Source: Roseobacter fucihabitans (GTDB lineage Bacteria; Pseudomonadota; Alphaproteobacteria; Rhodobacterales; Rhodobacteraceae). Taken from it: a stretch of 64,000 nt of DNA. Every line of letters begins with the position of its first letter. Position 1 is the stretch's first letter. The notes beneath the pieces are model-generated. The model was not told the DNA's origin. It was given only the letters and a program-made list of their open reading frames with translations, and did no database searches. The DNA lies in NCBI RefSeq assembly GCF_014337925.2, contig NZ_CP143423.1, positions 92,501-156,500 of the forward strand, read 5' to 3'. Below, one piece after another: positions 1 to 64,000 of this stretch. The position numbers were made by a program, and so were the translations under genes.

Positions 1-385
1 GCAGACGATCGTGACGGTCTTTTAGACCGCACGAAATTGACATCGTATAGAGAGATACAATTACAACACTGTTTGATCCCGCCGAGTAAGGCGAAGATCT
101 CAGGTTTGTGCCAATCCCTTTGGGGTGAGGCGAGCGATTTTGCGACTGTTTCCTCGGTCAATCTTTCGTATGCAACCTGAAATGAACAGAGTTGTCCAAG
201 TCAAGTACACTAACCCGAACAATGACGCTGATCTCCTGCACGGATGGTCAGCTATATGCGTTGTTCATTGTCTAGTTCTAAGGAACTAGGCGGGAAAAAG
301 TATGCTTTTGATCCAGGATAAAGGTCATCTTTTAGTTACCAGCTGAGAGGGCCGCGATTGACGCAAGTCTTTCTTTTTCTGGATC
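1..385 (+). other. 3' part of 16S-23S rRNA internal transcribed spacer
   Basis: This is spacer leading into the 23S gene. I see no tRNA cloverleaf here, so any tRNA-Ile/tRNA-Ala genes would lie upstream of the window. A perfect hairpin (6-bp stem, TTT loop) occupies 15-29. Segments 41-58 and 300-312 are reverse complements of segments downstream of 5S and 23S respectively, and so look like arms of precursor-rRNA processing stems. No ORF here is credible. Confidence 0.85.
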
Positions 386-952
386 AAATCAAGCGCGAAA
401 AGGGCGTTTGGTGAATGCCTTGGCAGTAAGAGGCGATGAAAGACGTGATACTCTGCGATAAGCCATGGGGAGCTGAGAATAAGCTTTGATCCATGGATTT
501 CTGAATGGGGCAACCCACCTGATACTTTGTTATTATTGTTCTTCGGAGCAGCTAATAATGAGGTAAAACAGGTATTTATAGACTGAATACATAGGTTTAT
601 AAAAGCAAACCCGGGGAACTGAAACATCTAAGTACCCGGAGGAAAGGAAATCAATTGATACTCCCCTAGTAGCGGCGAGCGAACGGGGATCAGCCGAGCC
701 ATGAGTGTGGTTAGAATGCGTTGGAATGCGCAACCAGAGTGGGTGATAGTCCCGTATAAGAAGCATGATTGGACGTATTAAGTAGGGCGGAACACGTGAA
801 ATTCTGTTTGAAGATCGGAGGACCACCTTCGAAGGCTAAGTACTCCTTACTGACCGATAGTGAACCAGTACCGTGAGGGAAAGGTGAAAAGCACCCCGAC
901 GAGGGGAGTGAAACAGTACCTGAAACCGAACGCCTACAATCAGTCGGAGCTT

Positions 953-1495
953 GACTAGAGTCTAATTTGGATGGAAAAGCATGAGCATGAAATCGCTTAT
1001 GCTTACCATACCGTTAGTCCTTGCAACTACAGCATCCTTATCAGCCGCCGAATATGTTTTCGGTCTTGGTCAGGATGATGTCAGTGGTCAGGACGCGGAG
1101 GCTGCGGCCATTCAGCTCGAAATTCATTCCAACCCGGTACGCGAGTATCGGTGGGGAACGATTTCTGGAATGGTTGCTGCTCAAGTTGACGAGGATGGCG
1201 ACACCTATCTGGGTGTTGGCTTATCATCGTTGTGGAACACATCAGATAAATGGTTCATCGAAGGAAGCCTGGCAGCAGGTTACTACGGTGAAGGCAATGG
1301 AGGAACCGATCTCGGTGGAAATCTTCAGTTCAGAACCCTTGTAGGTTTTGGCTACAGGTTGTCCGATCGGGCACGAATTTCCATCGCTGTTGACCATCTA
1401 TCAAACGCAGGGATCGAAGACGTTAATCCAGGTCGTGAAGCAATTTGGATACGATACGGTAGATCCTTTTGATGCGTCCAAATTAGTCTCTAGTC
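953..1495 (+). other. Helix-25 intervening sequence (IVS) of 23S rRNA with an ORF in its loop
   Basis: Arms 953-971 and 1477-1495 are reverse complements at 18 of 19 positions (one T-T mismatch at 961/1487). They extend rRNA helix 25 into a long stem. The loop of 505 nt (972-1476) is filled almost completely by an ORF at 981-1472. Normal 23S sequence resumes on both sides (CAGTCGGAGC before, GTGACGGCGTACCTTTTG after). Helix 25 is a classic site for bacterial IVSs, which RNase III excises without religation, leaving a fragmented 23S. The stem seen here is an ideal RNase III substrate. Known IVS ORFs encode the helical S23 protein; this one does not. Confidence 0.92.
981..1472 (+). CDS. PagL-like lipid A 3-O-deacylase / acyloxyacyl hydrolase encoded inside the 23S IVS
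   Basis: A 163-residue protein. Residues 1-22 form a signal peptide ending in a Ser-Ala-Ala site. The rest alternates polar and hydrophobic residues like a small outer-membrane beta-barrel. The C-terminal part has DHLSNAGIEDVNPGREAIWI and ends in Phe. His139, Ser141 and Glu153 have the spacing n, n+2, n+14 of the PagL catalytic triad (His126, Ser128, Glu140 in Pseudomonas aeruginosa). PagL removes the 3-O-linked acyl chain of lipid A in the outer membrane. The start ATG lies 9 nt after the left IVS arm; a second in-frame ATG follows two codons later. A weak GGATGG precedes it. The stop is 4 nt before the right arm. Intact frame and active-site residues suggest selection for function, but expression from pre-rRNA is not shown by sequence alone. 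Confidence 0.75.
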   Translation: MSMKSLMLTIPLVLATTASLSAAEYVFGLGQDDVSGQDAEAAAIQLEIHSNPVREYRWGTISGMVAAQVDEDGDTYLGVGLSSLWNTSDKWFIEGSLAAGYYGEGNGGTDLGGNLQFRTLVGFGYRLSDRARISIAVDHLSNAGIEDVNPGREAIWIRYGRSF

Positions 1496-1996
1496 TTGTG
1501 ACGGCGTACCTTTTGTATAATGGGTCATCGACTTGGTCTCACGAGCAAGCTTAAGCCGTTAGGTGTAGGCGTAGCGAAAGCGAGTCTTAATAGGGCGTTG
1601 AGTTCGTGGGATCAGACCCGAAACCGAGTGATCTAGGCATGGCCAGGTTGAAGGTTAGGTAACACTAACTGGAGGACCGAACCCACATCCGTTGAAAAGG
1701 ATCGGGATGAGCTGTGCCTAGGGGTGAAAGGCCAATCAAACTCGGAGATAGCTGGTTCTCTGCGAAATCTATTTAGGTAGAGCGTCATCCGAATACCCTC
1801 GGGGGTAGAGCACTGGATGGGTAATGGGGCCTTACCGGCTTACTGATCCTAACCAAACTCCGAATACCGAGGAGTACTAGATGGCAGACACACGGCGAAT
1901 GCTAACGTCCGTCGTGAAGAGGGAAACAACCCTGACCTACAGCTAAGGCCCCTAATTCATGGCTAAGTGGGAAAGCAGGTGAGACGACCAAAACAA

Positions 1997-2027
<31 letters not shown>

Positions 2028-2762
2028 TAAAGATAGCGTAACAGCTCACTGGTCTAAATAAGTTGTCTTGCGGCGAAGATGTAACGGGGCTCAAGCCATG
2101 AGCCGAAGCTTAGGATGCACATAGTGCATGGTAGCAGAGCGTAGTGTGACATAATTCCATGTGTCCTTACTCCCTTCGGGGATATTGGACACGCGGAGTT
2201 TTCTGTGAAGCCGGCGCGTGAGCGATCCGGTGGAGAGATCACTAGTGAGAATGATGACATGAGTAGCGACAAACAGTGTGAGAGACACTGTCGCCGAAAG
2301 TCCAAGGGTTCCTGCTTAAAGCTAATCTGAGCAGGGTAAGCCGACCCCTAAGGCGAGGCCGAAAGGCGTAGTCGATGGGAACCAGGTTAATATTCCTGGG
2401 CCAGATGGAAGTGACGGATCTCGAGGGTAGTTCATCCTTATTGGATTGAATGGGCTGCTTAGAGGTTCCTGGAAATAGCTCCATCGCTAGATCGTACCCT
2501 AAACCGACACAGGTGGACTGGTAGAGAATACCAAGGCGCTTGAGAGAACTATGTTGAAGGAACTCGGCAAAATACCTCCGTAAGTTCGCGAGAAGGAGGC
2601 CCAGTTTCTACGCAAGTATTGGCTGGGGGCACAAACCAGGGGGTGGCGACTGTTTATTAAAAACACAGGGCTCTGCGAAGTCGCAAGACGACGTATAGGG
2701 TCTGACGCCTGCCCGGTGCCTGAAGGTTAAAAGGAGGGGTGAGAGCTCTGAATTGAAGCCCA

Positions 2763-2845
<83 letters not shown>

Positions 2846-3103
2846 CGACTTCCCCGCTGTCTCCAACATAGACTCAGCGAAATTGAATTACCTGTCAAGA
2901 TGCAGGTTTCCCGCGGTTAGACGGAAAGACCCCGTGCACCTTTACTACAACTTCACACTGGCATTAGGCCGAACATGTGCAGGATAGGTGGTGGGCTTTG
3001 AAGCGTGAACGCTAGTTTGCGTGGAGCCTCCCTTGAGATACCACCCTTGTTCTGCTTGATGTCTAACCGCGGTCCGTTATCCGGATCCGGGACCCTGTGT
3101 GGT

Positions 3104-3135
<32 letters not shown>

Positions 3136-3273
3136 GCGTAACGGAGGCGCGCGAAGGTTGGCTCAGAGCGGTCGGAAATCGCTCGTTGAGTGCAATGGCA
3201 GAAGCCAGCCTGACTGCGAGACTGACAAGTCGAGCAGAGTCGAAAGACGGCCATAGTGATCCGGTGGTCCCGA

Positions 3274-3327
<54 letters not shown>

Positions 3328-3840
3328 ACTGCCCAAGAGTCCATATCGACGGCAGTGTTTGGCACCTCGATGTCGGCTCATCTCATCCTGGGGCTGGAGC
3401 AGGTCCCAAGGGTACGGCTGTTCGCCGTTTAAAGAGGTACGTGAGCTGGGTTTAGAACGTCGTGAGACAGTTCGGTCCCTATCTTCCGTGGGTGTAGGAT
3501 ACTTGAGAGGAGTTGCCCCTAGTACGAGAGGACCGGGGTGAACGATCCACTGGTGGACCTGTTGTTGCGCCAGCAGCAGTGCAGGGTAGCTATGATCGGA
3601 AAGGATAACCGCTGAAGGCATCTAAGCGGGAAGCCCCCCTCAAAACAAGGTATCCCTGAGGGCCGAGGTAGACCACCTCGTCGATAGGCCAGAGATGTAA
3701 GCACAGCAATGTGTTCAGTTGACTGGTACTAATTGCCCGATAGGCTTGATTTGATCCAGTAGAAGAGAGATTTTCTAGGATAATCAAAAGCATACACAGC
3801 ACATTAGAGTGCATGACTTGGATGACAGAGGTTTTTCATG

Positions 3841-3956
3841 GTTTGGTGGTCATAGCGCGAGCAAAACACCCGATCCCATCCCGAACTCGGCAGTTAAGTG
3901 CCGCCGCGCCGATGGTACTGCGTCTTAAGGCGTGGGAGAGTAGGTCACCGCCAAAC
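3841..3956 (+). rRNA. rrf: 5S ribosomal RNA
   Basis: The sequence opens with GTTTGGTGGTCATAGCGCGA and closes with its complement CACCGCCAAAC. Conserved CCCGATCCCATCCCGAACTC and GCGTGGGAGAGTAGGTCACC lie inside. Length is about 116 nt, standard for 5S, and it sits 85 nt after the 23S end as in a normal rrn operon. No tRNA follows it. Confidence 0.96.
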
Positions 3957-3975
3957 CTAGTAAAACCTCTGTAAA

Positions 3976-3992
3976 GTATCTCTCTATCGATG
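3976..3992 (+). other. Right arm of a putative pre-rRNA stem enclosing 23S and 5S
   Basis: GTATCTCTCTATCGATG complements spacer positions 41-58 with a single 1-nt bulge. A second pair, 300-312 with 3783-3795 (13 nt, perfect), brackets 23S alone, inside which the canonical 381-394/3744-3757 stem sits. Nested stems like these are normal precursor-processing signals. The 41-58 pair would also enclose 5S. Confidence 0.5.
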
Positions 3993-4112
3993 ATATTGCA
4001 CATATAAGTATTATACGCGTGCTGTAGTTTTGGCATTTATCTGTCGGTTTGAGCTTTTCGTATTTAAAACGGACGTGCTTTACCACGCAGAATCGTCATA
4101 TATTCGTATGCT

Positions 4113-4154
4113 CCAGAAAATGAACCGCCCGTTGGGGTAAGGTTCATTTTCTGG
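4113..4154. repeat. Perfect 14-bp inverted repeat downstream of the rRNA operon
   Basis: CCAGAAAATGAACC (4113-4126) is the exact reverse complement of 4141-4154, separated by a 14-nt loop. It is 157 nt past 5S. There is no T-run after either arm, so it is not a typical intrinsic terminator. It could still be an rRNA transcription end, a protein-binding palindrome, or the footprint of a mobile element. Confidence 0.6.
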
Positions 4155-4222
4155 AAGATTCGAAGATGCGATACTCGACCGGAAAGCATTGCGTTTTTGT
4201 AGCGTTGCATCGGATCATCTAT

Positions 4223-4879
4223 TTAACGCCTTCCCACCTGTTTAAGTAGGGTATATATTAGCGGCCCCAATACGGCGATGCCTGATTTGGGCGTTTCTGG
4301 CCTAAAAGCGATACCATTGCGCATCGACAGGACGAGGTTACTCCCTCCGAAACGATCCACAATCTGCCCGCACAGTGCATCGAAAATGAGCATCACCCAG
4401 CTTCCCACTCTGATAACTTCAGCGGCCGATATGGCCGTATCGCCAAGACCTTCAAGGACCTTTGGGCCGAAGGAAAGATATGTGATGTCGGCTGCATTAA
4501 AAACGCCCCATGCGGGCGCAGCGCAGATTATCAAAAGCCACTCAAGGGCCCTCAGCGATGATGCTGATCGGCCGTGTACGGCTGACAGATCGTTTGGAGG
4601 TCGATAAAACAGCAAAACACCCGCGGCGGCGAGTAGGCAATAAGTCGAGGCGACTTGGAAAAGGGCTTGCCATGCGTAAGCTAAGGTAAGCGTGATCGAC
4701 TTGTCCCATGGCAATGCCAAAGGGCCAGCTCATCACGAGAATGCTCATAGCGGTTGCGATCTCACAACCCTCAAATCAATCCGCCACCATTTTGGTGAAG
4801 TAGAGCGTGGTGAACAGGAATTCTGCGCCCGCAAATATGCGCCCCAACCCTATGGCCCAGCTTTCTGATGCAATGGATG
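4223..4879 (-). pseudogene. Decayed MFS transporter gene
   Basis: Translations from two frames join into pieces of a major-facilitator transporter. Reading on the minus strand from 4879: a GLGRIFAGAEFLFTTLYF-type segment, then an in-frame TGA where a Trp codon is expected (near 4783). MSILVMSWPFGIAMGQ follows, then a frameshift near 4695, then an ITLTLAYAWQALFQVAS segment and a longer conserved stretch. The C-terminal half is collapsed after about residue 130 and the N-terminus is missing beyond the IS at 4880. I found no continuation on the other side of the IS. Substrate cannot be assigned; the style resembles CynX/NimT-like permeases (weak inference). Confidence 0.75.
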
Positions 4880-4942
4880 TGACCTGCGCCCCTTAAACTC
4901 CTCCAAATTTGTGTAGAGTCTGCCCACCAGCAGGACGGACAA

Positions 4943-5247
4943 ATGAAGGCACGTTTCACGGACGAACAAATCATAGCAATGATCAAAGAACAGGAAGCTG
5001 GTGAGAAGACTGCGGACGTATGTCGGCGGCATGCATTGCCCGGCAGGCGATTGCGAAGCAATCTGCCGGGAGGGGGATCAGCTCAGCAACGTTCTACAAA
5101 TACAAATCGAAGTATGGCGGCATGGAGCCGTCCGACGCGAAGCGACTGGGTGCGCTTGAGGATGAGAACAGCAAGCTGAAGAAGCTGTTGGCTGAACAAA
5201 TGTTGGACAACGCCATGTTGCGAGACATCAATTCAAAAAAACGGTGA
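4943..5247 (+). pseudogene. IS3-family transposase orfA, broken by a 41-nt insertion
   Basis: It starts MKARFTDEQIIAMIKEQEAG, the HTH of an IS3-family OrfA. The normal continuation (GISSATFYKYKSKYGGMEP and a leucine-zipper-like LKKLLAEQMLDNAMLRD) is in another frame because 41 nt are inserted after 5033 (41 is 2 modulo 3). Removing 5034-5074 restores the family sequence. The stop is just after the A7 slippery run that would shift ribosomes into orfB. Confidence 0.85.
5034..5074 (+). repeat. Small palindromic (REP-like) element inserted in orfA
   Basis: A 41-nt hairpin-forming insertion begins CATTGCCCGGCAG and ends CTGCCGGGAGGG, with an inner GATTGC-GAA-GCAATC stem. Its boundaries are set by the interrupted transposase codons. 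It shares the CAYTGCCCGGCAG head and GAGGGG tail with the element at 5919-5955, which lies in the opposite orientation. Confidence 0.7.
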
Positions 5248-6120
5248 CGCCCGCCCTGAAGCGGCAAGCTGTGGTGCATTTGATGGCGGCCCATCAAGTC
5301 AGTCAACGGCGGGCGTGTGATGTTTTACAAGTTGATCGATCCTCGGTGCGATATCTGTCGCGCCGAGGCGATGATGCTGAGCTAAGAGATGCAATCAAAC
5401 GCGTTTCTCGTGAACGACGTCGGTTTGGGTGCCGCCGCATCCACGTGATGATTGCGCGGGAGGGCTTTGAGGTGAACCACAAGAAAGTGCGGCGCATCTA
5501 TCGTGAAGAGAGAAGCTTCAGGTGTGTCGCAGGGGTGGCAGGAAGCGCGCGTTGGGAACGAGGAAGCCAATGGCATTGCCCAACGGACCGAACCAGCATT
5601 GGTCGTTGGATTTCGTGTCTGACGCGCTGACAGATGGACGTCGGTTTCGCATTTTGGCAGTTGTCGATGGCTTCAGCCGCGAGAACTTGGTGCTGGTGGC
5701 CGACACGTCGCTGTCTGGTCAACGGTCGCGCGTGAACTGGATCAGATCATTACTGAACGCGGCATGCCAACGACGATTGTATCGGACAACGGTACCGAGT
5801 TCACCAGCATGGCGATCCTCTCAAATGGGTTCAGGATACCGGCATTGACTGGCACTACATCGCGCCCGGAAGGCCCCGGCAGAACGGTTTCATTGAAAGC
5901 TTCAACGGCAAGCTGCGCCCCTCTCGTGCATGTAAACATGCACTGCCGGGCAGTGGATGAATGCCTCAACGAAACGCTGTTTGGTGCTTTAGGCGATGCT
6001 CGCAAAACGCTCGAAGAATGGCAGGAGGATTACAACTGGCAAAGACCACATTCAGGCTCGGGCAACCTGACCCCGATGGAATTCTCGCACAGAAAGGCGA
6101 TGGACAAAATGGCCGCCTAA
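5241..6120 (+). pseudogene. IS3-family transposase orfB (DDE integrase), multiply frameshifted
   Basis: Across three frames the sequence gives the usual OrfB order. An N-terminal HTH part (VDRSSVRYLSRRGDD, RRRFGCRRIHVMI) comes first. NQHWSLDFVSDALTDGRRF carries the first Asp, then [11 protein letters not shown] the second Asp, then ECLNETLFGALGDARKTLEE and WQRPHSGSGNLTPMEF. Frames change near 5520, near 5720 and near 5820. A 37-nt palindromic element interrupts the segment carrying the catalytic Glu. The transposase cannot be made intact. Confidence 0.85.
5919..5955 (-). repeat. Second small palindromic (REP-like) element inserted in orfB
   Basis: On the minus strand this 37-nt insertion reads CACTGCCCGGCAG, a TGCATG-TTTA-CATGCA hairpin, then GAGAGGGG. 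It interrupts the codons Lys-Leu-Arg / Asp-Glu-Cys of the integrase, so its ends are clear. Head and tail match the element at 5034-5074, but the inner hairpin differs. Confidence 0.65.
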
Positions 6121-6358
6121 CGCCAAAGATCTAACCCAAAGGATTCCGCGCAAAGCCGGATGAGACTTGGGGATCAGGGCATATTTATAGCAGCATCTGG
6201 TAAAAAGCCGTGTCAGTACCCGCGGGAGAAACGAAGGTTCTGATAGGTCAAAGGCAATTCATGCACTGACTTTCAATCCGTACCACTCAAGCGAGGCTGC
6301 CTGCCGCCTGAAGCCTTGTCGTACTCAGTGCTCGTTTCATTGCAGCCAAAAAGTCAGC

Positions 6359-6392
6359 AGCCCAGTCACCTGTCATAAGCAGGTTCTGGGCT
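6359..6392 (-). terminator. Intrinsic terminator of mclA
   Basis: On the minus strand the stem AGCCCAG/CTGGGCT encloses a second ACCTG/CAGGT stem and is followed within a few bases by CTTTTTGG. It lies 22 nt past the mclA stop codon. Confidence 0.6.
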
Positions 6393-6414
6393 ACTTCGTT
6401 TAAATCAAACGGTA

Positions 6415-7392
6415 TTATCCAGCTGCGATTTGCTTGGCTTTTTCGACAAGAACTTCGGCCTGGCGTATGGAAGCGTAGTCAATCAGGCGGCCATCTAGAG
6501 AAACTGCGCCCTTTCCGGCCGCTTCGGCTTCGGCCATGGCCTCAATGATACGGTTGGCTTTGGTCACTTCGGCCTCTGAGGGGCTCATCACCTCATTTGC
6601 CAATGCAATCTGGCTGGGGTGGATGGCCCATTTGCCTTCGCAGCCCAACACCGCAGCCCGGAATGCAGCGGCTTTGTAACCCTCCGGATCAGAAAAGTCG
6701 CCGAATGGGCCGTCCACAGGGCGTAGACCATTCGCCCGCGCTGCCACGACCATATTGGCAATCGCAGAATGCCACATATCGCCCCAATGCACCTGCCGCC
6801 CACCATCGTCATCAGGGTCTGTCAGGACCGAGTAATGTTGGTTCACACCACCGATCACAGTGGTACGCGCACGCATGCTGGCGGCATAGTCTGCGACACC
6901 GAAATGGAGGCTCTCATTGCGCTTGGATGCAGCAGCAATTTCGTTGACGTTTTGCATACCCAAAGCGGTCTCGATGATATGCTCAAAACCAATGCGTTTC
7001 GAGTAGCCCATAGCGTCCTCAATTTGGGTGACCATCATGTCCACTGCATAGACGTCAGCGGCGGTTCCAACCTTGGGGATCATGATCAGATCAAGCCGCT
7101 CCCCGGCCTGCTCAACCACGTCAACAACATCGCGATACATGTAGTGCGTGTCCAACCCGTTGATTCGAATCGACATTGATTTGTTACCCCAATCGATGTC
7201 GTTCAGACCCTTAATGATGTTCTTACGCGCTTGTTCTTTTTCATCCGGCGCAACCGCATCTTCGAGATCAAGGAAGATCACGTCCACGTCAGATTTTGCA
7301 GCTTTTTCAAACATTTGTGGCTGGCTGCCGGGGACTGCCAGCTCCGACCGGTTAAGGCGCGCGGTGGCTTGATCGATGGGATGAAAACTCAT
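6415..7392 (-). CDS. mclA: L-malyl-CoA lyase (serine cycle)
   Basis: A 325-residue CitE/HpcH-fold CoA-ester lyase. It cleaves L-malyl-CoA to glyoxylate and acetyl-CoA, closing the serine cycle. Visible features: RLNRSELAVPGSQPQMF near the N-terminus (CoA/phosphate contacts), VIFLDLEDAVAPDEK (metal-binding Asp/Glu), SIRINGLDT, MIPKV, IETALGMQN, and the C-terminal GKWAIHPSQIALAN. I chose the start MSFHPIDQ because AAGGA lies 8 nt upstream; a longer frame exists but has no ribosome site. It is convergent with the decayed region and in the same direction as the regulator upstream. Beta-methylmalyl-CoA lyase activity is a possible alternative, but the serine-cycle neighbours favour malyl-CoA lyase. 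Confidence 0.92.
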   Translation of the reverse strand: MSFHPIDQATARLNRSELAVPGSQPQMFEKAAKSDVDVIFLDLEDAVAPDEKEQARKNIIKGLNDIDWGNKSMSIRINGLDTHYMYRDVVDVVEQAGERLDLIMIPKVGTAADVYAVDMMVTQIEDAMGYSKRIGFEHIIETALGMQNVNEIAAASKRNESLHFGVADYAASMRARTTVIGGVNQHYSVLTDPDDDGGRQVHWGDMWHSAIANMVVAARANGLRPVDGPFGDFSDPEGYKAAAFRAAVLGCEGKWAIHPSQIALANEVMSPSEAEVTKANRIIEAMAEAEAAGKGAVSLDGRLIDYASIRQAEVLVEKAKQIAAG

Positions 7393-7493
7393 TTGCGATA
7401 ATCCTTGAGGTTGTGATGCGAAGGTCGGACCAACACAGAGGGAAAAATAATTTCCTGTCAAGAATATTCATTCACCCTTTTGAACGCCGTACC

Positions 7494-8189
7494 TCAGCTG
7501 TCGCCCGAACTGCGCGCGCTGATTTGGGCGGAAAAGAAAAATGCAACGGCTTGGGTGCGGCTGGTCACGGAGAGCTTTTCGTAGAGGTTTGAGAGGTGGA
7601 ATTTCACCGTGTTTGCAGAGATCTCAAACTCTGCGGCTAACTGCCTGTTTGAGAGTCCCCGCGAGAGGGCTTCCAGTAAGGCTTTTTCGCGCTTGGTCAG
7701 CTGGTGGATCGGATCGCTCTGAAGCTCGCGCACGTCAAGAAACGGAAAAACCATTTGCCCGGCTGCCACCGCGGCGCAGGTGTTCAGCAATCCCTCCACC
7801 GGCCCGTTACGTGGGGTGAACCCAGCCGCGCCCGCGGTCAACGCCTGTCGCGGCAAATCGCCTGCGTTATCGCCGTAGACCAAAACGCGAGGCGCTGTGG
7901 CCTGGTCACGCAGGACTTCGATCAATTTTTGCCCACCAAGTGCGGGCAGGTTCCAGTCGATCACGCCAATTTGCACAGGCACCCGCATCACGGTGCCCAG
8001 GAAACCTTCTGCGGTCGATGTGGTCGCCACCAGCGAGAATCGGGGGTCGCGGTCGAAAATCTCTGACATGGCGGAAAGCACCAGCATATTGCTGTCCGCA
8101 AGTGCGACGGTAATCTGGTCTGGGTGTTTCTTAACATCTTGCAATTGCTGATCTTTCACAAATAACCCACCCTTTAGTATGGGCTTCAT
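7494..8189 (-). CDS. LuxR/FixJ-type response regulator, candidate regulator of the serine-cycle genes
   Basis: About 231 residues. The N-terminal receiver-like domain has the phosphoacceptor-position Asp in VIDWNLP. The usual acidic pair is reduced (ADSN in place of a DD pair) and the conserved Lys is replaced (FTPRNG), so it may act without normal phosphorylation (inference). The C-terminal LuxR helix-turn-helix is clear: LTKREKALLEALSRGLSNRQ and ISANTVKFHLSNLYEKL. The start is uncertain: ATG at 8189, or GTG at 8159, which has the better ribosome site (AAGGGTGGG, 6 nt away). It is divergent from sgaA across a short region with TGGGTA/TACCCA repeats, and upstream of mclA. Location suggests it controls the C1 locus. 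No partner kinase is visible here. Confidence 0.85.
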   Translation of the reverse strand: MKPILKGGLFVKDQQLQDVKKHPDQITVALADSNMLVLSAMSEIFDRDPRFSLVATTSTAEGFLGTVMRVPVQIGVIDWNLPALGGQKLIEVLRDQATAPRVLVYGDNAGDLPRQALTAGAAGFTPRNGPVEGLLNTCAAVAAGQMVFPFLDVRELQSDPIHQLTKREKALLEALSRGLSNRQLAAEFEISANTVKFHLSNLYEKLSVTSRTQAVAFFFSAQISARSSGDS

Positions 8190-8222
8190 CTCGGTATACC
8201 TTGGTATTTCAAGCCGTTTAGG

Positions 8223-8252
8223 TGGGTATTTTCCTACCCAAATAGATACCCA
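8223..8252. promoter_or_regulatory. Candidate operator: TGGGTA/TACCCA repeats
   Basis: TGGGTA (8223-8228), a 6-nt spacer and TACCCA (8235-8240) form a perfect inverted repeat. A third half-site TACCCA at 8247-8252 lies exactly 12 nt after the second. The block sits in the 150-nt divergent region between the LuxR-type regulator and sgaA, so it is a good candidate binding site for that regulator. Confidence 0.45.
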
Positions 8253-8338
8253 AAAGCAGGAGTAATCTACGTTGCGGTAAAAAACAAACAGACGTTTCAT
8301 TAAGGTAAGAATTGTTTCCTAATGAGATAGGCAAAACC

Positions 8339-9583
8339 ATGACAAACGCTTCTTCGTTTCCACAACTCGTTATCCCGAACACTTTGGCCGCCGGACCCGG
8401 ACCTGGCAACACCGATGCTCGCGTGCTGGCTGCCTTTGCCGGCGCAGGCATCGCAGATCACATGCAGCCAGATGTTCTGCGCGGGATGATCGAATGCAAA
8501 CACATGCTGCGCAGTTTCATGGGCACGACAAACGTGCATACGTTCGGCGTCGCAGGCACGGGTTGGAGCGGGCTTGATTGCATGATGTCCGCCGTGATGC
8601 CCGGTGACACAGTTGTCGCGTTTTCAAACGGCACCTTTTCCGGGATTGACGCGCTGACGCTTCGCATGAAGGCCGCCACCCGCGAGGAACTGGCCGCTGA
8701 CAGTCTGAACCCGCAACCTGCCAGCGTCACTGTGATCGAAGTGCCGCACGGCCAATCCGTCACCGCAGATATCGTTGAGGCCGCATTGGCTGAACACAAA
8801 CCCAAATGGGCGTTCATGGCGCATTGGGAAACGGGCTCTGGCCGGATCAACGACATCAGAGGTTTCTCAGATGCCTGCGTAAAGCATGATGCGATGGGCC
8901 TCGTTGATGCCGTGTCCTCGCTCGGCGTCGAAGATTTCGCGATTGATGAATTTCCCGGTGTTGTAGGCTGGGCGTCCTGCCCGCAAAAAGGTCTGCTTTG
9001 TCTGCCCCTGACCTATGCACCAGTGAGCTTTTCTGATCGCTACATCGAGACACTGAAAGCCAACGGTGCCTACACCTATGCCAATCATCCGATCATGGAG
9101 GCGCGCCATTGGGGTATCGTCGACGGGCAGGATGTTGAAAAAGGGGCGTATCACCGCACACACTCGGCCTACGCTGTTTCGGCTTTTCACGAGGCGCTGC
9201 GGATCAATCTGGCTGATGGTCTTGCAAAACGGGCTCAGGATTACGTGTTCCACGAAAAGGCCCTGCGGGACGCCGTCACGGCCATGGGGTGTGAGGTCAC
9301 GTCCAACATGACCAGCCTGGTTGTGCTGAACTTGCCCGCCGCTTTTGCCGGGCGTGAGATGGAACTGGTGCAGAACTGCCGCGCAGAGGGTTTTGGCATT
9401 TGGCCAACGCTGTCAGCACCTGTGCAAGTCCGCATCGGCATTCTGAACTTACTGACCCAAGCCGCGATCACCGAGATCGTGACGAAGTTCGCACAAGCCA
9501 TGAACGCAATCGGAGCAGAGGTCGATATCGATGAAGTTCTGGTCGGGCTGGAAGCACATTACCAATCCCGTATCGCGGCCTAG
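8339..9583 (+). CDS. sgaA: Serine-glyoxylate aminotransferase
   Basis: A 414-residue class V PLP aminotransferase. It converts serine plus glyoxylate to hydroxypyruvate plus glycine. Typical family segments include AAGPGPGNTDARVLAAF, FGVAGTGWSGLDCMMSAVMP, MAHWETGSGRI, DAVSSLGVEDF and the PLP-lysine segment SCPQKGLLCLPL. The start MTNASSF is chosen because GATAGG precedes it; an upstream in-frame ATG at 8312 has none. First gene of the operon sgaA-mtkA-mtkB-hprA-ppc-glyA, 9 nt before mtkA. Confidence 0.93.
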   Translation: MTNASSFPQLVIPNTLAAGPGPGNTDARVLAAFAGAGIADHMQPDVLRGMIECKHMLRSFMGTTNVHTFGVAGTGWSGLDCMMSAVMPGDTVVAFSNGTFSGIDALTLRMKAATREELAADSLNPQPASVTVIEVPHGQSVTADIVEAALAEHKPKWAFMAHWETGSGRINDIRGFSDACVKHDAMGLVDAVSSLGVEDFAIDEFPGVVGWASCPQKGLLCLPLTYAPVSFSDRYIETLKANGAYTYANHPIMEARHWGIVDGQDVEKGAYHRTHSAYAVSAFHEALRINLADGLAKRAQDYVFHEKALRDAVTAMGCEVTSNMTSLVVLNLPAAFAGREMELVQNCRAEGFGIWPTLSAPVQVRIGILNLLTQAAITEIVTKFAQAMNAIGAEVDIDEVLVGLEAHYQSRIAA

Positions 9584-9592
9584 GGGACAAAA

Positions 9593-10783
9593 ATGGACAT
9601 TCATGAATATCAAGCCAAAGAGATACTGAGCAACTTCGGTGTCGAAATCCCCGCAGGTGCGCTGGCCTATAGCCCGGAGCAGGCCGCTTACCGCGCCCGC
9701 GAGATGGGTGGAGAGAAGTGGATCGTAAAGGCGCAGGTACATGCCGGGGGCCGTGGCAAAGCAGGGGGCGTCAAGCTCTGTGACACTGACCACGAAATTC
9801 AGGCTGCCTGCGAAGACATGTTTGGCAAAAAACTGGTGACGCATCAGACCGGCCCCGAAGGCAAGGGTATCTACCGCGTCTATGTCGAAGCTGCCGTGCC
9901 GATTGATCGCGAGATTTATCTGGGGTTTGTTCTGGACCGGACGTCGCAGCGTATCATGATTGTCGCCTCTGCCGAAGGTGGGATGGAGATTGAGGAAATC
10001 TCTGAAAACAAGCCAGAGAGTATCGTGCGCTCTACGGTGGAACCTGCGGTCGGTTTGCGCGATTTCCAGGCACGCGAGATCGCGTTCAAATTGGACATCG
10101 AACCGGGTCTGACGCAGGCCATGGTGCGCACCTTGCAGGGTTGCTATCGCGCTTTCCGCGAGTTGGATGCCACGATGGTAGAGATCAACCCGCTGGTGAT
10201 CACAGCCGACAATCGCGTGTTGGCGCTGGATGCCAAGATGACGTTTGATGACAACGCTCTTTTCCGCCATCCCCAAATCAGCGAGCTGCGCGACAAGAGC
10301 CAGGAAGACCCGCGCGAGGCACGTGCGGCGGATCGGGGGCTTTCCTACGTTGGTTTGGATGGAAACATCGGCTGCATTGTGAACGGTGCGGGTCTGGCCA
10401 TGGCGACGATGGACACCATCAAGCTGGCGGGCGGAGAGCCTGCGAACTTTCTCGACATTGGGGGTGGTGCCACGCCCGAACGGGTTGCCAAGGCCTTCCG
10501 CCTGGTAATGTCCGACAAGAATGTTCAGGCGGTTCTGGTCAATATTTTCGCAGGCATCAACCGCTGCGACTGGGTTGCCGAAGGGGTCGTTCAAGCCCTG
10601 AAGGAGGTCAAGGTCGAAGTGCCAGTCATCGTACGCCTTGCCGGCACCAACGTTGAAGAGGGGCAAAAGATCCTCGCCAAGAGTGGCCTGCCGATCATAC
10701 GCGCGACCACCTTGATGGAGGCCGCAGAGCGTTCTGTCTCCGCCTGGAAAAGTGACAACTCCCCAAATCTCAAATTGGTGTAA
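9593..10783 (+). CDS. mtkA: Malate-CoA ligase (malate thiokinase) beta subunit
   Basis: A 396-residue ATP-grasp protein of the SucC family: [12 protein letters not shown] start, [16 protein letters not shown] nucleotide-binding region, EINPLVI metal site, and a C-terminal CoA-ligase domain with [18 protein letters not shown] and [13 protein letters not shown]. With the alpha subunit it forms malyl-CoA from malate, ATP and CoA. Sequence alone cannot fully separate it from succinyl-CoA synthetase, but its place between serine-cycle genes, and next to malyl-CoA lyase, makes malate the likely substrate. It is 2 nt from mtkB. Confidence 0.9.
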
Positions 10784-10785
10784 TC

Positions 10786-11664
10786 ATGAGCATTTATCTA
10801 AATCGCGAAACACGGGTTATCGTTCAGGGTATCACGGGGCGAATGGCGCAATTCCATACCAAGGACATGCTGGAATATGGCACCAATGTTGTCGGTGGGG
10901 TGGTTCCTGGAAAGGGTGGCGAAACCGTCTACGGGGTGCCGGTGTTTGACACAGTCAAAGAAGCCGTAGCCGCCACACAGGCCGATGCCAGCCTTGTGTT
11001 TGTTCCGCCTCCTTTTGCCGCGGACAGCATTATGGAAGCCGCCGACGCCGGTATCAGGTACTGTGTATGTATCACCGACGGTATCCCCGCGCAGGACATG
11101 ATCCAGGTGAAACGCTATATGATGCGGTACCCAAGGGAGCGCCGGATGGTTCTGACGGGCCCTAACTGTGCGGGTACGATTTCACCGGGTAAGGCGATGT
11201 TGGGGATCATGCCGGGGCATATTTTTCTGCCGGGCAATGTGGGCATTGTTGGACGCTCTGGCACACTTGGCTATGAGGCTGCGGCTCAGTTGAAAGAGCG
11301 CGGCATCGGGGTTTCCACCAGTGTTGGCATCGGCGGTGATCCGATTAACGGGTCGTCTTTCCGCGATATTCTCGAGCAGTTCGAGAATGACGAAGAAACG
11401 CACGTCATTGCCATGATCGGAGAGATCGGCGGGCCACAGGAAGCCGAAGCCGCCGCCTATATTCAGGAACATGTGAGCAAACCGGTGGTCGCCTATGTCG
11501 CGGGTTTGACCGCACCCAAAGGGCGCACAATGGGCCATGCGGGCGCGATCATCTCGGCATTTGGCGAAAGCGCCTCTGAAAAGGTGGAAATTCTCAATGC
11601 TGCCGGTGTAACCGTGGCTGAGAACCCCGCTGTGATCGGCGAGACCATCGCAGGCTTGATGTGA
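10786..11664 (+). CDS. mtkB: Malate-CoA ligase (malate thiokinase) alpha subunit
   Basis: A 292-residue SucD-family protein. It has the N-terminal Rossmann/CoA-binding domain (VIVQGITGRMAQFHTKDM, GTNVVGGVVPGKGG), GPNCAGTISPGKAMLGIMP, GIVGRSGTLGYEAA and the active-site phosphohistidine segment GHAGAI. Together with the upstream beta subunit it makes malyl-CoA. Spacing of 2 nt from mtkA and 10 nt to hprA indicates co-transcription. Confidence 0.9.
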   Translation: MSIYLNRETRVIVQGITGRMAQFHTKDMLEYGTNVVGGVVPGKGGETVYGVPVFDTVKEAVAATQADASLVFVPPPFAADSIMEAADAGIRYCVCITDGIPAQDMIQVKRYMMRYPRERRMVLTGPNCAGTISPGKAMLGIMPGHIFLPGNVGIVGRSGTLGYEAAAQLKERGIGVSTSVGIGGDPINGSSFRDILEQFENDEETHVIAMIGEIGGPQEAEAAAYIQEHVSKPVVAYVAGLTAPKGRTMGHAGAIISAFGESASEKVEILNAAGVTVAENPAVIGETIAGLM

Positions 11665-11674
11665 GGTGACGGCC

Positions 11675-12646
11675 ATGATCAAACCCAAAGTTCTCGTGAC
11701 CCGCCGTTGGCCCGCCGCTGTCGAGGCCCAGCTGTGCGAAAAGTTTGACGTTGTCCTTAACAAGGGCGACGTCCCTTTGATGGCGCATGAGTTCCGTCAG
11801 GCTTTTATGGATTTCGACGCGGTTCTGCCAACGGTCACCGATAAAATCGGTGTCGATGCGCTGGATTTGTCTGGCCCGCGCACGAAACTGCTGGCGAACT
11901 ATGGGGTTGGTTACACGCATATCGACATGCCAAGTGCGATGGCCCACGGGATGACGGTAACCAATACGCCTGATGTTCTGTCAGAATGTACCGCTGATCT
12001 GGCGATGACACTGATGCTGATGGCGGCGCGGCGTGCGGGTGAAGGGGAACGCGAAATCCGTGAAGGCCGCTGGAGCGGATGGCGGCCGATGCATCTTGTT
12101 GGCACCAAAGTGTCGGGCAAAACGCTGGGGATCGTGGGGTTCGGCCGTATCGGCCAAGAGATGGCCCGCCGTGCGCATCATGGCTTTGGCATGAAAATCA
12201 TCGTGCACAACCGCAGCCGCGTGGCCCCTGAAGTTCTGGCCCGTTACAATGCTGTTCAGGCGGATGATCTGGATGATCTGTTGCCCCGTTGTGATTTTGT
12301 ATCTTTGCATTGTCCCGGGGGGGCCGAAAACCGCCATCTGATCAATTCCCGTCGGCTTGATTTGATGCGCCCGGATGCATTCCTGATCAACACCGCGCGC
12401 GGTGAAGTGATCAACGAATACGATCTGGTGCAGGCCCTGGCGTTTGAGACCATCGGGGGCGCGGCGCTGGACGTTTTTGATGGCGAGCCAAACATTGCGC
12501 AGAACTTACTGGACAGTGACCGCCTGGTGATGTTGCCGCACCTGGGCAGTGCAACCTCCGAAGCGCGTGAAGAGATGGGATTTCGTGTCATGAATAACCT
12601 GCAGGCCTTCTTTGAGGGTCAAACACCGCCAGATCGTGTAAACTGA
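11675..12646 (+). CDS. hprA: Hydroxypyruvate reductase (D-glycerate dehydrogenase)
   Basis: A 323-residue NAD(P)-dependent D-2-hydroxyacid dehydrogenase. It reduces hydroxypyruvate, the product of SgaA, to D-glycerate. Features: the nucleotide-binding GFGRIGQEMARRA, a catalytic Arg in LINTARGEVINE, Glu in FDGEPNI, and His in MLPHLGSAT. I use the ATG at 11675, preceded by GAGGTG; an in-frame GTG at 11666 is the alternative. The stop overlaps the ppc start (TGATG). A glycerate kinase gene, needed for the next step, is not in this window. Confidence 0.88.
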   Translation: MIKPKVLVTRRWPAAVEAQLCEKFDVVLNKGDVPLMAHEFRQAFMDFDAVLPTVTDKIGVDALDLSGPRTKLLANYGVGYTHIDMPSAMAHGMTVTNTPDVLSECTADLAMTLMLMAARRAGEGEREIREGRWSGWRPMHLVGTKVSGKTLGIVGFGRIGQEMARRAHHGFGMKIIVHNRSRVAPEVLARYNAVQADDLDDLLPRCDFVSLHCPGGAENRHLINSRRLDLMRPDAFLINTARGEVINEYDLVQALAFETIGGAALDVFDGEPNIAQNLLDSDRLVMLPHLGSATSEAREEMGFRVMNNLQAFFEGQTPPDRVN

Positions 12647-15282
12647 TGTCGACGACGACGCTCTCGTCCCAGACGGATGATGACGCCTATGCAACGTCTC
12701 TGCGCGAATTGCTCTGGGACCAGCTTTTTCTCACTGTGCAGCAACGTGCACCCGCCATTGCGCCTCTTTTGAAGACCTCGGAACGTATCGAACGATTGGC
12801 CGAGGATCAGACCAGTGATTTCCTTCAGGCGGTCAATATCTGGTTTCAATTGACCAAGATTGCTGAAGAGAACGCAGCCGTCCGCGAACGGCGGCAAATC
12901 GAGACAATGGACGGTGCTGAATGCGTCGAGGGCAGTTTTGCCCAAGTGATGGTTCGGATTGCGGATGAAGTGCCCGAGTCCCTGGACTATGCCGTCGGGT
13001 GCTTGTCGGTTGGTCCAACACTCACCGCGCATCCGACAGAAGCGAAACGTGTGACCATCCTTGAGATTCACCGCCGCATCTACCGCCTGTTGGTTTCGCT
13101 TGAAACGCAAAGATGGACCCCGCGCGAACGGTCACGCAAGATCGAAGAATTGCGCGGCGAGATTGATCTGTTGTGGCTGTCTGGTGAATTGAGACTTGAG
13201 CGCCCCAGCCTTTCAGACGAAATCGAGTGGGGGTTGCAGTTTTTCCGCGACAGTTTGTTTGACGCGACGCCGGAGTTGTTTGAACAATTCATCACGGCCA
13301 TGGAGAGCACATTTGAAAACGGCAACACAGCGATCCGCCCTTGTTTGAAATTCCATTCGTGGATCGGCGGTGATCGCGACGGGAACCCGAATGTCAACGT
13401 TGAGGCCACCAGGTCGGCGATGGCGCGAGGGCGACAAGCGGCGATCGACAAACATGTCGCTGAGCTCACGGCGGCTGCTCGCCATATCAGCATCAGCCGC
13501 GATATCGCGGAATTGCCGGCCTCTCACCTGCAAGCGCTGGATGCTGTTGTCATGCGCGCTGACGATCATACTGCCATTACGCAGCGCAACCCCGGCGAAA
13601 TATTTCGCCAAGCCATCAGCGCAATCATCGAACGCCTGTCTGATCGCCCGGCCTATGCGCATGTGGAGGAAATGGTCTCAGACCTGCACATCATCGAAGA
13701 CGCTCTGACGGCAATCGGGGCTGAGCCGCTAAACAAAAAATTTATCCGCCCGATCCGATGGCGTGTCGAAGTTTTCGGATTTCGCACAACGGCTTTGGAT
13801 ATTCGGCAAAACTCGACCGTGACCACGGATGTTTTGGCGGAAATTTGGGACGATGGATCGGAATATGGAACTGCGCTATGGGCTAAACGCCTTCGCGACG
13901 AGCTTGCGTCTGAGGCTTTGGCGAAGATCAATATTGAGACTTTGAGCGAACAGGGACAAGAATTGCTGAACCTGCTGAGCACAATCGTTCAGGCCCGTGA
14001 GGGGACCGATCCAAATGCGGTAGGCGCGTTTATTCTATCGATGACACGATCCACCGACGATCTGTTGGGGGTTTATCTATTGGCCCGCTATGCTGGTGCG
14101 CCTGGCGAGGCACTGGATGTTCCCATCGTGCCGTTGTTCGAAACCATCGATGATTTGCGCAATGCGCCCCGTATCCTGACGGAGCTGATCAACGTACCGA
14201 CCGCACGGCGTAGCCTCAAGCGGCAGGGCAAACGTGTTGAGATCATGCTGGGGTATTCAGATAGCAACAAGGACGGCGGTTTCATCTGCTCGACCTGGGA
14301 GTTGGAACAGGCGCAACGCAAGATCACCCAAGCGCTCGACGCAGTCGGATTTGTGCCCGCGTTTTTCCATGGGCGCGGTGGGTCGGTCAGCCGTGGCGGT
14401 GCGCCAACCGGACGCGCAATCGCAGCGCAACCGGCCGGTACGTTGAACGGCGCGATGCGCACAACGGAACAGGGTGAAGTCGTTTCCACAAAATACGCCA
14501 ACCGTGGAACGGCGCTGAAAGAGCTTGAGCAACTGGCCTCCTCGGCCCTTTTGCATACCGCTTTGTCAAGCAAATCCGCGCCGAAAAACCCCGAATTTGA
14601 CGACGCCTTGCAGGCGCTGTCGGGAATGTCGCAGGCTGCCTATTCCGCTTTGCTGAACAGGCCTGGCTTTGTTCAGTACTTTCAGGAGGCAAGCCCGGTT
14701 GAAGAACTTGCCATGCTCAAGATTGGATCGCGCCCTGCGCGGCGGTTTGGGGCCTCCAGCCTCGCTGATCTGCGGGCAATCCCCTGGGTGTTCGCCTGGT
14801 CGCAAAACCGCCATTTGTTGACCGGTTGGTATGGGTTTGGAACGGCTTGCAAGTCCTTTGCCAAGGTGCGCGACGATGCAGGCTGGCGCATGTTGCGCAG
14901 CATGTTTGCAACCTCGCCGTTGTTCCAATTGATGGTGGATGAGGTCGAAAAGACCTTGTTCCAGGCCGATATGAAAATCGCGGCCCAATATGCGGAACTT
15001 TCCACCGACGTTGAGAACGGTGCCGCAATCTTTGATCTCGTGCAGGCTGAATATGCGGCCTCGGTCGAGGCCATTTGCGCCATCACGGGACAATCGGATC
15101 TGGCGTTGCGTTTTCCGAAACTGACCAATCGGTTTGAACGAAACCGCGCCCATCTCGGCACAATCCACACTATTCAGATCAACCAGCTGCGCAGCTTGCG
15201 CAACAGTTCAGAACTCACCAACACTGGCCCTCTGCTACAATCAATGAACTGCATCTCCGCAGGCCTCGGTTGGACCGGATAA
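12646..15282 (+). CDS. ppc: Phosphoenolpyruvate carboxylase
   Basis: 878 residues, in the usual bacterial range. It adds bicarbonate to PEP to give oxaloacetate. The catalytic landmarks are all present: LTAHPTEAKR (active His), WIGGDRDGNPNV, MLGYSDSNKDGG, FFHGRGGSVSRGGAPTGRAI and the C-terminal conserved region ending GLGWTG rather than the longer NTG form. In the serine cycle it supplies the second fixed carbon. The start codon shares its A with the stop codon of hprA, showing translational coupling; glyA follows after 19 nt. Confidence 0.95.
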   Translation: MSTTTLSSQTDDDAYATSLRELLWDQLFLTVQQRAPAIAPLLKTSERIERLAEDQTSDFLQAVNIWFQLTKIAEENAAVRERRQIETMDGAECVEGSFAQVMVRIADEVPESLDYAVGCLSVGPTLTAHPTEAKRVTILEIHRRIYRLLVSLETQRWTPRERSRKIEELRGEIDLLWLSGELRLERPSLSDEIEWGLQFFRDSLFDATPELFEQFITAMESTFENGNTAIRPCLKFHSWIGGDRDGNPNVNVEATRSAMARGRQAAIDKHVAELTAAARHISISRDIAELPASHLQALDAVVMRADDHTAITQRNPGEIFRQAISAIIERLSDRPAYAHVEEMVSDLHIIEDALTAIGAEPLNKKFIRPIRWRVEVFGFRTTALDIRQNSTVTTDVLAEIWDDGSEYGTALWAKRLRDELASEALAKINIETLSEQGQELLNLLSTIVQAREGTDPNAVGAFILSMTRSTDDLLGVYLLARYAGAPGEALDVPIVPLFETIDDLRNAPRILTELINVPTARRSLKRQGKRVEIMLGYSDSNKDGGFICSTWELEQAQRKITQALDAVGFVPAFFHGRGGSVSRGGAPTGRAIAAQPAGTLNGAMRTTEQGEVVSTKYANRGTALKELEQLASSALLHTALSSKSAPKNPEFDDALQALSGMSQAAYSALLNRPGFVQYFQEASPVEELAMLKIGSRPARRFGASSLADLRAIPWVFAWSQNRHLLTGWYGFGTACKSFAKVRDDAGWRMLRSMFATSPLFQLMVDEVEKTLFQADMKIAAQYAELSTDVENGAAIFDLVQAEYAASVEAICAITGQSDLALRFPKLTNRFERNRAHLGTIHTIQINQLRSLRNSSELTNTGPLLQSMNCISAGLGWTG

Positions 15283-15301
15283 TATTTGACAAGGACATCC
15301 T

Positions 15302-16588
15302 ATGACCGCGACCGACATCAAAACGTTCTTTGAGCAGCCTCTCGAGACTCGGGATCCAGAGATTTTTAATGCCATTCAAGGGGAACTTGGACGGCAACGC
15401 GAAGAGATAGAACTTATCGCGTCCGAAAACATGACTTCTGCGGCCGTGATGGAGGCGCAAGGGTCTGTCATGACCAACAAATACGCCGAAGGGTATCCGG
15501 GGCGACGGTATTATGGCGGCTGCCAATATGTGGACGTGGCTGAGAACCTTGCAATTGATCGCGCAAAGCAATTGTTTGGATGTGACTTTGCCAATGTGCA
15601 GCCTAACTCGGGCTCTCAGGCCAATCAGGGCGTGTTTCAGGCTTTACTAAAACCGGGTGATACGATCCTCGGGATGAACCTGGCGTCTGGTGGGCACCTG
15701 ACGCATGGGGCGGCACCGAACCAATCCGGCAAGTGGTTCAACGCGGTGCAATATGGTGTGCGCAAGCAGGATAACCTGATCGATTATGATGAGGTGCAGG
15801 CCCTGGCAAGCGCGCATCAGCCAAAGATGATCATCGCCGGTGGATCAGCGATTCCGCGCGTCATCGACTTTGCCAAGATGCGCGAGATTGCTGACAGTGT
15901 TGGTGCGTATCTGCATGTGGACATGGCGCATTTCGCCGGTCTTGTGGCGGCGGGCGAGCACCCCAGCCCATTTCCGCATGCCCATGTTGCAACGACGACA
16001 ACGCATAAGACCTTGCGGGGTCCACGCGGCGGTATGATCGTCACGAACGATGAAATAATTGCCAAGAAGGTCAATTCCGCCATTTTCCCAGGTATTCAGG
16101 GCGGGCCCCTCATGCACGTCATCGCGGCAAAGGCTGTGGCTTTCGGCGAAGCGCTGCAACCCGAATTCAAATCCTACATGAAAGCCGTGCGCGCCAATGC
16201 CGACGCGCTGGCGGATCAACTCATCAAGGGCGGATTGGACATTGTGACAGGTGGCACGGACACCCATGTGATGCTGGTCGATCTGCGCCCCAAAGGCGTA
16301 ACCGGCAACATCACCGATGCCGCCTTGGGTCGCGCCCATATCACCACCAATAAGAATGGCATTCCGTTTGACCCTGAAAAACCGACTGTGACGTCGGGCA
16401 TCCGTCTTGGCACGCCTGCGGCAACAACACGTGGATTTGGTGAGGGTGAGTTCCGGCAAATTGCAGATTGGATCGTTCAGGTGGTAGATGGGCTCGCGGC
16501 CAATGGTCCGGACAGGAATGGCGAAGTCGAGAAGAAAGTGGCGCGTGAAGTGGTTGCGCTTTGCAAGAAATTCCCGATTTATGCCTGA
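15302..16588 (+). CDS. glyA: Serine hydroxymethyltransferase
   Basis: 428 residues, PLP fold type I. It condenses glycine with methylene-tetrahydrofolate to serine, the C1 entry step of the serine cycle. Clear signature segments: [57 protein letters not shown] and the PLP-lysine segment [13 protein letters not shown]. It is the last gene of the operon. A housekeeping paralogue elsewhere in the genome is likely (inference). Confidence 0.95.
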
Positions 16589-17111
16589 AGGCCTGGCGGG
16601 TTGAGTGGCTATCATCAGGCCGCGCTTTGTCTGAGGCCTGATGTGCTCCTCACCGCTGATGTTCGGAAGCCAATTGGAACGGGTGCGATCTAACGATCAC
16701 CCGTCTAGTGTTCATCAAATACATAATTTTCAGGCCAAAGAGTGCAGTGTTCAAACGACATCGCCTCATGGGGCAGCGTGACAGATTGTATCGTAACACC
16801 GCGATGGTAAGCAAGGCGATAAAACGCTGACCGGCGCAGTTGGATTTCAGATAAATTTTAGACGTGTCGTAAATAGAATGCCTGGGAAATGGTCCAGGCC
16901 TGCCAGAGTAATTCTTGGCTGGTTGGATCGTTCACAAGATCATAAATCGCCTAAAAATTCAGCATAACAGGCGAAAACCGCAGATGCTGAAAACATGAAA
17001 TAAGTTGAATCCCTATAGATGATCCGTTGGTCGAAATTTTAACGCTTCGGAAACTTTCTGCAGCGCAAAACGCCGTGGTGAAGTTCTACAACCAGTACAG
17101 GGAGTTTTCTA
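16589..17111. other. Intergenic region upstream of the RTX gene
   Basis: 523 nt with no credible gene. It contains a 9-bp inverted repeat at 16613-16643 just after glyA (possible transcription end) and a small CCTGG/CCAGG hairpin near 16881-16899. The ribosome site AGGGAG stands before the RTX start. The AT content rises toward the RTX gene, which suggests its promoter lies here. Confidence 0.6.
16613..16643 (+). terminator. Possible terminator after glyA
   Basis: CATCAGGCC and GGCCTGATG form a perfect 9-bp stem with a 13-nt loop, 25 nt past the glyA stop codon. No T-run follows, so its role as a terminator is uncertain. Confidence 0.4.
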
Positions 17112-17954
17112 ATGGCCACAATCTCAGGCGGGGCATTTAACGATTTTGTTTTTGGCACATCTGCATCGGATTTTATTGCAGGTGGGGCTGGGCATGATGC
17201 CCTGTTCGGCGCCAGCGGAGACGACGTTCTGCATGGGGAGACCGGTAATGATTTTATGAATGGCGGGACGGGCAACGATGTCCTGGATGGCGGCGAAGGT
17301 AATGATACGCTGCACGGCGGTACCGGCAATGATGATCTTTCGGGCGGTGCGGGCGACGATACGTTGATGGGCAACGCCGGCTCTGACAACATGCGCGGCG
17401 GTTTGGGCGATGACCTGATGCGGGGTGGGACCGGCGATGACGCACTTCGCGGCGGCGCGGGCAATGACGAGATGTACGGTGACGCCGGTGACGACAGGCT
17501 GCGGGGCGGCAGCGGCGATGATGAAATTAGCGGCGGCACGGGGGATGACCGGCTTTGGGGCGGTGCCGGCGACGACCAGTTGTTTGGCGACAACGGCGAC
17601 GACCGTCTGATCGGGGGCAATGGTGACGATATGCTGATGGGAGGGGCCGGGGATGACGTTCTGAACGGTGGTCGCGGTGATGATGTTATGATCGGGGGCC
17701 AGGGTGATGATCTCTTTGTCTTCTCAGGTGGCGGCGATGTGATTATGGATTTTTCGGAGGGCGACATGTTGCAAATTGCAAGCTCGCTGCCCGGTGTCGT
17801 CCTCGACGACGCTTCCAGCATTGCCGATTTTGCGGTGGATCTGGGGCAGGCGGGAACCTTGATTGATTTTGGTCAGGGTGACAGCGTTTTCCTCAATGGT
17901 GTGTCTTATGACGATATCGCCGCAGATCCCTCAAAGTTCTTTGAAGTGGTCTGA
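17112..17954 (+). CDS. RTX-type calcium-binding secreted protein
   Basis: 280 residues, strongly acidic and Gly-rich. Residues about 6-200 are nearly uninterrupted GGxGxDxLx nonapeptide repeats (for example GGTGNDVLDGGEGNDTL), which fold into Ca-binding beta-rolls outside the cell. There is no N-terminal signal peptide, and the C-terminal 80 residues (GDDLFVFSGGGDVIMDFSEG and an aliphatic tail) have the form of a type I secretion signal. No enzymatic domain is visible, so it is nearly pure repeat. A type I ATPase and fusion protein are encoded 6.7 kb downstream. RBS AGGGAG. It may be a surface-layer or adhesion protein glycosylated by the neighbouring enzymes (inference). Confidence 0.9.
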   Translation: MATISGGAFNDFVFGTSASDFIAGGAGHDALFGASGDDVLHGETGNDFMNGGTGNDVLDGGEGNDTLHGGTGNDDLSGGAGDDTLMGNAGSDNMRGGLGDDLMRGGTGDDALRGGAGNDEMYGDAGDDRLRGGSGDDEISGGTGDDRLWGGAGDDQLFGDNGDDRLIGGNGDDMLMGGAGDDVLNGGRGDDVMIGGQGDDLFVFSGGGDVIMDFSEGDMLQIASSLPGVVLDDASSIADFAVDLGQAGTLIDFGQGDSVFLNGVSYDDIAADPSKFFEVV

Positions 17955-18037
17955 TAGCGAGGTGCTCTGCCTGTCGCGTCCCTGACCTGTACAGGCAGGC
18001 CTCTCAAGCCTGGAATGAACCAACAGAAAAGTAGCTG

Positions 18038-20032
18038 ATGTCTGACCCAATTTATTTGGCAGAAAGCCACGATCACGCGAACAGCGGTGTCAGTGCAGAC
18101 CGGCCCGTCGCGGCGAAAGTCGCATATTTGTCCAAAGACAGATGTGCTATTTTCTTTAACGCCCCCACGGAAGCGGTGGATCAGAAAAACCGTTTGACCG
18201 TTTCCGTCGGTGGTCGGCTTCGCTGTACGCCTGTAATGATATTGCGTTTGCCCCTCGAGGGTGCGGGTTTGCGTTTCGTTATCCTGTTGTCGACGGGTGA
18301 CATGCCAATTCATCGGCAAGATATCAAAATTCATGCCGGTCCGCGCCTGATGGCCTCAGTTGACCCGTCGGCGCTGCAATCCCCCCTCGTTGATCAGTTG
18401 AGTCTGGTGTCAAACCTATCAAGCGAGGGGCAAACAAAACTGTTGCGCGCCCTTCTGACCACCGGCCCTTCCTTGTTCAAGAGCAATGCGCAATCGGGCA
18501 AGTCCCTGGAGGGGTTCGACCGAATAATCAAACAGCTTTTGTCGTCACTCTGCGTATCACGCTTGCCGCTCAAGAGCTTTCGCGCAGTCGGCAAAGATGC
18601 GCGGGTCCTGAGCTATGTGATGCCTGCGGACGCTGATGACGTTGCCTTGACCGATCTTGTCCAAGTGACGGCGGGGCGCGTCAAACGCATTTCAAAATTT
18701 AACCTCATGGCCGAAAGGGATGCGAAGGGCGTGACGCTTCACCTCGTGCTGTCAGAGCCGATCGCGCCTGATGCGACATTGATCGGCGTATCGGACAAGC
18801 CCCTCCATCTGATGGGGCCGACACGGGATGAGGATTTGCGCCCGTTGCAACCCTGGCTCGACCGTCAGGGTGCGCCTGTCCAGCGTTACATGATCGACGT
18901 TCTCAAAAAGCTATGCAGCGATGATCCGATGGCCAATAGCCTGTATCAGGAATTGCGCTGTGCCGCGCGCGATAAGCCGCAGCTGAATATCCTCCATGCC
19001 GCGCGATGCGGTGATGGTCTGCTTTATATGATCAAGGCACAGGACCCGCGGGGGCTGCTCTCGAATGCAAGATGGGTTTGTGAGGACATCGAACTGGACG
19101 TTCCGCTTGATCGCGCCGTCTGGCATCCGACCCATGGTGACGTTCACGTGGGATATCTACGGGGTTTTCAACTGACGGACCCCTTGCCAAAAACGTTCCA
19201 CCTCTGGGGTGAAATGCGCTCGCGTCGGGCATTCTTGGCGCAGAGTGTTGAGCCGCATGAGTTTGACGGGCGCATCCCCGAGATTTACGAACACCTCGAA
19301 AATAAAATGGTCGACCGTATGCTCGGGCAGGCGTTGGCGGCATCCCTCCAGGGCAGATCGGCACCAAGGGCGACGGTCGATTGGTTCGGCACCCGTCCCG
19401 CGGCACCGAAGACCCGGTTGATCGTCTGTGTTAACCAGACTTTTGATCACCCCAGGGCGCTATTGACGCAACTGGCTCAAGAGCCGGGGGCTGATGGCTG
19501 TGTCACCTATCTTGTGGCCTCGGATCCCGCGCAAAGATCGGGTTTGCGGCGCATTGCCGAAGACATGAATGCTGTCACAGGTTGCACAGTTGCGGTCGTG
19601 GTATTCGACGCAGTGGCGTTGCCCTCTGAACGGCTGCGCGCCGTTTTGACGCTGGAAACTGCCGAGGCCACAATTGTGTTCCCTCGGGCATGGTTGCCAA
19701 AAACATCGGGATGGCTGAAGCGGTGGCATACCCTGGTGGCATCCCAAGGCGAGGCTCAAACCGCCAGAATCGCAGGGGGTGGCGGAGAATATTTGGAGTT
19801 GTCGCCTGGGCGGTGCCAGATTTTTAACCAAGCCGCTGTAGAGTTTTTCGTAGGGCTTCCTCTAAGATCGGCCTCCGTTGAAGCAGACCTGAACGGGATC
19901 AACGAAATGTCCGGTGCCGCCGTTCCGGAAACCGAAAGTGCAATCTGTTATGAAACCGCCTCAGCGATGAGTAACACCCAACGACGTGCGGATGCCGAGG
20001 CCGTCGCCCATCTCGCGCAGAGGGCGGAATGA
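18038..20032 (+). CDS. Large protein with a C-terminal glycosyltransferase-like region
   Basis: 664 residues; I do not recognise it as a named family. No signal peptide or membrane segment is visible. The N-terminal about 430 residues are mixed alpha/beta of unknown role. Residues about 450-600 (TRLIVCVNQTFDHPRALLTQ, VTYLVASDPAQRSGLRR, and a PRAWLPKTSGWLKRW stretch) resemble the second half of the 707-residue protein two genes on, suggesting a divergent GT-A-like fold. It begins 83 nt after the RTX gene and overlaps the next gene by ATGA. It may handle glycan transfer to the RTX product, but this is inference from position. Confidence 0.6.
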   Translation: MSDPIYLAESHDHANSGVSADRPVAAKVAYLSKDRCAIFFNAPTEAVDQKNRLTVSVGGRLRCTPVMILRLPLEGAGLRFVILLSTGDMPIHRQDIKIHAGPRLMASVDPSALQSPLVDQLSLVSNLSSEGQTKLLRALLTTGPSLFKSNAQSGKSLEGFDRIIKQLLSSLCVSRLPLKSFRAVGKDARVLSYVMPADADDVALTDLVQVTAGRVKRISKFNLMAERDAKGVTLHLVLSEPIAPDATLIGVSDKPLHLMGPTRDEDLRPLQPWLDRQGAPVQRYMIDVLKKLCSDDPMANSLYQELRCAARDKPQLNILHAARCGDGLLYMIKAQDPRGLLSNARWVCEDIELDVPLDRAVWHPTHGDVHVGYLRGFQLTDPLPKTFHLWGEMRSRRAFLAQSVEPHEFDGRIPEIYEHLENKMVDRMLGQALAASLQGRSAPRATVDWFGTRPAAPKTRLIVCVNQTFDHPRALLTQLAQEPGADGCVTYLVASDPAQRSGLRRIAEDMNAVTGCTVAVVVFDAVALPSERLRAVLTLETAEATIVFPRAWLPKTSGWLKRWHTLVASQGEAQTARIAGGGGEYLELSPGRCQIFNQAAVEFFVGLPLRSASVEADLNGINEMSGAAVPETESAICYETASAMSNTQRRADAEAVAHLAQRAE

Positions 20033-21276
20033 ATATACTCGTCATCTGCCACGATCATCCACATTATACGACCGGTGGGACCGAGGTTTTATCCCATGAT
20101 CTCTGCCAGGCCTATTCGACGGCAGGGGCCAAAGCCACGTTTGTCGCGGCCACAACCGGTTTGAGCAGACCGGATATGCCCGCTGGCAGCTTGGCAAAAC
20201 TGGGCGATGATTACCTGCTGCGCACGGGGCATTATGACATGTTCACTATGTCCCGAATGGATGGCACGACCTGGGTCTCCTCGTTCAAAGAAATCGTGCA
20301 GAAAACCAATCCGGATGTTGTGCACCTGCATGGGCTGGACCGGCTTGGTGCGGACCTGGTCACGTTGCTGCGGCGTATTTTGCCCGAGGTCTCGATCGTT
20401 CTGACGCTGCACGATTATCAACTGATCTGCCCGAACGAGGGTCTGTTGCTCACCCGACCCGAGGCCGCATTATGCCATCGGCCGTCGCCCGAGGCCTGCA
20501 ACCGCTGTTTCAGTGACCTTTCCATTGACCGGCACGTCCTACGAAAGGCACATCTGCTGGGTGTTCTTGGGATGATCGACGCCTTTGTCGCACCGAGCGA
20601 AGACCTCAAGGCGCGGTTTGTCGCCTGGGGGTTGGAAGCCAATCGTATCCATCTGCTTCGAAACGGTGTTCCCGAACAGAAACAAGCGCCTGCCAGAACC
20701 GTCGACGCCGCCGCCAGGCCGCGCAACCGGTTCGCCTTTTTCGGCCAGTTCGCGGCCCACAAAGGTCTCTACACGCTGCTGGATGCGGCAAGCCGACTTC
20801 AGGCCAGTGGCGCGTCCCTGCGCCTCAGCCTTCATGGCCGCATGTTTCATCCGTCCAAGGAGGCGCAAGCTCGTTTCGATCACGCGATGCAAACAGCACA
20901 ACCCCTTGTTCAAAACCTCGGACCGTATGACCGCTCGGAGCTCACGGACCTGATTTCCGGTTCTGACTGGGTTGTGCTGCCCAGCCTATGGTTCGAAAAT
21001 GCGCCCCTGACAGTTTTGGAGGCCCAAAGGATTGGTAGGCCAGTGATCTGTACCGATATCGGCGGCCTGGGGGAGTTGGTGCAGGACGGGGTGAACGGCC
21101 TGTGCGTACCGCGCGGGAATGCTGCGGCTCTTGCGGAGACTATGGCCCTGGCGGCAAGCGATATCCCTTTGTGGGAACGGCTGGCCGCCAGTGTGCAACC
21201 GCCGCCCTCCACGGCAACGGCCGCAGGCGAACATCTCGCCTTGTTTGACCGTCTCAAACGGAAGGCCGCAGCATGA
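20029..21276 (+). CDS. Glycosyltransferase family 4
   Basis: 415 residues with a GT-B fold. The N-terminal domain has a Gly-rich loop (HYTTGGTEVLSHDL) and DVVHLHGLDRLG; a Cys cluster (CHRPSPEACNRCF) is midway. The C-terminal donor domain has NRFAFFGQFAAHKGLYTLL and the E-x7-E-type ENAPLTVLEAQRIGRPVI with DIGGLGELV, as in retaining GT4 enzymes. Donor and acceptor sugars cannot be told. Its start and stop both overlap neighbours by ATGA. It is clearly related to the GT at 23393. Confidence 0.88.
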   Translation: MNILVICHDHPHYTTGGTEVLSHDLCQAYSTAGAKATFVAATTGLSRPDMPAGSLAKLGDDYLLRTGHYDMFTMSRMDGTTWVSSFKEIVQKTNPDVVHLHGLDRLGADLVTLLRRILPEVSIVLTLHDYQLICPNEGLLLTRPEAALCHRPSPEACNRCFSDLSIDRHVLRKAHLLGVLGMIDAFVAPSEDLKARFVAWGLEANRIHLLRNGVPEQKQAPARTVDAAARPRNRFAFFGQFAAHKGLYTLLDAASRLQASGASLRLSLHGRMFHPSKEAQARFDHAMQTAQPLVQNLGPYDRSELTDLISGSDWVVLPSLWFENAPLTVLEAQRIGRPVICTDIGGLGELVQDGVNGLCVPRGNAAALAETMALAASDIPLWERLAASVQPPPSTATAAGEHLALFDRLKRKAAA

Positions 21277-23396
21277 CACAGGTCATCACTCCTGAGACGC
21301 TCATCCTTCTCCCGGGCGATTTCTGTATTCTTGTTTTCAAGGCGTTGGACGTCGACTTCCCGGACCAGGCGAGGGTCGAAATTGGTGCCCAAACTTCCTC
21401 CTGGATGAACATTGGCTGGGAACATGAAGGCCAGAGGCATGCGATCAGCATGATCGGCACTGTCCCTTCCGTGCCGTTTGAGGTGATGTGCGCGGACGGG
21501 CAGTTTGCACAGATCGGGCCGGCCCGATCCATGACGCCTGACATCAAGAAGTTGGCGGAGGCCGTGCGCTTTTCGGGTGGGCCTTTGGGTGATGTCTTTC
21601 AATTGTTGCGTGCCACGATCGACGAGTTGGCCAATAGTGAAATGACTGAAGTTCTGATGCGGTTCCTGGACCTCACGGCAGAACACAGCGGTTTTGTTGA
21701 GATCGCGGCCCTGCCCGAGACAGGTGGCTTATTCCTGCAGGGCTGGTCAAATCCAGAGATTGCGCAAGATTACACGCTCTTGACAGGCACTGGCGAGGTA
21801 TCCGCCGCCTGCGCGGGCTTTGCGCGCGAGGACCTGATCGCCCCCGCGTCTGGGTTTTGTCTATACGCCCGGAACCATCCGGAGACGTTCCTTAAAACCA
21901 AGAGCGTTTTTCTGTGGCGAAACAACGATTTGCGCCGCCTTGATGTCTTGCCCGAACTCCCCGAGCCGATGCGCGCAGAGACGGCCAATGACCATGTTCG
22001 CATGATGCTGCCGAGGCTATCCGCCAAACCGTCCGTCATGGCCCAGTTCAAGCGGGTATGCAGGCCGCGATTTCGCGGGCAGGATACGTTGTCTGCCTAC
22101 GATGGGCCCGTCGCCGTCGGATTGGACAGGGTCTTGCAGGCAGAAGGCGGGTTATTCGTCACGGGTTGGATGCTGGATCCGCTGGCGCAGATTGATCTTG
22201 CGCTCATCAAGAGCACATCGAACCTATATGCGCCGATCTGGCCTGACGCCCATAGCCTGCATCGCCCCGATCTGCTTGAGGCTTTCGCTCAGGATCCCCG
22301 GTTTGCAGGTCTTCTGGATCCTTCTGAGACGCGGAACGGCTTTTTGTGCTTTGTTCCCGCTGCGTCTGCAAAGGTGAGCAATTCAGAAGTGTATCTGGAA
22401 TTGGTGCTGCAGGATGGGCAGTGTCTTTTCCTGCCGATCACGCCACGGAAATGCCGTGATCTTGGGGCGGCGCATGCGGTTCTGAACGCGGTGCCCCGGC
22501 ATGATCCTGCGCTGAACAGTATTCTGGCCAGACATGTGGCCCCTTTTCTCGTTGGACTCACCGCGAAGGCCTCTGAGAGTCGGTCTCAGATGATCCCGAT
22601 GGGAGAGCCCTATGAGCCAGGCCAAAGGGACGTCGCGGCCTTGATGAGCATGTCCAAACCCGAAGACCTGAAACCCGTCTTCGCCAGTTTGAGCAATACG
22701 GCCGAAGCACATCAGATCGAACTGATCGTGATCATCGACGACACGCTTGACCCGCAGGTGGTGTCGACCTTGCAGGATCAGTTTTTGTTTCATGGTCTGA
22801 CGGGCGGTGTAGTGTCCTGCGCTAAGCATATGTCGCAGGCGGCACGGCTGGATGTCGCGGTTGGCGTGACCAAGGCCGAACATATCTTGTTGTGGGGTCC
22901 CCAGGCTTTGCCGCAGACGACAGGGTGGCTCGATCTGTTGCGTCAAGAAGCTGCGTGCCTGCCCGCGCCCGGTCTGGTCTCCCCGCTGTTGTCCTATGAG
23001 GATGGGTCCATCCACTTCGGGGGACAGCGCATGGCGGGCCGTCCCGCGCAAGCCATCAGCCAATTGGCCGGTTTCAACCGGACGAACCGAGATACTCTGC
23101 ATAAAGTCGAAGTCTCCGCAGGGGCGCATGAACTGGCTCTGATCGACCGCGATCTGTTGATTGAGGTCGGTGGGATTGCTGGTCGCCTGCTGGGGGACAA
23201 ATACACCCATCATGGTCTCGGGGCGCGCCTGCGTCAGCACAACGCCGCTGCCTGGTGCACGCCGCAGGTGGAATTCTGGATGCTGCCCGACCAGGCAACC
23301 CCGCAGCAAAGCGGGGCGTCCTCCTTCATCGACAACGTGGATGCGGCAATCATCTCGCATCTCTCCGTTCCGCAGAAAGCGATAGTAACGTTATGA
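21273..23396 (+). CDS. Large glycosyltransferase-like protein (divergent GT-A region at the C-terminus)
   Basis: 707 residues, not a known named family. The N-terminal half has two units of unknown fold. Residues about 440-680 look like a degenerate family 2 glycosyltransferase: VALMSMSKPEDLKPVFASL, IELIVIIDDTLDPQVVSTL, a region where a metal-binding DxD would be expected (HILLWGPQAL lacks it), then a LVSPLLSYEDGSIHFGG stretch typical of GT2 acceptor loops. Loss of DxD suggests a changed mechanism or a non-catalytic role. ATGA overlaps on both sides place it in the same translationally coupled chain. Confidence 0.6.
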   Translation: MTQVITPETLILLPGDFCILVFKALDVDFPDQARVEIGAQTSSWMNIGWEHEGQRHAISMIGTVPSVPFEVMCADGQFAQIGPARSMTPDIKKLAEAVRFSGGPLGDVFQLLRATIDELANSEMTEVLMRFLDLTAEHSGFVEIAALPETGGLFLQGWSNPEIAQDYTLLTGTGEVSAACAGFAREDLIAPASGFCLYARNHPETFLKTKSVFLWRNNDLRRLDVLPELPEPMRAETANDHVRMMLPRLSAKPSVMAQFKRVCRPRFRGQDTLSAYDGPVAVGLDRVLQAEGGLFVTGWMLDPLAQIDLALIKSTSNLYAPIWPDAHSLHRPDLLEAFAQDPRFAGLLDPSETRNGFLCFVPAASAKVSNSEVYLELVLQDGQCLFLPITPRKCRDLGAAHAVLNAVPRHDPALNSILARHVAPFLVGLTAKASESRSQMIPMGEPYEPGQRDVAALMSMSKPEDLKPVFASLSNTAEAHQIELIVIIDDTLDPQVVSTLQDQFLFHGLTGGVVSCAKHMSQAARLDVAVGVTKAEHILLWGPQALPQTTGWLDLLRQEAACLPAPGLVSPLLSYEDGSIHFGGQRMAGRPAQAISQLAGFNRTNRDTLHKVEVSAGAHELALIDRDLLIEVGGIAGRLLGDKYTHHGLGARLRQHNAAAWCTPQVEFWMLPDQATPQQSGASSFIDNVDAAIISHLSVPQKAIVTL

Positions 23397-24682
23397 AAAC
23401 ACTTATTATCTCTCATGCGCATCCAGATTTTTCAATTGGAGGCGCGCAGGTGGCGTCTTACAATTTGCATTGCGGTATCAAGGCGCAGGAGGGGTGGCAT
23501 TCGCATTATCTGGCCGGTGTCAGCCCCCCGGTCGCGGCCCATCCCGAATCGCCATTGATGTCGCTGGAGCGTGCGGCGGATGAAAGCCTGTATTGGTCCG
23601 ATGATTTTGATTGGTTCTATCTGGGGACAAAGAACCTTGGCAACCTGATGCAGCATTTTGAGCGTTTCCTGTCAGACCTGCAACCTGATGTGGTGAATTT
23701 TCACCATGTCATGGGGTTTGGGGTGGAAGCGATCCATTGCATCCGCCGCGTCCTCGGGGATGTGCCTATTGTTTATACCCTGCACGAATTTCTGCCGATC
23801 TGCGTGAACCACGGGCAGATGATCAAGACCAAGACCCACGCCTTATGCACCAAGGCCTCGCCCTCGGACTGCGGCATGTGCTTTCCGGAGATCGGGCGCG
23901 CGACGCTCAAACGGCGCGAGATTTACATCAAATCGTTCTTTGACCAAGTGGATGCTTTCGTCAGCCCCTCGCATTTCCTGCTGTCCCGGTTTGAGGATTG
24001 GGGATTGCCAAAAGACAAGCTGGTGATGATCGAAAACGGGCTGGAAGGCGGTGTCCCGGCACCTATCCGTCCGATCAAGCCGGGGGCACCGCGCAACCGT
24101 TTCGCCTATTTTGGGCAGTTGAACCCGTTCAAGGGTATTAAGGTGCTGATCGACGCGGTGACGCGCATTCCTGCGGATGTTTGGGGCGATAGTCTGCTGT
24201 ATGTTTACGGCGGAAATCTGGAACACCAGCCTGAAGAGTTTCAGGCCAGTGTCAAGGATCTCTTCCGGCAAGCCCGCAACCGTATCCGCTTTGGGGGGTC
24301 GTACAAAAGCCATGAATTGCCCGAGCTGATGCGGAACACGGATTGGGTTCTGGTCCCCTCGACCTGGTGGGAAAACGCGCCCGTGGTGATACAGGAGGCG
24401 CAATTTCATGGCAGGCCGGTCATCGCGAGCAACATTGGCGGCATGGCCGAGAAAGTCCGCGACCAGATAGATGGCCTGCATTTTCAGGTGAGCAATCCCG
24501 ATAATCTGGCGGAAACGATGGCGCGGGCGATCCGCGAGCCGCAGCTTTGGGACAGGCTGCACAGCGGCATTCAACCACCCATCACGGCCCCTGACAGCGG
24601 TCAGTTTCATGTCGAATTGTTCGAAAAATTGCTGGTGCGCCAGACCGCGGCACGGCGGCTGGCACAAACGGCTGCGGAATGA
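23393..24682 (+). CDS. Glycosyltransferase family 4
   Basis: 429 residues, GT-B fold. The start MKTLIISHAHPDFSIGGAQV fits the family and overlaps the previous stop by ATGA; a longer upstream frame would run through the preceding gene. DVVNFHHVMGFG and CTKASPSDCGMCF in the N-terminal domain, and NRFAYFGQLNPFKGIKVL plus WWENAPVVIQEAQFHGRPVI in the C-terminal domain, match the GT at 20029. The pair looks like an old duplication flanking the 707-residue protein. It is coupled to the secretion ATPase gene by another ATGA overlap. Confidence 0.88.
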   Translation: MKTLIISHAHPDFSIGGAQVASYNLHCGIKAQEGWHSHYLAGVSPPVAAHPESPLMSLERAADESLYWSDDFDWFYLGTKNLGNLMQHFERFLSDLQPDVVNFHHVMGFGVEAIHCIRRVLGDVPIVYTLHEFLPICVNHGQMIKTKTHALCTKASPSDCGMCFPEIGRATLKRREIYIKSFFDQVDAFVSPSHFLLSRFEDWGLPKDKLVMIENGLEGGVPAPIRPIKPGAPRNRFAYFGQLNPFKGIKVLIDAVTRIPADVWGDSLLYVYGGNLEHQPEEFQASVKDLFRQARNRIRFGGSYKSHELPELMRNTDWVLVPSTWWENAPVVIQEAQFHGRPVIASNIGGMAEKVRDQIDGLHFQVSNPDNLAETMARAIREPQLWDRLHSGIQPPITAPDSGQFHVELFEKLLVRQTAARRLAQTAAE

Positions 24683-26418
24683 CTTCGTCTGCCGGTTGGC
24701 AATCCTACGATGCGGCGCGCCGTGATCTGATCAGGGGCGGAATCGCTGCCGGATCGCTGGGCGTGTTTATCAATATCCTCCACCTGTCGTTGCCGCTGTT
24801 CACGATCCAGGTCTATGACCGTGTGTTGTCAAGTGGCAGTCTCGAAACCCTGGGCGCATTGGTGCTTTTGGTGGTGATCATCCTGGGGTTCCAGATCTTG
24901 CTGGATATCCTGCGACAACGCATCTTCCTGATCCTCAGCGGGCGGGTCGCAACGCGCCTTGGTCGCCCGGTTCTTGGGGCCGCTGTTGAGACCTCTTTGC
25001 GCGAAGGCTCTGCCGGGGTCGCAAGCTCATTGCGGGACGTTAATGAGGTACGCGCATTCGTGTCCAGTGGGTCCCTTGCCCTCCCGGTTGATATCGCGAT
25101 GACACCTCTGTTTTTGGGCGTTCTGTTCTTATTGCATCCGGGTTACGGATTGGTTGGCCTTGTGGGTGTGTTGCTGCTGAGCGGATCGGCAATCGCGACC
25201 GAAATGTTGATCCGGCGCCCAGCAGCAGAGGGCAATCAGGCCGCCGCGACCGCGCAGTCAGAAACAGCCGAGGTCATTCGCCACGCGGAAATCGTGACGG
25301 CCATGGGCATGTTGCCCGCACTGGCGCGCAGATGGCGGCGCAATCAAACAGCGGCGATTGAAAAGACCGAAACCGGGCAACGGCTTGTCAAGGCGCTGGG
25401 CTCATTGACGCGCGGTCTGCGGTTAATCCTGCAGATCGCCATCGTGTCCGTCGGTGCGATCCTGGTGACATCAGAAGCGGCCTCCGCAGGCACAATCATC
25501 GCCGCAACCGTGTCATTAGGACGGCTTTTGATGCCTTTTGAGCAATTGATAGACGGGTGGCGGAAATGGTCTGATGTCATTGAACGCATGGGTCGGATGC
25601 GGGAGGTCTGCGATACGGGCGCGGTGGGGCGTGACACGGTCCCTATCGCCATTCAGAACGGCCATTTGACCGTTGATCGACTGACCTACATCCCTTCTGA
25701 GAACGCACGGCCCATTCTGCGCAATGTGTCATTTGAACTTGAAACCGGATCAATGCTGGGGGTGATCGGGCCGTCCGGGGCCGGTAAATCAACCTTATCA
25801 CGGATGCTGGTGGGGGTCTGGAAACCCACGGCAGGCGGGGTATATCTTGATGGGCAAAGCACTTTTAGCCATGAGCGGGGCAGTTTCGGACAGGCTGTGG
25901 GCTATCTGCCGCAGGAGCCCACGCTCTTTAACGCCTCGGTGCGCGACAATATCGCCAAATTCGATGACGTGGACATGGCCGATGTGGTGAAGGCTGCGCG
26001 TATAGCGGGCGTGCATGATTTGATCGGTAGTCTACCGCAGGGTTATGCCACGCGCATCGGAGCGGGCGGCGTCGAGCTCAGCGGCGGGCAAAAGCAACGG
26101 GTGGCGCTTGCCCGTGCCATTGTCGGTGACATTAAATTATTGGTGCTGGATGAGCCTAATGCACATCTGGATGCTGAAGGCGAAGCGGCTCTGGTGGCCG
26201 CCCTGTCCCATCTGAAAAACGAGGGAAAGACGATCGTCGTTATCGCGCAAAGGATGTCGATCCTGACGCGGGCGGACCGGCTATTGGTGCTGCGCGACGG
26301 TGCTGTTGCGAATTTCGGCGCGCCTGGCGATGTCCTGGAGGCAAACGAAAACCGCAGGGTCCTGACCAATCCGGCGTTGGCCGCAGACGCGCAACAGCAG
26401 CAGGAGAAACGATCATGA
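24679..26418 (+). CDS. Type I secretion ABC transporter (permease-ATPase, PrtD type)
   Basis: 579 residues. An N-terminal exporter membrane domain (residues 25-290, six predicted TM segments, starting at SLGVFINILHLSLPLFTIQVYDR) is followed by an ATPase domain with Walker A GPSGAGKST (about 364), signature LSGGQKQRVALARA, Walker B LLVLDEPN and a switch His replaced by Gln in IVVIAQRM. No C39 peptidase or CLD domain is present, as in PrtD/LapB-like exporters of RTX proteins. The unusual AQR in place of the H-loop His is worth noting. It forms the inner-membrane channel with the next gene product; no TolC-like gene is in the window. Confidence 0.92.
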   Translation: MTSSAGWQSYDAARRDLIRGGIAAGSLGVFINILHLSLPLFTIQVYDRVLSSGSLETLGALVLLVVIILGFQILLDILRQRIFLILSGRVATRLGRPVLGAAVETSLREGSAGVASSLRDVNEVRAFVSSGSLALPVDIAMTPLFLGVLFLLHPGYGLVGLVGVLLLSGSAIATEMLIRRPAAEGNQAAATAQSETAEVIRHAEIVTAMGMLPALARRWRRNQTAAIEKTETGQRLVKALGSLTRGLRLILQIAIVSVGAILVTSEAASAGTIIAATVSLGRLLMPFEQLIDGWRKWSDVIERMGRMREVCDTGAVGRDTVPIAIQNGHLTVDRLTYIPSENARPILRNVSFELETGSMLGVIGPSGAGKSTLSRMLVGVWKPTAGGVYLDGQSTFSHERGSFGQAVGYLPQEPTLFNASVRDNIAKFDDVDMADVVKAARIAGVHDLIGSLPQGYATRIGAGGVELSGGQKQRVALARAIVGDIKLLVLDEPNAHLDAEGEAALVAALSHLKNEGKTIVVIAQRMSILTRADRLLVLRDGAVANFGAPGDVLEANENRRVLTNPALAADAQQQQEKRS

Positions 26419-27728
26419 GCGCGTCGTATCAAGACGACGAAACCCTGACGTCCTATAGGCCGACCCTGATCGCGGCGTTGCTCATTTCACTGGGCATGAT
26501 ATTGGCGATACTCGGCTGGTCGATGTTCGCGCGGCTTGATGCGGCGATTGTGGCGAACGGCATTCTGCACGCGGAAAGTGACCGCAAGACCGTTCAACAT
26601 CTTGAGGGGGGCATTCTTGCGGAACTGTTCGTGCGCCCCGGCGATGCGATCAAAGCCGGTCAGGTCGTCGCCCGTCTGGATGACACTCAGATTTCGGAAA
26701 GGCTGGTGCAGCTGCGCGCAGAGTATGAGTTCAGTCAGTTCACACTTTGGCGGCTCTCAGCCGAACAAGATGGGATCCGCCCGGATCCTGATATCGCTCC
26801 AGATCTTGGAGCCGACCAGATTCCAAAACGCCGCGCACAGACCGTGGCGGCGATGGCCCTTTATGAAGCGCGATTGCAAAACCATAATGCTCAGATCGCC
26901 GCATTGGATCACCAGATCGCGCAACGACGAGCACAGATAGACGCCAACACGGGCCTTGCGCGATCTTCCGCTGCGCAGCTCGCATCCTGGACCACTGAAC
27001 GCGAAACGATCAACCGACTGGTTCAAAGCGGGGCTGCGCCGGAACGGCGACTTTGGGAGCTGGACCGCGCAATCGCCGTCAGCGCAGGTACGCGGGATGA
27101 GAACGAAGGTCTTATCGCGGCGGCGCGGCAGGATATTGCGCGCGCGGTTTCGGACAAGGAAGCGCTCACGCAGACCCGTCTGGCAAGCATCGCCTCTGAG
27201 TTGTCGGATGCGCGCCGCACCCTGCTGACACTCAACAGTCAGATCCGCGCGGCAGAAGACATCAGGGAGCGGCATCTGATGCGCGCCCCTCATGGCGGCC
27301 GTGTCGTTGATATTAGTGTTGTGACGACGGGCGCGGTTCTTGGTCCGGGGCAGGTTTTGATGGAAATTCTGCCTGCCGATGATCAGTTGATTGCTTTGGT
27401 CAGGCTGGCACCCAACGCGATTGATTCGGTGAAACCCGGCGGTCCCGCCAAGGTGCGCATGATCGCCTACAAACGCAGTGATGCGCCTTTGGTCAATGGC
27501 ACGTTGTCTTTTGTATCACCCGACATACTCGAAGATCCCGCCACTCAAACCCCCTATTTCGAGGCCCGCGTGACGCTAGACGCCGATGATCTGGGCAAGC
27601 TCGACGAGACGCCGATTTCCGCAGGTATGCCGGTGGAAGTGACGCTTGTGATCGGAACGCGGCGTGCGGGAGACTACCTCATCGAACCCTTCGCCCGACA
27701 TTTCCGGCGGGCCTTCCGGGAAGAATGA
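26415..27728 (+). CDS. HlyD-family type I secretion membrane-fusion protein
   Basis: 437 residues: a short cytoplasmic N-terminus, one TM segment (about 15-35), lipoyl half (VQHLEGGILAELFVRPGDAIKAGQVVARLDD), a long coiled-coil hairpin (about 90-275), the second lipoyl half (MRAPHGGRVVDISVVTTGAVLGPGQVLMEILP) and a C-terminal beta-barrel ending GDYLIEPFARHFRRAFREE. It overlaps the ATPase gene by ATGA. It bridges the ATPase to an outer-membrane TolC protein encoded elsewhere. Confidence 0.93.
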   Translation: MSASYQDDETLTSYRPTLIAALLISLGMILAILGWSMFARLDAAIVANGILHAESDRKTVQHLEGGILAELFVRPGDAIKAGQVVARLDDTQISERLVQLRAEYEFSQFTLWRLSAEQDGIRPDPDIAPDLGADQIPKRRAQTVAAMALYEARLQNHNAQIAALDHQIAQRRAQIDANTGLARSSAAQLASWTTERETINRLVQSGAAPERRLWELDRAIAVSAGTRDENEGLIAAARQDIARAVSDKEALTQTRLASIASELSDARRTLLTLNSQIRAAEDIRERHLMRAPHGGRVVDISVVTTGAVLGPGQVLMEILPADDQLIALVRLAPNAIDSVKPGGPAKVRMIAYKRSDAPLVNGTLSFVSPDILEDPATQTPYFEARVTLDADDLGKLDETPISAGMPVEVTLVIGTRRAGDYLIEPFARHFRRAFREE

Positions 27729-27800
27729 AAAAGAACCGTCTTAACAGCAATGCAAGGTTTCAATGGTCTTTGACAGCAAATGAACGAAAAAGGACACCCT

Positions 27801-28604
27801 ATGAGTACAGATGATCTTAAATTGTCGTTTTCTCAGGCACAGCTCAAAACCTTTGCGGAACAGGGGCTCAAGCTCTACGGACTCGCGGGCACATCCAGAT
27901 TGGCAAAAGGCTCTTTCGTGGAGGGGCCAACCAGCTTGCTGTCGACGGTTACCCCCGGCGCGTTTCTTGAAGTTGGTGCGTTTTGCAATCTCAGCGGTGG
28001 CGCGCTCAACAATATCCGCGTGGGGCGGTATTGCAGCATGGCGCATGGTGTCGTGACCGGCAGCCACGAGCACCCGACTGACTGGCTAACGACCTCGCGC
28101 GTGTCCTATTATCCTGAGGTGAATGGGTGGGATAAATTGATGCTCGGGGATCGTGCGCGGGAGATTCACGCAAAGAAAAAACCTTTCGCGGCCAGTTGTC
28201 CGATCACTACTTTGGGCCATGACGTGTGGATTGGGCAGGGGGCTTTCATAAAATCAGGAATCACCATCGGGCATGGTGCTATTATCGGTGCGCGTGCCAC
28301 CGTCCTCAAGGACGTGCCACCCTACGCGATTGTGGTCGGTACACCCGGCCGAGTTGTCCGGCTTCGGTTCCAGGACGCCGTCGTAGAAAGATTGTTGGCT
28401 GTGAAATGGTGGGACTACAATATATACGATCTGTTTGACGCGCCGATGGATGAAATCGAACAATGTCTTGATGCTCTGGAAGACCTGATCGATCGTCAAA
28501 AGGTCAGGAAGTTTTCTGGCATCAAGCTTGACCGCCAAACCCTTGCGGCACCTGACAAGATCATTTCGGCTCTGGCACCTCTACCGCTTGCAGAGGCCAG
28601 TTAA
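27801..28604 (+). CDS. Hexapeptide-repeat (LbH) acetyltransferase, CatB-like
   Basis: 267 residues. Left-handed beta-helix hexapeptide repeats run from about residue 50 to 190 (FLEVGAFCNLSGGALNNIRVGRYCSMAHGVV is one part, DVWIGQGAFIKSGITIGHGA another). The loop HEHP-containing segment (GSHEHPTDW) matches the active-site His region of CatB/VatD-type O-acetyltransferases, and a C-terminal WWDYNI motif follows. It likely O-acetylates a sugar. I use the ATG after AAGGAC rather than an in-frame ATG 21 nt upstream. Its end overlaps the convergent gene by 44 nt. Confidence 0.82.
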   Translation: MSTDDLKLSFSQAQLKTFAEQGLKLYGLAGTSRLAKGSFVEGPTSLLSTVTPGAFLEVGAFCNLSGGALNNIRVGRYCSMAHGVVTGSHEHPTDWLTTSRVSYYPEVNGWDKLMLGDRAREIHAKKKPFAASCPITTLGHDVWIGQGAFIKSGITIGHGAIIGARATVLKDVPPYAIVVGTPGRVVRLRFQDAVVERLLAVKWWDYNIYDLFDAPMDEIEQCLDALEDLIDRQKVRKFSGIKLDRQTLAAPDKIISALAPLPLAEAS

Positions 28605-29733
28605 TCCGATGCCCGATCAGGTCTCTTTGGGTCTGCGCCTTGCAGTCCCCGTTCAGGGCAATGCGCACATAGATCAGCCAGAGTTCTTCCCCGACGGTAT
28701 CAAACATGCGCGACGTGCTCTGAGGGTTGAGCAGGCTGGGATAGGCGACGGCATAGGGCAGGTCACAATCACGCCGCCAAAGCAGCGGTGCGGCGATCAG
28801 AAGTTTCGGGGCCTCCCATCGCAACAGGTCGGTGGATTGCATGGTCCAAATACCAGACACCATCCGCCCATCCGAATGCCGCGCCGTCATCGGTGTAACG
28901 GCCAGAAAACGTTTGCCTTGCTTGATAACCGACGAGATAACCGACTTCAGGCCGGGCAATGGCATGCAAACATGACGTTCGGGATCGGCTATCGGTTCGC
29001 GGTAAGGATCAGCGAAACGGCCAGTAAAATCCTGTCCGTTCCAAAAACGCCAGCTGTGCGGGTTTCCCTCAATCGCCCGTCGCATCAGACAGACGCCGCG
29101 TTTCTGAGCCTTGTAGGTTTCGGCAAAGAAATAGGCATAGAGCCAGCCATCATGCACAAACATATTGCTGGGATTGAAATACCCGCTGCGGCGCGATTGC
29201 GCGGGATCATATCGATAGGGCAAGGTTGCGACCGGTGCTTGAGCCACTTCGAAGCTGCGCCCACCATCCACGCTCTGGGCGGCAAGGATCGCATTGCGCC
29301 AACAGGGCATATAGCGCGCGGCAGCACAGCGACCCTTGTGGCGATGACCATGGTATTCCGCGTGAACCAAGGCGGCGACGCGCGATCCGTCATCGGTAAA
29401 AACCGAGGCAATCCAGCGCCGATCATCGCGCAGGGCGGGATCGGGATTGCGCGCGCTGGTCAGACGTGGCGCACAGTCCCTGGGCATGGAGAGCGACAAT
29501 GTCTCGCCAACACTGGCGCGCGAAGTTTCGGCCCCCGCGAGAAGATGTACAAGACCCCGATCGTCTCGCCATGCACGCGCCGGCGTATCAACGATGTCCC
29601 AGCGTTCGCATCGCTGGCTTTGCCAGTCAAACAGCGGCCCCAGCGGGTCAGGGTCCAACGTCTGTGCCGTGCTAAGGCTGGCGAGACAAAAGCAGGTCAG
29701 CCAACAAAACAATGGCGTTATATAGGGTGTCAT
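28561..29733 (-). CDS. Secreted protein of unknown function, possibly a beta-propeller
   Basis: About 390 residues with a signal peptide (LFCWLTCFCLASLSTAQ). Aromatic-rich blades such as WIASVFTDDGSRVAALVHAEY, SVDGGRSFEVA, YFNPSNMFVHDGWLYAYFF and WTMQSTDLLRWEAPKLL resemble five-bladed propellers of glycoside-hydrolase clan F/J-type proteins. Several Cys pairs fit an exported protein. I cannot assign a catalytic triad. It is encoded opposite to the surrounding glycan genes; a large antisense frame exists on the other strand but lacks protein-like composition. I chose MTPYITPLF as start, at the head of the signal peptide. Confidence 0.72.
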   Translation of the reverse strand: MTPYITPLFCWLTCFCLASLSTAQTLDPDPLGPLFDWQSQRCERWDIVDTPARAWRDDRGLVHLLAGAETSRASVGETLSLSMPRDCAPRLTSARNPDPALRDDRRWIASVFTDDGSRVAALVHAEYHGHRHKGRCAAARYMPCWRNAILAAQSVDGGRSFEVAQAPVATLPYRYDPAQSRRSGYFNPSNMFVHDGWLYAYFFAETYKAQKRGVCLMRRAIEGNPHSWRFWNGQDFTGRFADPYREPIADPERHVCMPLPGLKSVISSVIKQGKRFLAVTPMTARHSDGRMVSGIWTMQSTDLLRWEAPKLLIAAPLLWRRDCDLPYAVAYPSLLNPQSTSRMFDTVGEELWLIYVRIALNGDCKAQTQRDLIGHRINWPLQAVEVPEPK

Positions 29734-29813
29734 GATCGGCTCTCCCGCTTTCTGTTTGGCACTGAAACCGAGGGGCACCCGGCCCATGCCAGAATCAGGG
29801 GTAGCCGAAGGAT

Positions 29814-30473
29814 ATGAACAAAATGATAGAGGTTGCCGCCCCGCCCGGTTCTGACAGTGAAGAGCGCGTCAATGGCATCGTTGACCGTCCGGCAGCCGGC
29901 CGTATCGCGGGGTGGGCAATCGACCGCGCAGATCCCGCCGCCCATGTTGTCGTTGACATCTATTTCGAGGAGGCGTTGATCGGTCAGGTTCCGGCAACGG
30001 ACTATCGTAAAGATCTGCAACGCAATGGCATCGGCACGGGGAGATATGGTTTCAAATTTGATCTGCCTGATGGTATTAATCCTGAAATGTCATTTGCGAT
30101 CAAGGCAGTAGCACGTACGAAAGACAATACCTTTGCGAGCTTGCGAGGCACCGGGCGCATGGTGCCATCAGAGGATCCCAAGGTCAGAATGAGCCAACGG
30201 GCCTATCTTCATACTTGCACCTTGCGGCAGGAGTTTTTGCAGTTATCACGCAAACTGGACGCCGTGGTTCAGGACGCGAAATCGACAAAAGGAGACTCGG
30301 ATATTCTGGAGCGGATCGAGCTGGTTCAGGCGCGTTTGGAGAGCTTTGTGAATCAACAGCCGACCCATCCGTTGCAGCCTCACAATAGCGGGTTGAAATG
30401 GGCGGTTGCCTTTGCGCTTTTGTTAGGAATTTCATCTTTTAGCTTTGGCATCCTGTCATTTTGGTTGGGATAG
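29814..30473 (+). CDS. Tail-anchored protein with a glycan-associated N-terminal domain
   Basis: 219 residues. Residues 20-115 (VNGIVDRPAAGRIAGWAIDR, VVVDIYFEEALIGQVPATDY, GRYGFKFDLPDG) match a small beta-sandwich found next to glycosyltransferases in many proteins. Residues 130-180 are a predicted coiled coil, and residues 196-218 a single C-terminal TM segment, so the domain faces the cytoplasm. It could act as a membrane anchor for the glycan enzymes (inference). It ends 1 nt before the next gene's GTG. Confidence 0.65.
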   Translation: MNKMIEVAAPPGSDSEERVNGIVDRPAAGRIAGWAIDRADPAAHVVVDIYFEEALIGQVPATDYRKDLQRNGIGTGRYGFKFDLPDGINPEMSFAIKAVARTKDNTFASLRGTGRMVPSEDPKVRMSQRAYLHTCTLRQEFLQLSRKLDAVVQDAKSTKGDSDILERIELVQARLESFVNQQPTHPLQPHNSGLKWAVAFALLLGISSFSFGILSFWLG

Positions 30474-30474
30474 C

Positions 30475-31746
30475 GTGACGTCTCCAAAGCCGTCCATTCT
30501 GTTTGTGCATGACAGTTACCCCGGACAGTTCGGTGCCTTGGCCCAGTATTTGCACGATCAGGGATGGCGTGTTGCCTTTGCAACGCTCGATGACAATCTC
30601 CCCAAAAATGCCCCCTACCAAATGTTCGGGTATACGCCGCATCGCGCGCCATCCGCACAGACACACCCCTATGCGCAATCCTATGACAGGGCCGTCCTGC
30701 AGGGACAGGCCTGCGCGCGTCGGTGTGCTGAGGCCAGAAATGCCGGCGATTTGAGTGCAGATATCATCATTTCGCATGTAGGTCCGGGTGCCGGGTTATT
30801 CCTGCGGGAAGTGTTTCCAACTGCTTTGATCGTGGCCTATTGCGAATGGTGGTATCAATCACCCGGCATCGATACCCTTTATCTTATGGCTCTTGATGGA
30901 CACACCGCCAACGTCTCTCTCGATGATCTGATCCTTGCGCGCAGCAGGAATGCGTCGATTTCTGCAGAGCTACTGTCTGCCGATCTTGGCCTGTGCCCCA
31001 CGCATTTTCAGGCGGATCAGTTTCCAATCGAATTGCGACAGAAAATCAGCGTTTTACATGATGGCGTCGATACGGATTATTATGCGCCACTGGCGCAGAA
31101 GGATAGGCTGGGACAGGCAGAGCATCCGGCTTTGGCACAGATTCCAAAGAATGCGCAGCTTGTGACCTATGCCACAAGAGGCATGGAACCTCACCGCGGT
31201 TTCCCGCAGGTTTTCAAGGCGTTCTGGGAGATATCGAAAGAGTGGGATAACGTTTATTTCGTACTCGCGGGAGAGAACACCGTCTTTTATGGCTCAGATC
31301 AGGATCGACGTGTTGACTGGTTGGAACGCTGCAAAGCGGCATACCCGATCGCGCCTGATCGGCTGATTTTCACAGGGACTTTGAACAAATATGATTACAG
31401 GTGGCTGCTGCGCCGTTCCTGCGTTCATGTCTATTGTACGGTTCCGTTTGTGCTCTCTTGGTCGCTGCTTGAAGCGATGTCGGTTGGTACGCGTCTTGTA
31501 GTTTCTGATGTTGAGCCAATCCGTGAGGTCATGCCGGATGATGGCGCAATATTTGCAGATTTGTTGATAAAAGACGGGTTGAAAAATGCTCTGTCTTTGG
31601 CGCTCTCAGATCAAGAAGCTACGACGCAAGCAGCAAAGGCCACACGCGCCAGGGTCGCGACACACTATCGGTTGGCTGACTTTCTGGACAAACGCCGATG
31701 CTGGCTGCTGCACGCGCTTGATGCAAAGAAAAATTCAGGTACCTGA
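30475..31746 (+). CDS. Glycosyltransferase family 4
   Basis: 423 residues, GT-B type. N-terminal ILFVHDSYPGQFGALAQYL, mid ADQFPIELRQKISVLHDGVD (start of donor domain), GMEPHRGFPQVFKAFWEI and WSLLEAMSVGTRLVVSDVEP with the family Glu residues. It starts with GTG two nucleotides after the stop of the tail-anchored gene; the ATG at 30445 lies within that gene. Probably translated together with it. Confidence 0.85.
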   Translation: MTSPKPSILFVHDSYPGQFGALAQYLHDQGWRVAFATLDDNLPKNAPYQMFGYTPHRAPSAQTHPYAQSYDRAVLQGQACARRCAEARNAGDLSADIIISHVGPGAGLFLREVFPTALIVAYCEWWYQSPGIDTLYLMALDGHTANVSLDDLILARSRNASISAELLSADLGLCPTHFQADQFPIELRQKISVLHDGVDTDYYAPLAQKDRLGQAEHPALAQIPKNAQLVTYATRGMEPHRGFPQVFKAFWEISKEWDNVYFVLAGENTVFYGSDQDRRVDWLERCKAAYPIAPDRLIFTGTLNKYDYRWLLRRSCVHVYCTVPFVLSWSLLEAMSVGTRLVVSDVEPIREVMPDDGAIFADLLIKDGLKNALSLALSDQEATTQAAKATRARVATHYRLADFLDKRRCWLLHALDAKKNSGT

Positions 31747-31854
31747 CCGGGGATACCAAAGCTGCCCGCTTTCAGTTCTCTGACTTTGTTGTTTAAATTG
31801 TGCTCAGACGAATGAAACGGGTGAAAGCGCGATGTCGGCAAGTGTTTGGCGCAG

Positions 31855-32352
31855 TTAGGGCTGCGCTACGGTGCAACATAGCGAGGCATGTCGGCCGAAG
31901 CGTGGTCGAGGTAATTTTGCACATTTCGCTTGTCGACTTCGCGCCAACCCGGTCTTGCCATATAGGTTGAGAACAGCGTCGTCTGTCAGACTCTCGATCC
32001 AACAATAACCGTCTTCGGTCGCATCCTTGCTGAGATCGAAACAGACGATTTCCGAGCAGCGAGGGTCACCAGCATAACCGATCAGCAGGATGCCTCTATC
32101 CTGCATATGGTGCGGACCAAACGACAGGATCGAAGCCATCTTTAGCACATCTTCGATCAGAACGGCTTCTTCCTGGACTGGGGATTTGGCGTGTTTACGT
32201 CTTGTAACGGTCCGACCGGGGGTGATGTGGCGATCCTTGCGATTGAGCACAAACCCGCATTGCCAATACTGCCACGCCATTCCTGAGAGCCGCCGTTCGA
32301 CCATATAAACAGAGAAAGGGGGGCACCATCCGGCGATTTTCCGCCCAATCAA
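31855..32352 (-). CDS. Hypothetical protein
   Basis: A 165-residue frame I do not recognise. The middle (ILLIGYAGDPRCSEIVCFDL, DATEDGYCWIESL) has protein-like composition; the last 30 residues are Arg/Cys-rich and look like read-through of a former end. It follows the chimeric ORF upstream on the same strand by 48 nt. It may be a genuine small gene or a decayed one. Confidence 0.35.
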   Translation of the reverse strand: MIGRKIAGWCPPFSVYMVERRLSGMAWQYWQCGFVLNRKDRHITPGRTVTRRKHAKSPVQEEAVLIEDVLKMASILSFGPHHMQDRGILLIGYAGDPRCSEIVCFDLSKDATEDGYCWIESLTDDAVLNLYGKTGLARSRQAKCAKLPRPRFGRHASLCCTVAQP

Positions 32353-32400
32353 TTCAGAAGTCGGAGGAAAGCATTCGCTCCACGACCCCTGTGCCAGCTG

Positions 32401-33186
32401 TTAACCGGAACCGACCATTGTAGTGGGCGCGGCGATATCCTTTGGGGTGCCTGCATCACTGTCAGCACTTGAATCAGCCAACAGATCGCCGGGATCAACA
32501 TCTGTCATATTTTCGGTAGAAGCACGAGTTTCCTCGTTGCCCGCATCGGGTGTGGGCGGGTCAGTCGGAACTGAGGTCGAGATTGCGCGATCTGTCACAT
32601 TGCCAAGGCTATTGAGACTGCAGACAAAAAAGTCATTTATTTGTATGGATTTAGCTGTACGATGATCGTAAATATGTTCGCTAATTTCGAAACTGATAAG
32701 GAATGGAAGGCGGATGAGCAACGTGCCAAAGTGCTTGCGGGGTCTTGTCAGTGGTTCGATTTCGGTGGACCTGACGGCTTTGGAAAAATCCGCTTCTGCA
32801 CCATAGATGTCTCGGGCTGCGCCGGTCGTGAGTTGCGCAGGCGTGCCATAAAAGACGATCCGACCGTCCCGTAGGCCACCACGCAGTGGCGTTAGCCGGG
32901 TCCGGTTCACTTCGCTCAGGTGATACATGCCAGTGGAAGTATGCACGCGCTCCAGAAGTCGTATGGCGCGGCGTTTGATACGGCGCAGGTCAGCCTCGTT
33001 GACTAGGTAGTAGGGCTGGACGAGGTCATCCTCGGTGATCAGTCCAGCCTCTAGGTCAGCGTTCTGCGCGTTACAGCGGATCTGTTTGAGGAAACTCTTC
33101 CAGCGTGCCTCGACATCGCGAAACTTGGCCACCTCGTCGATGAAAGTGAGATCATGAGACGGAATCGTCGTAGTTGCGCGGGTCAT
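32401..33186 (-). CDS. Chimeric hypothetical protein containing a PhnC-like segment
   Basis: 261 residues. Residues 1-100 ([38 protein letters not shown]) are unknown. Residues about 104-145 ([29 protein letters not shown]) match the C-terminal end of PhnC phosphonate-transport ATPases, without the Walker motifs. The rest is low-complexity, Thr/Asp/Ser-rich. It therefore cannot be a working ATPase; it looks like a fusion built by recombination. A good ribosome site (AGAAGGGA, 7 nt before ATG) precedes the start. Confidence 0.45.
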
Positions 33187-33500
33187 GGCGGAGTCCCTTC
33201 TGAGCGCAAAGCTTCGGCCTGCGCATCTGGCCGCACTCGGATGGGCGGGACTAATGAGAGTGAAAGGTTCCGGAGCCTTGAGAGCAAACAGTGATCACGG
33301 AGCGTGGCTTGTCAAATCAGCGGCGGGCGGCATGGATGGGCTTCATTAGTGCAAGGCTCCTCATGCCCCCTTATAATACTGAAAAGAATATAGAACTTAA
33401 TGAATAGCAAAGAATTTACGTCGCCAAAAACCCACGTTTGCGCGCACTATTGATTTCTTTTGCGCGCACATCTGGTTTTTCTGGCAGCAGGCCGATGTAT
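33187..33500. other. Intergenic region beside tRNA-Arg
   Basis: 314 nt with no credible gene. The middle part around 33370-33440 is AT-rich with a TTATAATACT stretch, which could be a promoter for either side. Two GCGCGCA runs (near 33435 and 33461) lie in it. I see no clear attachment-site repeat of the tRNA end. Confidence 0.5.
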
Positions 33501-33577
33501 TGGTGATCCCGGCAGGAATTGAACCTGCGGCCCCCAGATTAGGAATCTGGTGCTCTATCCAGCTGAGCTACGGGACC
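33501..33577 (-). tRNA. tRNA-Arg (anticodon CCT)
   Basis: On the minus strand: acceptor GGTCCCG pairing with CGGGATC, D stem GCTC/GAGC, anticodon stem CCAGA/TCTGG around TTCCTAA, extra loop, and T arm GCAGG-TTCAATT-CCTGC. The anticodon is CCT (Arg, AGG codon). The 3' CCA is encoded (33501-33503). tRNA genes are common integration sites, and the poorly conserved ORFs lie on its 3' side. Confidence 0.95.
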
Positions 33578-33794
33578 ACGCGTTTGATCGATACTCCACA
33601 TCCAATTTCAATGTAAAGGTGGATGTCTTTGTGACGAATGTTGTCAGTGTTTTGCTTTATGAGGCCGGGTACAGCCCAAAATCAGGCGTCAACCAACCCC
33701 ATGTCTGAGGCATGAAATCCACCTCGACCGTATCAATCATTCCTAAATACTGAGCCGGTAAAGTGAAAACAGGTGGTGTTGAGGGAGTTGTTTT

Positions 33795-36194
33795 ATGGCG
33801 CATGATGCTCGCCAGTCCGCTATTGCGCGCTTATCGGGCGGGGTTTCTTCGCTGCTCGGGCTTCAGGACCTTGATGATAGCCACCTGAACGAAGGGGCTG
33901 CCAACCGCTTGCGCCGCGAACAGATACGCGGGTCGATTGAGCAGATGCGTGTATTTCTGGCGGGAAATACTTTTTTTGCGCCAACGCTGTCGATGCAGGC
34001 CTGGAACAGCGGAATCAACGCGGTGGTGATTGGCTGGACCGTGGTCATGCTACTTTTCTCCTGGCGGCTTTTTTTTTCCTGGAAAGTGACATACCAAACG
34101 GATGGTAACCGCAAGGATATGCGCCGTTTCGTGCTGGAGACCTACGCGAATTCTGCAATGTGGGCTTTGGGTATGGTGTGTTTTTATCCGGTCGTGAGCG
34201 GCGATCAAAAGGCTGTTCTGACCTGTATTATGGCGGGTAGCCTCGCCCTTGGCACTGTGGGGTTTTCACGTACACCTGCGGCAGCCTTTCCTTATCTGGG
34301 AATGCTAACGCTGGTGAGCTTTCTGGTCGCTTTTGGGACGGGTATCGCGACGGGGTCAAGAACGGATTTTCTAATCTCTTTCCTTGCTTTAGTGGCGGGT
34401 GCGGGCGTGTTCAACGCTGTTCTGGAACGCGCAAAATCCTCCATGAAGGCCTTTAATGACCACGAACAATTGGTGCAAAAGAGTGAGGTGATCGATCTTT
34501 TGCTTAAGGATTACGAGGAACAGGCGACAGAATGGCTCTGGCAAACAAATAGCGCGCTCTGTATCCAAAGCGCACCGCAGCCGGTTTTGGATATGCTGGG
34601 GGTTCCACAACATGAGGCGACGCGATTTTGTTTGCTTGGCGCAATCGAGGGTCGTCTATGTGGCAATAGCCTTGACGAATTTTTACGGCTCAAAAAGGCG
34701 ATCTCTGATCAAGTCGAATTTCACGACATTCTGGTGTTGATCACGGATGTGCAAGATGGGATGCGCCGCTGGATCATGATGCGGGGTCGTCCGCAATATG
34801 AAAACGGACAATTCTCTGGGTTTCGCGGTATCTTTGCCGATGCAACCATGACGGTGGAGGCCAAGAAACAAGTGGAGTTTCTGGCTTCACATGACGTTCT
34901 GACGGGCATCTATAACCGGAATGCTCTGCAGGATCGGCTGACTGACCTCGATCCTGATCATGAGCATGCGGCAGTTTTTTTGGTTGATCTGGATGGCTTC
35001 AAACAAGTGAACGACAGCTATGGTCATGGCGTGGGGGATCGGCTTTTGCAAGTGGTCGCGCGGCGGTTGTGCGATGGCATTGCGGCAAATGATTTTGTCG
35101 CCCGCCTCGGCGGAGACGAGTTTCTTGTGTTGATGAAAACACCGCAAGAATTGCCAGTAGCAACGTTGACAGCGATAGGTGATCGAATGGTACGCGACCT
35201 GTCGCAGCCCTATCTTGTTGATCATCTTGATTTATCGCTCTCTGCGTCTGTCGGGCTTGCGCGTTTCCCTCAGGATTCCAGAGATGGCGAAGACCTGCTG
35301 GTTCAGGTTGATCTGGCCTTGTATGCAGCCAAGAACGGCGGCCGCAATCAGTGCCGGATGTTTGTTCAGGAGATGCAAAAAGGTCTGCAAAAACGGTTGA
35401 TCATCACGGAACGATTAAAGGCAGCCGTCGCTCGTGAAGAAATCGTGCCCTTCTACCAGCCTCAATACTCGCTCGTGGATGGCGGTCTGGTAGGGTGCGA
35501 GGCCCTTGCGCGCTGGGCTGATGCGGAACTGGGGTTTGTCGGGCCGGACATTTTTATTCCCATCGCAGAGCAGACAGGTCTTGTAACCGTCCTGGGCGAA
35601 CAATTGCTGAAACGGGCTTGTCTGGACGCGCTGACCTGGTCCACGCCGGATCGCGGGCTGGGATGCCCGATGGTTTGCGTCAATATCTCCCCGATACAGT
35701 TTGAGCGAGATGATATCGCGAAAATGGTGCGGCGTGTCTTGGACGATACTGGCTTGCCCGCAGCGCGCCTTGAAATCGAAGTCACGGAAAGCGTGCTGAT
35801 CGCGGATACGCAGAAGGCTGCTGCGACATTGCTTGAACTGAGCGATATGGGAGTCACAATTGCCTTGGACGATTTTGGGACGGGGTATTCGTCGCTGAGC
35901 TACCTGCGCTCCCTGCCGCTTAATCGCCTAAAAATTGACCGCACGTTTGTGCGAGATATGCATGAGCGACCCGCCCAACAAATCGTGAATGCAATTATCC
36001 AACTTGGAGCGAATTTGGGGCTCTGCGTGATCGCCGAAGGCGTGGAGACCGAGGAGCAGCGACAGATGTTGGCCAAGATGGGGTGTCAGGATGGGCAAGG
36101 GTATCTGTTCTCCGCAGCGGTTCCCGCAAGGGATGTCCATCGTCTCATCGAGGCCGCCGTCCCCCAATCTGCAAGGCTGAAAAATGCGCCCTAG
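33795..36194 (+). CDS. Membrane-bound diguanylate cyclase/phosphodiesterase (GGDEF-EAL)
   Basis: 799 residues. About six TM segments lie between residues 60 and 205, followed by a short coiled coil and a PAS-like domain (about 235-355). The GGDEF domain has the intact RLGGDEFLVL motif (about 438). The EAL domain has CEALARWA (about 568), NISPIQF, LEIEVTES, LDDFGTGYSSLSYL, KIDRTFVRD and IAEGVETEEQ. Both active-site motifs look complete, so it may make and break c-di-GMP, with the balance set by the sensor region. It stands alone, with a promoter probably between the tRNA and 33795. Confidence 0.93.
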   Translation: MAHDARQSAIARLSGGVSSLLGLQDLDDSHLNEGAANRLRREQIRGSIEQMRVFLAGNTFFAPTLSMQAWNSGINAVVIGWTVVMLLFSWRLFFSWKVTYQTDGNRKDMRRFVLETYANSAMWALGMVCFYPVVSGDQKAVLTCIMAGSLALGTVGFSRTPAAAFPYLGMLTLVSFLVAFGTGIATGSRTDFLISFLALVAGAGVFNAVLERAKSSMKAFNDHEQLVQKSEVIDLLLKDYEEQATEWLWQTNSALCIQSAPQPVLDMLGVPQHEATRFCLLGAIEGRLCGNSLDEFLRLKKAISDQVEFHDILVLITDVQDGMRRWIMMRGRPQYENGQFSGFRGIFADATMTVEAKKQVEFLASHDVLTGIYNRNALQDRLTDLDPDHEHAAVFLVDLDGFKQVNDSYGHGVGDRLLQVVARRLCDGIAANDFVARLGGDEFLVLMKTPQELPVATLTAIGDRMVRDLSQPYLVDHLDLSLSASVGLARFPQDSRDGEDLLVQVDLALYAAKNGGRNQCRMFVQEMQKGLQKRLIITERLKAAVAREEIVPFYQPQYSLVDGGLVGCEALARWADAELGFVGPDIFIPIAEQTGLVTVLGEQLLKRACLDALTWSTPDRGLGCPMVCVNISPIQFERDDIAKMVRRVLDDTGLPAARLEIEVTESVLIADTQKAAATLLELSDMGVTIALDDFGTGYSSLSYLRSLPLNRLKIDRTFVRDMHERPAQQIVNAIIQLGANLGLCVIAEGVETEEQRQMLAKMGCQDGQGYLFSAAVPARDVHRLIEAAVPQSARLKNAP

Positions 36195-36280
36195 GCCAGG
36201 CCAATGCCTCGACGGGGGAAGCATTGTGATACCGTTGAGCAAGCGGCATATCCCTTTCGGTGCAAATCGAATTCAGATCG

Positions 36281-37231
36281 CTACTTTTTGTTTTTGCCGC
36301 GCTTTATGAAAGTCGAGATACGTGGGGTCGTACCGGTTTCGGCAGGTGAGCGCGTTCGCAAGACGGGCTGCTCGGAACCCGGAGCCTTGCTTTCACGCAA
36401 AACAATGAACAATCCACTGGCGATAATGATTGTGGAGCCGATGATGGTGTATGTGTCAGGCCGTTCGTCAAAGAACATCAAGCCGTAAAACGACGCCCAT
36501 AGGATTTGTGAATATTGCATCGGGGCGACCACGACGGCCTCACCGGTATTATAGGCAGCGATGAGGAAACGCCCGGCGATCCACGCGAAAACGGCGACGA
36601 CCCCAAGCTTGCCCAGATCTGCGAGTGGCAGAGGTTCATAAACCAGCGGCAATAACGCGGCCATGACCACGAAATTGGCCATCATCGGGTAGAGCATTAT
36701 GACAACAGTGCGTTCTTCACGGCCAATCTTGCGCACGATGATGGAGGCAAATGAGCCGCAGATGGCGGATACCAGCGCCGCGAGATGGCCGAGTTCCAGA
36801 TCGGCCTGTCCGGGGCGCAACACGACCAGAACGCCGGTCAGCCCCACGGCAACTGCAAGCCAGCGGCGCATTTTGACCTGTTCCCCTAAAATAGGGATCG
36901 CCAGAATTGTGATCAGCAGGGGGGAGGCAAAGAGGATCGCATAGACCTGCGCCAGGGGGAGTACAGAAAACGCATAAAAAGCACAAAAGCCTGTGATCAC
37001 CGCCGCAACCGTGCGGGCCATCATCCACCAGGGATGTTTCGGGAGCAAAGTGCCGGGCGTTGCATCGCGCAGCAGGTAGAACATTGCGAGAGGGAAGCTG
37101 AACAGGACGCTGAAAAAGACGATCTGCACGGGGGAGTACCCACCGCCGAGCACCTTGATGATCACGTCATGGCTGGCAAATATGCCAAAGGCGACGAGTG
37201 CGTAGAGCGCCCCTTTTGCATTCGGGCTCAT
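36281..37231 (-). CDS. DMT-superfamily (EamA) transporter
   Basis: 316 residues with ten predicted TM segments in two EamA repeats. The first runs from MSPNAKGALYALVAFGIFAS, the second from LAALVSAICGSFASIIVRKI; the motif QYSQILWASFYGLMFFDERP lies in the last third. The tail is charged. Such proteins export small metabolites. Substrate is not predictable. Confidence 0.88.
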   Translation of the reverse strand: MSPNAKGALYALVAFGIFASHDVIIKVLGGGYSPVQIVFFSVLFSFPLAMFYLLRDATPGTLLPKHPWWMMARTVAAVITGFCAFYAFSVLPLAQVYAILFASPLLITILAIPILGEQVKMRRWLAVAVGLTGVLVVLRPGQADLELGHLAALVSAICGSFASIIVRKIGREERTVVIMLYPMMANFVVMAALLPLVYEPLPLADLGKLGVVAVFAWIAGRFLIAAYNTGEAVVVAPMQYSQILWASFYGLMFFDERPDTYTIIGSTIIIASGLFIVLRESKAPGSEQPVLRTRSPAETGTTPRISTFIKRGKNKK

Positions 37232-37361
37232 GGCGTTCTCATGCGTCGCGGCACCGGGATATGAGGTGGTAAAACCCGCTCATCCCGGTTGGTGTATGCA
37301 TGGCAACTTGCCGCCCGCGCACCAGACGCTCCGCCAACCGGGTATGACCCATGTAATATCA

Positions 37362-38468
37362 TCACAGGCTTTGATCAAGCGCCGCCAGAATTGCATCGCC
37401 CATCTGGGTGGTGGTGACGGGAGTGCCGCCATCCTCGCCCATCAGATCCGCCGTGCGCGCGCCATCCGCCAGCACTTTTTCAATGGCGGTTTCAACCCGT
37501 GTGGCCTCTTCGCCCTGATCGAATGAATAACGCAATGCCATCGCAAAGCTGAGGATGCAGGCGATTGGGTTCGCCTTGCCTTGTCCGGCAATATCGGGAG
37601 CGGACCCGTGTACGGGCTCATAAAGCGCGCGGGGCGGGCCGTCACCCGTGGGAGCCCCGAGGCTTGCCGAGGGCAACATGCCCAAGGATCCGGTCAGCAT
37701 GGCCGCGCAATCGGACAGGATATCGCCAAAGAGATTGTCGGTCAGGATCACGTCGAATTGTTTGGGCGCGCGCACCAGCTGCATCGCGCCATTGTCTGCA
37801 TACATATGCGACAGCTCGATATCAGGGTAATCCGCGTCGCGCACCTTTTGCACGACTTCGCGCCACAGGATGCCGCTTTCCATCACGTTGGCCTTTTCCA
37901 TGGAGCAGACCTTGCTGGACCGGCGCCGGGCCAGTTCAAAAGCGGAGCGTGCCACGCGGTCGATTTCACCCTCAGTATAGCGTTGCGTGTTGATGCCAAC
38001 GCGTTCGTTGCCCTCTTCGAAAATACCACGCGGCTCGCCAAAATAAACGCCGGAGGTCAATTCACGCACGATCATAATATCAAGACCCGCCACGATGTCT
38101 TTCTTGAGCGAGGAGAAATCCGCCAGCGCGTCAAAGCACTGCGCCGGGCGCAGGTTCGAAAACAGGTCCATCTCCTTGCGCAGACGCAACAACCCCCGCT
38201 CGGGCTTCACGCTAAAGTCGAGGTCGTCATATTTGGGTCCACCGACCGCGCCCAGCAGCACCGCATCGACCTCAAGCGCACGCGCCATTGTGTCATCATG
38301 CAGCGGCGTGCCATGCGCGTCATAGGCAGCCCCCCCCACGAGGTCTTCGCTCACGTCGAAACTCAGATCCCGCTTGTCACCAAACCAGGCGATGACGCGT
38401 TTGACCTGATCCATGACCTCCGGGCCGATACCGTCGCCGGCAAGAATGAGAAGGGAAGGGTTGGCCAT
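37362..38468 (-). CDS. leuB: 3-isopropylmalate dehydrogenase
   Basis: 368 residues. Oxidatively decarboxylates 3-isopropylmalate in leucine synthesis. It has the family start [38 protein letters not shown], the Tyr/Lys and Asp residues of the active site in [13 protein letters not shown] and [14 protein letters not shown], and [16 protein letters not shown]. It is part of a leu group (leuB, leuD, leuC, all on the minus strand) split by two unrelated genes. Confidence 0.96.
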
Positions 38469-38825
38469 GATGAGACTCCTGCAACTTATGTCACCAGCGG
38501 CCTATCGCGCGACCTGCGCAGGGTCAAGAAGTCGCAGCTGATAATGCACGATGCCGATCAGGTTACAGGCTGGTCTGTGCGCGTTCATGCTCAAGCGGTC
38601 ATTTCTAGGATTTGGCGGTACATTGCCAAACAGCCGTCGGTTGTCGTTTTGAGCAAACTCCTCGGAATGGAAGTTTCATTGCTGGTGGCTGGCCCGTCCG
38701 GGTCATCCTGCACAGTATGCCTCTGCGTTGGTAAGTCGCGGCCCAGAGTGCGATTTTCTGGTATGGATTATCTTCGCAATAGCGCAGTCTCGAAACGCAA
38801 AACGTTCAACTGGAAGCCTTGAAAC
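38469..38825. other. Intergenic region between divergent leuB and the DUF2306 gene
   Basis: 357 nt that should carry the promoters for both divergent genes. Frames through it are extensions of the leuB antisense strand and have no ribosome site. I see no strong palindrome. Confidence 0.5.
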
Positions 38826-39515
38826 ATGCACAAAATGGAGGGTCCTGTGGTATCGAACAGATCACGTAATGTTCTGATCGGTATATGTATCTGCTTTGCA
38901 ATAGTGGTTTTATTGCCCTTTTCCCTGCACTCATCGCGCCTTGGTCTCACGGGCCTGGCTGCGGCGGATACACTGGATAGCCGCTTTTTCGCGGCAGGGA
39001 AAAGCTTCGGCAACCACGCCATTTTCGGGCATATGGTTCTGGGCGGGTTTCTTACGCTTTTGGTGCCTTTGCAACTTTGGGGCACCCTTCGGCGGCGTGC
39101 GCCCGCGCTGCACCGTTGGTGCGGACGTTTATTATGTGGTTGTGCCGTGCTGACAGGGGTGGGCGGTTTGGCCTATATCGCGGTGCGCGGGACAATCGGC
39201 GGCGCATGGATGAACGCGGGGTTCGCCCTTTATGGTGCCCTGCTGATCATCTCTGCGCTCCAGACCGTCCGATATGCCCTCAAAAACCGTTTTTCGGATC
39301 ACCGGACCTGGGCCTTGCGGTTGTTCGTGCTCAGCATCGGATCATGGATTTACCGGATCCATTACGGGGTTTGGTACGCTCTGACGGATGGGCTTGCCTC
39401 GACCCCGACCTTTGAGGGGCGGTTCGATCTGATCCAGAACTTCGCTTTTTACCTGCCCTATCTTGTGGCTCTCGAAATCTGGCGGCGCTGGCGCAAACCC
39501 GTTGTCATCGCGTGA
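38826..39515 (+). CDS. DUF2306-family membrane protein
   Basis: 229 residues with about seven TM segments. FGNHAIFGHMVLGGFLTLLVPLQ and HRWCGRLLCGCAVLTGVGG carry the His/Arg pattern of the DUF2306 family, a group of predicted haem- or electron-transfer-like membrane proteins of unknown function. It converges with the nuclease-like gene downstream by an 11-nt overlap. Confidence 0.75.
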   Translation: MHKMEGPVVSNRSRNVLIGICICFAIVVLLPFSLHSSRLGLTGLAAADTLDSRFFAAGKSFGNHAIFGHMVLGGFLTLLVPLQLWGTLRRRAPALHRWCGRLLCGCAVLTGVGGLAYIAVRGTIGGAWMNAGFALYGALLIISALQTVRYALKNRFSDHRTWALRLFVLSIGSWIYRIHYGVWYALTDGLASTPTFEGRFDLIQNFAFYLPYLVALEIWRRWRKPVVIA

Positions 39516-40656
39516 TATCGACCCAGACCAGTTTGTGACGGCTGGCGATGCGCGCGGTTTCGCCCAGTTCGGTGCTTGGGTCGGGCCAGAGGACGCCGGA
39601 GGCAAGCACGCGCCAGTCCGCCGAGGGCAAGACGTAATCCACCCGCAGATTGCCTGGAACCGGGTCTGTCCAATCCGCGGTGTCCAAGGTGTCGCCAGAC
39701 ACGATTTTACTCCCATCGCTACCGGACATCGGGTCCTGCAAACGGGGGTCTTCGAGGAGCGAAGTGATCGCCGTCTTGATCCCCTCGCCGCCGCGCCGAT
39801 CCTGATTGAAATCGCCCAGCAGGATGAAACGATCCTGTGGTGCCGGGCCGAATGCGCCGTTCAGGAAATGGTCCCAAAAGGTGATCTCATCATGATTGCG
39901 TCTGCCGTTGCGGTCTTCGGGTCCGTCAAACACCGGGGGGCTGGCGTGAAACGTCATCAGATGCACAGGCCCCAGTTCCGGGACGTCGATTGGCACGATC
40001 CAATGGCCCGTGGTTGAGAGCCGCTGGATGGCTTGCGCCTCGGGCGAGGGGAAGGGGCCGTCTTCGGTTTGTGGCAGCAACGCGCCGGGAAAGTCCCGCC
40101 ATAGCAGGGCTGAGAAGTCCTGAACGGCACCTTGATCGATCGGGTAACGGGACAGGATTGCCATGCCGCCCTGGCCCGAGAATTGCCCGTAGCTTTGCGC
40201 ATCCCGTGCGTCACCCCGTCGCCCATCGCCATCCATATCAAGCCCGGTTGGCATCCCGGTGTTGGGTCGGGCAGAAAACTGGAAGGGGTATTCCACCCCC
40301 GCGCCCGCCAGCGCCGCGACATAGGCCGACAGGGCCGCCCCGGTGAGGTCGTAGTCAAAGCCCTGCAGTGCGATGATATCGGCATCGGCCTGCGCAATGA
40401 TGCGCAGCGTTGCGAGGATTTGGGCGTCTTCGCCGCGCGCGATATCGCGCAACAAGAGACCCGGCCCTTTGCGTTGGAGTTCGGTGTTATAGGTGGCAAT
40501 CCGCAGAGTTTCCGCAAAAGGAGCGGTGCCGATCAAGGTAAAACCAACCGCGATACAGACGCAGATCAAGGGGCCATTTCTCTGGTTCGGCGGCGCAATC
40601 GTGACGCGATACCACTCTGCGCGCGAATGATCGTTCCAATTGGAAAGAAGGCCCAT
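39505..40656 (-). CDS. Exported endonuclease/exonuclease/phosphatase-family protein
   Basis: 383 residues. A hydrophobic segment at about 31-47 (LICVCIAVGFTLIGTAPF) ending in an Ala-rich site suggests export. The EEP fold follows: RIATYNTELQ (metal-site Asn), DIIALQGFDYD (Glu position occupied by Gln), MAILSRYPI, FHASPPVFDG, ILLGDFNQDRRGGEG, and RVDYVLPS ending in SRHKLVWVDI. The Gln in ALQG is a change at the usual metal-binding Glu, so activity may be altered. It may act on phospholipid or nucleic acid. Confidence 0.85.
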   Translation of the reverse strand: MGLLSNWNDHSRAEWYRVTIAPPNQRNGPLICVCIAVGFTLIGTAPFAETLRIATYNTELQRKGPGLLLRDIARGEDAQILATLRIIAQADADIIALQGFDYDLTGAALSAYVAALAGAGVEYPFQFSARPNTGMPTGLDMDGDGRRGDARDAQSYGQFSGQGGMAILSRYPIDQGAVQDFSALLWRDFPGALLPQTEDGPFPSPEAQAIQRLSTTGHWIVPIDVPELGPVHLMTFHASPPVFDGPEDRNGRRNHDEITFWDHFLNGAFGPAPQDRFILLGDFNQDRRGGEGIKTAITSLLEDPRLQDPMSGSDGSKIVSGDTLDTADWTDPVPGNLRVDYVLPSADWRVLASGVLWPDPSTELGETARIASRHKLVWVDITR

Positions 40657-40917
40657 GCAATCAGACTCCAGCGGAGGCGTTGTTTGAGCTTAGCCTATCA
40701 GAACACTGCTTGCCTTGACCACTACAGGTTGAAAGAGCACGCAATGGTACGGATTAAAAGTTGCGTGATTGCGTCAGGGGTGCAGCGCCTGTCCACCCAT
40801 TGTTATACGATTATTACCGCCCAATCGCGCAAGGAGAGCCATTTGCGACCCTATTGTTCGCAAATGATTGTTTGCAAATGGCAAATGGCATCATGGATCA
40901 GCGCAAAGGTCAGCCTA

Positions 40918-41523
40918 TCATACCCAGGGACGCGCTTGTGACGCTGCGGCCTCAAAGGTGTCGATGGAGGTGGCTTTTTCCATCGTCAGGCCGATGTCGT
41001 CCAACCCGTTCATCAGGCAGTGCTTCTTGAAGGCATCCACCTCGAAGGGGATCACCTCACCGTCCGAGGTCGTGATCGTCTGCGCATCCAGATCGATGCT
41101 GATCCGCGCGTTGGAGCCCTTTTCGGCGTCTTTCATCAAGACGTCGACTTGTTCCTGCGGCAGTGCGATTGGCAGGATGCCGTTCTTAAAGCAGTTGTTA
41201 TAGAAAATATCGGCGTAAGACGGCGCGATGACGCAGCGAATTCCGAAATCCTTGATCGCCCAGGGCGCGTGCTCGCGGCTGGACCCACATCCGAAATTGT
41301 CACCGGCCACGAGGATTTCCGCATCGCGGTAGGCGTCCTGATTAAGGATGAACGTCGGAATTTCAGAGCCATCATCGGCGTAACGCATCTCGTCAAAGAG
41401 GTTCACGCCTAGTCCCGAGCGTTTGATCGTTTTGAGGAATTGTTTGGGAATGATCATATCCGTGTCGATATTGATCATCGGCATGGGTGCCGCGATCCCG
41501 GTGAGTTTGTCGAATTTATCCAT
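40918..41523 (-). CDS. leuD: 3-isopropylmalate dehydratase small subunit
   Basis: 201 residues with the family landmarks [53 protein letters not shown]. It forms the isomerase with LeuC, interconverting 2- and 3-isopropylmalate. leuC lies 135 nt upstream on the same strand, with GACGCC-TTG-GGCGTC and other short hairpins between. Confidence 0.96.
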
Positions 41524-41658
41524 CTCAGCTCTCCTGGCCTCTGAAAGGCTCTCGGTGTGACGCCCTAAAACGTCGCGTTGGTTGTCCTATCGCCCCCAGG
41601 TGACGCCTTGGGCGTCTCCGAATGCGGCGTAGGGTGGGCTTTCAGGCCACCTTTGTCT

Positions 41659-43065
41659 CTACATCAAGTCACGCACGTCCGTGAGTTTGCCGGTAATCGC
41701 GGCAGCGGCTGCCATGGCGGGTGACATCAAATGCGTGCGCCCACCCCGTCCCTGACGACCCTCAAAGTTGCGGTTCGACGTGGCGGCGCAGCGTTCCCCC
41801 GGAGACAGTTGATCAGGGTTCATCGCCAGGCACATGGAACATCCCGCAAGGCGCCACTCAAACCCGGCGTCCTTGAAAATATCGGCCAGGCCCTCTTCTT
41901 CGGCCTGTGCGCGCACCAGGCCCGAGCCCGGCACCACCATCGCGCGAATGCCGTTTTTTTTCTTCTTGCCCTTCAGAATGGCGGCGGCGGCGCGCAGATC
42001 TTCGATCCGCCCATTAGTGCAGGAGCCGATAAACACCGTGTCGATTTCCACGTCCGACAGCGGCACGCCCGGCGTGAGCCCCATGTAATCCAGAGACCGT
42101 TGTGCTGCGCCCACCTTGCCGCCGGTGAAATCGGAAGCCGCGGGGACCGTCGCCGTGATCGGCAAAACATCTTCGGGAGAGGTGCCCCATGTGACCACCG
42201 GCGCAATGTCCTCGCCCTTGAGGGTGATGGTCTTGTCCCAATGCGCGTCATCGTCCGAATACAACGTTTTCCACCACGCCATTGCCGCTTCCCATTGCGC
42301 GCCTTTCGGAGCGTGCGGGCGCCCCTGGCAATACTCATATGTCTTTTCATCCGGTGCGATCAGACCGGCACGCGCGCCGCCCTCAATCGCCATATTGCAG
42401 ACGGTCATGCGCCCTTCCATGGACAAATCACGAATCGCCTCGCCGCAATACTCAATCACGTAACCGGTGCCGCCAGCGGTGCCGGTGGCCCCGATCACGG
42501 ACAGGGTAATGTCCTTGGCGGTGACACCGGGGCGCAATTTGCCGGTGATCTCGACCTTCATGTTTTTGGATTTCTGCTGAATCAGCGTTTGCGTGGCCAG
42601 CACATGTTCAACCTCGGAGGTGCCGATCCCATGGGCCAGCGCGCCGAACGCCCCATGCGTCGCGGTGTGGCTATCCCCGCAGACCACGGTCATGCCGGGC
42701 AGGGTCCAGCCCTGTTCGGGGCCCACGATATGCACGATGCCCTGACGCACGTCGGACACAGGGTAATAATGGATGCCGAATTCCTTGGCGTTGGTATCGA
42801 GCGCTTCGACCTGAATGCGGCTGTCCTCGGTCATGGTGGCGGCATTTGCGCGGTCCAGCGTGGTGGGGACGTTGTGATCCGGCACGGCGATGGTTTTATC
42901 CGGCGCGCGTACCGTCCGGCCCGTCATGCGCAACCCTTCAAAGGCTTGCGGAGATGTCACCTCATGCACCAGGTGGCGGTCGATATAGAGCAAGCAGGTG
43001 CCATCATCCGCCGCGTGGACAAGATGGGCATCCCAGATTTTATCATAGAGTGTTTTGGGGGACAT
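41659..43065 (-). CDS. leuC: 3-isopropylmalate dehydratase large subunit
   Basis: 468 residues, an aconitase-family protein. Fe-S ligand cysteines appear in [13 protein letters not shown] and in [54 protein letters not shown] and the start [16 protein letters not shown] are typical. It is the first gene of the leuC-leuD pair. A long antisense frame covers it and is not a gene. Confidence 0.97.
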
Positions 43066-43284
43066 GTGGTCCTCTCCCGTAATAAGAAAAATGAGCGTTT
43101 GGGTCGGCGCGTGCGCCTATTGCCGTGCAAGCACGGTATGGGTCGCCCCAAAAAAGCGTTCGCGCAGTCGCGCGCGGTCGTCCATGTCAAAAACACGTGC
43201 CATGACGTTCAGATACAGCGGTCATGGCCTTGCTGCAAGGCCCGGTGACTTGTTGATGTCAAAGCACTGTGCAAATGTCTGCAA

Positions 43285-44616
43285 ATGGCAGATCCGATCG
43301 CTAATCTTGAAGAACCCCTTGGGCACGTTTTGATGTCCGTCGATGAAATATGGCACCTCGTTTCGGTTTTCGGAGCGGACCTGATCGAGCCGGGCTGGCG
43401 GCAGAATCAGGCCATCATCATTCTGTCCCTCGCGGCGCTTGCCTATCTGCTGCACGGCATATCCGGGCGATTGATCGAGGCGCGCGTGCGGGCCATTGAG
43501 GGCTGGTCCAAATGGCAACTGCGCATGATCATCCAGATCAAACGGCGCATGGGTCTGATCCTCTTCGCGCTGATGTCTTATGGCGTTTATGTCGTGATGC
43601 AAAACATCACCTGGCCGTCGCGATCCTATATGATCGGGGGGGTATCAACCTTGGCGGCGACCTGGGTGATGATCGCCTTTGCCGCGCGTTTGGTGCGCAA
43701 CCGCTTTATGCGCCGCATGGTTGTCTATGGGCTCTGGATTTATGTGACATTGCGGTTTGCGGGGCTGGGTGATGAGGTGTCGGCCTTCCTGGATGGGCTG
43801 GCCATTGAAATCGGTGATTTCCGTATTTCCATGCTGGCCCTTTTGGTCGCTGCGGTGGTCATCGGGTTGCTGTTCACCGGCGCGCGCCTGGTCAGTACAA
43901 CCGTGTCGTCGCGCATTCGCATGAACGAAGACATCAGCCCTTCCATGCAGGTGCTTGCGGTCAAAGCCATTCAGATCACGCTTTATGGGTGCGCTTTTTT
44001 CATCGGAATCAAAGCCGTCGGGATTGATCTGACCGGGTTGGCGGTTCTGTCCGGGGCCATCGGTGTCGGTCTGGGGTTTGGTTTGCAAAAGGTCGTCTCG
44101 AACCTTGTCTCGGGTGTCATTATCTTGCTGGATAAATCCATCAAACCGGGGGATGTGATCTCGCTTGGCGAAACCTTCGGCTGGATCAACGCGCTTGGAG
44201 CGCGGTATGTGAGCGTCGTGACGCGGGACGGGCGGGAATACCTTATCCCGAACGAAGATCTCATTACCGGGCAGGTGGTGAACTGGTCGCATTCGGATCA
44301 ATATGTGCGTCTCGATATCTATTTTGGCACGTCTTACGGCTGTGATCCGCATAATGTGCGCCGCCTTGCCATTGAGGCGGCGTCGGGGGTGGATCGGGTG
44401 CTGTCGCATCCAAAACTGCCCGTCTGTCATATTGTCGGATTCGGGGACAGTTCCGTTGATTACATCCTGCGGTTCTGGATCAGGGACCCCACGGGGGGGC
44501 TGACGAACATCCGCGGGAACGTATATCTTGCACTTTGGGACATCTTCAAAGCCAATGATATTTCAATTCCCTTCCCGCAGCGCGAAGTGCGAATGCTGGA
44601 CCCGATGCCCGATTAA
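43285..44616 (+). CDS. MscS-family mechanosensitive channel
   Basis: 443 residues with about five TM segments, longer than E. coli MscS. The pore helix and beta domain are clear: LTGLAVLSGAIGVGLGFGLQ, VVSNLVSGVIILLDKSIKPG, YVSVVTRDGREYLIPNEDLI and VNWSHSDQYVRL. It releases solutes on osmotic downshock. An in-frame ATG 48 nt further on is an alternative start. Confidence 0.92.
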   Translation: MADPIANLEEPLGHVLMSVDEIWHLVSVFGADLIEPGWRQNQAIIILSLAALAYLLHGISGRLIEARVRAIEGWSKWQLRMIIQIKRRMGLILFALMSYGVYVVMQNITWPSRSYMIGGVSTLAATWVMIAFAARLVRNRFMRRMVVYGLWIYVTLRFAGLGDEVSAFLDGLAIEIGDFRISMLALLVAAVVIGLLFTGARLVSTTVSSRIRMNEDISPSMQVLAVKAIQITLYGCAFFIGIKAVGIDLTGLAVLSGAIGVGLGFGLQKVVSNLVSGVIILLDKSIKPGDVISLGETFGWINALGARYVSVVTRDGREYLIPNEDLITGQVVNWSHSDQYVRLDIYFGTSYGCDPHNVRRLAIEAASGVDRVLSHPKLPVCHIVGFGDSSVDYILRFWIRDPTGGLTNIRGNVYLALWDIFKANDISIPFPQREVRMLDPMPD

Positions 44617-44712
44617 CGGATAATTTACCCTGTCATTGAATTGTTGCACCGCAGTTGTTATCCTTGTTCCATCCCAGCGCCGGGGGTCTGTCGGCGCGTT
44701 CAAAGGAGGACA

Positions 44713-44769
44713 ATGTCCTGTCAATCCATGCTGAGGCAGCCATCGCTGCTCAAAACGGGCAAGCAGTAA
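44713..44769 (+). CDS. Putative 18-codon leader ORF upstream of rsfS
   Basis: An ATG at 44713 stands behind the best Shine-Dalgarno of the region (AAAGGAGG). Its frame stops at TAA (44767-44769), which overlaps the rsfS ATG as TAATG. The arrangement would allow translational coupling. The spacing from the SD to this ATG is short (3 nt). An alternative reading is a CTG start of rsfS at 44718. Confidence 0.35.
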   Translation: MSCQSMLRQPSLLKTGKQ

Positions 44770-45137
44770 TGGTCACTGCTACCGACACAGCCACCAGCGA
44801 CGCGCTTCTGGCAACCATTCTTTCATCCCTTTCCGACGATAAGGCCGAGGATATCGTGCAGATTGATCTGCGCGGCAAGACCGAGATCGGTGACTATATG
44901 GTCATCTGTTCCGGGCGTTCGACCCGTCAGGTCTCGTCGATTTCGGAAAAGCTCGCGCAGAAGGTCAAAGACGACTACGGCCGCACCGCGAAGATGGAGG
45001 GCAAGGACACTGGTGATTGGGTCCTGATCGACACAGGCGATGTGATCGTGCATGTTTTCCGCCCGGAAGTGCGCGAATTCTATCAGCTGGAGAAGATGTG
45101 GCAGCCCGTTTCCGGCCCGGAGACAGCCGCGAACTGA
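44769..45137 (+). CDS. rsfS: Ribosome silencing factor
   Basis: 122 residues (Iojap family). It binds ribosomal protein L14 and blocks subunit joining in starvation. Landmarks: KAEDIVQIDLRGKTEIGDYM, SGRSTRQVSSISEKLA, EGKDTGDWVLIDTGDVIVHVF and EFYQLEKMW. I place the start at MVTATDTA, which matches the usual length; a longer in-frame start at 44655 adds 38 unusual residues. The start overlaps the stop of a short leader ORF. rlmH follows at 23 nt, the common rsfS-rlmH pair. Confidence 0.9.
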   Translation: MVTATDTATSDALLATILSSLSDDKAEDIVQIDLRGKTEIGDYMVICSGRSTRQVSSISEKLAQKVKDDYGRTAKMEGKDTGDWVLIDTGDVIVHVFRPEVREFYQLEKMWQPVSGPETAAN

Positions 45138-45160
45138 GTCCATAGCGCGGTGGCCTGATC

Positions 45161-45631
45161 ATGCGTGTGCACATCATTGCGGTCGGACGCCTTCGGGCGG
45201 GGCCGCAAAAAGATCTGATTGACGACTACCTGAAACGATTTGATCGCACGGGCAGGGCGCTGAGCCTTGGCCCGGCGCAGGTTGTTGAGGTGGATGACCG
45301 CAAGGCTTCCGGTATGGGAGCTGAGGCGGAATTACTGCGTCGCGCGGTGCCCGAAGGGGCCATCAACGTGGTTCTGGACGAACGGGGGCGCGTGGAAACC
45401 TCGCCCGAATTCGCAAAACGTATCGGCGCGTGGCGCGACGCCGGGAGCCGGGACCTGGCGCTTATCATCGGGGGCGCGGACGGTTTGGCCCCGGCATTGC
45501 GCGCAGAAGCCGATTTCAAGCTGTCCTTTGGCAAGATGGTCTGGCCGCATATGCTGGTGCGTGTGATGTTGGCAGAGCAACTCTATCGTGCCGCCTCAAT
45601 TCTATCGGGCGGCCCCTATCACCGCGAATAA
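45161..45631 (+). CDS. rlmH: 23S rRNA pseudouridine-1915 N3-methyltransferase
   Basis: 156 residues, a SPOUT methyltransferase. [30 protein letters not shown] and the C-terminal knot with [24 protein letters not shown] are typical. It modifies m3-Psi in helix 69 of 23S rRNA. It is co-oriented with rsfS. Confidence 0.95.
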
Positions 45632-45661
45632 CCATTTGTGCCGCCGTCAAAACGGGGCAAT

Positions 45662-46012
45662 TCAGCGCAAGTTGACGATCACCGTCTGCGGGTTCCAGCC
45701 ACCGGGCAGGTCGCGCGCCTGTATTTGCACCTGCGCAGTACCTTCGGGGATACGCACCCCGGAAAGCGACCGCGTGAAGGGCTGCTCCTGAACATGGGGA
45801 TGGGCCAGAATGCGGATCGCGATTTGATTGCCCTGCATATCCAGCACGCGCCAGGCGTCCGCATAGTGGTCCCAGCCGGTATCGGGATGAGAGATTGTCA
45901 CGTCAAAACGCCAACCATCCCCGGATTTCCGTGCTTTGACATTGTCGATCCGGGGCGGTTCCGCAAACGCAGTCATTGCTGATAAAATCAAAACCAATAT
46001 GGCGTATTTCAT
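45662..46012 (-). CDS. Secreted protein of unknown function
   Basis: 116 residues with a signal peptide (KYAILVLILSAMTAFA). The mature part (DGWRFDVTISHPDTGWDHYA, RILAHPHVQEQPFTRSLSG, PGGWNPQTVIVNL) looks like a small beta-sandwich. A short periplasmic family seen in Rhodobacteraceae; role unknown. Start chosen at the signal-peptide Met. Confidence 0.75.
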   Translation of the reverse strand: MKYAILVLILSAMTAFAEPPRIDNVKARKSGDGWRFDVTISHPDTGWDHYADAWRVLDMQGNQIAIRILAHPHVQEQPFTRSLSGVRIPEGTAQVQIQARDLPGGWNPQTVIVNLR

Positions 46013-46047
46013 TTCGGGCCCAACCAAGCGATAGCGATCTGCATCAT

Positions 46048-46740
46048 TTAAGAAGCCAAGAGGATTTTACGAGACACCGAGGCAAATTCTCGGCGCCAGA
46101 TGACGGTTACGGTGCAAAACGCGGCAAGGATGAGCGGAATCGGTCCGGCCAGCCAGGCGGCTGCGGCGAGTGCAAAATAAAGCGATCTGAGGCCACGGTT
46201 GAAGCTCTTGGTCCCGGTGATATTAATCTGGGCGGCTTTTTCCGCGAACTTATAAGCGTCCGGATGTTTGGGATCATTCGGCACTGCGCCCATCAGCACC
46301 GAGCAATAGCCAAACAACCGGTTGGCCCAGACGAATTTGAGAAAGGCATTAGTCAGGAACAGCGTCAGCACCATCAGCTTTAATTCCCACACGATGGTGG
46401 GATGATCCAGCAGGGTAATATCGGAGGCGACACCGGCGAGGCGTTCGGCATTTCCGATCACCGCGAGCGTGCCGCCAATGGCCACCATGGAAGTGGAGGC
46501 GAAAAAGGCGGTCCCCTGACGCAGGGTCCCCAGGACATGGGCATCAAAAATGCGCGGCTCTCTCGTCACCATTTGCCGCATCCATTCTTGCCTGTAGCTG
46601 GCCATGATAAGCGATGTTGAGAGGTGTTTGGGCGAAGGGTGCTCCACGCGAAGCCCAATGCCGACCCACAATACAAAGAGCAGGGCCACAGCGGCGAAAT
46701 CCAGGGGCTGAAACAGGGTAATGCGGTCCATGAAGGTCAT
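46048..46740 (-). CDS. DUF599-family membrane protein
   Basis: About 230 residues with four TM segments. DFAAVALLFVLWVGIGL, SYRQEWMRQMVTREPRIFDA, AFFASTSMVAIGG and ELKLMVLTLFLTNAFLKFVW are family features. ATGs at 46740 or 46731 are more likely than the long frame reaching 46833, which would overlap the divergent glcD start. Function unknown. Confidence 0.8.
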   Translation of the reverse strand: MTFMDRITLFQPLDFAAVALLFVLWVGIGLRVEHPSPKHLSTSLIMASYRQEWMRQMVTREPRIFDAHVLGTLRQGTAFFASTSMVAIGGTLAVIGNAERLAGVASDITLLDHPTIVWELKLMVLTLFLTNAFLKFVWANRLFGYCSVLMGAVPNDPKHPDAYKFAEKAAQINITGTKSFNRGLRSLYFALAAAAWLAGPIPLILAAFCTVTVIWRREFASVSRKILLAS

Positions 46741-46831
46741 GGCATGACGCATCGCATCTCTGATAAAGCTTGCCAATGGGTCAAATTGGTAATAATACTT
46801 TACCAAATAGAGGTCAAGTGGAGGAATACCC

Positions 46832-48280
46832 ATGGAAATGCCGATTCCCGATCCGAATGTGCTGGCCCGTAAATCGCGGGTTGTGTCGCGTTTGCAGTCC
46901 GTCTTGCCGATGGACGCCGTGATCCATGAGGTCGCCGAAACGCGTGCCTATGAGTGTGATGCTCTGACAGCCTATAAGTGCCCCCCGATGGTGGCGGTGC
47001 TCCCGTCGAGCACTGAGGAGGTGTCACAGGTTCTAAAAATTTGCCATGAAGAGGGCGTTCCGGTGGTGCCACGCGGATCCGGCACGTCGCTTGCCGGTGG
47101 GGCCTTGCCGACGGCGGATTGCGTCATACTGGGCGTGGCGCGGATGAATGACGTGCTCGAAACCGACTATGACAACCGGGTCATCCGGGTGCAGACCGGG
47201 CGCACGAACCTAAGCGTGACGGGTGCTGTGGAGGAGAACGGCTTCTTTTATGCGCCCGATCCGTCCAGCCAATTGGCTTGCGCGATTGCGGGCAACATCG
47301 CGATGAATTCGGGCGGCGCGCATTGTCTTAAATACGGTGTCACGACAAACAACCTTTTGGGCGTGACCATGGTGATGATGGATGGCGCGGTCGTCGAAAT
47401 CGGCGGGGCCTATATGGACAGCGGCGGGCTGGACCTGCTGGGCCTCATTTGCGGCTCCGAAGGGCAGTTGGGTGTGATCACCGAGGCGAGCCTGCGCATC
47501 CTGGCCAAACCGGAAGGCGCGCGCCCCGTTCTGATGGGGTTTGATGACAGCGAGGTCGCGGGGGCCTGCGTCAGCGACATCATTAAGGCGGGGGTTCTGC
47601 CGGTCGCGATTGAATTCATGGACCGTCTCTGCATCGAATCCTGTGAAAAATTCGCCCAGGCGGGGTATCCACTGTGCGAAGCGTTGTTGATCGTGGAGGT
47701 CGAGGGTTCACCCGCCGAGATCGACCACCAATTGTCGCTGATCATGGAAATTGCGCGTCGCCACAACCCCGTTGAGCTGCGCGAAAGCAAATCCGCTGAG
47801 GAGAGTGCCAAAATCTGGTTGGGTCGCAAATCCGCCTTTGGCGCGATGGGCCAGATCAACGATTACATGTGTTTGGACGGCACGATCCCAGTGAGCTCGC
47901 TGCCCTTCGTGCTGCGCCGCATCGGCGAGATGTCCAAGGAGTACGGGCTGCAGGTCGGCAATGTTTTCCACGCAGGGGACGGGAATATGCACCCGCTGAT
48001 CCTGTTTGATGCCAATAAACCGGGTGATCTGGAGCTTTGCGAGGAATTCGGGGCCGAAGTGCTCAAGCTCTGCGTCGAGGCGGGCGGGTGCCTGACCGGA
48101 GAACATGGCGTCGGCATCGAAAAGCGGGATCTGATGTCGTACCAATATACCCCCGAGGACCTTGAGGCGCAGATGTCGGTAAAGGATGTGTTTGATCCGC
48201 ACTGGTTGTTGAACCCGGCCAAGGTCTTTCCGCTGGCCTCCTCGGATGCGCGCCGAACTGTGGCACTGGCGGCAGAGTAA
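46832..48280 (+). CDS. glcD: Glycolate oxidase subunit GlcD (FAD-binding)
   Basis: 482 residues of the VAO flavoprotein family. It oxidises glycolate to glyoxylate. FAD site: VPVVPRGSGTSLAGGALP, YAPDPSSQLACAIAGNIAMN, GGLDLLGLICGSEGQLG; C-terminal part: GNVFHAGDGNMHPLILFD, CLTGEHGVGIEKRDLM. GGAGG lies 7 nt before the ATG. First gene of glcDEF. Glyoxylate produced here meets SgaA and MclA chemistry of the serine cycle. Confidence 0.94.
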   Translation: MEMPIPDPNVLARKSRVVSRLQSVLPMDAVIHEVAETRAYECDALTAYKCPPMVAVLPSSTEEVSQVLKICHEEGVPVVPRGSGTSLAGGALPTADCVILGVARMNDVLETDYDNRVIRVQTGRTNLSVTGAVEENGFFYAPDPSSQLACAIAGNIAMNSGGAHCLKYGVTTNNLLGVTMVMMDGAVVEIGGAYMDSGGLDLLGLICGSEGQLGVITEASLRILAKPEGARPVLMGFDDSEVAGACVSDIIKAGVLPVAIEFMDRLCIESCEKFAQAGYPLCEALLIVEVEGSPAEIDHQLSLIMEIARRHNPVELRESKSAEESAKIWLGRKSAFGAMGQINDYMCLDGTIPVSSLPFVLRRIGEMSKEYGLQVGNVFHAGDGNMHPLILFDANKPGDLELCEEFGAEVLKLCVEAGGCLTGEHGVGIEKRDLMSYQYTPEDLEAQMSVKDVFDPHWLLNPAKVFPLASSDARRTVALAAE

Positions 48281-48325
48281 CCATCCGATTGCGGTGAAAC
48301 CTCGATATATTGGACCCAAAACACT

Positions 48326-49453
48326 ATGACACCTGAAACCGAAGAGGCCGTGGCCGAGGCCATCAAGACGGCCCAATCGCCCTTGGCCATCCAGGGTGGC
48401 GGCACCCGCGGCTTTAAGATTGAGGGCGAGACGCTCTCCCTTGCGCGGTTGTCGGGCATTTCGCTTTATGAACCCGGTGCCCTCACGATTGTCGCACAGG
48501 CGGGCACGCCGCTGCGCGACATCAACGCCGCCTTGAGCAAAGAAAACCAGCGTCTGGCATTTGAACCGATGGATCACCGCACGCTTTTGGGTACCACGGG
48601 CGAGCCGACGATCGGGGGCGTGATAGCCGGCAACATCAGCGGTCCGCGCCGCATCCAGGGCGGGGGCGCACGTGACTATGCGCTGGGCGTGCGGTTCGTG
48701 GATGGGGCCGGGGCCATCGTCAAGAATGGTGGCCGCGTGATGAAGAATGTGACCGGATATGACCTGGTGAAGCTGATGAGTGGTGCCTTTGGCACGCTGG
48801 GCGTGTTGACGGAGGTGTCGCTGAAGGTATTACCGATCCCGGAGACGCAAGCGACCCTGATCCTGCACGGTCTTGATGACGCGCAGGCGGTGCAGGCGAT
48901 GTCCGCCGCGATGGGCTCACCCTTTGAGGTCAGCGGTGCGGCCCATTCCGCCAAGATCATGGAGAGTGGCCCGGCAACGCTCTTGCGTGTCGAAGGGTTT
49001 GAAACCTCTGTTGAGTATCGCATCGGGCGTTTGAGGGACCTGCTGGCTCCGATCTGCTCTGAGGCGAGCGTCGCCGATGCGGCCCTGACCGAAGACCTCT
49101 GGTGCAACGTAAGGGATGTGGCGCAATGGCGCGACCTGCCCGACGACATCTGGCGCATTTCCTGTAAGCCCTCTGATGCGCCGGCACTCATGGGGCGTTC
49201 TGGCGCGACCGCCTGGTATTTCGACTGGGCCGGTGGTCTGATCTGGGTGCGCATGCCTCAGGGGGGCGATCTGCGCGAGACGCTTGGGGCTTTTGAGGGC
49301 CATGCAACGCTTGTGCGCAGCGCACCTGAAACGCGCGCGCGGGTGCCGGTCTTCCATCCCGAAGCCGCCGGTATCGCCAAAATTACGGCCGGGTTGCGCG
49401 CGCGCTTCGATCCGCGCGGTATCTTGAACGCCGGTCTGATGGCGGGCGTCTGA
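48326..49453 (+). CDS. glcE: Glycolate oxidase subunit GlcE
   Basis: 375 residues, a second FAD-binding subunit. AIQGGGTRGFKI, GTTGEPTIGGVIAGNISGPR, KNVTGYDLVKLMSGAFGTLG and the end FDPRGILNAGLMAGV are typical. It needs GlcD and GlcF for activity. Located 45 nt after glcD. Confidence 0.93.
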   Translation: MTPETEEAVAEAIKTAQSPLAIQGGGTRGFKIEGETLSLARLSGISLYEPGALTIVAQAGTPLRDINAALSKENQRLAFEPMDHRTLLGTTGEPTIGGVIAGNISGPRRIQGGGARDYALGVRFVDGAGAIVKNGGRVMKNVTGYDLVKLMSGAFGTLGVLTEVSLKVLPIPETQATLILHGLDDAQAVQAMSAAMGSPFEVSGAAHSAKIMESGPATLLRVEGFETSVEYRIGRLRDLLAPICSEASVADAALTEDLWCNVRDVAQWRDLPDDIWRISCKPSDAPALMGRSGATAWYFDWAGGLIWVRMPQGGDLRETLGAFEGHATLVRSAPETRARVPVFHPEAAGIAKITAGLRARFDPRGILNAGLMAGV

Positions 49454-49533
49454 TATGGGCTGCACGCCTGTCGATCCCGTTGTTCCCCCTCATTCGCAGC
49501 TTGCCTGCGTTCCTTTCGATAGGTCCGATTGAT

Positions 49534-50856
49534 ATGCAAACGACATTCTCACCAGAGCAACTCAAAGACCCAGGGATCAAGCGCAGCAATGAAATCCTGC
49601 GCAGCTGTGTGCATTGCGGATTCTGCACGGCGACCTGCCCGACCTATCAGGTGCTGGGCGATGAACTCGACAGCCCGCGTGGCCGCATTTACCTGATCAA
49701 GGACATGCTGGAAAACGACCGCGATCCGGACCCCAAGACCGTGAAACACATCGACCGCTGTCTGAGTTGTCTGGCCTGTATGACGACCTGCCCCTCGGGC
49801 GTGCACTATATGCACTTGGTCGATCATGCGCGCGAATATATCGAAGAGCGCTATAAACGACCGCTGAGCGACCGCGCCCTGCGCTGGGTGCTGGCGTTGA
49901 TCCTGCCCTATCCGATGCGCTTCCGTCTGGCGCTTGCGGGGGCAAAACTCGGACGGCCCTTCGCGCGTTTCATGCCGGATGCCCGGCTGCGCGCCATGCT
50001 GGAGATGGCCCCCAAGACGATCCCACCTGTCAGCCGCAACGATGATCCGCAGACCTTTGCTCCTCAGGAACCGCGCAAGAAACGCATCGCCTTGATGACC
50101 GGTTGTGCACAGCGCGCGCTGAATACCGACATCAATGACGCCACCATCCGGTTGCTGACGCGTTTGGGCTGCGAAGTGGTGGTGGCGGAGGGCGCGGGTT
50201 GTTGTGGTGCCTTGACCCATCACATGGGAAAGACCAAGGAAAGCCACGCGACGGCGGCCAAGAACATCACAGCCTGGGTGCGCGAGATGGATGGCGACGG
50301 GCTCGATGCCATCGTGATCAACACCAGCGGCTGTGGCACCACGGTCAAGGATTACGGCCATATGTTTCGCAATGAACCGCTGGCCGCGGACGCCAAACGC
50401 GTGTCCGACATCGCGATGGATGTCTCCGAAGTGTTGATGCAATTGGACCTGCCGGAAGGGGGCGATCAGGACATGGTGGTCGCCTATCACGCCGCCTGTT
50501 CGTTGCAACATGGTCAGCAGATCAAGACCTTCCCGAAGGATTTGCTGAAACGCGCTGGCTTTACGATCGTGGAGCCTTCTGATCCGCATTTGTGTTGTGG
50601 CTCTGCGGGAACTTATAATCTGATGCAGCCGGAAATTTCCAAACAGCTGAAGGACCGCAAGGTCCGCACGCTGGAGGCCAAGAACCCGGATGTGATCGCA
50701 GCCGGTAACATTGGCTGCATGATGCAGATCGGCACCGGAACACAAATTCCTATTCTGCACACGGTGGAATTGCTGGATTGGGCGACCGGGGGGCCAAAAC
50801 CCCCCGCGCTGATCAACGGCGCGCGCGAGAGGTCCGAAATCCCGATTCTACGCTGA
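49534..50856 (+). CDS. glcF: Glycolate oxidase iron-sulfur subunit GlcF
   Basis: 440 residues. Two 4Fe-4S motifs (CVHCGFCTATCP and CLSCLACMTTCP), then two CCG domains (GAGCCGALTHHMG and HLCCGSAGTYNLM). It passes electrons from the flavin subunits to the membrane quinone pool. The start MQTTFSPEQ is preferred over an in-frame ATG 54 nt upstream, which adds a non-family tail. Confidence 0.94.
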   Translation: MQTTFSPEQLKDPGIKRSNEILRSCVHCGFCTATCPTYQVLGDELDSPRGRIYLIKDMLENDRDPDPKTVKHIDRCLSCLACMTTCPSGVHYMHLVDHAREYIEERYKRPLSDRALRWVLALILPYPMRFRLALAGAKLGRPFARFMPDARLRAMLEMAPKTIPPVSRNDDPQTFAPQEPRKKRIALMTGCAQRALNTDINDATIRLLTRLGCEVVVAEGAGCCGALTHHMGKTKESHATAAKNITAWVREMDGDGLDAIVINTSGCGTTVKDYGHMFRNEPLAADAKRVSDIAMDVSEVLMQLDLPEGGDQDMVVAYHAACSLQHGQQIKTFPKDLLKRAGFTIVEPSDPHLCCGSAGTYNLMQPEISKQLKDRKVRTLEAKNPDVIAAGNIGCMMQIGTGTQIPILHTVELLDWATGGPKPPALINGARERSEIPILR

Positions 50857-50906
50857 GCCAAAGACAAAGAATCAGTAAACAAATGCCACGATTGGGCCTC
50901 AATAGG

Positions 50907-50934
50907 CCGTAATTCCGCCGTAACTGCTCCGTAA
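50907..50934. promoter_or_regulatory. Three CCGTAA direct repeats with 11-bp period
   Basis: CCGTAA occurs at 50907-50912, 50918-50923 and 50929-50934, exactly one helical turn apart, 32 nt before the start of the first protease gene. Direct repeats with 11-bp spacing are typical of OmpR/PhoB-type response-regulator sites. Confidence 0.45.
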
Positions 50935-50965
50935 CTTCATCGGATCAGTTACAAAGGAATGTCAC

Positions 50966-51787
50966 ATGATCCGGTGGTTATGTTCAGCCGCGCTCGCCTT
51001 GAGCGCGCCAACAGGGGTGGTCGCTCAGCAACAACCGCTCAGAGCGTTGGAAAACGGCTTTGAAGCGCGCCCCTGGGAAGCTGTCGGGCGTCTGGACATC
51101 GCCGGAAAGGCATTCTGTACCGGCGCATTGATCAGCCCGGATGTGGTCCTGACCGCCGCGCATTGCCTTTTTGACACATCCAGCGGCGCGCGAATAAATC
51201 CAGAAACAATCGAATTTCGTGCCGGTTGGCGTCAGGGGCGCGCTTCGGCTTACCGCGCCGTCAGCCGGGCGGTGGTGCATCCAAAGTATTCCTATGCGGC
51301 GGCGGTTTCGCCCGAGCGGGTGCGGGATGATATCGCGCTTTTGCAATTGGCCCATCCGATCCGAAACACGACCATTCATCCCTTTGACACCGGTGCGCGC
51401 CCGCTCAAAGGCGCAAGCGTGAGTGTTCTGAGCTATGTCCGTGGCCGCGCCGAAGCGCCCTCACTGCAAGAGCACTGCACGGTTCTGGACGCGCAGCAGG
51501 GGGTGTTGGTGACCTCTTGCTCGGTCGACTTCGGATCCTCTGGTGCGCCTATTTTCGCAGTGTCGCAGGGCCGTGCGCAGATTGTTTCGGTGGTGTCGGC
51601 CAAAACCGAAATCAACGGGTCCGACATTGCCCTGGGCACCTCGCTGGAGGGCTCTGTGGCATTTTTGCGTGCCGAACTCGTGGCTGGCAAGGGCGGCTAC
51701 ACGTCCAGTTCTCCACTCCCGATACGCCTGCGGGTTGGCGAGGGGCGTAGCGCCACAGGTGCCAAATTCATCCGGTTGGGGGAATAA
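50966..51787 (+). CDS. Secreted trypsin-like serine protease (S1), first of a tandem pair
   Basis: 273 residues with a signal peptide (LCSAALALSAPTGVVA). Chymotrypsin fold: His in LTAAHCLF, Asp in RDDIALLQLAHP, Ser in VDFGSSGAPIF. The usual GDSGGP is GSSGAP: the catalytic Ser is kept but the preceding Asp and a Gly are changed, a variant that may alter substrate cleavage or zymogen control. The C-terminus has a short extra tail. RBS AAAGGA. Three direct repeats lie upstream. Confidence 0.88.
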   Translation: MIRWLCSAALALSAPTGVVAQQQPLRALENGFEARPWEAVGRLDIAGKAFCTGALISPDVVLTAAHCLFDTSSGARINPETIEFRAGWRQGRASAYRAVSRAVVHPKYSYAAAVSPERVRDDIALLQLAHPIRNTTIHPFDTGARPLKGASVSVLSYVRGRAEAPSLQEHCTVLDAQQGVLVTSCSVDFGSSGAPIFAVSQGRAQIVSVVSAKTEINGSDIALGTSLEGSVAFLRAELVAGKGGYTSSSPLPIRLRVGEGRSATGAKFIRLGE

Positions 51788-51790
51788 GCC

Positions 51791-52552
51791 ATGTTGCGTA
51801 TTTTCACCCTCCTTCTGGCCGCCTGGATGCTGGCCGTACCAACCCATACTGCGGCGCAGGAAAAAGCGACATTGGCCAGCCTGCGCGTCACGCCCGACGC
51901 CATGACCTGGCGCGCGGTAGGCCGTCTGGATGCGGCGATGTCCGGATTTTGCACGGCGACCCTGATTGCGCCGGATTTGCTTTTGACGGCGGCGCACTGT
52001 GTGTACTCGTCCAAAACCAACCGATTGATCAAACCTGCGGGGCTGACATTCCGGGCCGGGTTGCAGAAGGGTAAAGCCGTTGCCGAACGTCGCATCGTTC
52101 AGGTCGAAGTGCATCCAGGCTATGACGCCAGCGCCGGTCCCAGCGCGCAAAGCGTGGGTCACGATGTCGCTTTGTTGCGCCTGGCCGAACCGATTGGCGC
52201 GGATGTGCTGGACCCGTTTTCGGTGCAGGATTCCGCCCAGACACATGGGCCGGTCAGCGTGGTTTCTTATGGTAAGGGTCGCGCCGAGTCGCTCTCAGCG
52301 CAAAGCGCCTGCGAGGTTCTTGATGGCTACCAAAATGTGATCCTGATGGATTGTGAGGCGACCTTTGGGTCCTCGGGCGCACCGATCTTCAATTCCCAAA
52401 ACGGGCGGAGAGAGATTATTTCATTGGTGTCCAGCATTGGCCAGTTTCGCGGCAAGCGCACGACATATGGTATGATTTTGCCAAAACTGGTGGCCGACCT
52501 GAAAGACCAGATGCGGGCAAATCAAACGCAATCCCTCGCAGATGCCAGCTGA
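51791..52552 (+). CDS. Secreted trypsin-like serine protease (S1), second of the tandem pair
   Basis: 253 residues, signal peptide (LLLAAWMLAVPTHTAAQ). His in LTAAHCVY, Asp in GHDVALLRLAEP, Ser in ATFGSSGAPIF. It starts 3 nt after the first protease stop and shares the same architecture and GSSGAP variation, so the two are a local duplication. No C-terminal tail. Confidence 0.88.
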   Translation: MLRIFTLLLAAWMLAVPTHTAAQEKATLASLRVTPDAMTWRAVGRLDAAMSGFCTATLIAPDLLLTAAHCVYSSKTNRLIKPAGLTFRAGLQKGKAVAERRIVQVEVHPGYDASAGPSAQSVGHDVALLRLAEPIGADVLDPFSVQDSAQTHGPVSVVSYGKGRAESLSAQSACEVLDGYQNVILMDCEATFGSSGAPIFNSQNGRREIISLVSSIGQFRGKRTTYGMILPKLVADLKDQMRANQTQSLADAS

Positions 52553-52621
52553 GGCGCGCAAGGCGGGCGTTGATGGGCAGAGACGGTTACGCCAGCCTCA
52601 AAATTCTTGTCTCCGAAGGGT

Positions 52622-52650
52622 CTTGAAAGCGCAAATTCCTTTCCCACATT
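52622..52650 (+). promoter_or_regulatory. Sigma32 (RpoH)-type heat-shock promoter of the hsp20 gene
   Basis: CTTGAAA at 52622-52628, a 14-nt spacer and CCCACATT at 52643-52650 match the RpoH consensus (CTTGAAA / CCCCATNT). It lies 105 nt before the Hsp20 start. Confidence 0.75.
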
Positions 52651-52754
52651 ATTGAGACCAAGGTGCCTATTCAGGGCTTTGGGATAACCGATTGTCGGTC
52701 TGCGTCCCCCAGGAGCGACCGGCATTTCATCGCTCAAAGAATGAGGATAACACT

Positions 52755-53222
52755 ATGCGTACTTATGATTTTGCACCGCTTTATCGCGCCACCGTTGGCT
52801 TTGATCAAATCGCCAATCTGATGGATCGCGTGTTGACCAGTGAAGGCACCCAGCCTTCCTATCCCCCCTATAACATCGAAAAACTGGACGGTGATGCCTA
52901 TCGCATCTCGATCGCCGTGGCCGGATTTTCGGACGCGGATCTTTCCGTGGAAACCCGCGAGAATGCGTTGATCGTCTCGGCGCGCAAGGCCGATGAGGAC
53001 GAGGAGCGCAGCTATCTGCACCGTGGCATCGCAACCCGCGCGTTTGAGCGTCGTTTCCATTTGGCGGATCACGTGCATGTCACCGGTGCAACCCATGTCG
53101 ATGGTATGCTGAACATTGATCTGACGCGTGAAGTGCCAGAGGCGCTCAAACCACGCCAGATTTCGATCTCTTCGACTAAACAGATTGAAAAAGATGTGGT
53201 TGATGCAAAATCCGTGAACTAA
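52755..53222 (+). CDS. Small heat shock protein (Hsp20)
   Basis: 155 residues with an alpha-crystallin domain (about 35-130): YNIEKLDGDAYRISIAVAGF, LSVETRENALIVSARK, YLHRGIATRAFERRFHLADH. It resembles IbpA and keeps unfolded proteins soluble under heat. The start MRTYDFAP is the IbpA-like one, preceded by AGGA. It has an RpoH-type promoter upstream and an intrinsic terminator 26 nt past the stop. Confidence 0.94.
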   Translation: MRTYDFAPLYRATVGFDQIANLMDRVLTSEGTQPSYPPYNIEKLDGDAYRISIAVAGFSDADLSVETRENALIVSARKADEDEERSYLHRGIATRAFERRFHLADHVHVTGATHVDGMLNIDLTREVPEALKPRQISISSTKQIEKDVVDAKSVN

Positions 53223-53248
53223 CCAGTTTCCGGATATATTCGTTCAGA

Positions 53249-53277
53249 GGTCCGGGCATTGCGCCCGGGCCTTTTTT
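53249..53277 (+). terminator. Intrinsic terminator of hsp20
   Basis: A 9-bp GC-rich stem (GGTCCGGGC with GCCCGGGCC, one G-T pair) with a 5-nt loop, followed by TTTTTT. It separates hsp20 from the eCIS locus. Confidence 0.85.
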
Positions 53278-53507
53278 ATTGCGCTCGGCGGTGGGTTGTT
53301 CTGCCGTCGGGTTTGATTTTCTGAGGTGTGATGCCACGGCGAGGTCTTGAAAATTCAAGCGCCTTCATGTTCCGTAAATTCCAGTCGGGTATCAGCACCG
53401 TTGAAACGCGCAACGCCTGTGCGGAAGCCGTGCGACGGCCATTTGCCCAAATGCAACGTGACGCGATCATATGCTTCGTGCTAGAGTTGTGTGAAAGAGG
53501 ATTTGAG

Positions 53508-54164
53508 ATGGCATATATTTTTGCTTCCGAGCACGCGCGAAAGCCCTCCCCGTCAGCACGTCCGGCAAGCCGCGCTTTGACCGGCTCTAATCTGACATCG
53601 CTGCAGGCCGGGGCAGACACCAGCACAGGCGCGCAAAGTCTTGCGACCTTCCAGCTGGCGGCGGACACAGTTCAGCGGATGGAAGAGGAAGAGATGCTAC
53701 AGGGTAAAGCCGCCGGGTCCACTCTCGCGGAGGGGGCGGTGCAGCTTATGGAGGAAGAGGAACCCTTGCAGGGTCGCGCCGAAGGGTCCGGGCTGAGCGA
53801 TCAAGCGTTGCAGCAAAAACCGGACGGCGGAACGGCGCAAGGATTACCGCCAGGGCTGAGGGCAGGGGCTGAATCCCTTTCCGGGATCGATATGAGCGGC
53901 GTTCAGGTGCATTATAATTCCGATAAGCCATCGCAATTGCAGGCGCATGCTTATGCTCAGGGGCAACAGATTCACCTTGCGTCTGGTCAGGAACGGCATC
54001 TGCCGCATGAGGCATGGCATGTCGTACAGCAGGCCCAGGGCCGTGTGCGGCCGACGCTCCAGGTTGCCGGGCAAGCGGTCAACGATGAGCCGGGTCTTGA
54101 GAGCGAAGCCGACCTGATGGGCGCGCGCGCGATGCAAGAGGGGAGCGCATCCTTGCGCGACTGA
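53508..54164 (+). CDS. eCIS-core DUF4157 protein with HExxH motif
   Basis: 218 residues. The N-terminal part has two acidic repeats (VQRMEEEEMLQGKAAG and VQLMEEEEPLQGRAEG). Residues about 110-205 are the DUF4157 (eCIS core) domain: LPPGLRAGAESLSGIDMSGV, QVHYNSDKPSQLQA, AYAQGQQIHLASGQE, and HEAWHVVQQAQGRV, which has a HExxH zinc-protease signature (His about 166). DUF4157 proteins travel with extracellular contractile injection systems. The start MAYIFASEH follows AGAGGA. It could be an effector or a processing factor of the eCIS encoded downstream. Confidence 0.85.
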   Translation: MAYIFASEHARKPSPSARPASRALTGSNLTSLQAGADTSTGAQSLATFQLAADTVQRMEEEEMLQGKAAGSTLAEGAVQLMEEEEPLQGRAEGSGLSDQALQQKPDGGTAQGLPPGLRAGAESLSGIDMSGVQVHYNSDKPSQLQAHAYAQGQQIHLASGQERHLPHEAWHVVQQAQGRVRPTLQVAGQAVNDEPGLESEADLMGARAMQEGSASLRD

Positions 54165-54187
54165 CCCGCTCTGACGAAATTTGACGT

Positions 54188-55465
54188 ATGTACGGACGAT
54201 CCCCGCCGATGCCACAACCCTCCTTAATTCACGGTTTTGCCCGGATCAGGCGATCTGCGCTGATGCAGGTGGTGCCGGCTTTGCTGGTGGTGCTTGTGTT
54301 TTCGCCACAGCCCGCCATTGCCGCTTGCCAATCGGTCGCAACGGGGGCTGACGCGCCGGATGTGATTGTTGCGATCCGCGATGCGCCGCCCTTTACCGCG
54401 CGCAGCGACAGCGGTCTGGCCGAAGGGTTTGCCGTCGATATCTGGACCTCCATCGAGCATGAACTCACGGCATCCGGCCTGATGAGCAAAAGCCAGATCA
54501 TCATGTGCGATGGTATCGACGATCATCTGAGGGCCTTGGCGCGCGGGGATGTCGATGTGGTGATCTCGCCCCTGACCATTACGGCGCAGCGCATGGAGGG
54601 GTTTGATTTTTCGCAACAATATCTGCAATCGGGTCTGACGCTGGCGCATCGCACCTCCAGCGCGATTGATTTTGCTGCCGCAACCGGCGTCATCGTGCAA
54701 ACCATATCCCAACCTGGCGTGATCCGGGCGATTCTGATCTTTCTGGCGATCAACCTTGCGCTTGCGGTCCTGATCCGTGCCGCGTTGCGCGCAGGCTCGA
54801 CCCCGGATGAAATTGAAACGGGCATCGGGCATTGGTTTGACAGTATGGTCGAAGCTCTCGTGCGTACCGTTGGCCTTAAGGGCCTTTCAGAACAGTTTCG
54901 TACCCGTTGGGGTCGCTTGCTGGAAATCTTCATGGCGCTTTTGGGCACGGTTCTGTCGGCAACCATCCTGGGGGTTTTAACGACCGCATTCGTGGGTTCG
55001 ATTGGCGGTCTTGGGGGCACGCCGTCCTCCAGGCTTCCTGAGATGCGGATTGCAACGCTTGAAGGCTCCACAGCGCAGGCCTTTCTGATCGCACAATATC
55101 CGCAAGCGGAGGTCAACAAGACGCAAGCGGTCTGTACGCAGGCCGCGATCGCGCGGGAGGTAGACAATTGCCTCGTGTATGCGACCTGGCCCGATGCGGT
55201 CGAGGGTCTGGAGAGGGGTAATGTCGATGCTGTCCTTGGCGACTGGGTGGCGTTGACCTATTTGTCGCGGCTGGATCAATATGTCGACCGGATCTCGGTG
55301 GATTCCAAAGTCTATCGCAACGAACCTTATGGCTGGGGTATTTCGCGTGATCGCAGCGACCTGCGGCGCGGTATCGACAAGGCGATGATCGAACTGATGC
55401 GCGATCCCAGATGGCGCAAACGGATCGAGGCCTATCTGGGCGTTGGCACTGTGGCACCGAACTGA
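54188..55465 (+). CDS. GluR0-like ligand-gated ion-channel protein (SBP_bac_3 + channel)
   Basis: 425 residues in the order S1-M1-P-M2-S2. After a signal peptide (about 21-46) come S1 of a binding protein (50-165: VIVAIRDAPPF, GFAVDIW, DVVISPLTITAQRMEGFDFS), M1 (178-200), a pore-loop candidate (215-232: ALVRTVGLKGLSE) and M2 (243-272). S2 (285-425) includes GNVDAVLGDWVAL and YGWGISRDR. The TVGLKG stretch stands where GluR0 has its K+ filter TVGYG, so selectivity is probably different. The binding lobes suggest an amino-acid-type ligand. ATGs at 54209 or 54263 are possible starts. Its stop overlaps the next start by TGATG. Confidence 0.8.
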   Translation: MYGRSPPMPQPSLIHGFARIRRSALMQVVPALLVVLVFSPQPAIAACQSVATGADAPDVIVAIRDAPPFTARSDSGLAEGFAVDIWTSIEHELTASGLMSKSQIIMCDGIDDHLRALARGDVDVVISPLTITAQRMEGFDFSQQYLQSGLTLAHRTSSAIDFAAATGVIVQTISQPGVIRAILIFLAINLALAVLIRAALRAGSTPDEIETGIGHWFDSMVEALVRTVGLKGLSEQFRTRWGRLLEIFMALLGTVLSATILGVLTTAFVGSIGGLGGTPSSRLPEMRIATLEGSTAQAFLIAQYPQAEVNKTQAVCTQAAIAREVDNCLVYATWPDAVEGLERGNVDAVLGDWVALTYLSRLDQYVDRISVDSKVYRNEPYGWGISRDRSDLRRGIDKAMIELMRDPRWRKRIEAYLGVGTVAPN

Positions 55466-56256
55466 TGCGCGATGAGGAAACAGCGCGCAAGGCCAAGGCC
55501 GGCTCACAGATTGCCGCATCCTATCACACCTATTTTACCTCCGGTCAGTATGACAAACGCTACCCCAGCCCAAACAAAACGACCTGGCAGCGCATCTGCC
55601 AATTGGTGACGCCTAGCACGCATTTGATCGATTTCGGCTGTGGCAGCGGGCGATATCTGCTGCGCTTGCAAGGCAAGGTCGCGCGTGCCGCCGGATTTGA
55701 TATAAGCCCCGCCGCGATCGCGTTGATCCGGGAACGTGCGGCCCTGTCGGGTTGGGATGATCTGGAAATCCTCGGCCCGGCCCCCGAAGCCTTGCAAGGT
55801 TACATTGACCGGGTGGGTCAGGCCGATGTCGTATTATGCCTGTTCGGGGTGCTGGGTCATATCCAGGATGCGCATATTCGTCATGAGGCGCTGCTGCAGA
55901 TGCACCGCGCGCTGAAGCCGGGGACGGGTCGTTTGCTGGTCTCCGTTCCCAATATGGCGCGCCGGTTTTACGCCGAACAGCGCGTCGCTGGCGCGGATGC
56001 AACGGGGTCAATTGAGTATGAGCGGCATATGGACGGGGCGCATGTCGTGCTGCCTTATCAACTCTATGATCCTGCGCGATTGTGCCGTGAACTGGCTGAG
56101 GCAGGGTTCGAACTGCGCGGGCTGGGTGCGGAGAGTGTCCTGCCCGAAAGCTGGCTCCTGAATAACGCCTTTGCGCGCTGGGGGGATGGGGTCGTGACGC
56201 CGCTATGTCCTGCGCGCTGGGGCTATGGGATCATCGCCGAAGCCGCCCCGATATGA
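55465..56256 (+). CDS. Class I SAM-dependent methyltransferase
   Basis: 263 residues. Motif I is LIDFGCGSGRYLLRL (SAM site), with DVVLCLFGVLGH as motif IV-like and MHRALKPGTGRLLVSV as motif V-like. The C-terminus binds an unknown acceptor. It starts inside the previous gene's stop codon and overlaps the next by ATGA, so it belongs to the membrane cassette between the DUF4157 gene and the eCIS structural genes. Confidence 0.85.
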   Translation: MRDEETARKAKAGSQIAASYHTYFTSGQYDKRYPSPNKTTWQRICQLVTPSTHLIDFGCGSGRYLLRLQGKVARAAGFDISPAAIALIRERAALSGWDDLEILGPAPEALQGYIDRVGQADVVLCLFGVLGHIQDAHIRHEALLQMHRALKPGTGRLLVSVPNMARRFYAEQRVAGADATGSIEYERHMDGAHVVLPYQLYDPARLCRELAEAGFELRGLGAESVLPESWLLNNAFARWGDGVVTPLCPARWGYGIIAEAAPI

Positions 56257-57947
56257 ATAATTTTCTGACCCTTTTGATGGTGGTGTTTGCCCTTTTGTCC
56301 GGGCCGGTGGCCGCGCAATCTTCCAGTGGTGCAACTCTGGAACGCCGCGCACAGGTGCCGGAAAATCCGGGGGGGCGGCTTGAACACATCCTGCGGCGTG
56401 GGAGCTTGATTGTCGGGGTCAAGGATGACTACCCGCCGATGGGATTTCGCGACCCTGTGGATGACACCCTCATTGGTTTTGAGCCCGATATGGCGCGTGC
56501 CATGGCCGAGCGTCTGGGCGTTGCGCTGGAATTGGTGGCCGTCACCTCGAGCAACCGGCTGAGCCGGGTCAATCAGGGTCAAATTGATCTGGTTATCGCA
56601 ACCATGGGCGACACCAAGGAACGGCGCACGCAAGCGGGCCTGATCCAGCCGACATATTATGCCAGCGGGGTCGCGCTTCTAGCGCAGGAAGGTCAGCCCT
56701 ATACCGACTGGGGGCAATTGCGCGGTCGCCCTGTCTGCATGGTGCAGGGGGCTTATTACAACCGAACTCTGGATGATACCTACCTGGTGTCAGCGCAGTA
56801 TTTCCCCAGTGCGCGCGACGCGATGCTTGCGCTGCGCCAGGATGCCTGTGTCGGGTGGGCCTTTGACGATGTGGCGCTGGTCAGCCTCACGACAGGGCCT
56901 GACGCGACGGGTCTGGCGGTCTCACTGCCATCGATCTTGACGGCCCCCTGGGCGGTCGCGGTTGCCAAGGGGGAGGAGGACGCAGATTGGGGCCGGTTTG
57001 TGTCTGATCTCTTGGCCGAATGGCACGCAGCCGGGAAATTTCTGACGTTGCAACAAAAGTGGGGACTGTTGCCAAACCCCTATCTGAGCGTGGCGCAAGA
57101 AACCTGGTCGCGCCAGAATGATGGCACGTTCTTTTGCGCGCGTGATCCTGAAACGGGCGCTTTCAGCCCCAGTTGTGTGACCACTGATGTCCTGCGCACA
57201 GGCGCACCGCCGGTCGAGGTTCCGCCCTGGGCTGCGCGCATTCAAGAGGCTACCGGCTGGGAACTTTCGATCCTTTTCGACGCCTATGACCGCACAAGGC
57301 TGACACGCGGGCTGGGTATGACCTTAGCGTTGAGCCTCTGCGCGATCATCGGGGCGCTCTGCGTCGGGATCGGTCTTGGGCTTCTCAACGCGGTCCTCTC
57401 CGGCGGCCCTGTCTGGCGCCGGGCGTTGCGGATGCCTGTGCTTGGCGTGATCACGCTCTCGCGCATGACACCGCCGATCTTGCAGCTTTATATCGTGTTT
57501 TTTGGTCTTGGCGGTTTGCTCAGCAGCGCTGGCCACGTCACGCCCGGTGCCTTCGTCACCGCAACACTTATTTTCTCCTTTTACGCCGGGGCAACGAATG
57601 CGGTTCTGATCACCCATGCTCTGGAACAGGAACGCGCGGCGCATCCGGAGATCGGCCTGATGCAGGCGCTGCCACGCGCAGTTGTCCGGTCGTATGATGG
57701 CCTGGTGTCAACCTGCGTGAACATCGTCAAAGCGGCGGGCATGGCGAGCGCAATTGCGCTGACCGAATTGATCGCGACGGTCAATTTGATCATTACCGAG
57801 GGCGGGGATGCCTCCGTTCTGATGAACGGGTTGTTGCTGCTCTATTTCGTCTTCGTCATGGGCGTGATGTGGCTGTTTCGTGGCCTCAAAGCCGTGTTGC
57901 TGCGCAAACCTGCCAATGGTGCATCGGTGCAGGAGAGCGGCGCATGA
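56253..57947 (+). CDS. Fused periplasmic binding protein and ABC permease (amino-acid type)
   Basis: 564 residues. A signal peptide (LLMVVFALLSGPVAA) leads into an SBP_bac_3 domain (about 40-270: LIVGVKDDYPPMGFRDPVDD, GFEPDMARAMAERLGV, VCMVQGAYYNRTL, VGWAFDDVALVSL). A linker with a Cys pair (FFCARDPETG, FSPSCVT) follows, then a permease domain (about 350-555) with the cytoplasmic EAA-like helix (HALEQERAAHPEIGLMQALP). Such fusions are known in opine/amino-acid uptake. No ATP-binding subunit gene is in the cluster. The start overlaps the methyltransferase stop by ATGA. Confidence 0.87.
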   Translation: MNNFLTLLMVVFALLSGPVAAQSSSGATLERRAQVPENPGGRLEHILRRGSLIVGVKDDYPPMGFRDPVDDTLIGFEPDMARAMAERLGVALELVAVTSSNRLSRVNQGQIDLVIATMGDTKERRTQAGLIQPTYYASGVALLAQEGQPYTDWGQLRGRPVCMVQGAYYNRTLDDTYLVSAQYFPSARDAMLALRQDACVGWAFDDVALVSLTTGPDATGLAVSLPSILTAPWAVAVAKGEEDADWGRFVSDLLAEWHAAGKFLTLQQKWGLLPNPYLSVAQETWSRQNDGTFFCARDPETGAFSPSCVTTDVLRTGAPPVEVPPWAARIQEATGWELSILFDAYDRTRLTRGLGMTLALSLCAIIGALCVGIGLGLLNAVLSGGPVWRRALRMPVLGVITLSRMTPPILQLYIVFFGLGGLLSSAGHVTPGAFVTATLIFSFYAGATNAVLITHALEQERAAHPEIGLMQALPRAVVRSYDGLVSTCVNIVKAAGMASAIALTELIATVNLIITEGGDASVLMNGLLLLYFVFVMGVMWLFRGLKAVLLRKPANGASVQESGA

Positions 57948-58540
57948 TCGATGTGTTGATTGAACGTACACCCTATCTGGCGGGGGGCTTCGCGATGAAT
58001 ATCGTGATCTCGATCCTGTCCATGACCTTTGGGACGATGTTGGGTGTTGGGATGGGGGCGCTGCGGGTGCGCGGGGGTGTCATCGGTAAACCTGCCCGGC
58101 TGATGACGGATCTGTGCCGCAATGTGCCGAGCTTTGTGCTGATGTTTTATATGGCCTTCATGTTGCCCTCCGAGGTCGACGTTACCGGGGTCATCTATCA
58201 AGTGCCGCTGTGGCTCAAAGCGACCCTGGCGCTGACATTTCCCGTGATCGGTTTCGCGTCGGATCAGACATTGGGTTATGTTCGCCAGCGTGATGCAGGG
58301 CTGCACGGCGCGCGCGAGACGTTCCTGGTGGCCTGGGTGCAGTATTTCCTGATCATCATCATGGCGTCCGCCACGGCCTCTGTCATCGGTGCGGATGAAA
58401 TCGTCGGGCGTGCGAATATCGTGATCGCCAGCGGTGACGGGGCAGGTTTCTTACTGGCGACATATGTTTATGTGGCGTTCTGGTTCATCCTGACCGGGTT
58501 GATTGTTTCAGGCCTGAGCAAGGCGTTACTGCGCGCCTGA
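57944..58540 (+). CDS. ABC transporter permease (amino-acid type)
   Basis: 198 residues with about five TM segments. Landmarks: MIDVLIERTPYLAGGFAMN, SILSMTFGTMLGVGMGALRV, RNVPSFVLMFYMAFMLP, GYVRQRDAGLHGARETFLVA (EAA-like loop). It pairs with the preceding permease domain. It overlaps it by ATGA. About 180 nt separate it from the DUF4255 gene, enough for a promoter of the structural part. Confidence 0.82.
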   Translation: MIDVLIERTPYLAGGFAMNIVISILSMTFGTMLGVGMGALRVRGGVIGKPARLMTDLCRNVPSFVLMFYMAFMLPSEVDVTGVIYQVPLWLKATLALTFPVIGFASDQTLGYVRQRDAGLHGARETFLVAWVQYFLIIIMASATASVIGADEIVGRANIVIASGDGAGFLLATYVYVAFWFILTGLIVSGLSKALLRA

Positions 58541-58647
58541 CACGCCGCTCCGCAAATATCGCGTTAAAAGAAAATTCACTCATGAGTTGATTTTTGATGC
58601 AGCATCTCTAGGCTGCGACGAAACACTTTTTTAAATGGGGTCTGGCG

Positions 58648-58728
58648 ATGGGGGTCGAAATTTCGGGACCTGGCATTTTTGACGTTCTGGATACCCTGCG
58701 TGTCAATGAAGCATTGCACAATGATTGA
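58648..58728 (+). CDS. Putative 26-residue small ORF overlapping the DUF4255 gene start
   Basis: An ATG at 58648 opens 26 codons that end in TGA at 58726-58728, overlapping the first codons of the DUF4255 gene in another frame. Composition (VEISGPGIFDVLDTLRVNEA) is protein-like, but it has only a weak ribosome site. It may be a translation-coupling leader. Confidence 0.25.
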   Translation: MGVEISGPGIFDVLDTLRVNEALHND

Positions 58729-59302
58729 TCTGGCGCTGGGCCTAGTTGCGGATCGTCTCAACGCGCATCTGGTGTCGCGCTATGGCGTGTCGGACGCATT
58801 GGTCAGTGTATCGCCGCTGTCAGATGGCGAGGGCAAGCCGACCGCCGATGCGCGCAACCGGCTGGTGATGTTCCTGACCAATATCGCGCAGGATGCGACG
58901 CCGCGTGCTGCCGCCGGGACCCGCTCTTCGGTGCAGATGACGCAGGCGCGGGCCATTCACCTTGATATCTACTTCATGTTGGCCTCCGCCTATGATGCGG
59001 AAACCTACAGTGAAGGGCTCAAGCTGATTTCCTCTGCGCTGGCCTTCTTTCAGGCAAACCCGGTCATGACGCCCCGCAATACGCCGGATATGCCCGCGGG
59101 GCTGAACCAGCTCAGCCTCGAAATATCCAACCTCAAAGTGGAGGAAATGGGCCAGATGTGGGGCAATCTGGGGGGGCGCTATGTGCCTTCCGTAATGTTC
59201 AAGATGCGCTCGGTCATGATCGACGCCGGTGCTGTCTCCGACGTGGTGCCGCTGATCACGCAACCGGGTCAGGCCGCGCGCCCTGCCGAGGGCGTTTCGT
59301 GA
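58721..59302 (+). CDS. DUF4255 family protein (Pvc16/Afp16-like tail-tube terminator)
   Basis: 193 residues. MIDLALGLVADRLNAHLVSR, MFLTNIAQDATPR, SSVQMTQARAIHLDIYFMLASAYD and NQLSLEISNLKVEEMGQMWG are typical DUF4255 features. Its family includes the tube terminator of PVC/AFP systems that sets the tail end. Start MIDLALG is the family-like one; an ATG 15 nt earlier is possible. The next gene's ATG overlaps this stop (TGATG). Confidence 0.88.
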   Translation: MIDLALGLVADRLNAHLVSRYGVSDALVSVSPLSDGEGKPTADARNRLVMFLTNIAQDATPRAAAGTRSSVQMTQARAIHLDIYFMLASAYDAETYSEGLKLISSALAFFQANPVMTPRNTPDMPAGLNQLSLEISNLKVEEMGQMWGNLGGRYVPSVMFKMRSVMIDAGAVSDVVPLITQPGQAARPAEGVS

Positions 59303-60030
59303 TGGCGTATCGGTCGATCCTGACACTCACATTGTCGCATGACTATTACGGATCAACCGCCCTCCCGCTCCGCGTGCTACCTGCCGATGCGCCGGCCTTT
59401 GCCAAGGCTGGGTTGCTGCTGCGCCAGACGCAAAACACTGTGCTTGTCCTGGCGGATGACGGGGATGAACCCCCTGAGACGATCGCGCTTGATCTGCGCG
59501 TGACCAGCCCGGAAGTTTTCACGCTCACTCAGGGTGCCGATTGGGGTCATGTGCTGGCTTTTGACGTGACGGGCGAGGCTTTTGAATTTGACGCCGGGAA
59601 GGCTTCGGCCCGCTTGCCGCAGAGGCGCGCGCAGTCTTTGGCGCGGCTGAGTTTTGATGTCGCTGGGGCGCATGAACGCGCCTGTTCGGTGCATTTCAAC
59701 ACGGTGGAGGCGTTTTGGGCCTATCATGTGACCGGCGCGCGCACCTCCGAGGATCTCGAAATTATTGATACGGCCTCCCAGACGACCTTTTCCGCGCAAG
59801 GCATGGTGATCTTGCCTGATGGTCGCGAGGCTTTCGTCATCCGCTCGGATAGCCCGCTGCCCGCGCGCGCGCGACCAGACCAGAAATTTACCTTGCAGCG
59901 GCCCAGTGCCTTTGGGCCAGAGCCGCTTGTACCAGTCCTCCCCGCAGCGGGGATTTCGTTCAAACCGATCGATCAACAGCCGGGCGTTGCTGCGCGCCTG
60001 CAATCAGACATTTACGTCTCACTATGGTGA
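59302..60030 (+). CDS. Hypothetical protein in the eCIS operon
   Basis: 242 residues, not recognised. The N-terminal part (MAYRSILTLTLSHDYYGSTA, LRVLPADAPAFAKAGLLLR) is a beta-rich stretch; the middle has a repeated FDV(A/T)G pattern. No signal peptide or TM. It overlaps the DUF4255 gene by one nucleotide and lies 13 nt before the sheath gene, so it is surely part of the structural operon. A baseplate, cap or loading role is possible. Confidence 0.7.
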   Translation: MAYRSILTLTLSHDYYGSTALPLRVLPADAPAFAKAGLLLRQTQNTVLVLADDGDEPPETIALDLRVTSPEVFTLTQGADWGHVLAFDVTGEAFEFDAGKASARLPQRRAQSLARLSFDVAGAHERACSVHFNTVEAFWAYHVTGARTSEDLEIIDTASQTTFSAQGMVILPDGREAFVIRSDSPLPARARPDQKFTLQRPSAFGPEPLVPVLPAAGISFKPIDQQPGVAARLQSDIYVSLW

Positions 60031-60043
60031 AGGAGAACCGAAG

Positions 60044-62218
60044 ATGGCCATGAAGACGCCCGGCGTTTACATCGTTGAGAAAAACGCATTCCCCAATTCG
60101 GTTGTGCAGGTTGCAACCGCCGTTCCGGCCTTTATCGGCTATACCGAAAAGGCGATGAACGGCAATGTGTCGCTGTCTAATACGCCGTGGCGGATCACGT
60201 CGATGTCGGAATTTCACAACTATTTCGGCGTTGCACCCGACCCAAAGTTCGAGATTGTACCCTGGGCCGAGTTTGACGGTGTCTCGCCTTTGTCGCCGCA
60301 GGGTGCTGCCAAGCCCGCCGCGCTGCCACGTGCGAAATTCACCACAAAGGGGCCACAGGGTGACGAGCCCTATGAGCTCAAGCAAACCAACAAGGCCTAT
60401 GCGCTTTACGGTGCGATGCGGTTGTTTTTCCAGAACGGGGGCGGGGCGTGTTACATCGTATCCGTGGGAACCTACGCGGAGGAGGAGATCGACGCCGACA
60501 AGATCATGGCCGGTATCGCGCTGCTGAAGAAAGAGCCCGAACCGACGATGGTCGTCATCCCCGAAACCACGCGGATGGTGCGTCAGAACGCGGTCAAGGT
60601 GCAGCAGGCCATGCTGAAACACTGCGGGTCGGACAAGAAGAACCGCTTTGCAATCCTCGACATTTCAGGCGGGCATCTGGCGCAGGCCGACCCCCTGGGC
60701 AATCCGGTGGCGACCTTTCGCAATGACATCGGGATCAACGATCTGGATTTTGGCGCGAGCTATTATCCGTGGCTTAATACCTCGATTTTTCAATCGCGCG
60801 ATTTCAGTTTCGAGAACATTGATGCCAAGAGCCGCAAGATGTTCATCGGCTTGATGAAGCGCAGCGTAAAACGTGACCCGGAGCTGTCCCTCGAGATTGA
60901 TCGTGTGGGCGCGCCGGTTCTGGCGGGTGATTTCACCCTGTCTGTGACGCGCGGCGGCACGGTTGCCGTGACCGAACAGGACGTGGTCTCGCAGGATGAT
61001 GACACAGATGATGAAGGTCTTATCTATCAACTGGCCGGTGGCACCGATGACATGACCGGTGCGTTGAAAGTTGATGGCAAGGACGCCACCAGCTTTACGC
61101 AGGCCGAATTGAAGGCGGGCAAGGTTTCCTTTGTCCACAAGGCCGATGCCGGGGCAAAGGGCAAATTTGATCTGAGTGTTACGGACGGAAATGGAATTGC
61201 CGCAGACGCCAAGACCATCGACATTGAGGTTGTCGGCGGTCTGCTGGATGCAAGCGCGGTTGAGGCGGGCACAGCCGTTGAGATCGACGTGCCAGCCGAT
61301 CACCCTGGTGCTGATAAGGCGACGGTGAAGCTGATTGATGCCGATGATGCGGACGGCAAGGCCAAGTCGCAAAAAGGTGTGGGCGATTGGAGCGTGGCCA
61401 AGACCGGCAAGGTAACATTCAAGCCGAACGCTGAATTTGCCGGTCCAGAGGCGGTTGTCAGCTACACGATTGTGGATGGGGACGGGGCGGAAACCGCGCC
61501 TGCCTTGTTGCGCGTGTTGATGGATGGCCCGGTCACGGGACCCGTGTTTGAAAACCCGTCAGCGGGAACAATCGACAAGACCCTGCGCGCGGTGGTGTCG
61601 CTTTATGGGGATGTGATGGATGAAATCACCGCCTATATGAACGCGATGCCTCCCGCTGCAGCAATGGCCGGGATCTACACCGCAGTGGATGCCAGTCGGG
61701 GTGTCTGGAAGGCCCCGGCGAATGTGTCGGTGAACTCTGTGGTTGGTCCAAAGGTCAACATCAACTACGAGGAGCAGGAGAACCTCAACGTCTCGACCAC
61801 GGGTAAATCGATCAATGCGATCCGCCCGTTTGTGGGCGAGGGGACGTTGGTGTGGGGCGCGCGCACGCTGGATGGCAACAGCCTTGATTGGCGGTACATC
61901 AACGTGCGCCGGACCATGATCATGATCGAGGAATCGATCCGGCTGGCTTCCAAGGCCTATGTGTTTGAGCCCAATAATGCCCAGACCTGGGTCACCATGC
62001 GCTCGATGATCGAGAACTTCCTGACCTCCGTCTGGAAACAGGGGGGCCTTGCGGGTGCCGTGCCGACGGATGCTTTCAGCGTTCATGTGGGCCTGGGTGA
62101 AACCATGACGCCGGTCGATATTCTTGAAGGTATCTTGCGGATTACCGTGTTGGTCGCCGTCACGCGCCCGGCGGAATTCATTGAGGTCACGTTCCAACAG
62201 CAAATGCAAAAATCGTAA
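60044..62218 (+). CDS. eCIS contractile sheath protein with internal adhesin-like domains
   Basis: 724 residues. It starts MAMKTPGVYIVEKNAFPNSV, like phage and PVC sheaths (TPGVYIxE), after GGAGAA. VATAVPAFIGYTEKAM and LFFQNGGGACYIVSVGTY follow. The core (about 220-300) contains RFAILDISGGHLA, YYPWLNTSIF. The C-terminal domain (505-724) ends in LEGILRITVLVAVTRPAEFIEVTFQQQMQKS, which interlocks sheath subunits. Between them about 300-500 is an insertion not seen in the basic sheath: a cadherin/CSPG-like repeat (DDMTGALKVDGKDATSF, GKVSFVHKADAGAKGKFDL) and a CshA-like fibril repeat (GVGDWSVAKTGKVTFKPNAE, VVSYTIVDGDGAE). Such insertions usually project outward. Confidence 0.93.
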   Translation: MAMKTPGVYIVEKNAFPNSVVQVATAVPAFIGYTEKAMNGNVSLSNTPWRITSMSEFHNYFGVAPDPKFEIVPWAEFDGVSPLSPQGAAKPAALPRAKFTTKGPQGDEPYELKQTNKAYALYGAMRLFFQNGGGACYIVSVGTYAEEEIDADKIMAGIALLKKEPEPTMVVIPETTRMVRQNAVKVQQAMLKHCGSDKKNRFAILDISGGHLAQADPLGNPVATFRNDIGINDLDFGASYYPWLNTSIFQSRDFSFENIDAKSRKMFIGLMKRSVKRDPELSLEIDRVGAPVLAGDFTLSVTRGGTVAVTEQDVVSQDDDTDDEGLIYQLAGGTDDMTGALKVDGKDATSFTQAELKAGKVSFVHKADAGAKGKFDLSVTDGNGIAADAKTIDIEVVGGLLDASAVEAGTAVEIDVPADHPGADKATVKLIDADDADGKAKSQKGVGDWSVAKTGKVTFKPNAEFAGPEAVVSYTIVDGDGAETAPALLRVLMDGPVTGPVFENPSAGTIDKTLRAVVSLYGDVMDEITAYMNAMPPAAAMAGIYTAVDASRGVWKAPANVSVNSVVGPKVNINYEEQENLNVSTTGKSINAIRPFVGEGTLVWGARTLDGNSLDWRYINVRRTMIMIEESIRLASKAYVFEPNNAQTWVTMRSMIENFLTSVWKQGGLAGAVPTDAFSVHVGLGETMTPVDILEGILRITVLVAVTRPAEFIEVTFQQQMQKS

Positions 62219-62247
62219 AAGCGATCATAAAATGAAGGATTTAACAC

Positions 62248-62706
62248 ATGGCAGATGATGGCTCCGCCCAAACGCAGGCAATCTGGCCGCTCCCCAAGTT
62301 CCATTTTCAGGTGAAATGGGACGACACGGAACTGGCCTTTCAGGAGGTGTCGGGGCTCGACATCGAAACCCAACCGTTGGAATATCGCGCTGGCAACAAC
62401 CCGGTGTTTTCCACGACCAAGATGCCCGGCATGTTGAAAACCGGCAATATCACGATGAAAAAGGGTGTGTTTGCTAAGGATAACGCGATCTGGGATTGGT
62501 TTGCAGAGATCAAGATGAACACGATCAAGCGCAAAGCCCTGACGATTTCGCTGCTGGATGAGGCGCAGAACCCGACGATGGTCTGGAAGGTTCAGAACGC
62601 CTTTCCGGTCAAGGTGACGGGCACGGATCTCAAGGCCGAAGGCAATGAGGTCGCGGTAGAGAGCATCGAGATCGCGCATGATGGTTTCGTGATCGAAAAC
62701 GCCTAA
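62248..62706 (+). CDS. eCIS inner tube protein (Pvc1/Afp1-like)
   Basis: 152 residues, T4 gp19-like tube fold. IWPLPKFHFQVKWDDTELAF, QEVSGLDIETQPLEYR, MPGMLKTGNITMKKG and IEIAHDGFVIEN are characteristic of phage-tail-like tube subunits that form hexamers inside the sheath. Located 29 nt after the sheath gene. Confidence 0.93.
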   Translation: MADDGSAQTQAIWPLPKFHFQVKWDDTELAFQEVSGLDIETQPLEYRAGNNPVFSTTKMPGMLKTGNITMKKGVFAKDNAIWDWFAEIKMNTIKRKALTISLLDEAQNPTMVWKVQNAFPVKVTGTDLKAEGNEVAVESIEIAHDGFVIENA

Positions 62707-62710
62707 AACC

Positions 62711-63166
62711 ATGAACTTGACGGACCCTCCTGTTGCGTTTCATTTCATGGTATCCTTTGTGGGCATTGTCCCACCGGTGCCCGATATGGCGTTTCAGGAG
62801 GTCTCCGGTCTCGAAAGGTCGATTGAGTTGGAATCTGTGACGGAAGGCGGTGAAAACCGCTTTATTCACCAACTGCCCAAACCGGTGAAACAATCCAACC
62901 TCGTGCTGAAACGGGCCATGACCACAATGGCGAGCGGGTTGGTGCAATGGTGTAAATCCACGCTGGAGGGGGATTTTTCGCAGGCCATCGTGCCCAAGGA
63001 TATGGTGGTTTCGCTGCTCAGTGAAAGCCGTGCTCCGGTGGCGACCTGGTCGATCGGCAATGCCTATCCGATCAAATGGTCGGTGGGGGGGTTCGATGCG
63101 ATGAAAAATGAACTGGCGATTGAGACAATCGAGTTTTCCTACACGACGCTCAAGAGGATGATGTGA
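62711..63166 (+). CDS. Second eCIS tube protein (Pvc5/Afp5-like)
   Basis: 151 residues, a paralogue of the preceding tube protein: VAFHFMVSFVG, MAFQEVSGLERSIELESVT, HQLPKPVKQSNLVLKRAM and ELAIETIEFSYTTLKRM. In PVC/AFP systems a second tube paralogue forms the initial ring near the baseplate. Its stop overlaps the next ATG. Confidence 0.92.
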   Translation: MNLTDPPVAFHFMVSFVGIVPPVPDMAFQEVSGLERSIELESVTEGGENRFIHQLPKPVKQSNLVLKRAMTTMASGLVQWCKSTLEGDFSQAIVPKDMVVSLLSESRAPVATWSIGNAYPIKWSVGGFDAMKNELAIETIEFSYTTLKRMM

Positions 63167-63339
63167 TGGCGGTAGAAATCGGCAGCCTTGTGGTGCGTGG
63201 CACCTTTGGAGCACCCGGCGGTAAGCCGGGTATCAGCCCCGAAGAGATGGAAGAACAGATGGCGATCCTGCGCCAATCGCTGCTGGATGAGGTGCGCGAC
63301 ATGATGCAAGAGGCGGACCGCCGCGCGCGGGAACGTTAA
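63166..63339 (+). CDS. Small DUF5908-like eCIS protein (Pvc6-like)
   Basis: 57 residues: MAVEIGSLVVRGTFGAPG then an amphipathic charged helix (EEMEEQMAILRQSLLDEVRD). Its size, sequence start and position between the second tube and the LysM protein match DUF5908 proteins of eCIS operons. The start codon overlaps the preceding stop (TGATG). Confidence 0.78.
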   Translation: MAVEIGSLVVRGTFGAPGGKPGISPEEMEEQMAILRQSLLDEVRDMMQEADRRARER

Positions 63340-63342
63340 GGC

Positions 63343-64000
63343 GTGGCCAAGCTCAAGATCATCCGCTGCAAGGTCAACAATGATCAGATCGAGGCGCAAT
63401 CCGGCGATGACAACATCTTTGAGGCCACGATAAACCCGGAAAAATACACCCATAAGATGGGCCTGAAATATTCCGGCACGTCACAAGCGGGCGCAGGGGC
63501 CATCGGAAAATCCGCGGCCATCACCAAATTCGCCAGCACGGAACCGGAAAAGCTGGACTTTTCGATCACGCTGGATGGCACCGGCGTTGTGGCGTCCACG
63601 CGCGACACGACGGTGGCCGATCAGATCACGAAGCTGCGCGATATCGCCTATGATTACGACGGCGATACGCATGAACCCAACCCGGTGAAGGTTGTTTGGG
63701 GCGAGGGGCTGGATGCGTTTTTTGGTCGCCTGACGAGCCTGTCGGTGGAATATACGCTGTTTCATCCGGATGGTGCGGCGTTGCGGGCCAAGATCACGCT
63801 CGCTTTTGTCGAGGCCATCACCGAGGCGCAGGAGGCGCGTGAGGCCGGGCGCAATTCCCCCGATATGACCCATATGGTGCGTGTGCGGCAAGGCGATACG
63901 CTGCCTTTGTTGTGCCAGCAGATCTACAGCGATGCGTCGCGCTATCTGGAGGTGGCGCGGCTCAACAATCTGGATGGGTTTCGCACGTTGGTTCCCAACA
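63343..64000 (+). CDS. eCIS tube/baseplate adaptor with LysM (Pvc7/Afp7-like), cut by the window end
   Basis: At least 219 residues in this window, open to the right. It begins with GTG 3 nt after the DUF5908-like gene: AKLKIIRCKVNNDQIEA, then ATINPEKYTHKMGLKYSG, FSITLDGTGVV and LTSLSVEYTLFHPDGAALRA. It ends in the start of a LysM domain (MVRVRQGDTLPLLCQQIYSD, ARLNNLDGFR). These are the features of CIS tube proteins that join tube and baseplate in Afp7/Pvc7. The remaining baseplate genes should follow. Confidence 0.9.
   Translation, partial: MAKLKIIRCKVNNDQIEAQSGDDNIFEATINPEKYTHKMGLKYSGTSQAGAGAIGKSAAITKFASTEPEKLDFSITLDGTGVVASTRDTTVADQITKLRDIAYDYDGDTHEPNPVKVVWGEGLDAFFGRLTSLSVEYTLFHPDGAALRAKITLAFVEAITEAQEAREAGRNSPDMTHMVRVRQGDTLPLLCQQIYSDASRYLEVARLNNLDGFRTLVPN

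Follow-up and report, generated by a model that had tools for sequence, protein, structure and literature searches.

A candidate PagL-type lipid A deacylase gene within a 23S rRNA intervening sequence of Roseobacter fucihabitans and its relatives

The single 23S rRNA gene found in Roseobacter fucihabitans is interrupted at helix 25 by an intervening sequence (IVS) whose loop probably holds a working gene for a PagL-type outer membrane lipid A deacylase, in a form that could be excised from the transcript. We put the probability of this reading at about 0.78; excision of the spacer, translation of its message, and activity of the IVS-borne enzyme are what we infer from the sequence. The window, by which we mean the whole stretch of DNA that was analysed (64,000 nucleotides; contig NZ_CP143423.1, positions 92,501 to 156,500), contains a 23S gene that is complete but broken by extra sequence between 952 and 1496, giving an IVS of 543 nt. 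We take the insertion site to be helix 25, following the sequence-only reading that preceded this work and the E. coli numbering. The claim of that reading, that an IVS at this helix encodes a PagL-type protein, was borne out by the span of the Rfam match, the paired arms, and the Pfam PagL match. A search for a group I or group II intron core returned no intron family at the Rfam gathering threshold in positions 1 to 8000 of the window. The features to which we refer are as follows.

387..3753, forward strand: 23S rRNA gene including the insert (Rfam RF02541 LSU_rRNA_bacteria, 2603.8 bits, model positions 1-2925)
953..971, forward strand: left arm of the IVS, extending helix 25, with 18 of 19 positions paired with 1477-1495
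973..979, forward strand: weak Shine-Dalgarno-like GGAAAAG upstream of the start, from the sequence
981..986, forward strand: alternative first ATG, named by the sequence-only reading, not conserved in the nearest relatives
987..1472, forward strand: PagL-family ORF, 161 amino acids plus stop, with a conserved ATGAAA start (PF09411, E 5.9e-18)
1477..1495, forward strand: right arm of the IVS, pairing with 953-971, with changes on both sides across 24 inserts
3842..3956, forward strand: 5S rRNA, 3' of the 23S (Rfam)

A second variable 23S stem, near helix 45 by its position, lies at about 2154-2199 of the window and is longer in genome G006 (L012:2642-2751). Downstream of the rrn operon, at 4943-6120, there are overlapping and apparently broken transposase-like frames that have, by eye, an IS3-type look.

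The arms had been described as pairing at 18 of 19 positions (953-971 with 1477-1495), and we confirm this, the sole mismatch being one U-U (row L002). Scored in the same register over 24 related inserts, the stem has 469 paired cells out of 504, whereas 500 shuffles of the partners averaged 392 and never exceeded 437, and slid registers gave 125 to 219. The pair type has changed on both sides at 11 of 21 positions; both the pair and the covariation counts are inflated by shared ancestry. Stem duplex energies across the inserts range from -27 to -37 kcal/mol. The region 940-1510 of the window folds at -230 kcal/mol compared with a mean of -175 for 100 dinucleotide shuffles (z = -9.4), and the single arms, each folded alone, gave structure no better than that of shuffles, as is expected if the arms pair with each other. 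A long stem of complementary arms thus closes off the added sequence within the 23S helix, which is one mark of an IVS, and the stem is of a length suitable for RNase III.

A sense-strand reading frame does fill the loop, as the sequence-only reading had stated, but not from the start codon that it chose. That start, at 981, was rejected because the corresponding codon is ATA in L003 and GTC in L004; the ATG at 987 is the conserved one, being kept in position in both of these inserts and matched by a comparable start in the remaining type A ones, and it is probably here that the ORF begins. The protein of the window scores 65.7 bits for the Pfam family PagL, whose cut-off is 23. This is its sole Pfam match at E up to 1, the four-helix S23p family being absent, and NCBIfam gave no family for it at E up to 1. 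All 18 members of alignment A2 match Pfam PagL at E up to 0.01. The sole match in the PDB at E up to 1 is 2ERV (E 9e-5), covering query residues 87-157 in the C-terminal half. We take this structure to be the PagL of Pseudomonas aeruginosa, and residues 126, 128, and 140 of its chain, with which the His, Ser, and Glu of the ORF align, to be the catalytic triad. The PagL spacing of n, n+2, and n+14 noticed at the outset holds, the residues being His137, Ser139, and Glu151 when counted from 987. The triad is present in all 24 IVS ORFs; in 23 of them the Glu is at n+14, and in the remaining one it is at n+15. The motif scan picked up the wrong motif in row L133. In the PagL of Salmonella, His163 and Ser165 are reported to be essential (PMC4958258), and we count the agreement of the His-x-Ser spacing of the ORF with these residues in favour of its identity as PagL.

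The proteins fall into two types. The N-terminus of the window's ORF reads by eye as a signal peptide and its C-terminal residue is Phe, and type A proteins, which are those of Roseobacter, likewise have an apparent signal peptide at the start and Phe at the end. Type B proteins, found outside Roseobacter, begin differently, with a hydrophobic stretch that by eye contains two cysteines, and their last residue is Arg, Lys, or Asn; the two types are only 24-30% identical. Such low identity, together with a PDB match confined to the C-terminal half and the lack of an NCBIfam family, would suit an enzyme of the PagL fold that acts on something besides the 3-O acyl chain of lipid A. We consider a different substrate quite unlikely, however, as Pfam PagL matches all 18 of the members tested and the triad spacing is exact in 23 of 24.

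Substitution patterns indicate selection on the ORF at the protein level. Mean dN/dS by the Nei-Gojobori method is 0.141 for type A1 (3 of 3 pairs), 0.098 for type A2 (19 of 21 pairs, dS < 3), and 0.128 for type B (9 of 14 loci, 33 of 36 pairs), although these ratios are rough because dS is high. Differences at codon positions 1, 2, and 3 number 641, 371, and 1646 in A2 and 1467, 897, and 3354 in B. Judged by these comparisons, the PagL ORFs borne by IVSs are under purifying selection, with dN/dS of about 0.10-0.14. Four chromosomal PagL copies of Roseobacter (dN/dS 0.192; 2 of 6 pairs usable) are also constrained, which points to selection on the protein and not specifically on its place. It could be argued that the IVS is of the usual selfish sort and that its ORF is carried along without a function, as has been proposed for the S23p ORF of Coxiella: IVSs do exist at helix 25 in Campylobacter, in a report whose main text does not use the term ORF (PMC2801512), and the Coxiella ORF is described as decaying (PMC4990558). 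For the inserts studied here we find this argument highly improbable, given the low dN/dS, the bias of change towards third positions (641/371/1646 in A2), the retention of the triad in 24 of 24 ORFs, and an intact fossil ORF in genome G018 that has outlived both stem and 23S.

The IVS is shared by relatives and recurs in 17 genera, counting Roseobacter. Within Roseobacter, 15 of 19 genomes show the 23S site (no 23S flank was found in G001, G002, G011, and G014), and 10 of these 15 have a PagL insert, with 571-576 nt between the anchors. The other five have 35 nt between the anchors, forming short hairpins such as GGGGCTTTACGCCCT, and carry PagL elsewhere in the genome. The insert is therefore sporadic among relatives at a fixed site (10 filled versus 5 with a short hairpin), a further mark of an IVS. 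In a wider sample of the family, at least 124 of 296 genomes match the joined-flank query, among the matches listed and with two candidates scored for each genome. Half-matches occur in at least 18 genomes of the family among the matches listed, and a nineteenth, G043, was recognised from its sequence; G129, G210, and G291 gave weak matches in this search. Sixteen genera other than Roseobacter have inserts, 14 of them read fully and 2 partly, each with a sense-strand PagL. For G043 and G302 only the right end was read, showing the C-terminus of PagL beside the right arm (translated by eye in G302). Two genomes (G105 and G127) read N at the site. PagL is found in every readable long insert, and 26 genomes of different species have a PagL insert. 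The inserts of three genomes (L066, L067, and L069) are N over all or most of their length.

As to other rrn copies, about which the sequence-only reading had wondered, a single 23S gene was found in the genome of the window (one match each to 118-nt and 191-nt 23S queries), and no IVS-free 23S was found beside any insert. Among the 26 insert-bearing genomes there is one 23S copy in 23, two in G293, and three in G344, with no match in G120, and PagL inserts equal 23S copies in number wherever both were counted; these counts come from separate PagL and 23S searches, and drafts may have collapsed or hidden copies. Both 23S copies of G293 were read and both have the insert. Two copies of G344 were read and have the same ORF and arms, while a third insert is indicated by a PagL match of the same score and spacing from 23S. 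The insert is the one PagL match in the window's own genome, and of the 15 genomes in the family sample whose insert was read throughout, our own among them, 14 have no PagL match beyond their inserts; G191 has one extra. In several draft genomes the insert is on an rrn contig about 6 kb long, as might be seen with an artefact of assembly or contamination. The likelihood of such an origin is close to nil, and assembly error was rejected as the source of the insert, because inserts also lie on long contigs (G000, 4.5 Mb; G016, 5.1 Mb; G008, 3.9 Mb; G191, 4.3 Mb; G307, 3.0 Mb), the copies within G344 agree, and the insert is present in 26 genomes of different species.

At the level of the class, 337 genomes were scanned for the outer-arm pattern with up to 3 mismatches allowed, and our own was the one match. 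This search is weak, because just 5 of the genomes sampled belong to the family and the pattern cannot appear in drafts that lack rRNA. Only the window's own locus lies in 23S among the best 30 class-level PagL loci. PagL also occurs on plasmids, in 8 records from Sulfitobacter and Tritonibacter that are up to 52% identical. The homologues on the Sulfitobacter plasmids NZ_CP139727.1, NZ_CP139710.1, and NZ_CP139709.1 are about half identical to that of the window. Sulfitobacter plasmids are a possible route for the PagL gene.

Within Roseobacter the insert exists as two alleles, A1 and A2, whose proteins are about half identical and which alternate against the species tree. In an rpoB tree built at the DNA level for 15 Roseobacter genomes, each of three supported sister pairs unites an A1 with an A2 insert: G000/G016 (100/100), G007/G015 (98/96), and G009/G005 (100/99). 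The upstream rrn flank is common to all 14 genomes compared (of the 15, G006 was left out), whatever the allele, with summed matches of about 2.3-5.6 kb; the downstream flanks mostly have no match between the compared genomes. Variable columns in the 23S flanks number 64 of 584 and 76 of 892, and none of the sites scored has a fixed difference between the A1 and A2 genomes; columns with gaps were left unscored, and part of G015 is N. An ancestor with two rrn operons followed by differential loss is a possible source of this pattern. The simplest account, on the evidence of these trees and flanks, would be exchange of alleles between species by recombination within 23S.

The gene also occurs outside rRNA. 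In G018, an intact PagL ORF (L015:1396-2050) lies between decayed scraps of 23S, away from the rrn locus. About 75 nt are left of the left scrap (E 5e-7) and about 33 nt of the right (88%, E 2e-6), and the fossil arms pair at -7.2 kcal/mol. When the 5S and the 2.5 kb upstream rrn region of our own operon, which presumably holds the 16S, were used as queries, this site gave only a 17-nt match (E 0.018). To judge from these remains, G018 is a fossil of the rRNA-borne state in which the gene has outlived its 23S and its stem. A second chromosomal PagL site is common to G003 and G017 and a third to G010 and G012, with no 23S match at either. The triad is intact in the PagL outside rRNA of G010, G012, and G018; the rRNA site is therefore not required. 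In 6 of the 9 chromosomal members of clade A (L005, L008, L017, L018, L019, and L094) Asn replaces Glu, which suggests altered or lost activity in L005 and L008 (G003 and G017).

On a PagL tree of 54 sequences (24 IVS and 30 chromosomal), the IVS label requires 12 changes, at least 5 of them forced by supported branches. On a protein rpoB tree it also requires 12 changes, at least 4 of them forced; this tree used a motif filter and holds 47 of 48 genomes, G111 having no rpoB match. For 19 type B chromosomal PagL loci, compared over regions of about 8-15 kb, a common gene turned up in 5 of 171 pairs; the basal L021, L033, L034, and L077, by contrast, have neighbouring genes in common. The apparent shared neighbours of type B chromosomal pagL were rejected, being mostly shadow ORFs of pagL itself. 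It is possible, though we would sooner doubt it, that IVSs have captured chromosomal pagL repeatedly and independently, instead of a few captures having been followed by repeated escape. Repeated capture would accord with the number of label changes on the PagL tree and with the deep split between types A and B. It accords less well with the contrast between the rarely shared neighbours of most chromosomal pairs and those of the basal loci, with G018, which resembles an exit from rRNA, and with the outer arms of types A and B, which are similar by eye; the argument from neighbours is itself weak, since gene order is quickly lost from one genus to the next. These observations would fit a history in which the gene entered rRNA from an ancestral place on the chromosome, with exits later on. 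The evolutionary pattern agrees in part with the suggestion, made at the outset, that a selfish IVS had taken up a useful gene.

If our main reading is right, the rrn operon would be transcribed and RNase III would cut the long stem of the IVS, and the 23S, split at helix 25, would keep working in two pieces. Ribosomes would read the PagL message either on the loop once released or on the transcript while it is being made, and the protein would go to the outer membrane and take off a 3-O-linked acyl chain of lipid A; the amount of protein would follow rrn transcription. Different species would trade alleles of the IVS, with homologous recombination in the conserved flanking 23S as the probable route, and the gene may have made several moves from rRNA to ordinary sites on the chromosome or back. 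The rRNA gene would then be dual, its transcript yielding both a (split) 23S and the mRNA of an envelope enzyme, with lipid A remodelling wired to ribosome synthesis and the cassette circulating as alleles by way of the rRNA flanks. Our confidence in this fuller picture falls a little short of even. It suggests that one transcript can be both ribosome part and messenger.

The main doubt concerns translation. The IVS of Coxiella and, by the same account, those of other bacteria are excised by RNase III, and the S23p ORF of Coxiella is thought to be unexpressed because RNase III removes its ribosome-binding region (PMC4990558). The weak ribosome-binding site of type A adjoins the stem, which raises the same difficulty here. 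Duplexes between the anti-Shine-Dalgarno sequence and the 22 nt before the start have energies of -5.5 kcal/mol in the window, -3.4 to -5.5 in type A, and -5.4 to -10.8 in type B, as raw values without a shuffled control, and on the same footing the sites of type B (AAGGAG in L028) appear stronger than those of type A. The protein might instead be made without an excised spacer, either because the IVS stays in the mature 23S or because translation proceeds from pre-rRNA or from a promoter of its own. The position of the type A site, beside a stem that RNase III would cut, lends this some weight, whereas the excision by RNase III reported for Coxiella and other bacterial IVSs (PMC4990558) speaks against it, and we regard it as unlikely but worth keeping in view. 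If the ORF is translated, rRNA transcripts would serve as mRNA as well, and envelope remodelling may thereby be linked to growth rate. Vesicle release might perhaps accompany this remodelling, as PagL expression is reported to raise vesicle formation in Salmonella (PMC4958258).

What we describe is an ordinary enzyme gene under selection inside rRNA across many genera of one family. If the fuller picture is true, rRNA would offer ordinary cellular genes a natural place to settle, one where annotation can overlook them. The inserts also suggest that real genes can be missed by gene finders that discard ORFs within rRNA. They provide, too, a natural system for asking what IVSs are for.

An IVS with an ORF is not new in itself; the identity of the gene, the selection on it, and its spread are new within the open-access literature searched, where we found no description of PagL in an rRNA insert. 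PagL genes are otherwise, to our knowledge, ordinary genes outside rRNA, whereas the Roseobacter-type gene lies inside rRNA. Group I introns with homing endonucleases are mobile protein-coding inserts of bacterial 23S genes. The present insert resembles them as a protein-coding mobile insert in 23S but differs in having no Rfam intron match (window 1-8000) and in that its ORF is PagL and not an endonuclease; group I introns are mentioned for the 23S of Coxiella (PMC4990558). With the known PagL lipid A 3-O-deacylases (2ERV; Salmonella, PMC4958258) the protein shares its Pfam family, the aligned His-x-Ser and Glu, and a hydrophobic N-terminus. The IVS of Campylobacter is likewise a stem-loop insert at helix 25, and the 23S there is fragmented; unlike the present one, it is rare at helix 25 in the genus, copies with and without it are reported in one isolate, and the terms ORF, open reading frame, and encode are absent from the main text of the report (PMC2801512). 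Coxiella burnetii has the best-described IVS with an ORF, which, as here, lies on the sense strand in the loop of an insert in a 23S helix (PMC4990558). That insert is at helix 45 and not 25, its ORF is a four-helix S23p that is decaying and probably unexpressed, and the element has been called selfish (PMC4990558). The Roseobacter IVS, by comparison, carries what appears to be an envelope enzyme under purifying selection.
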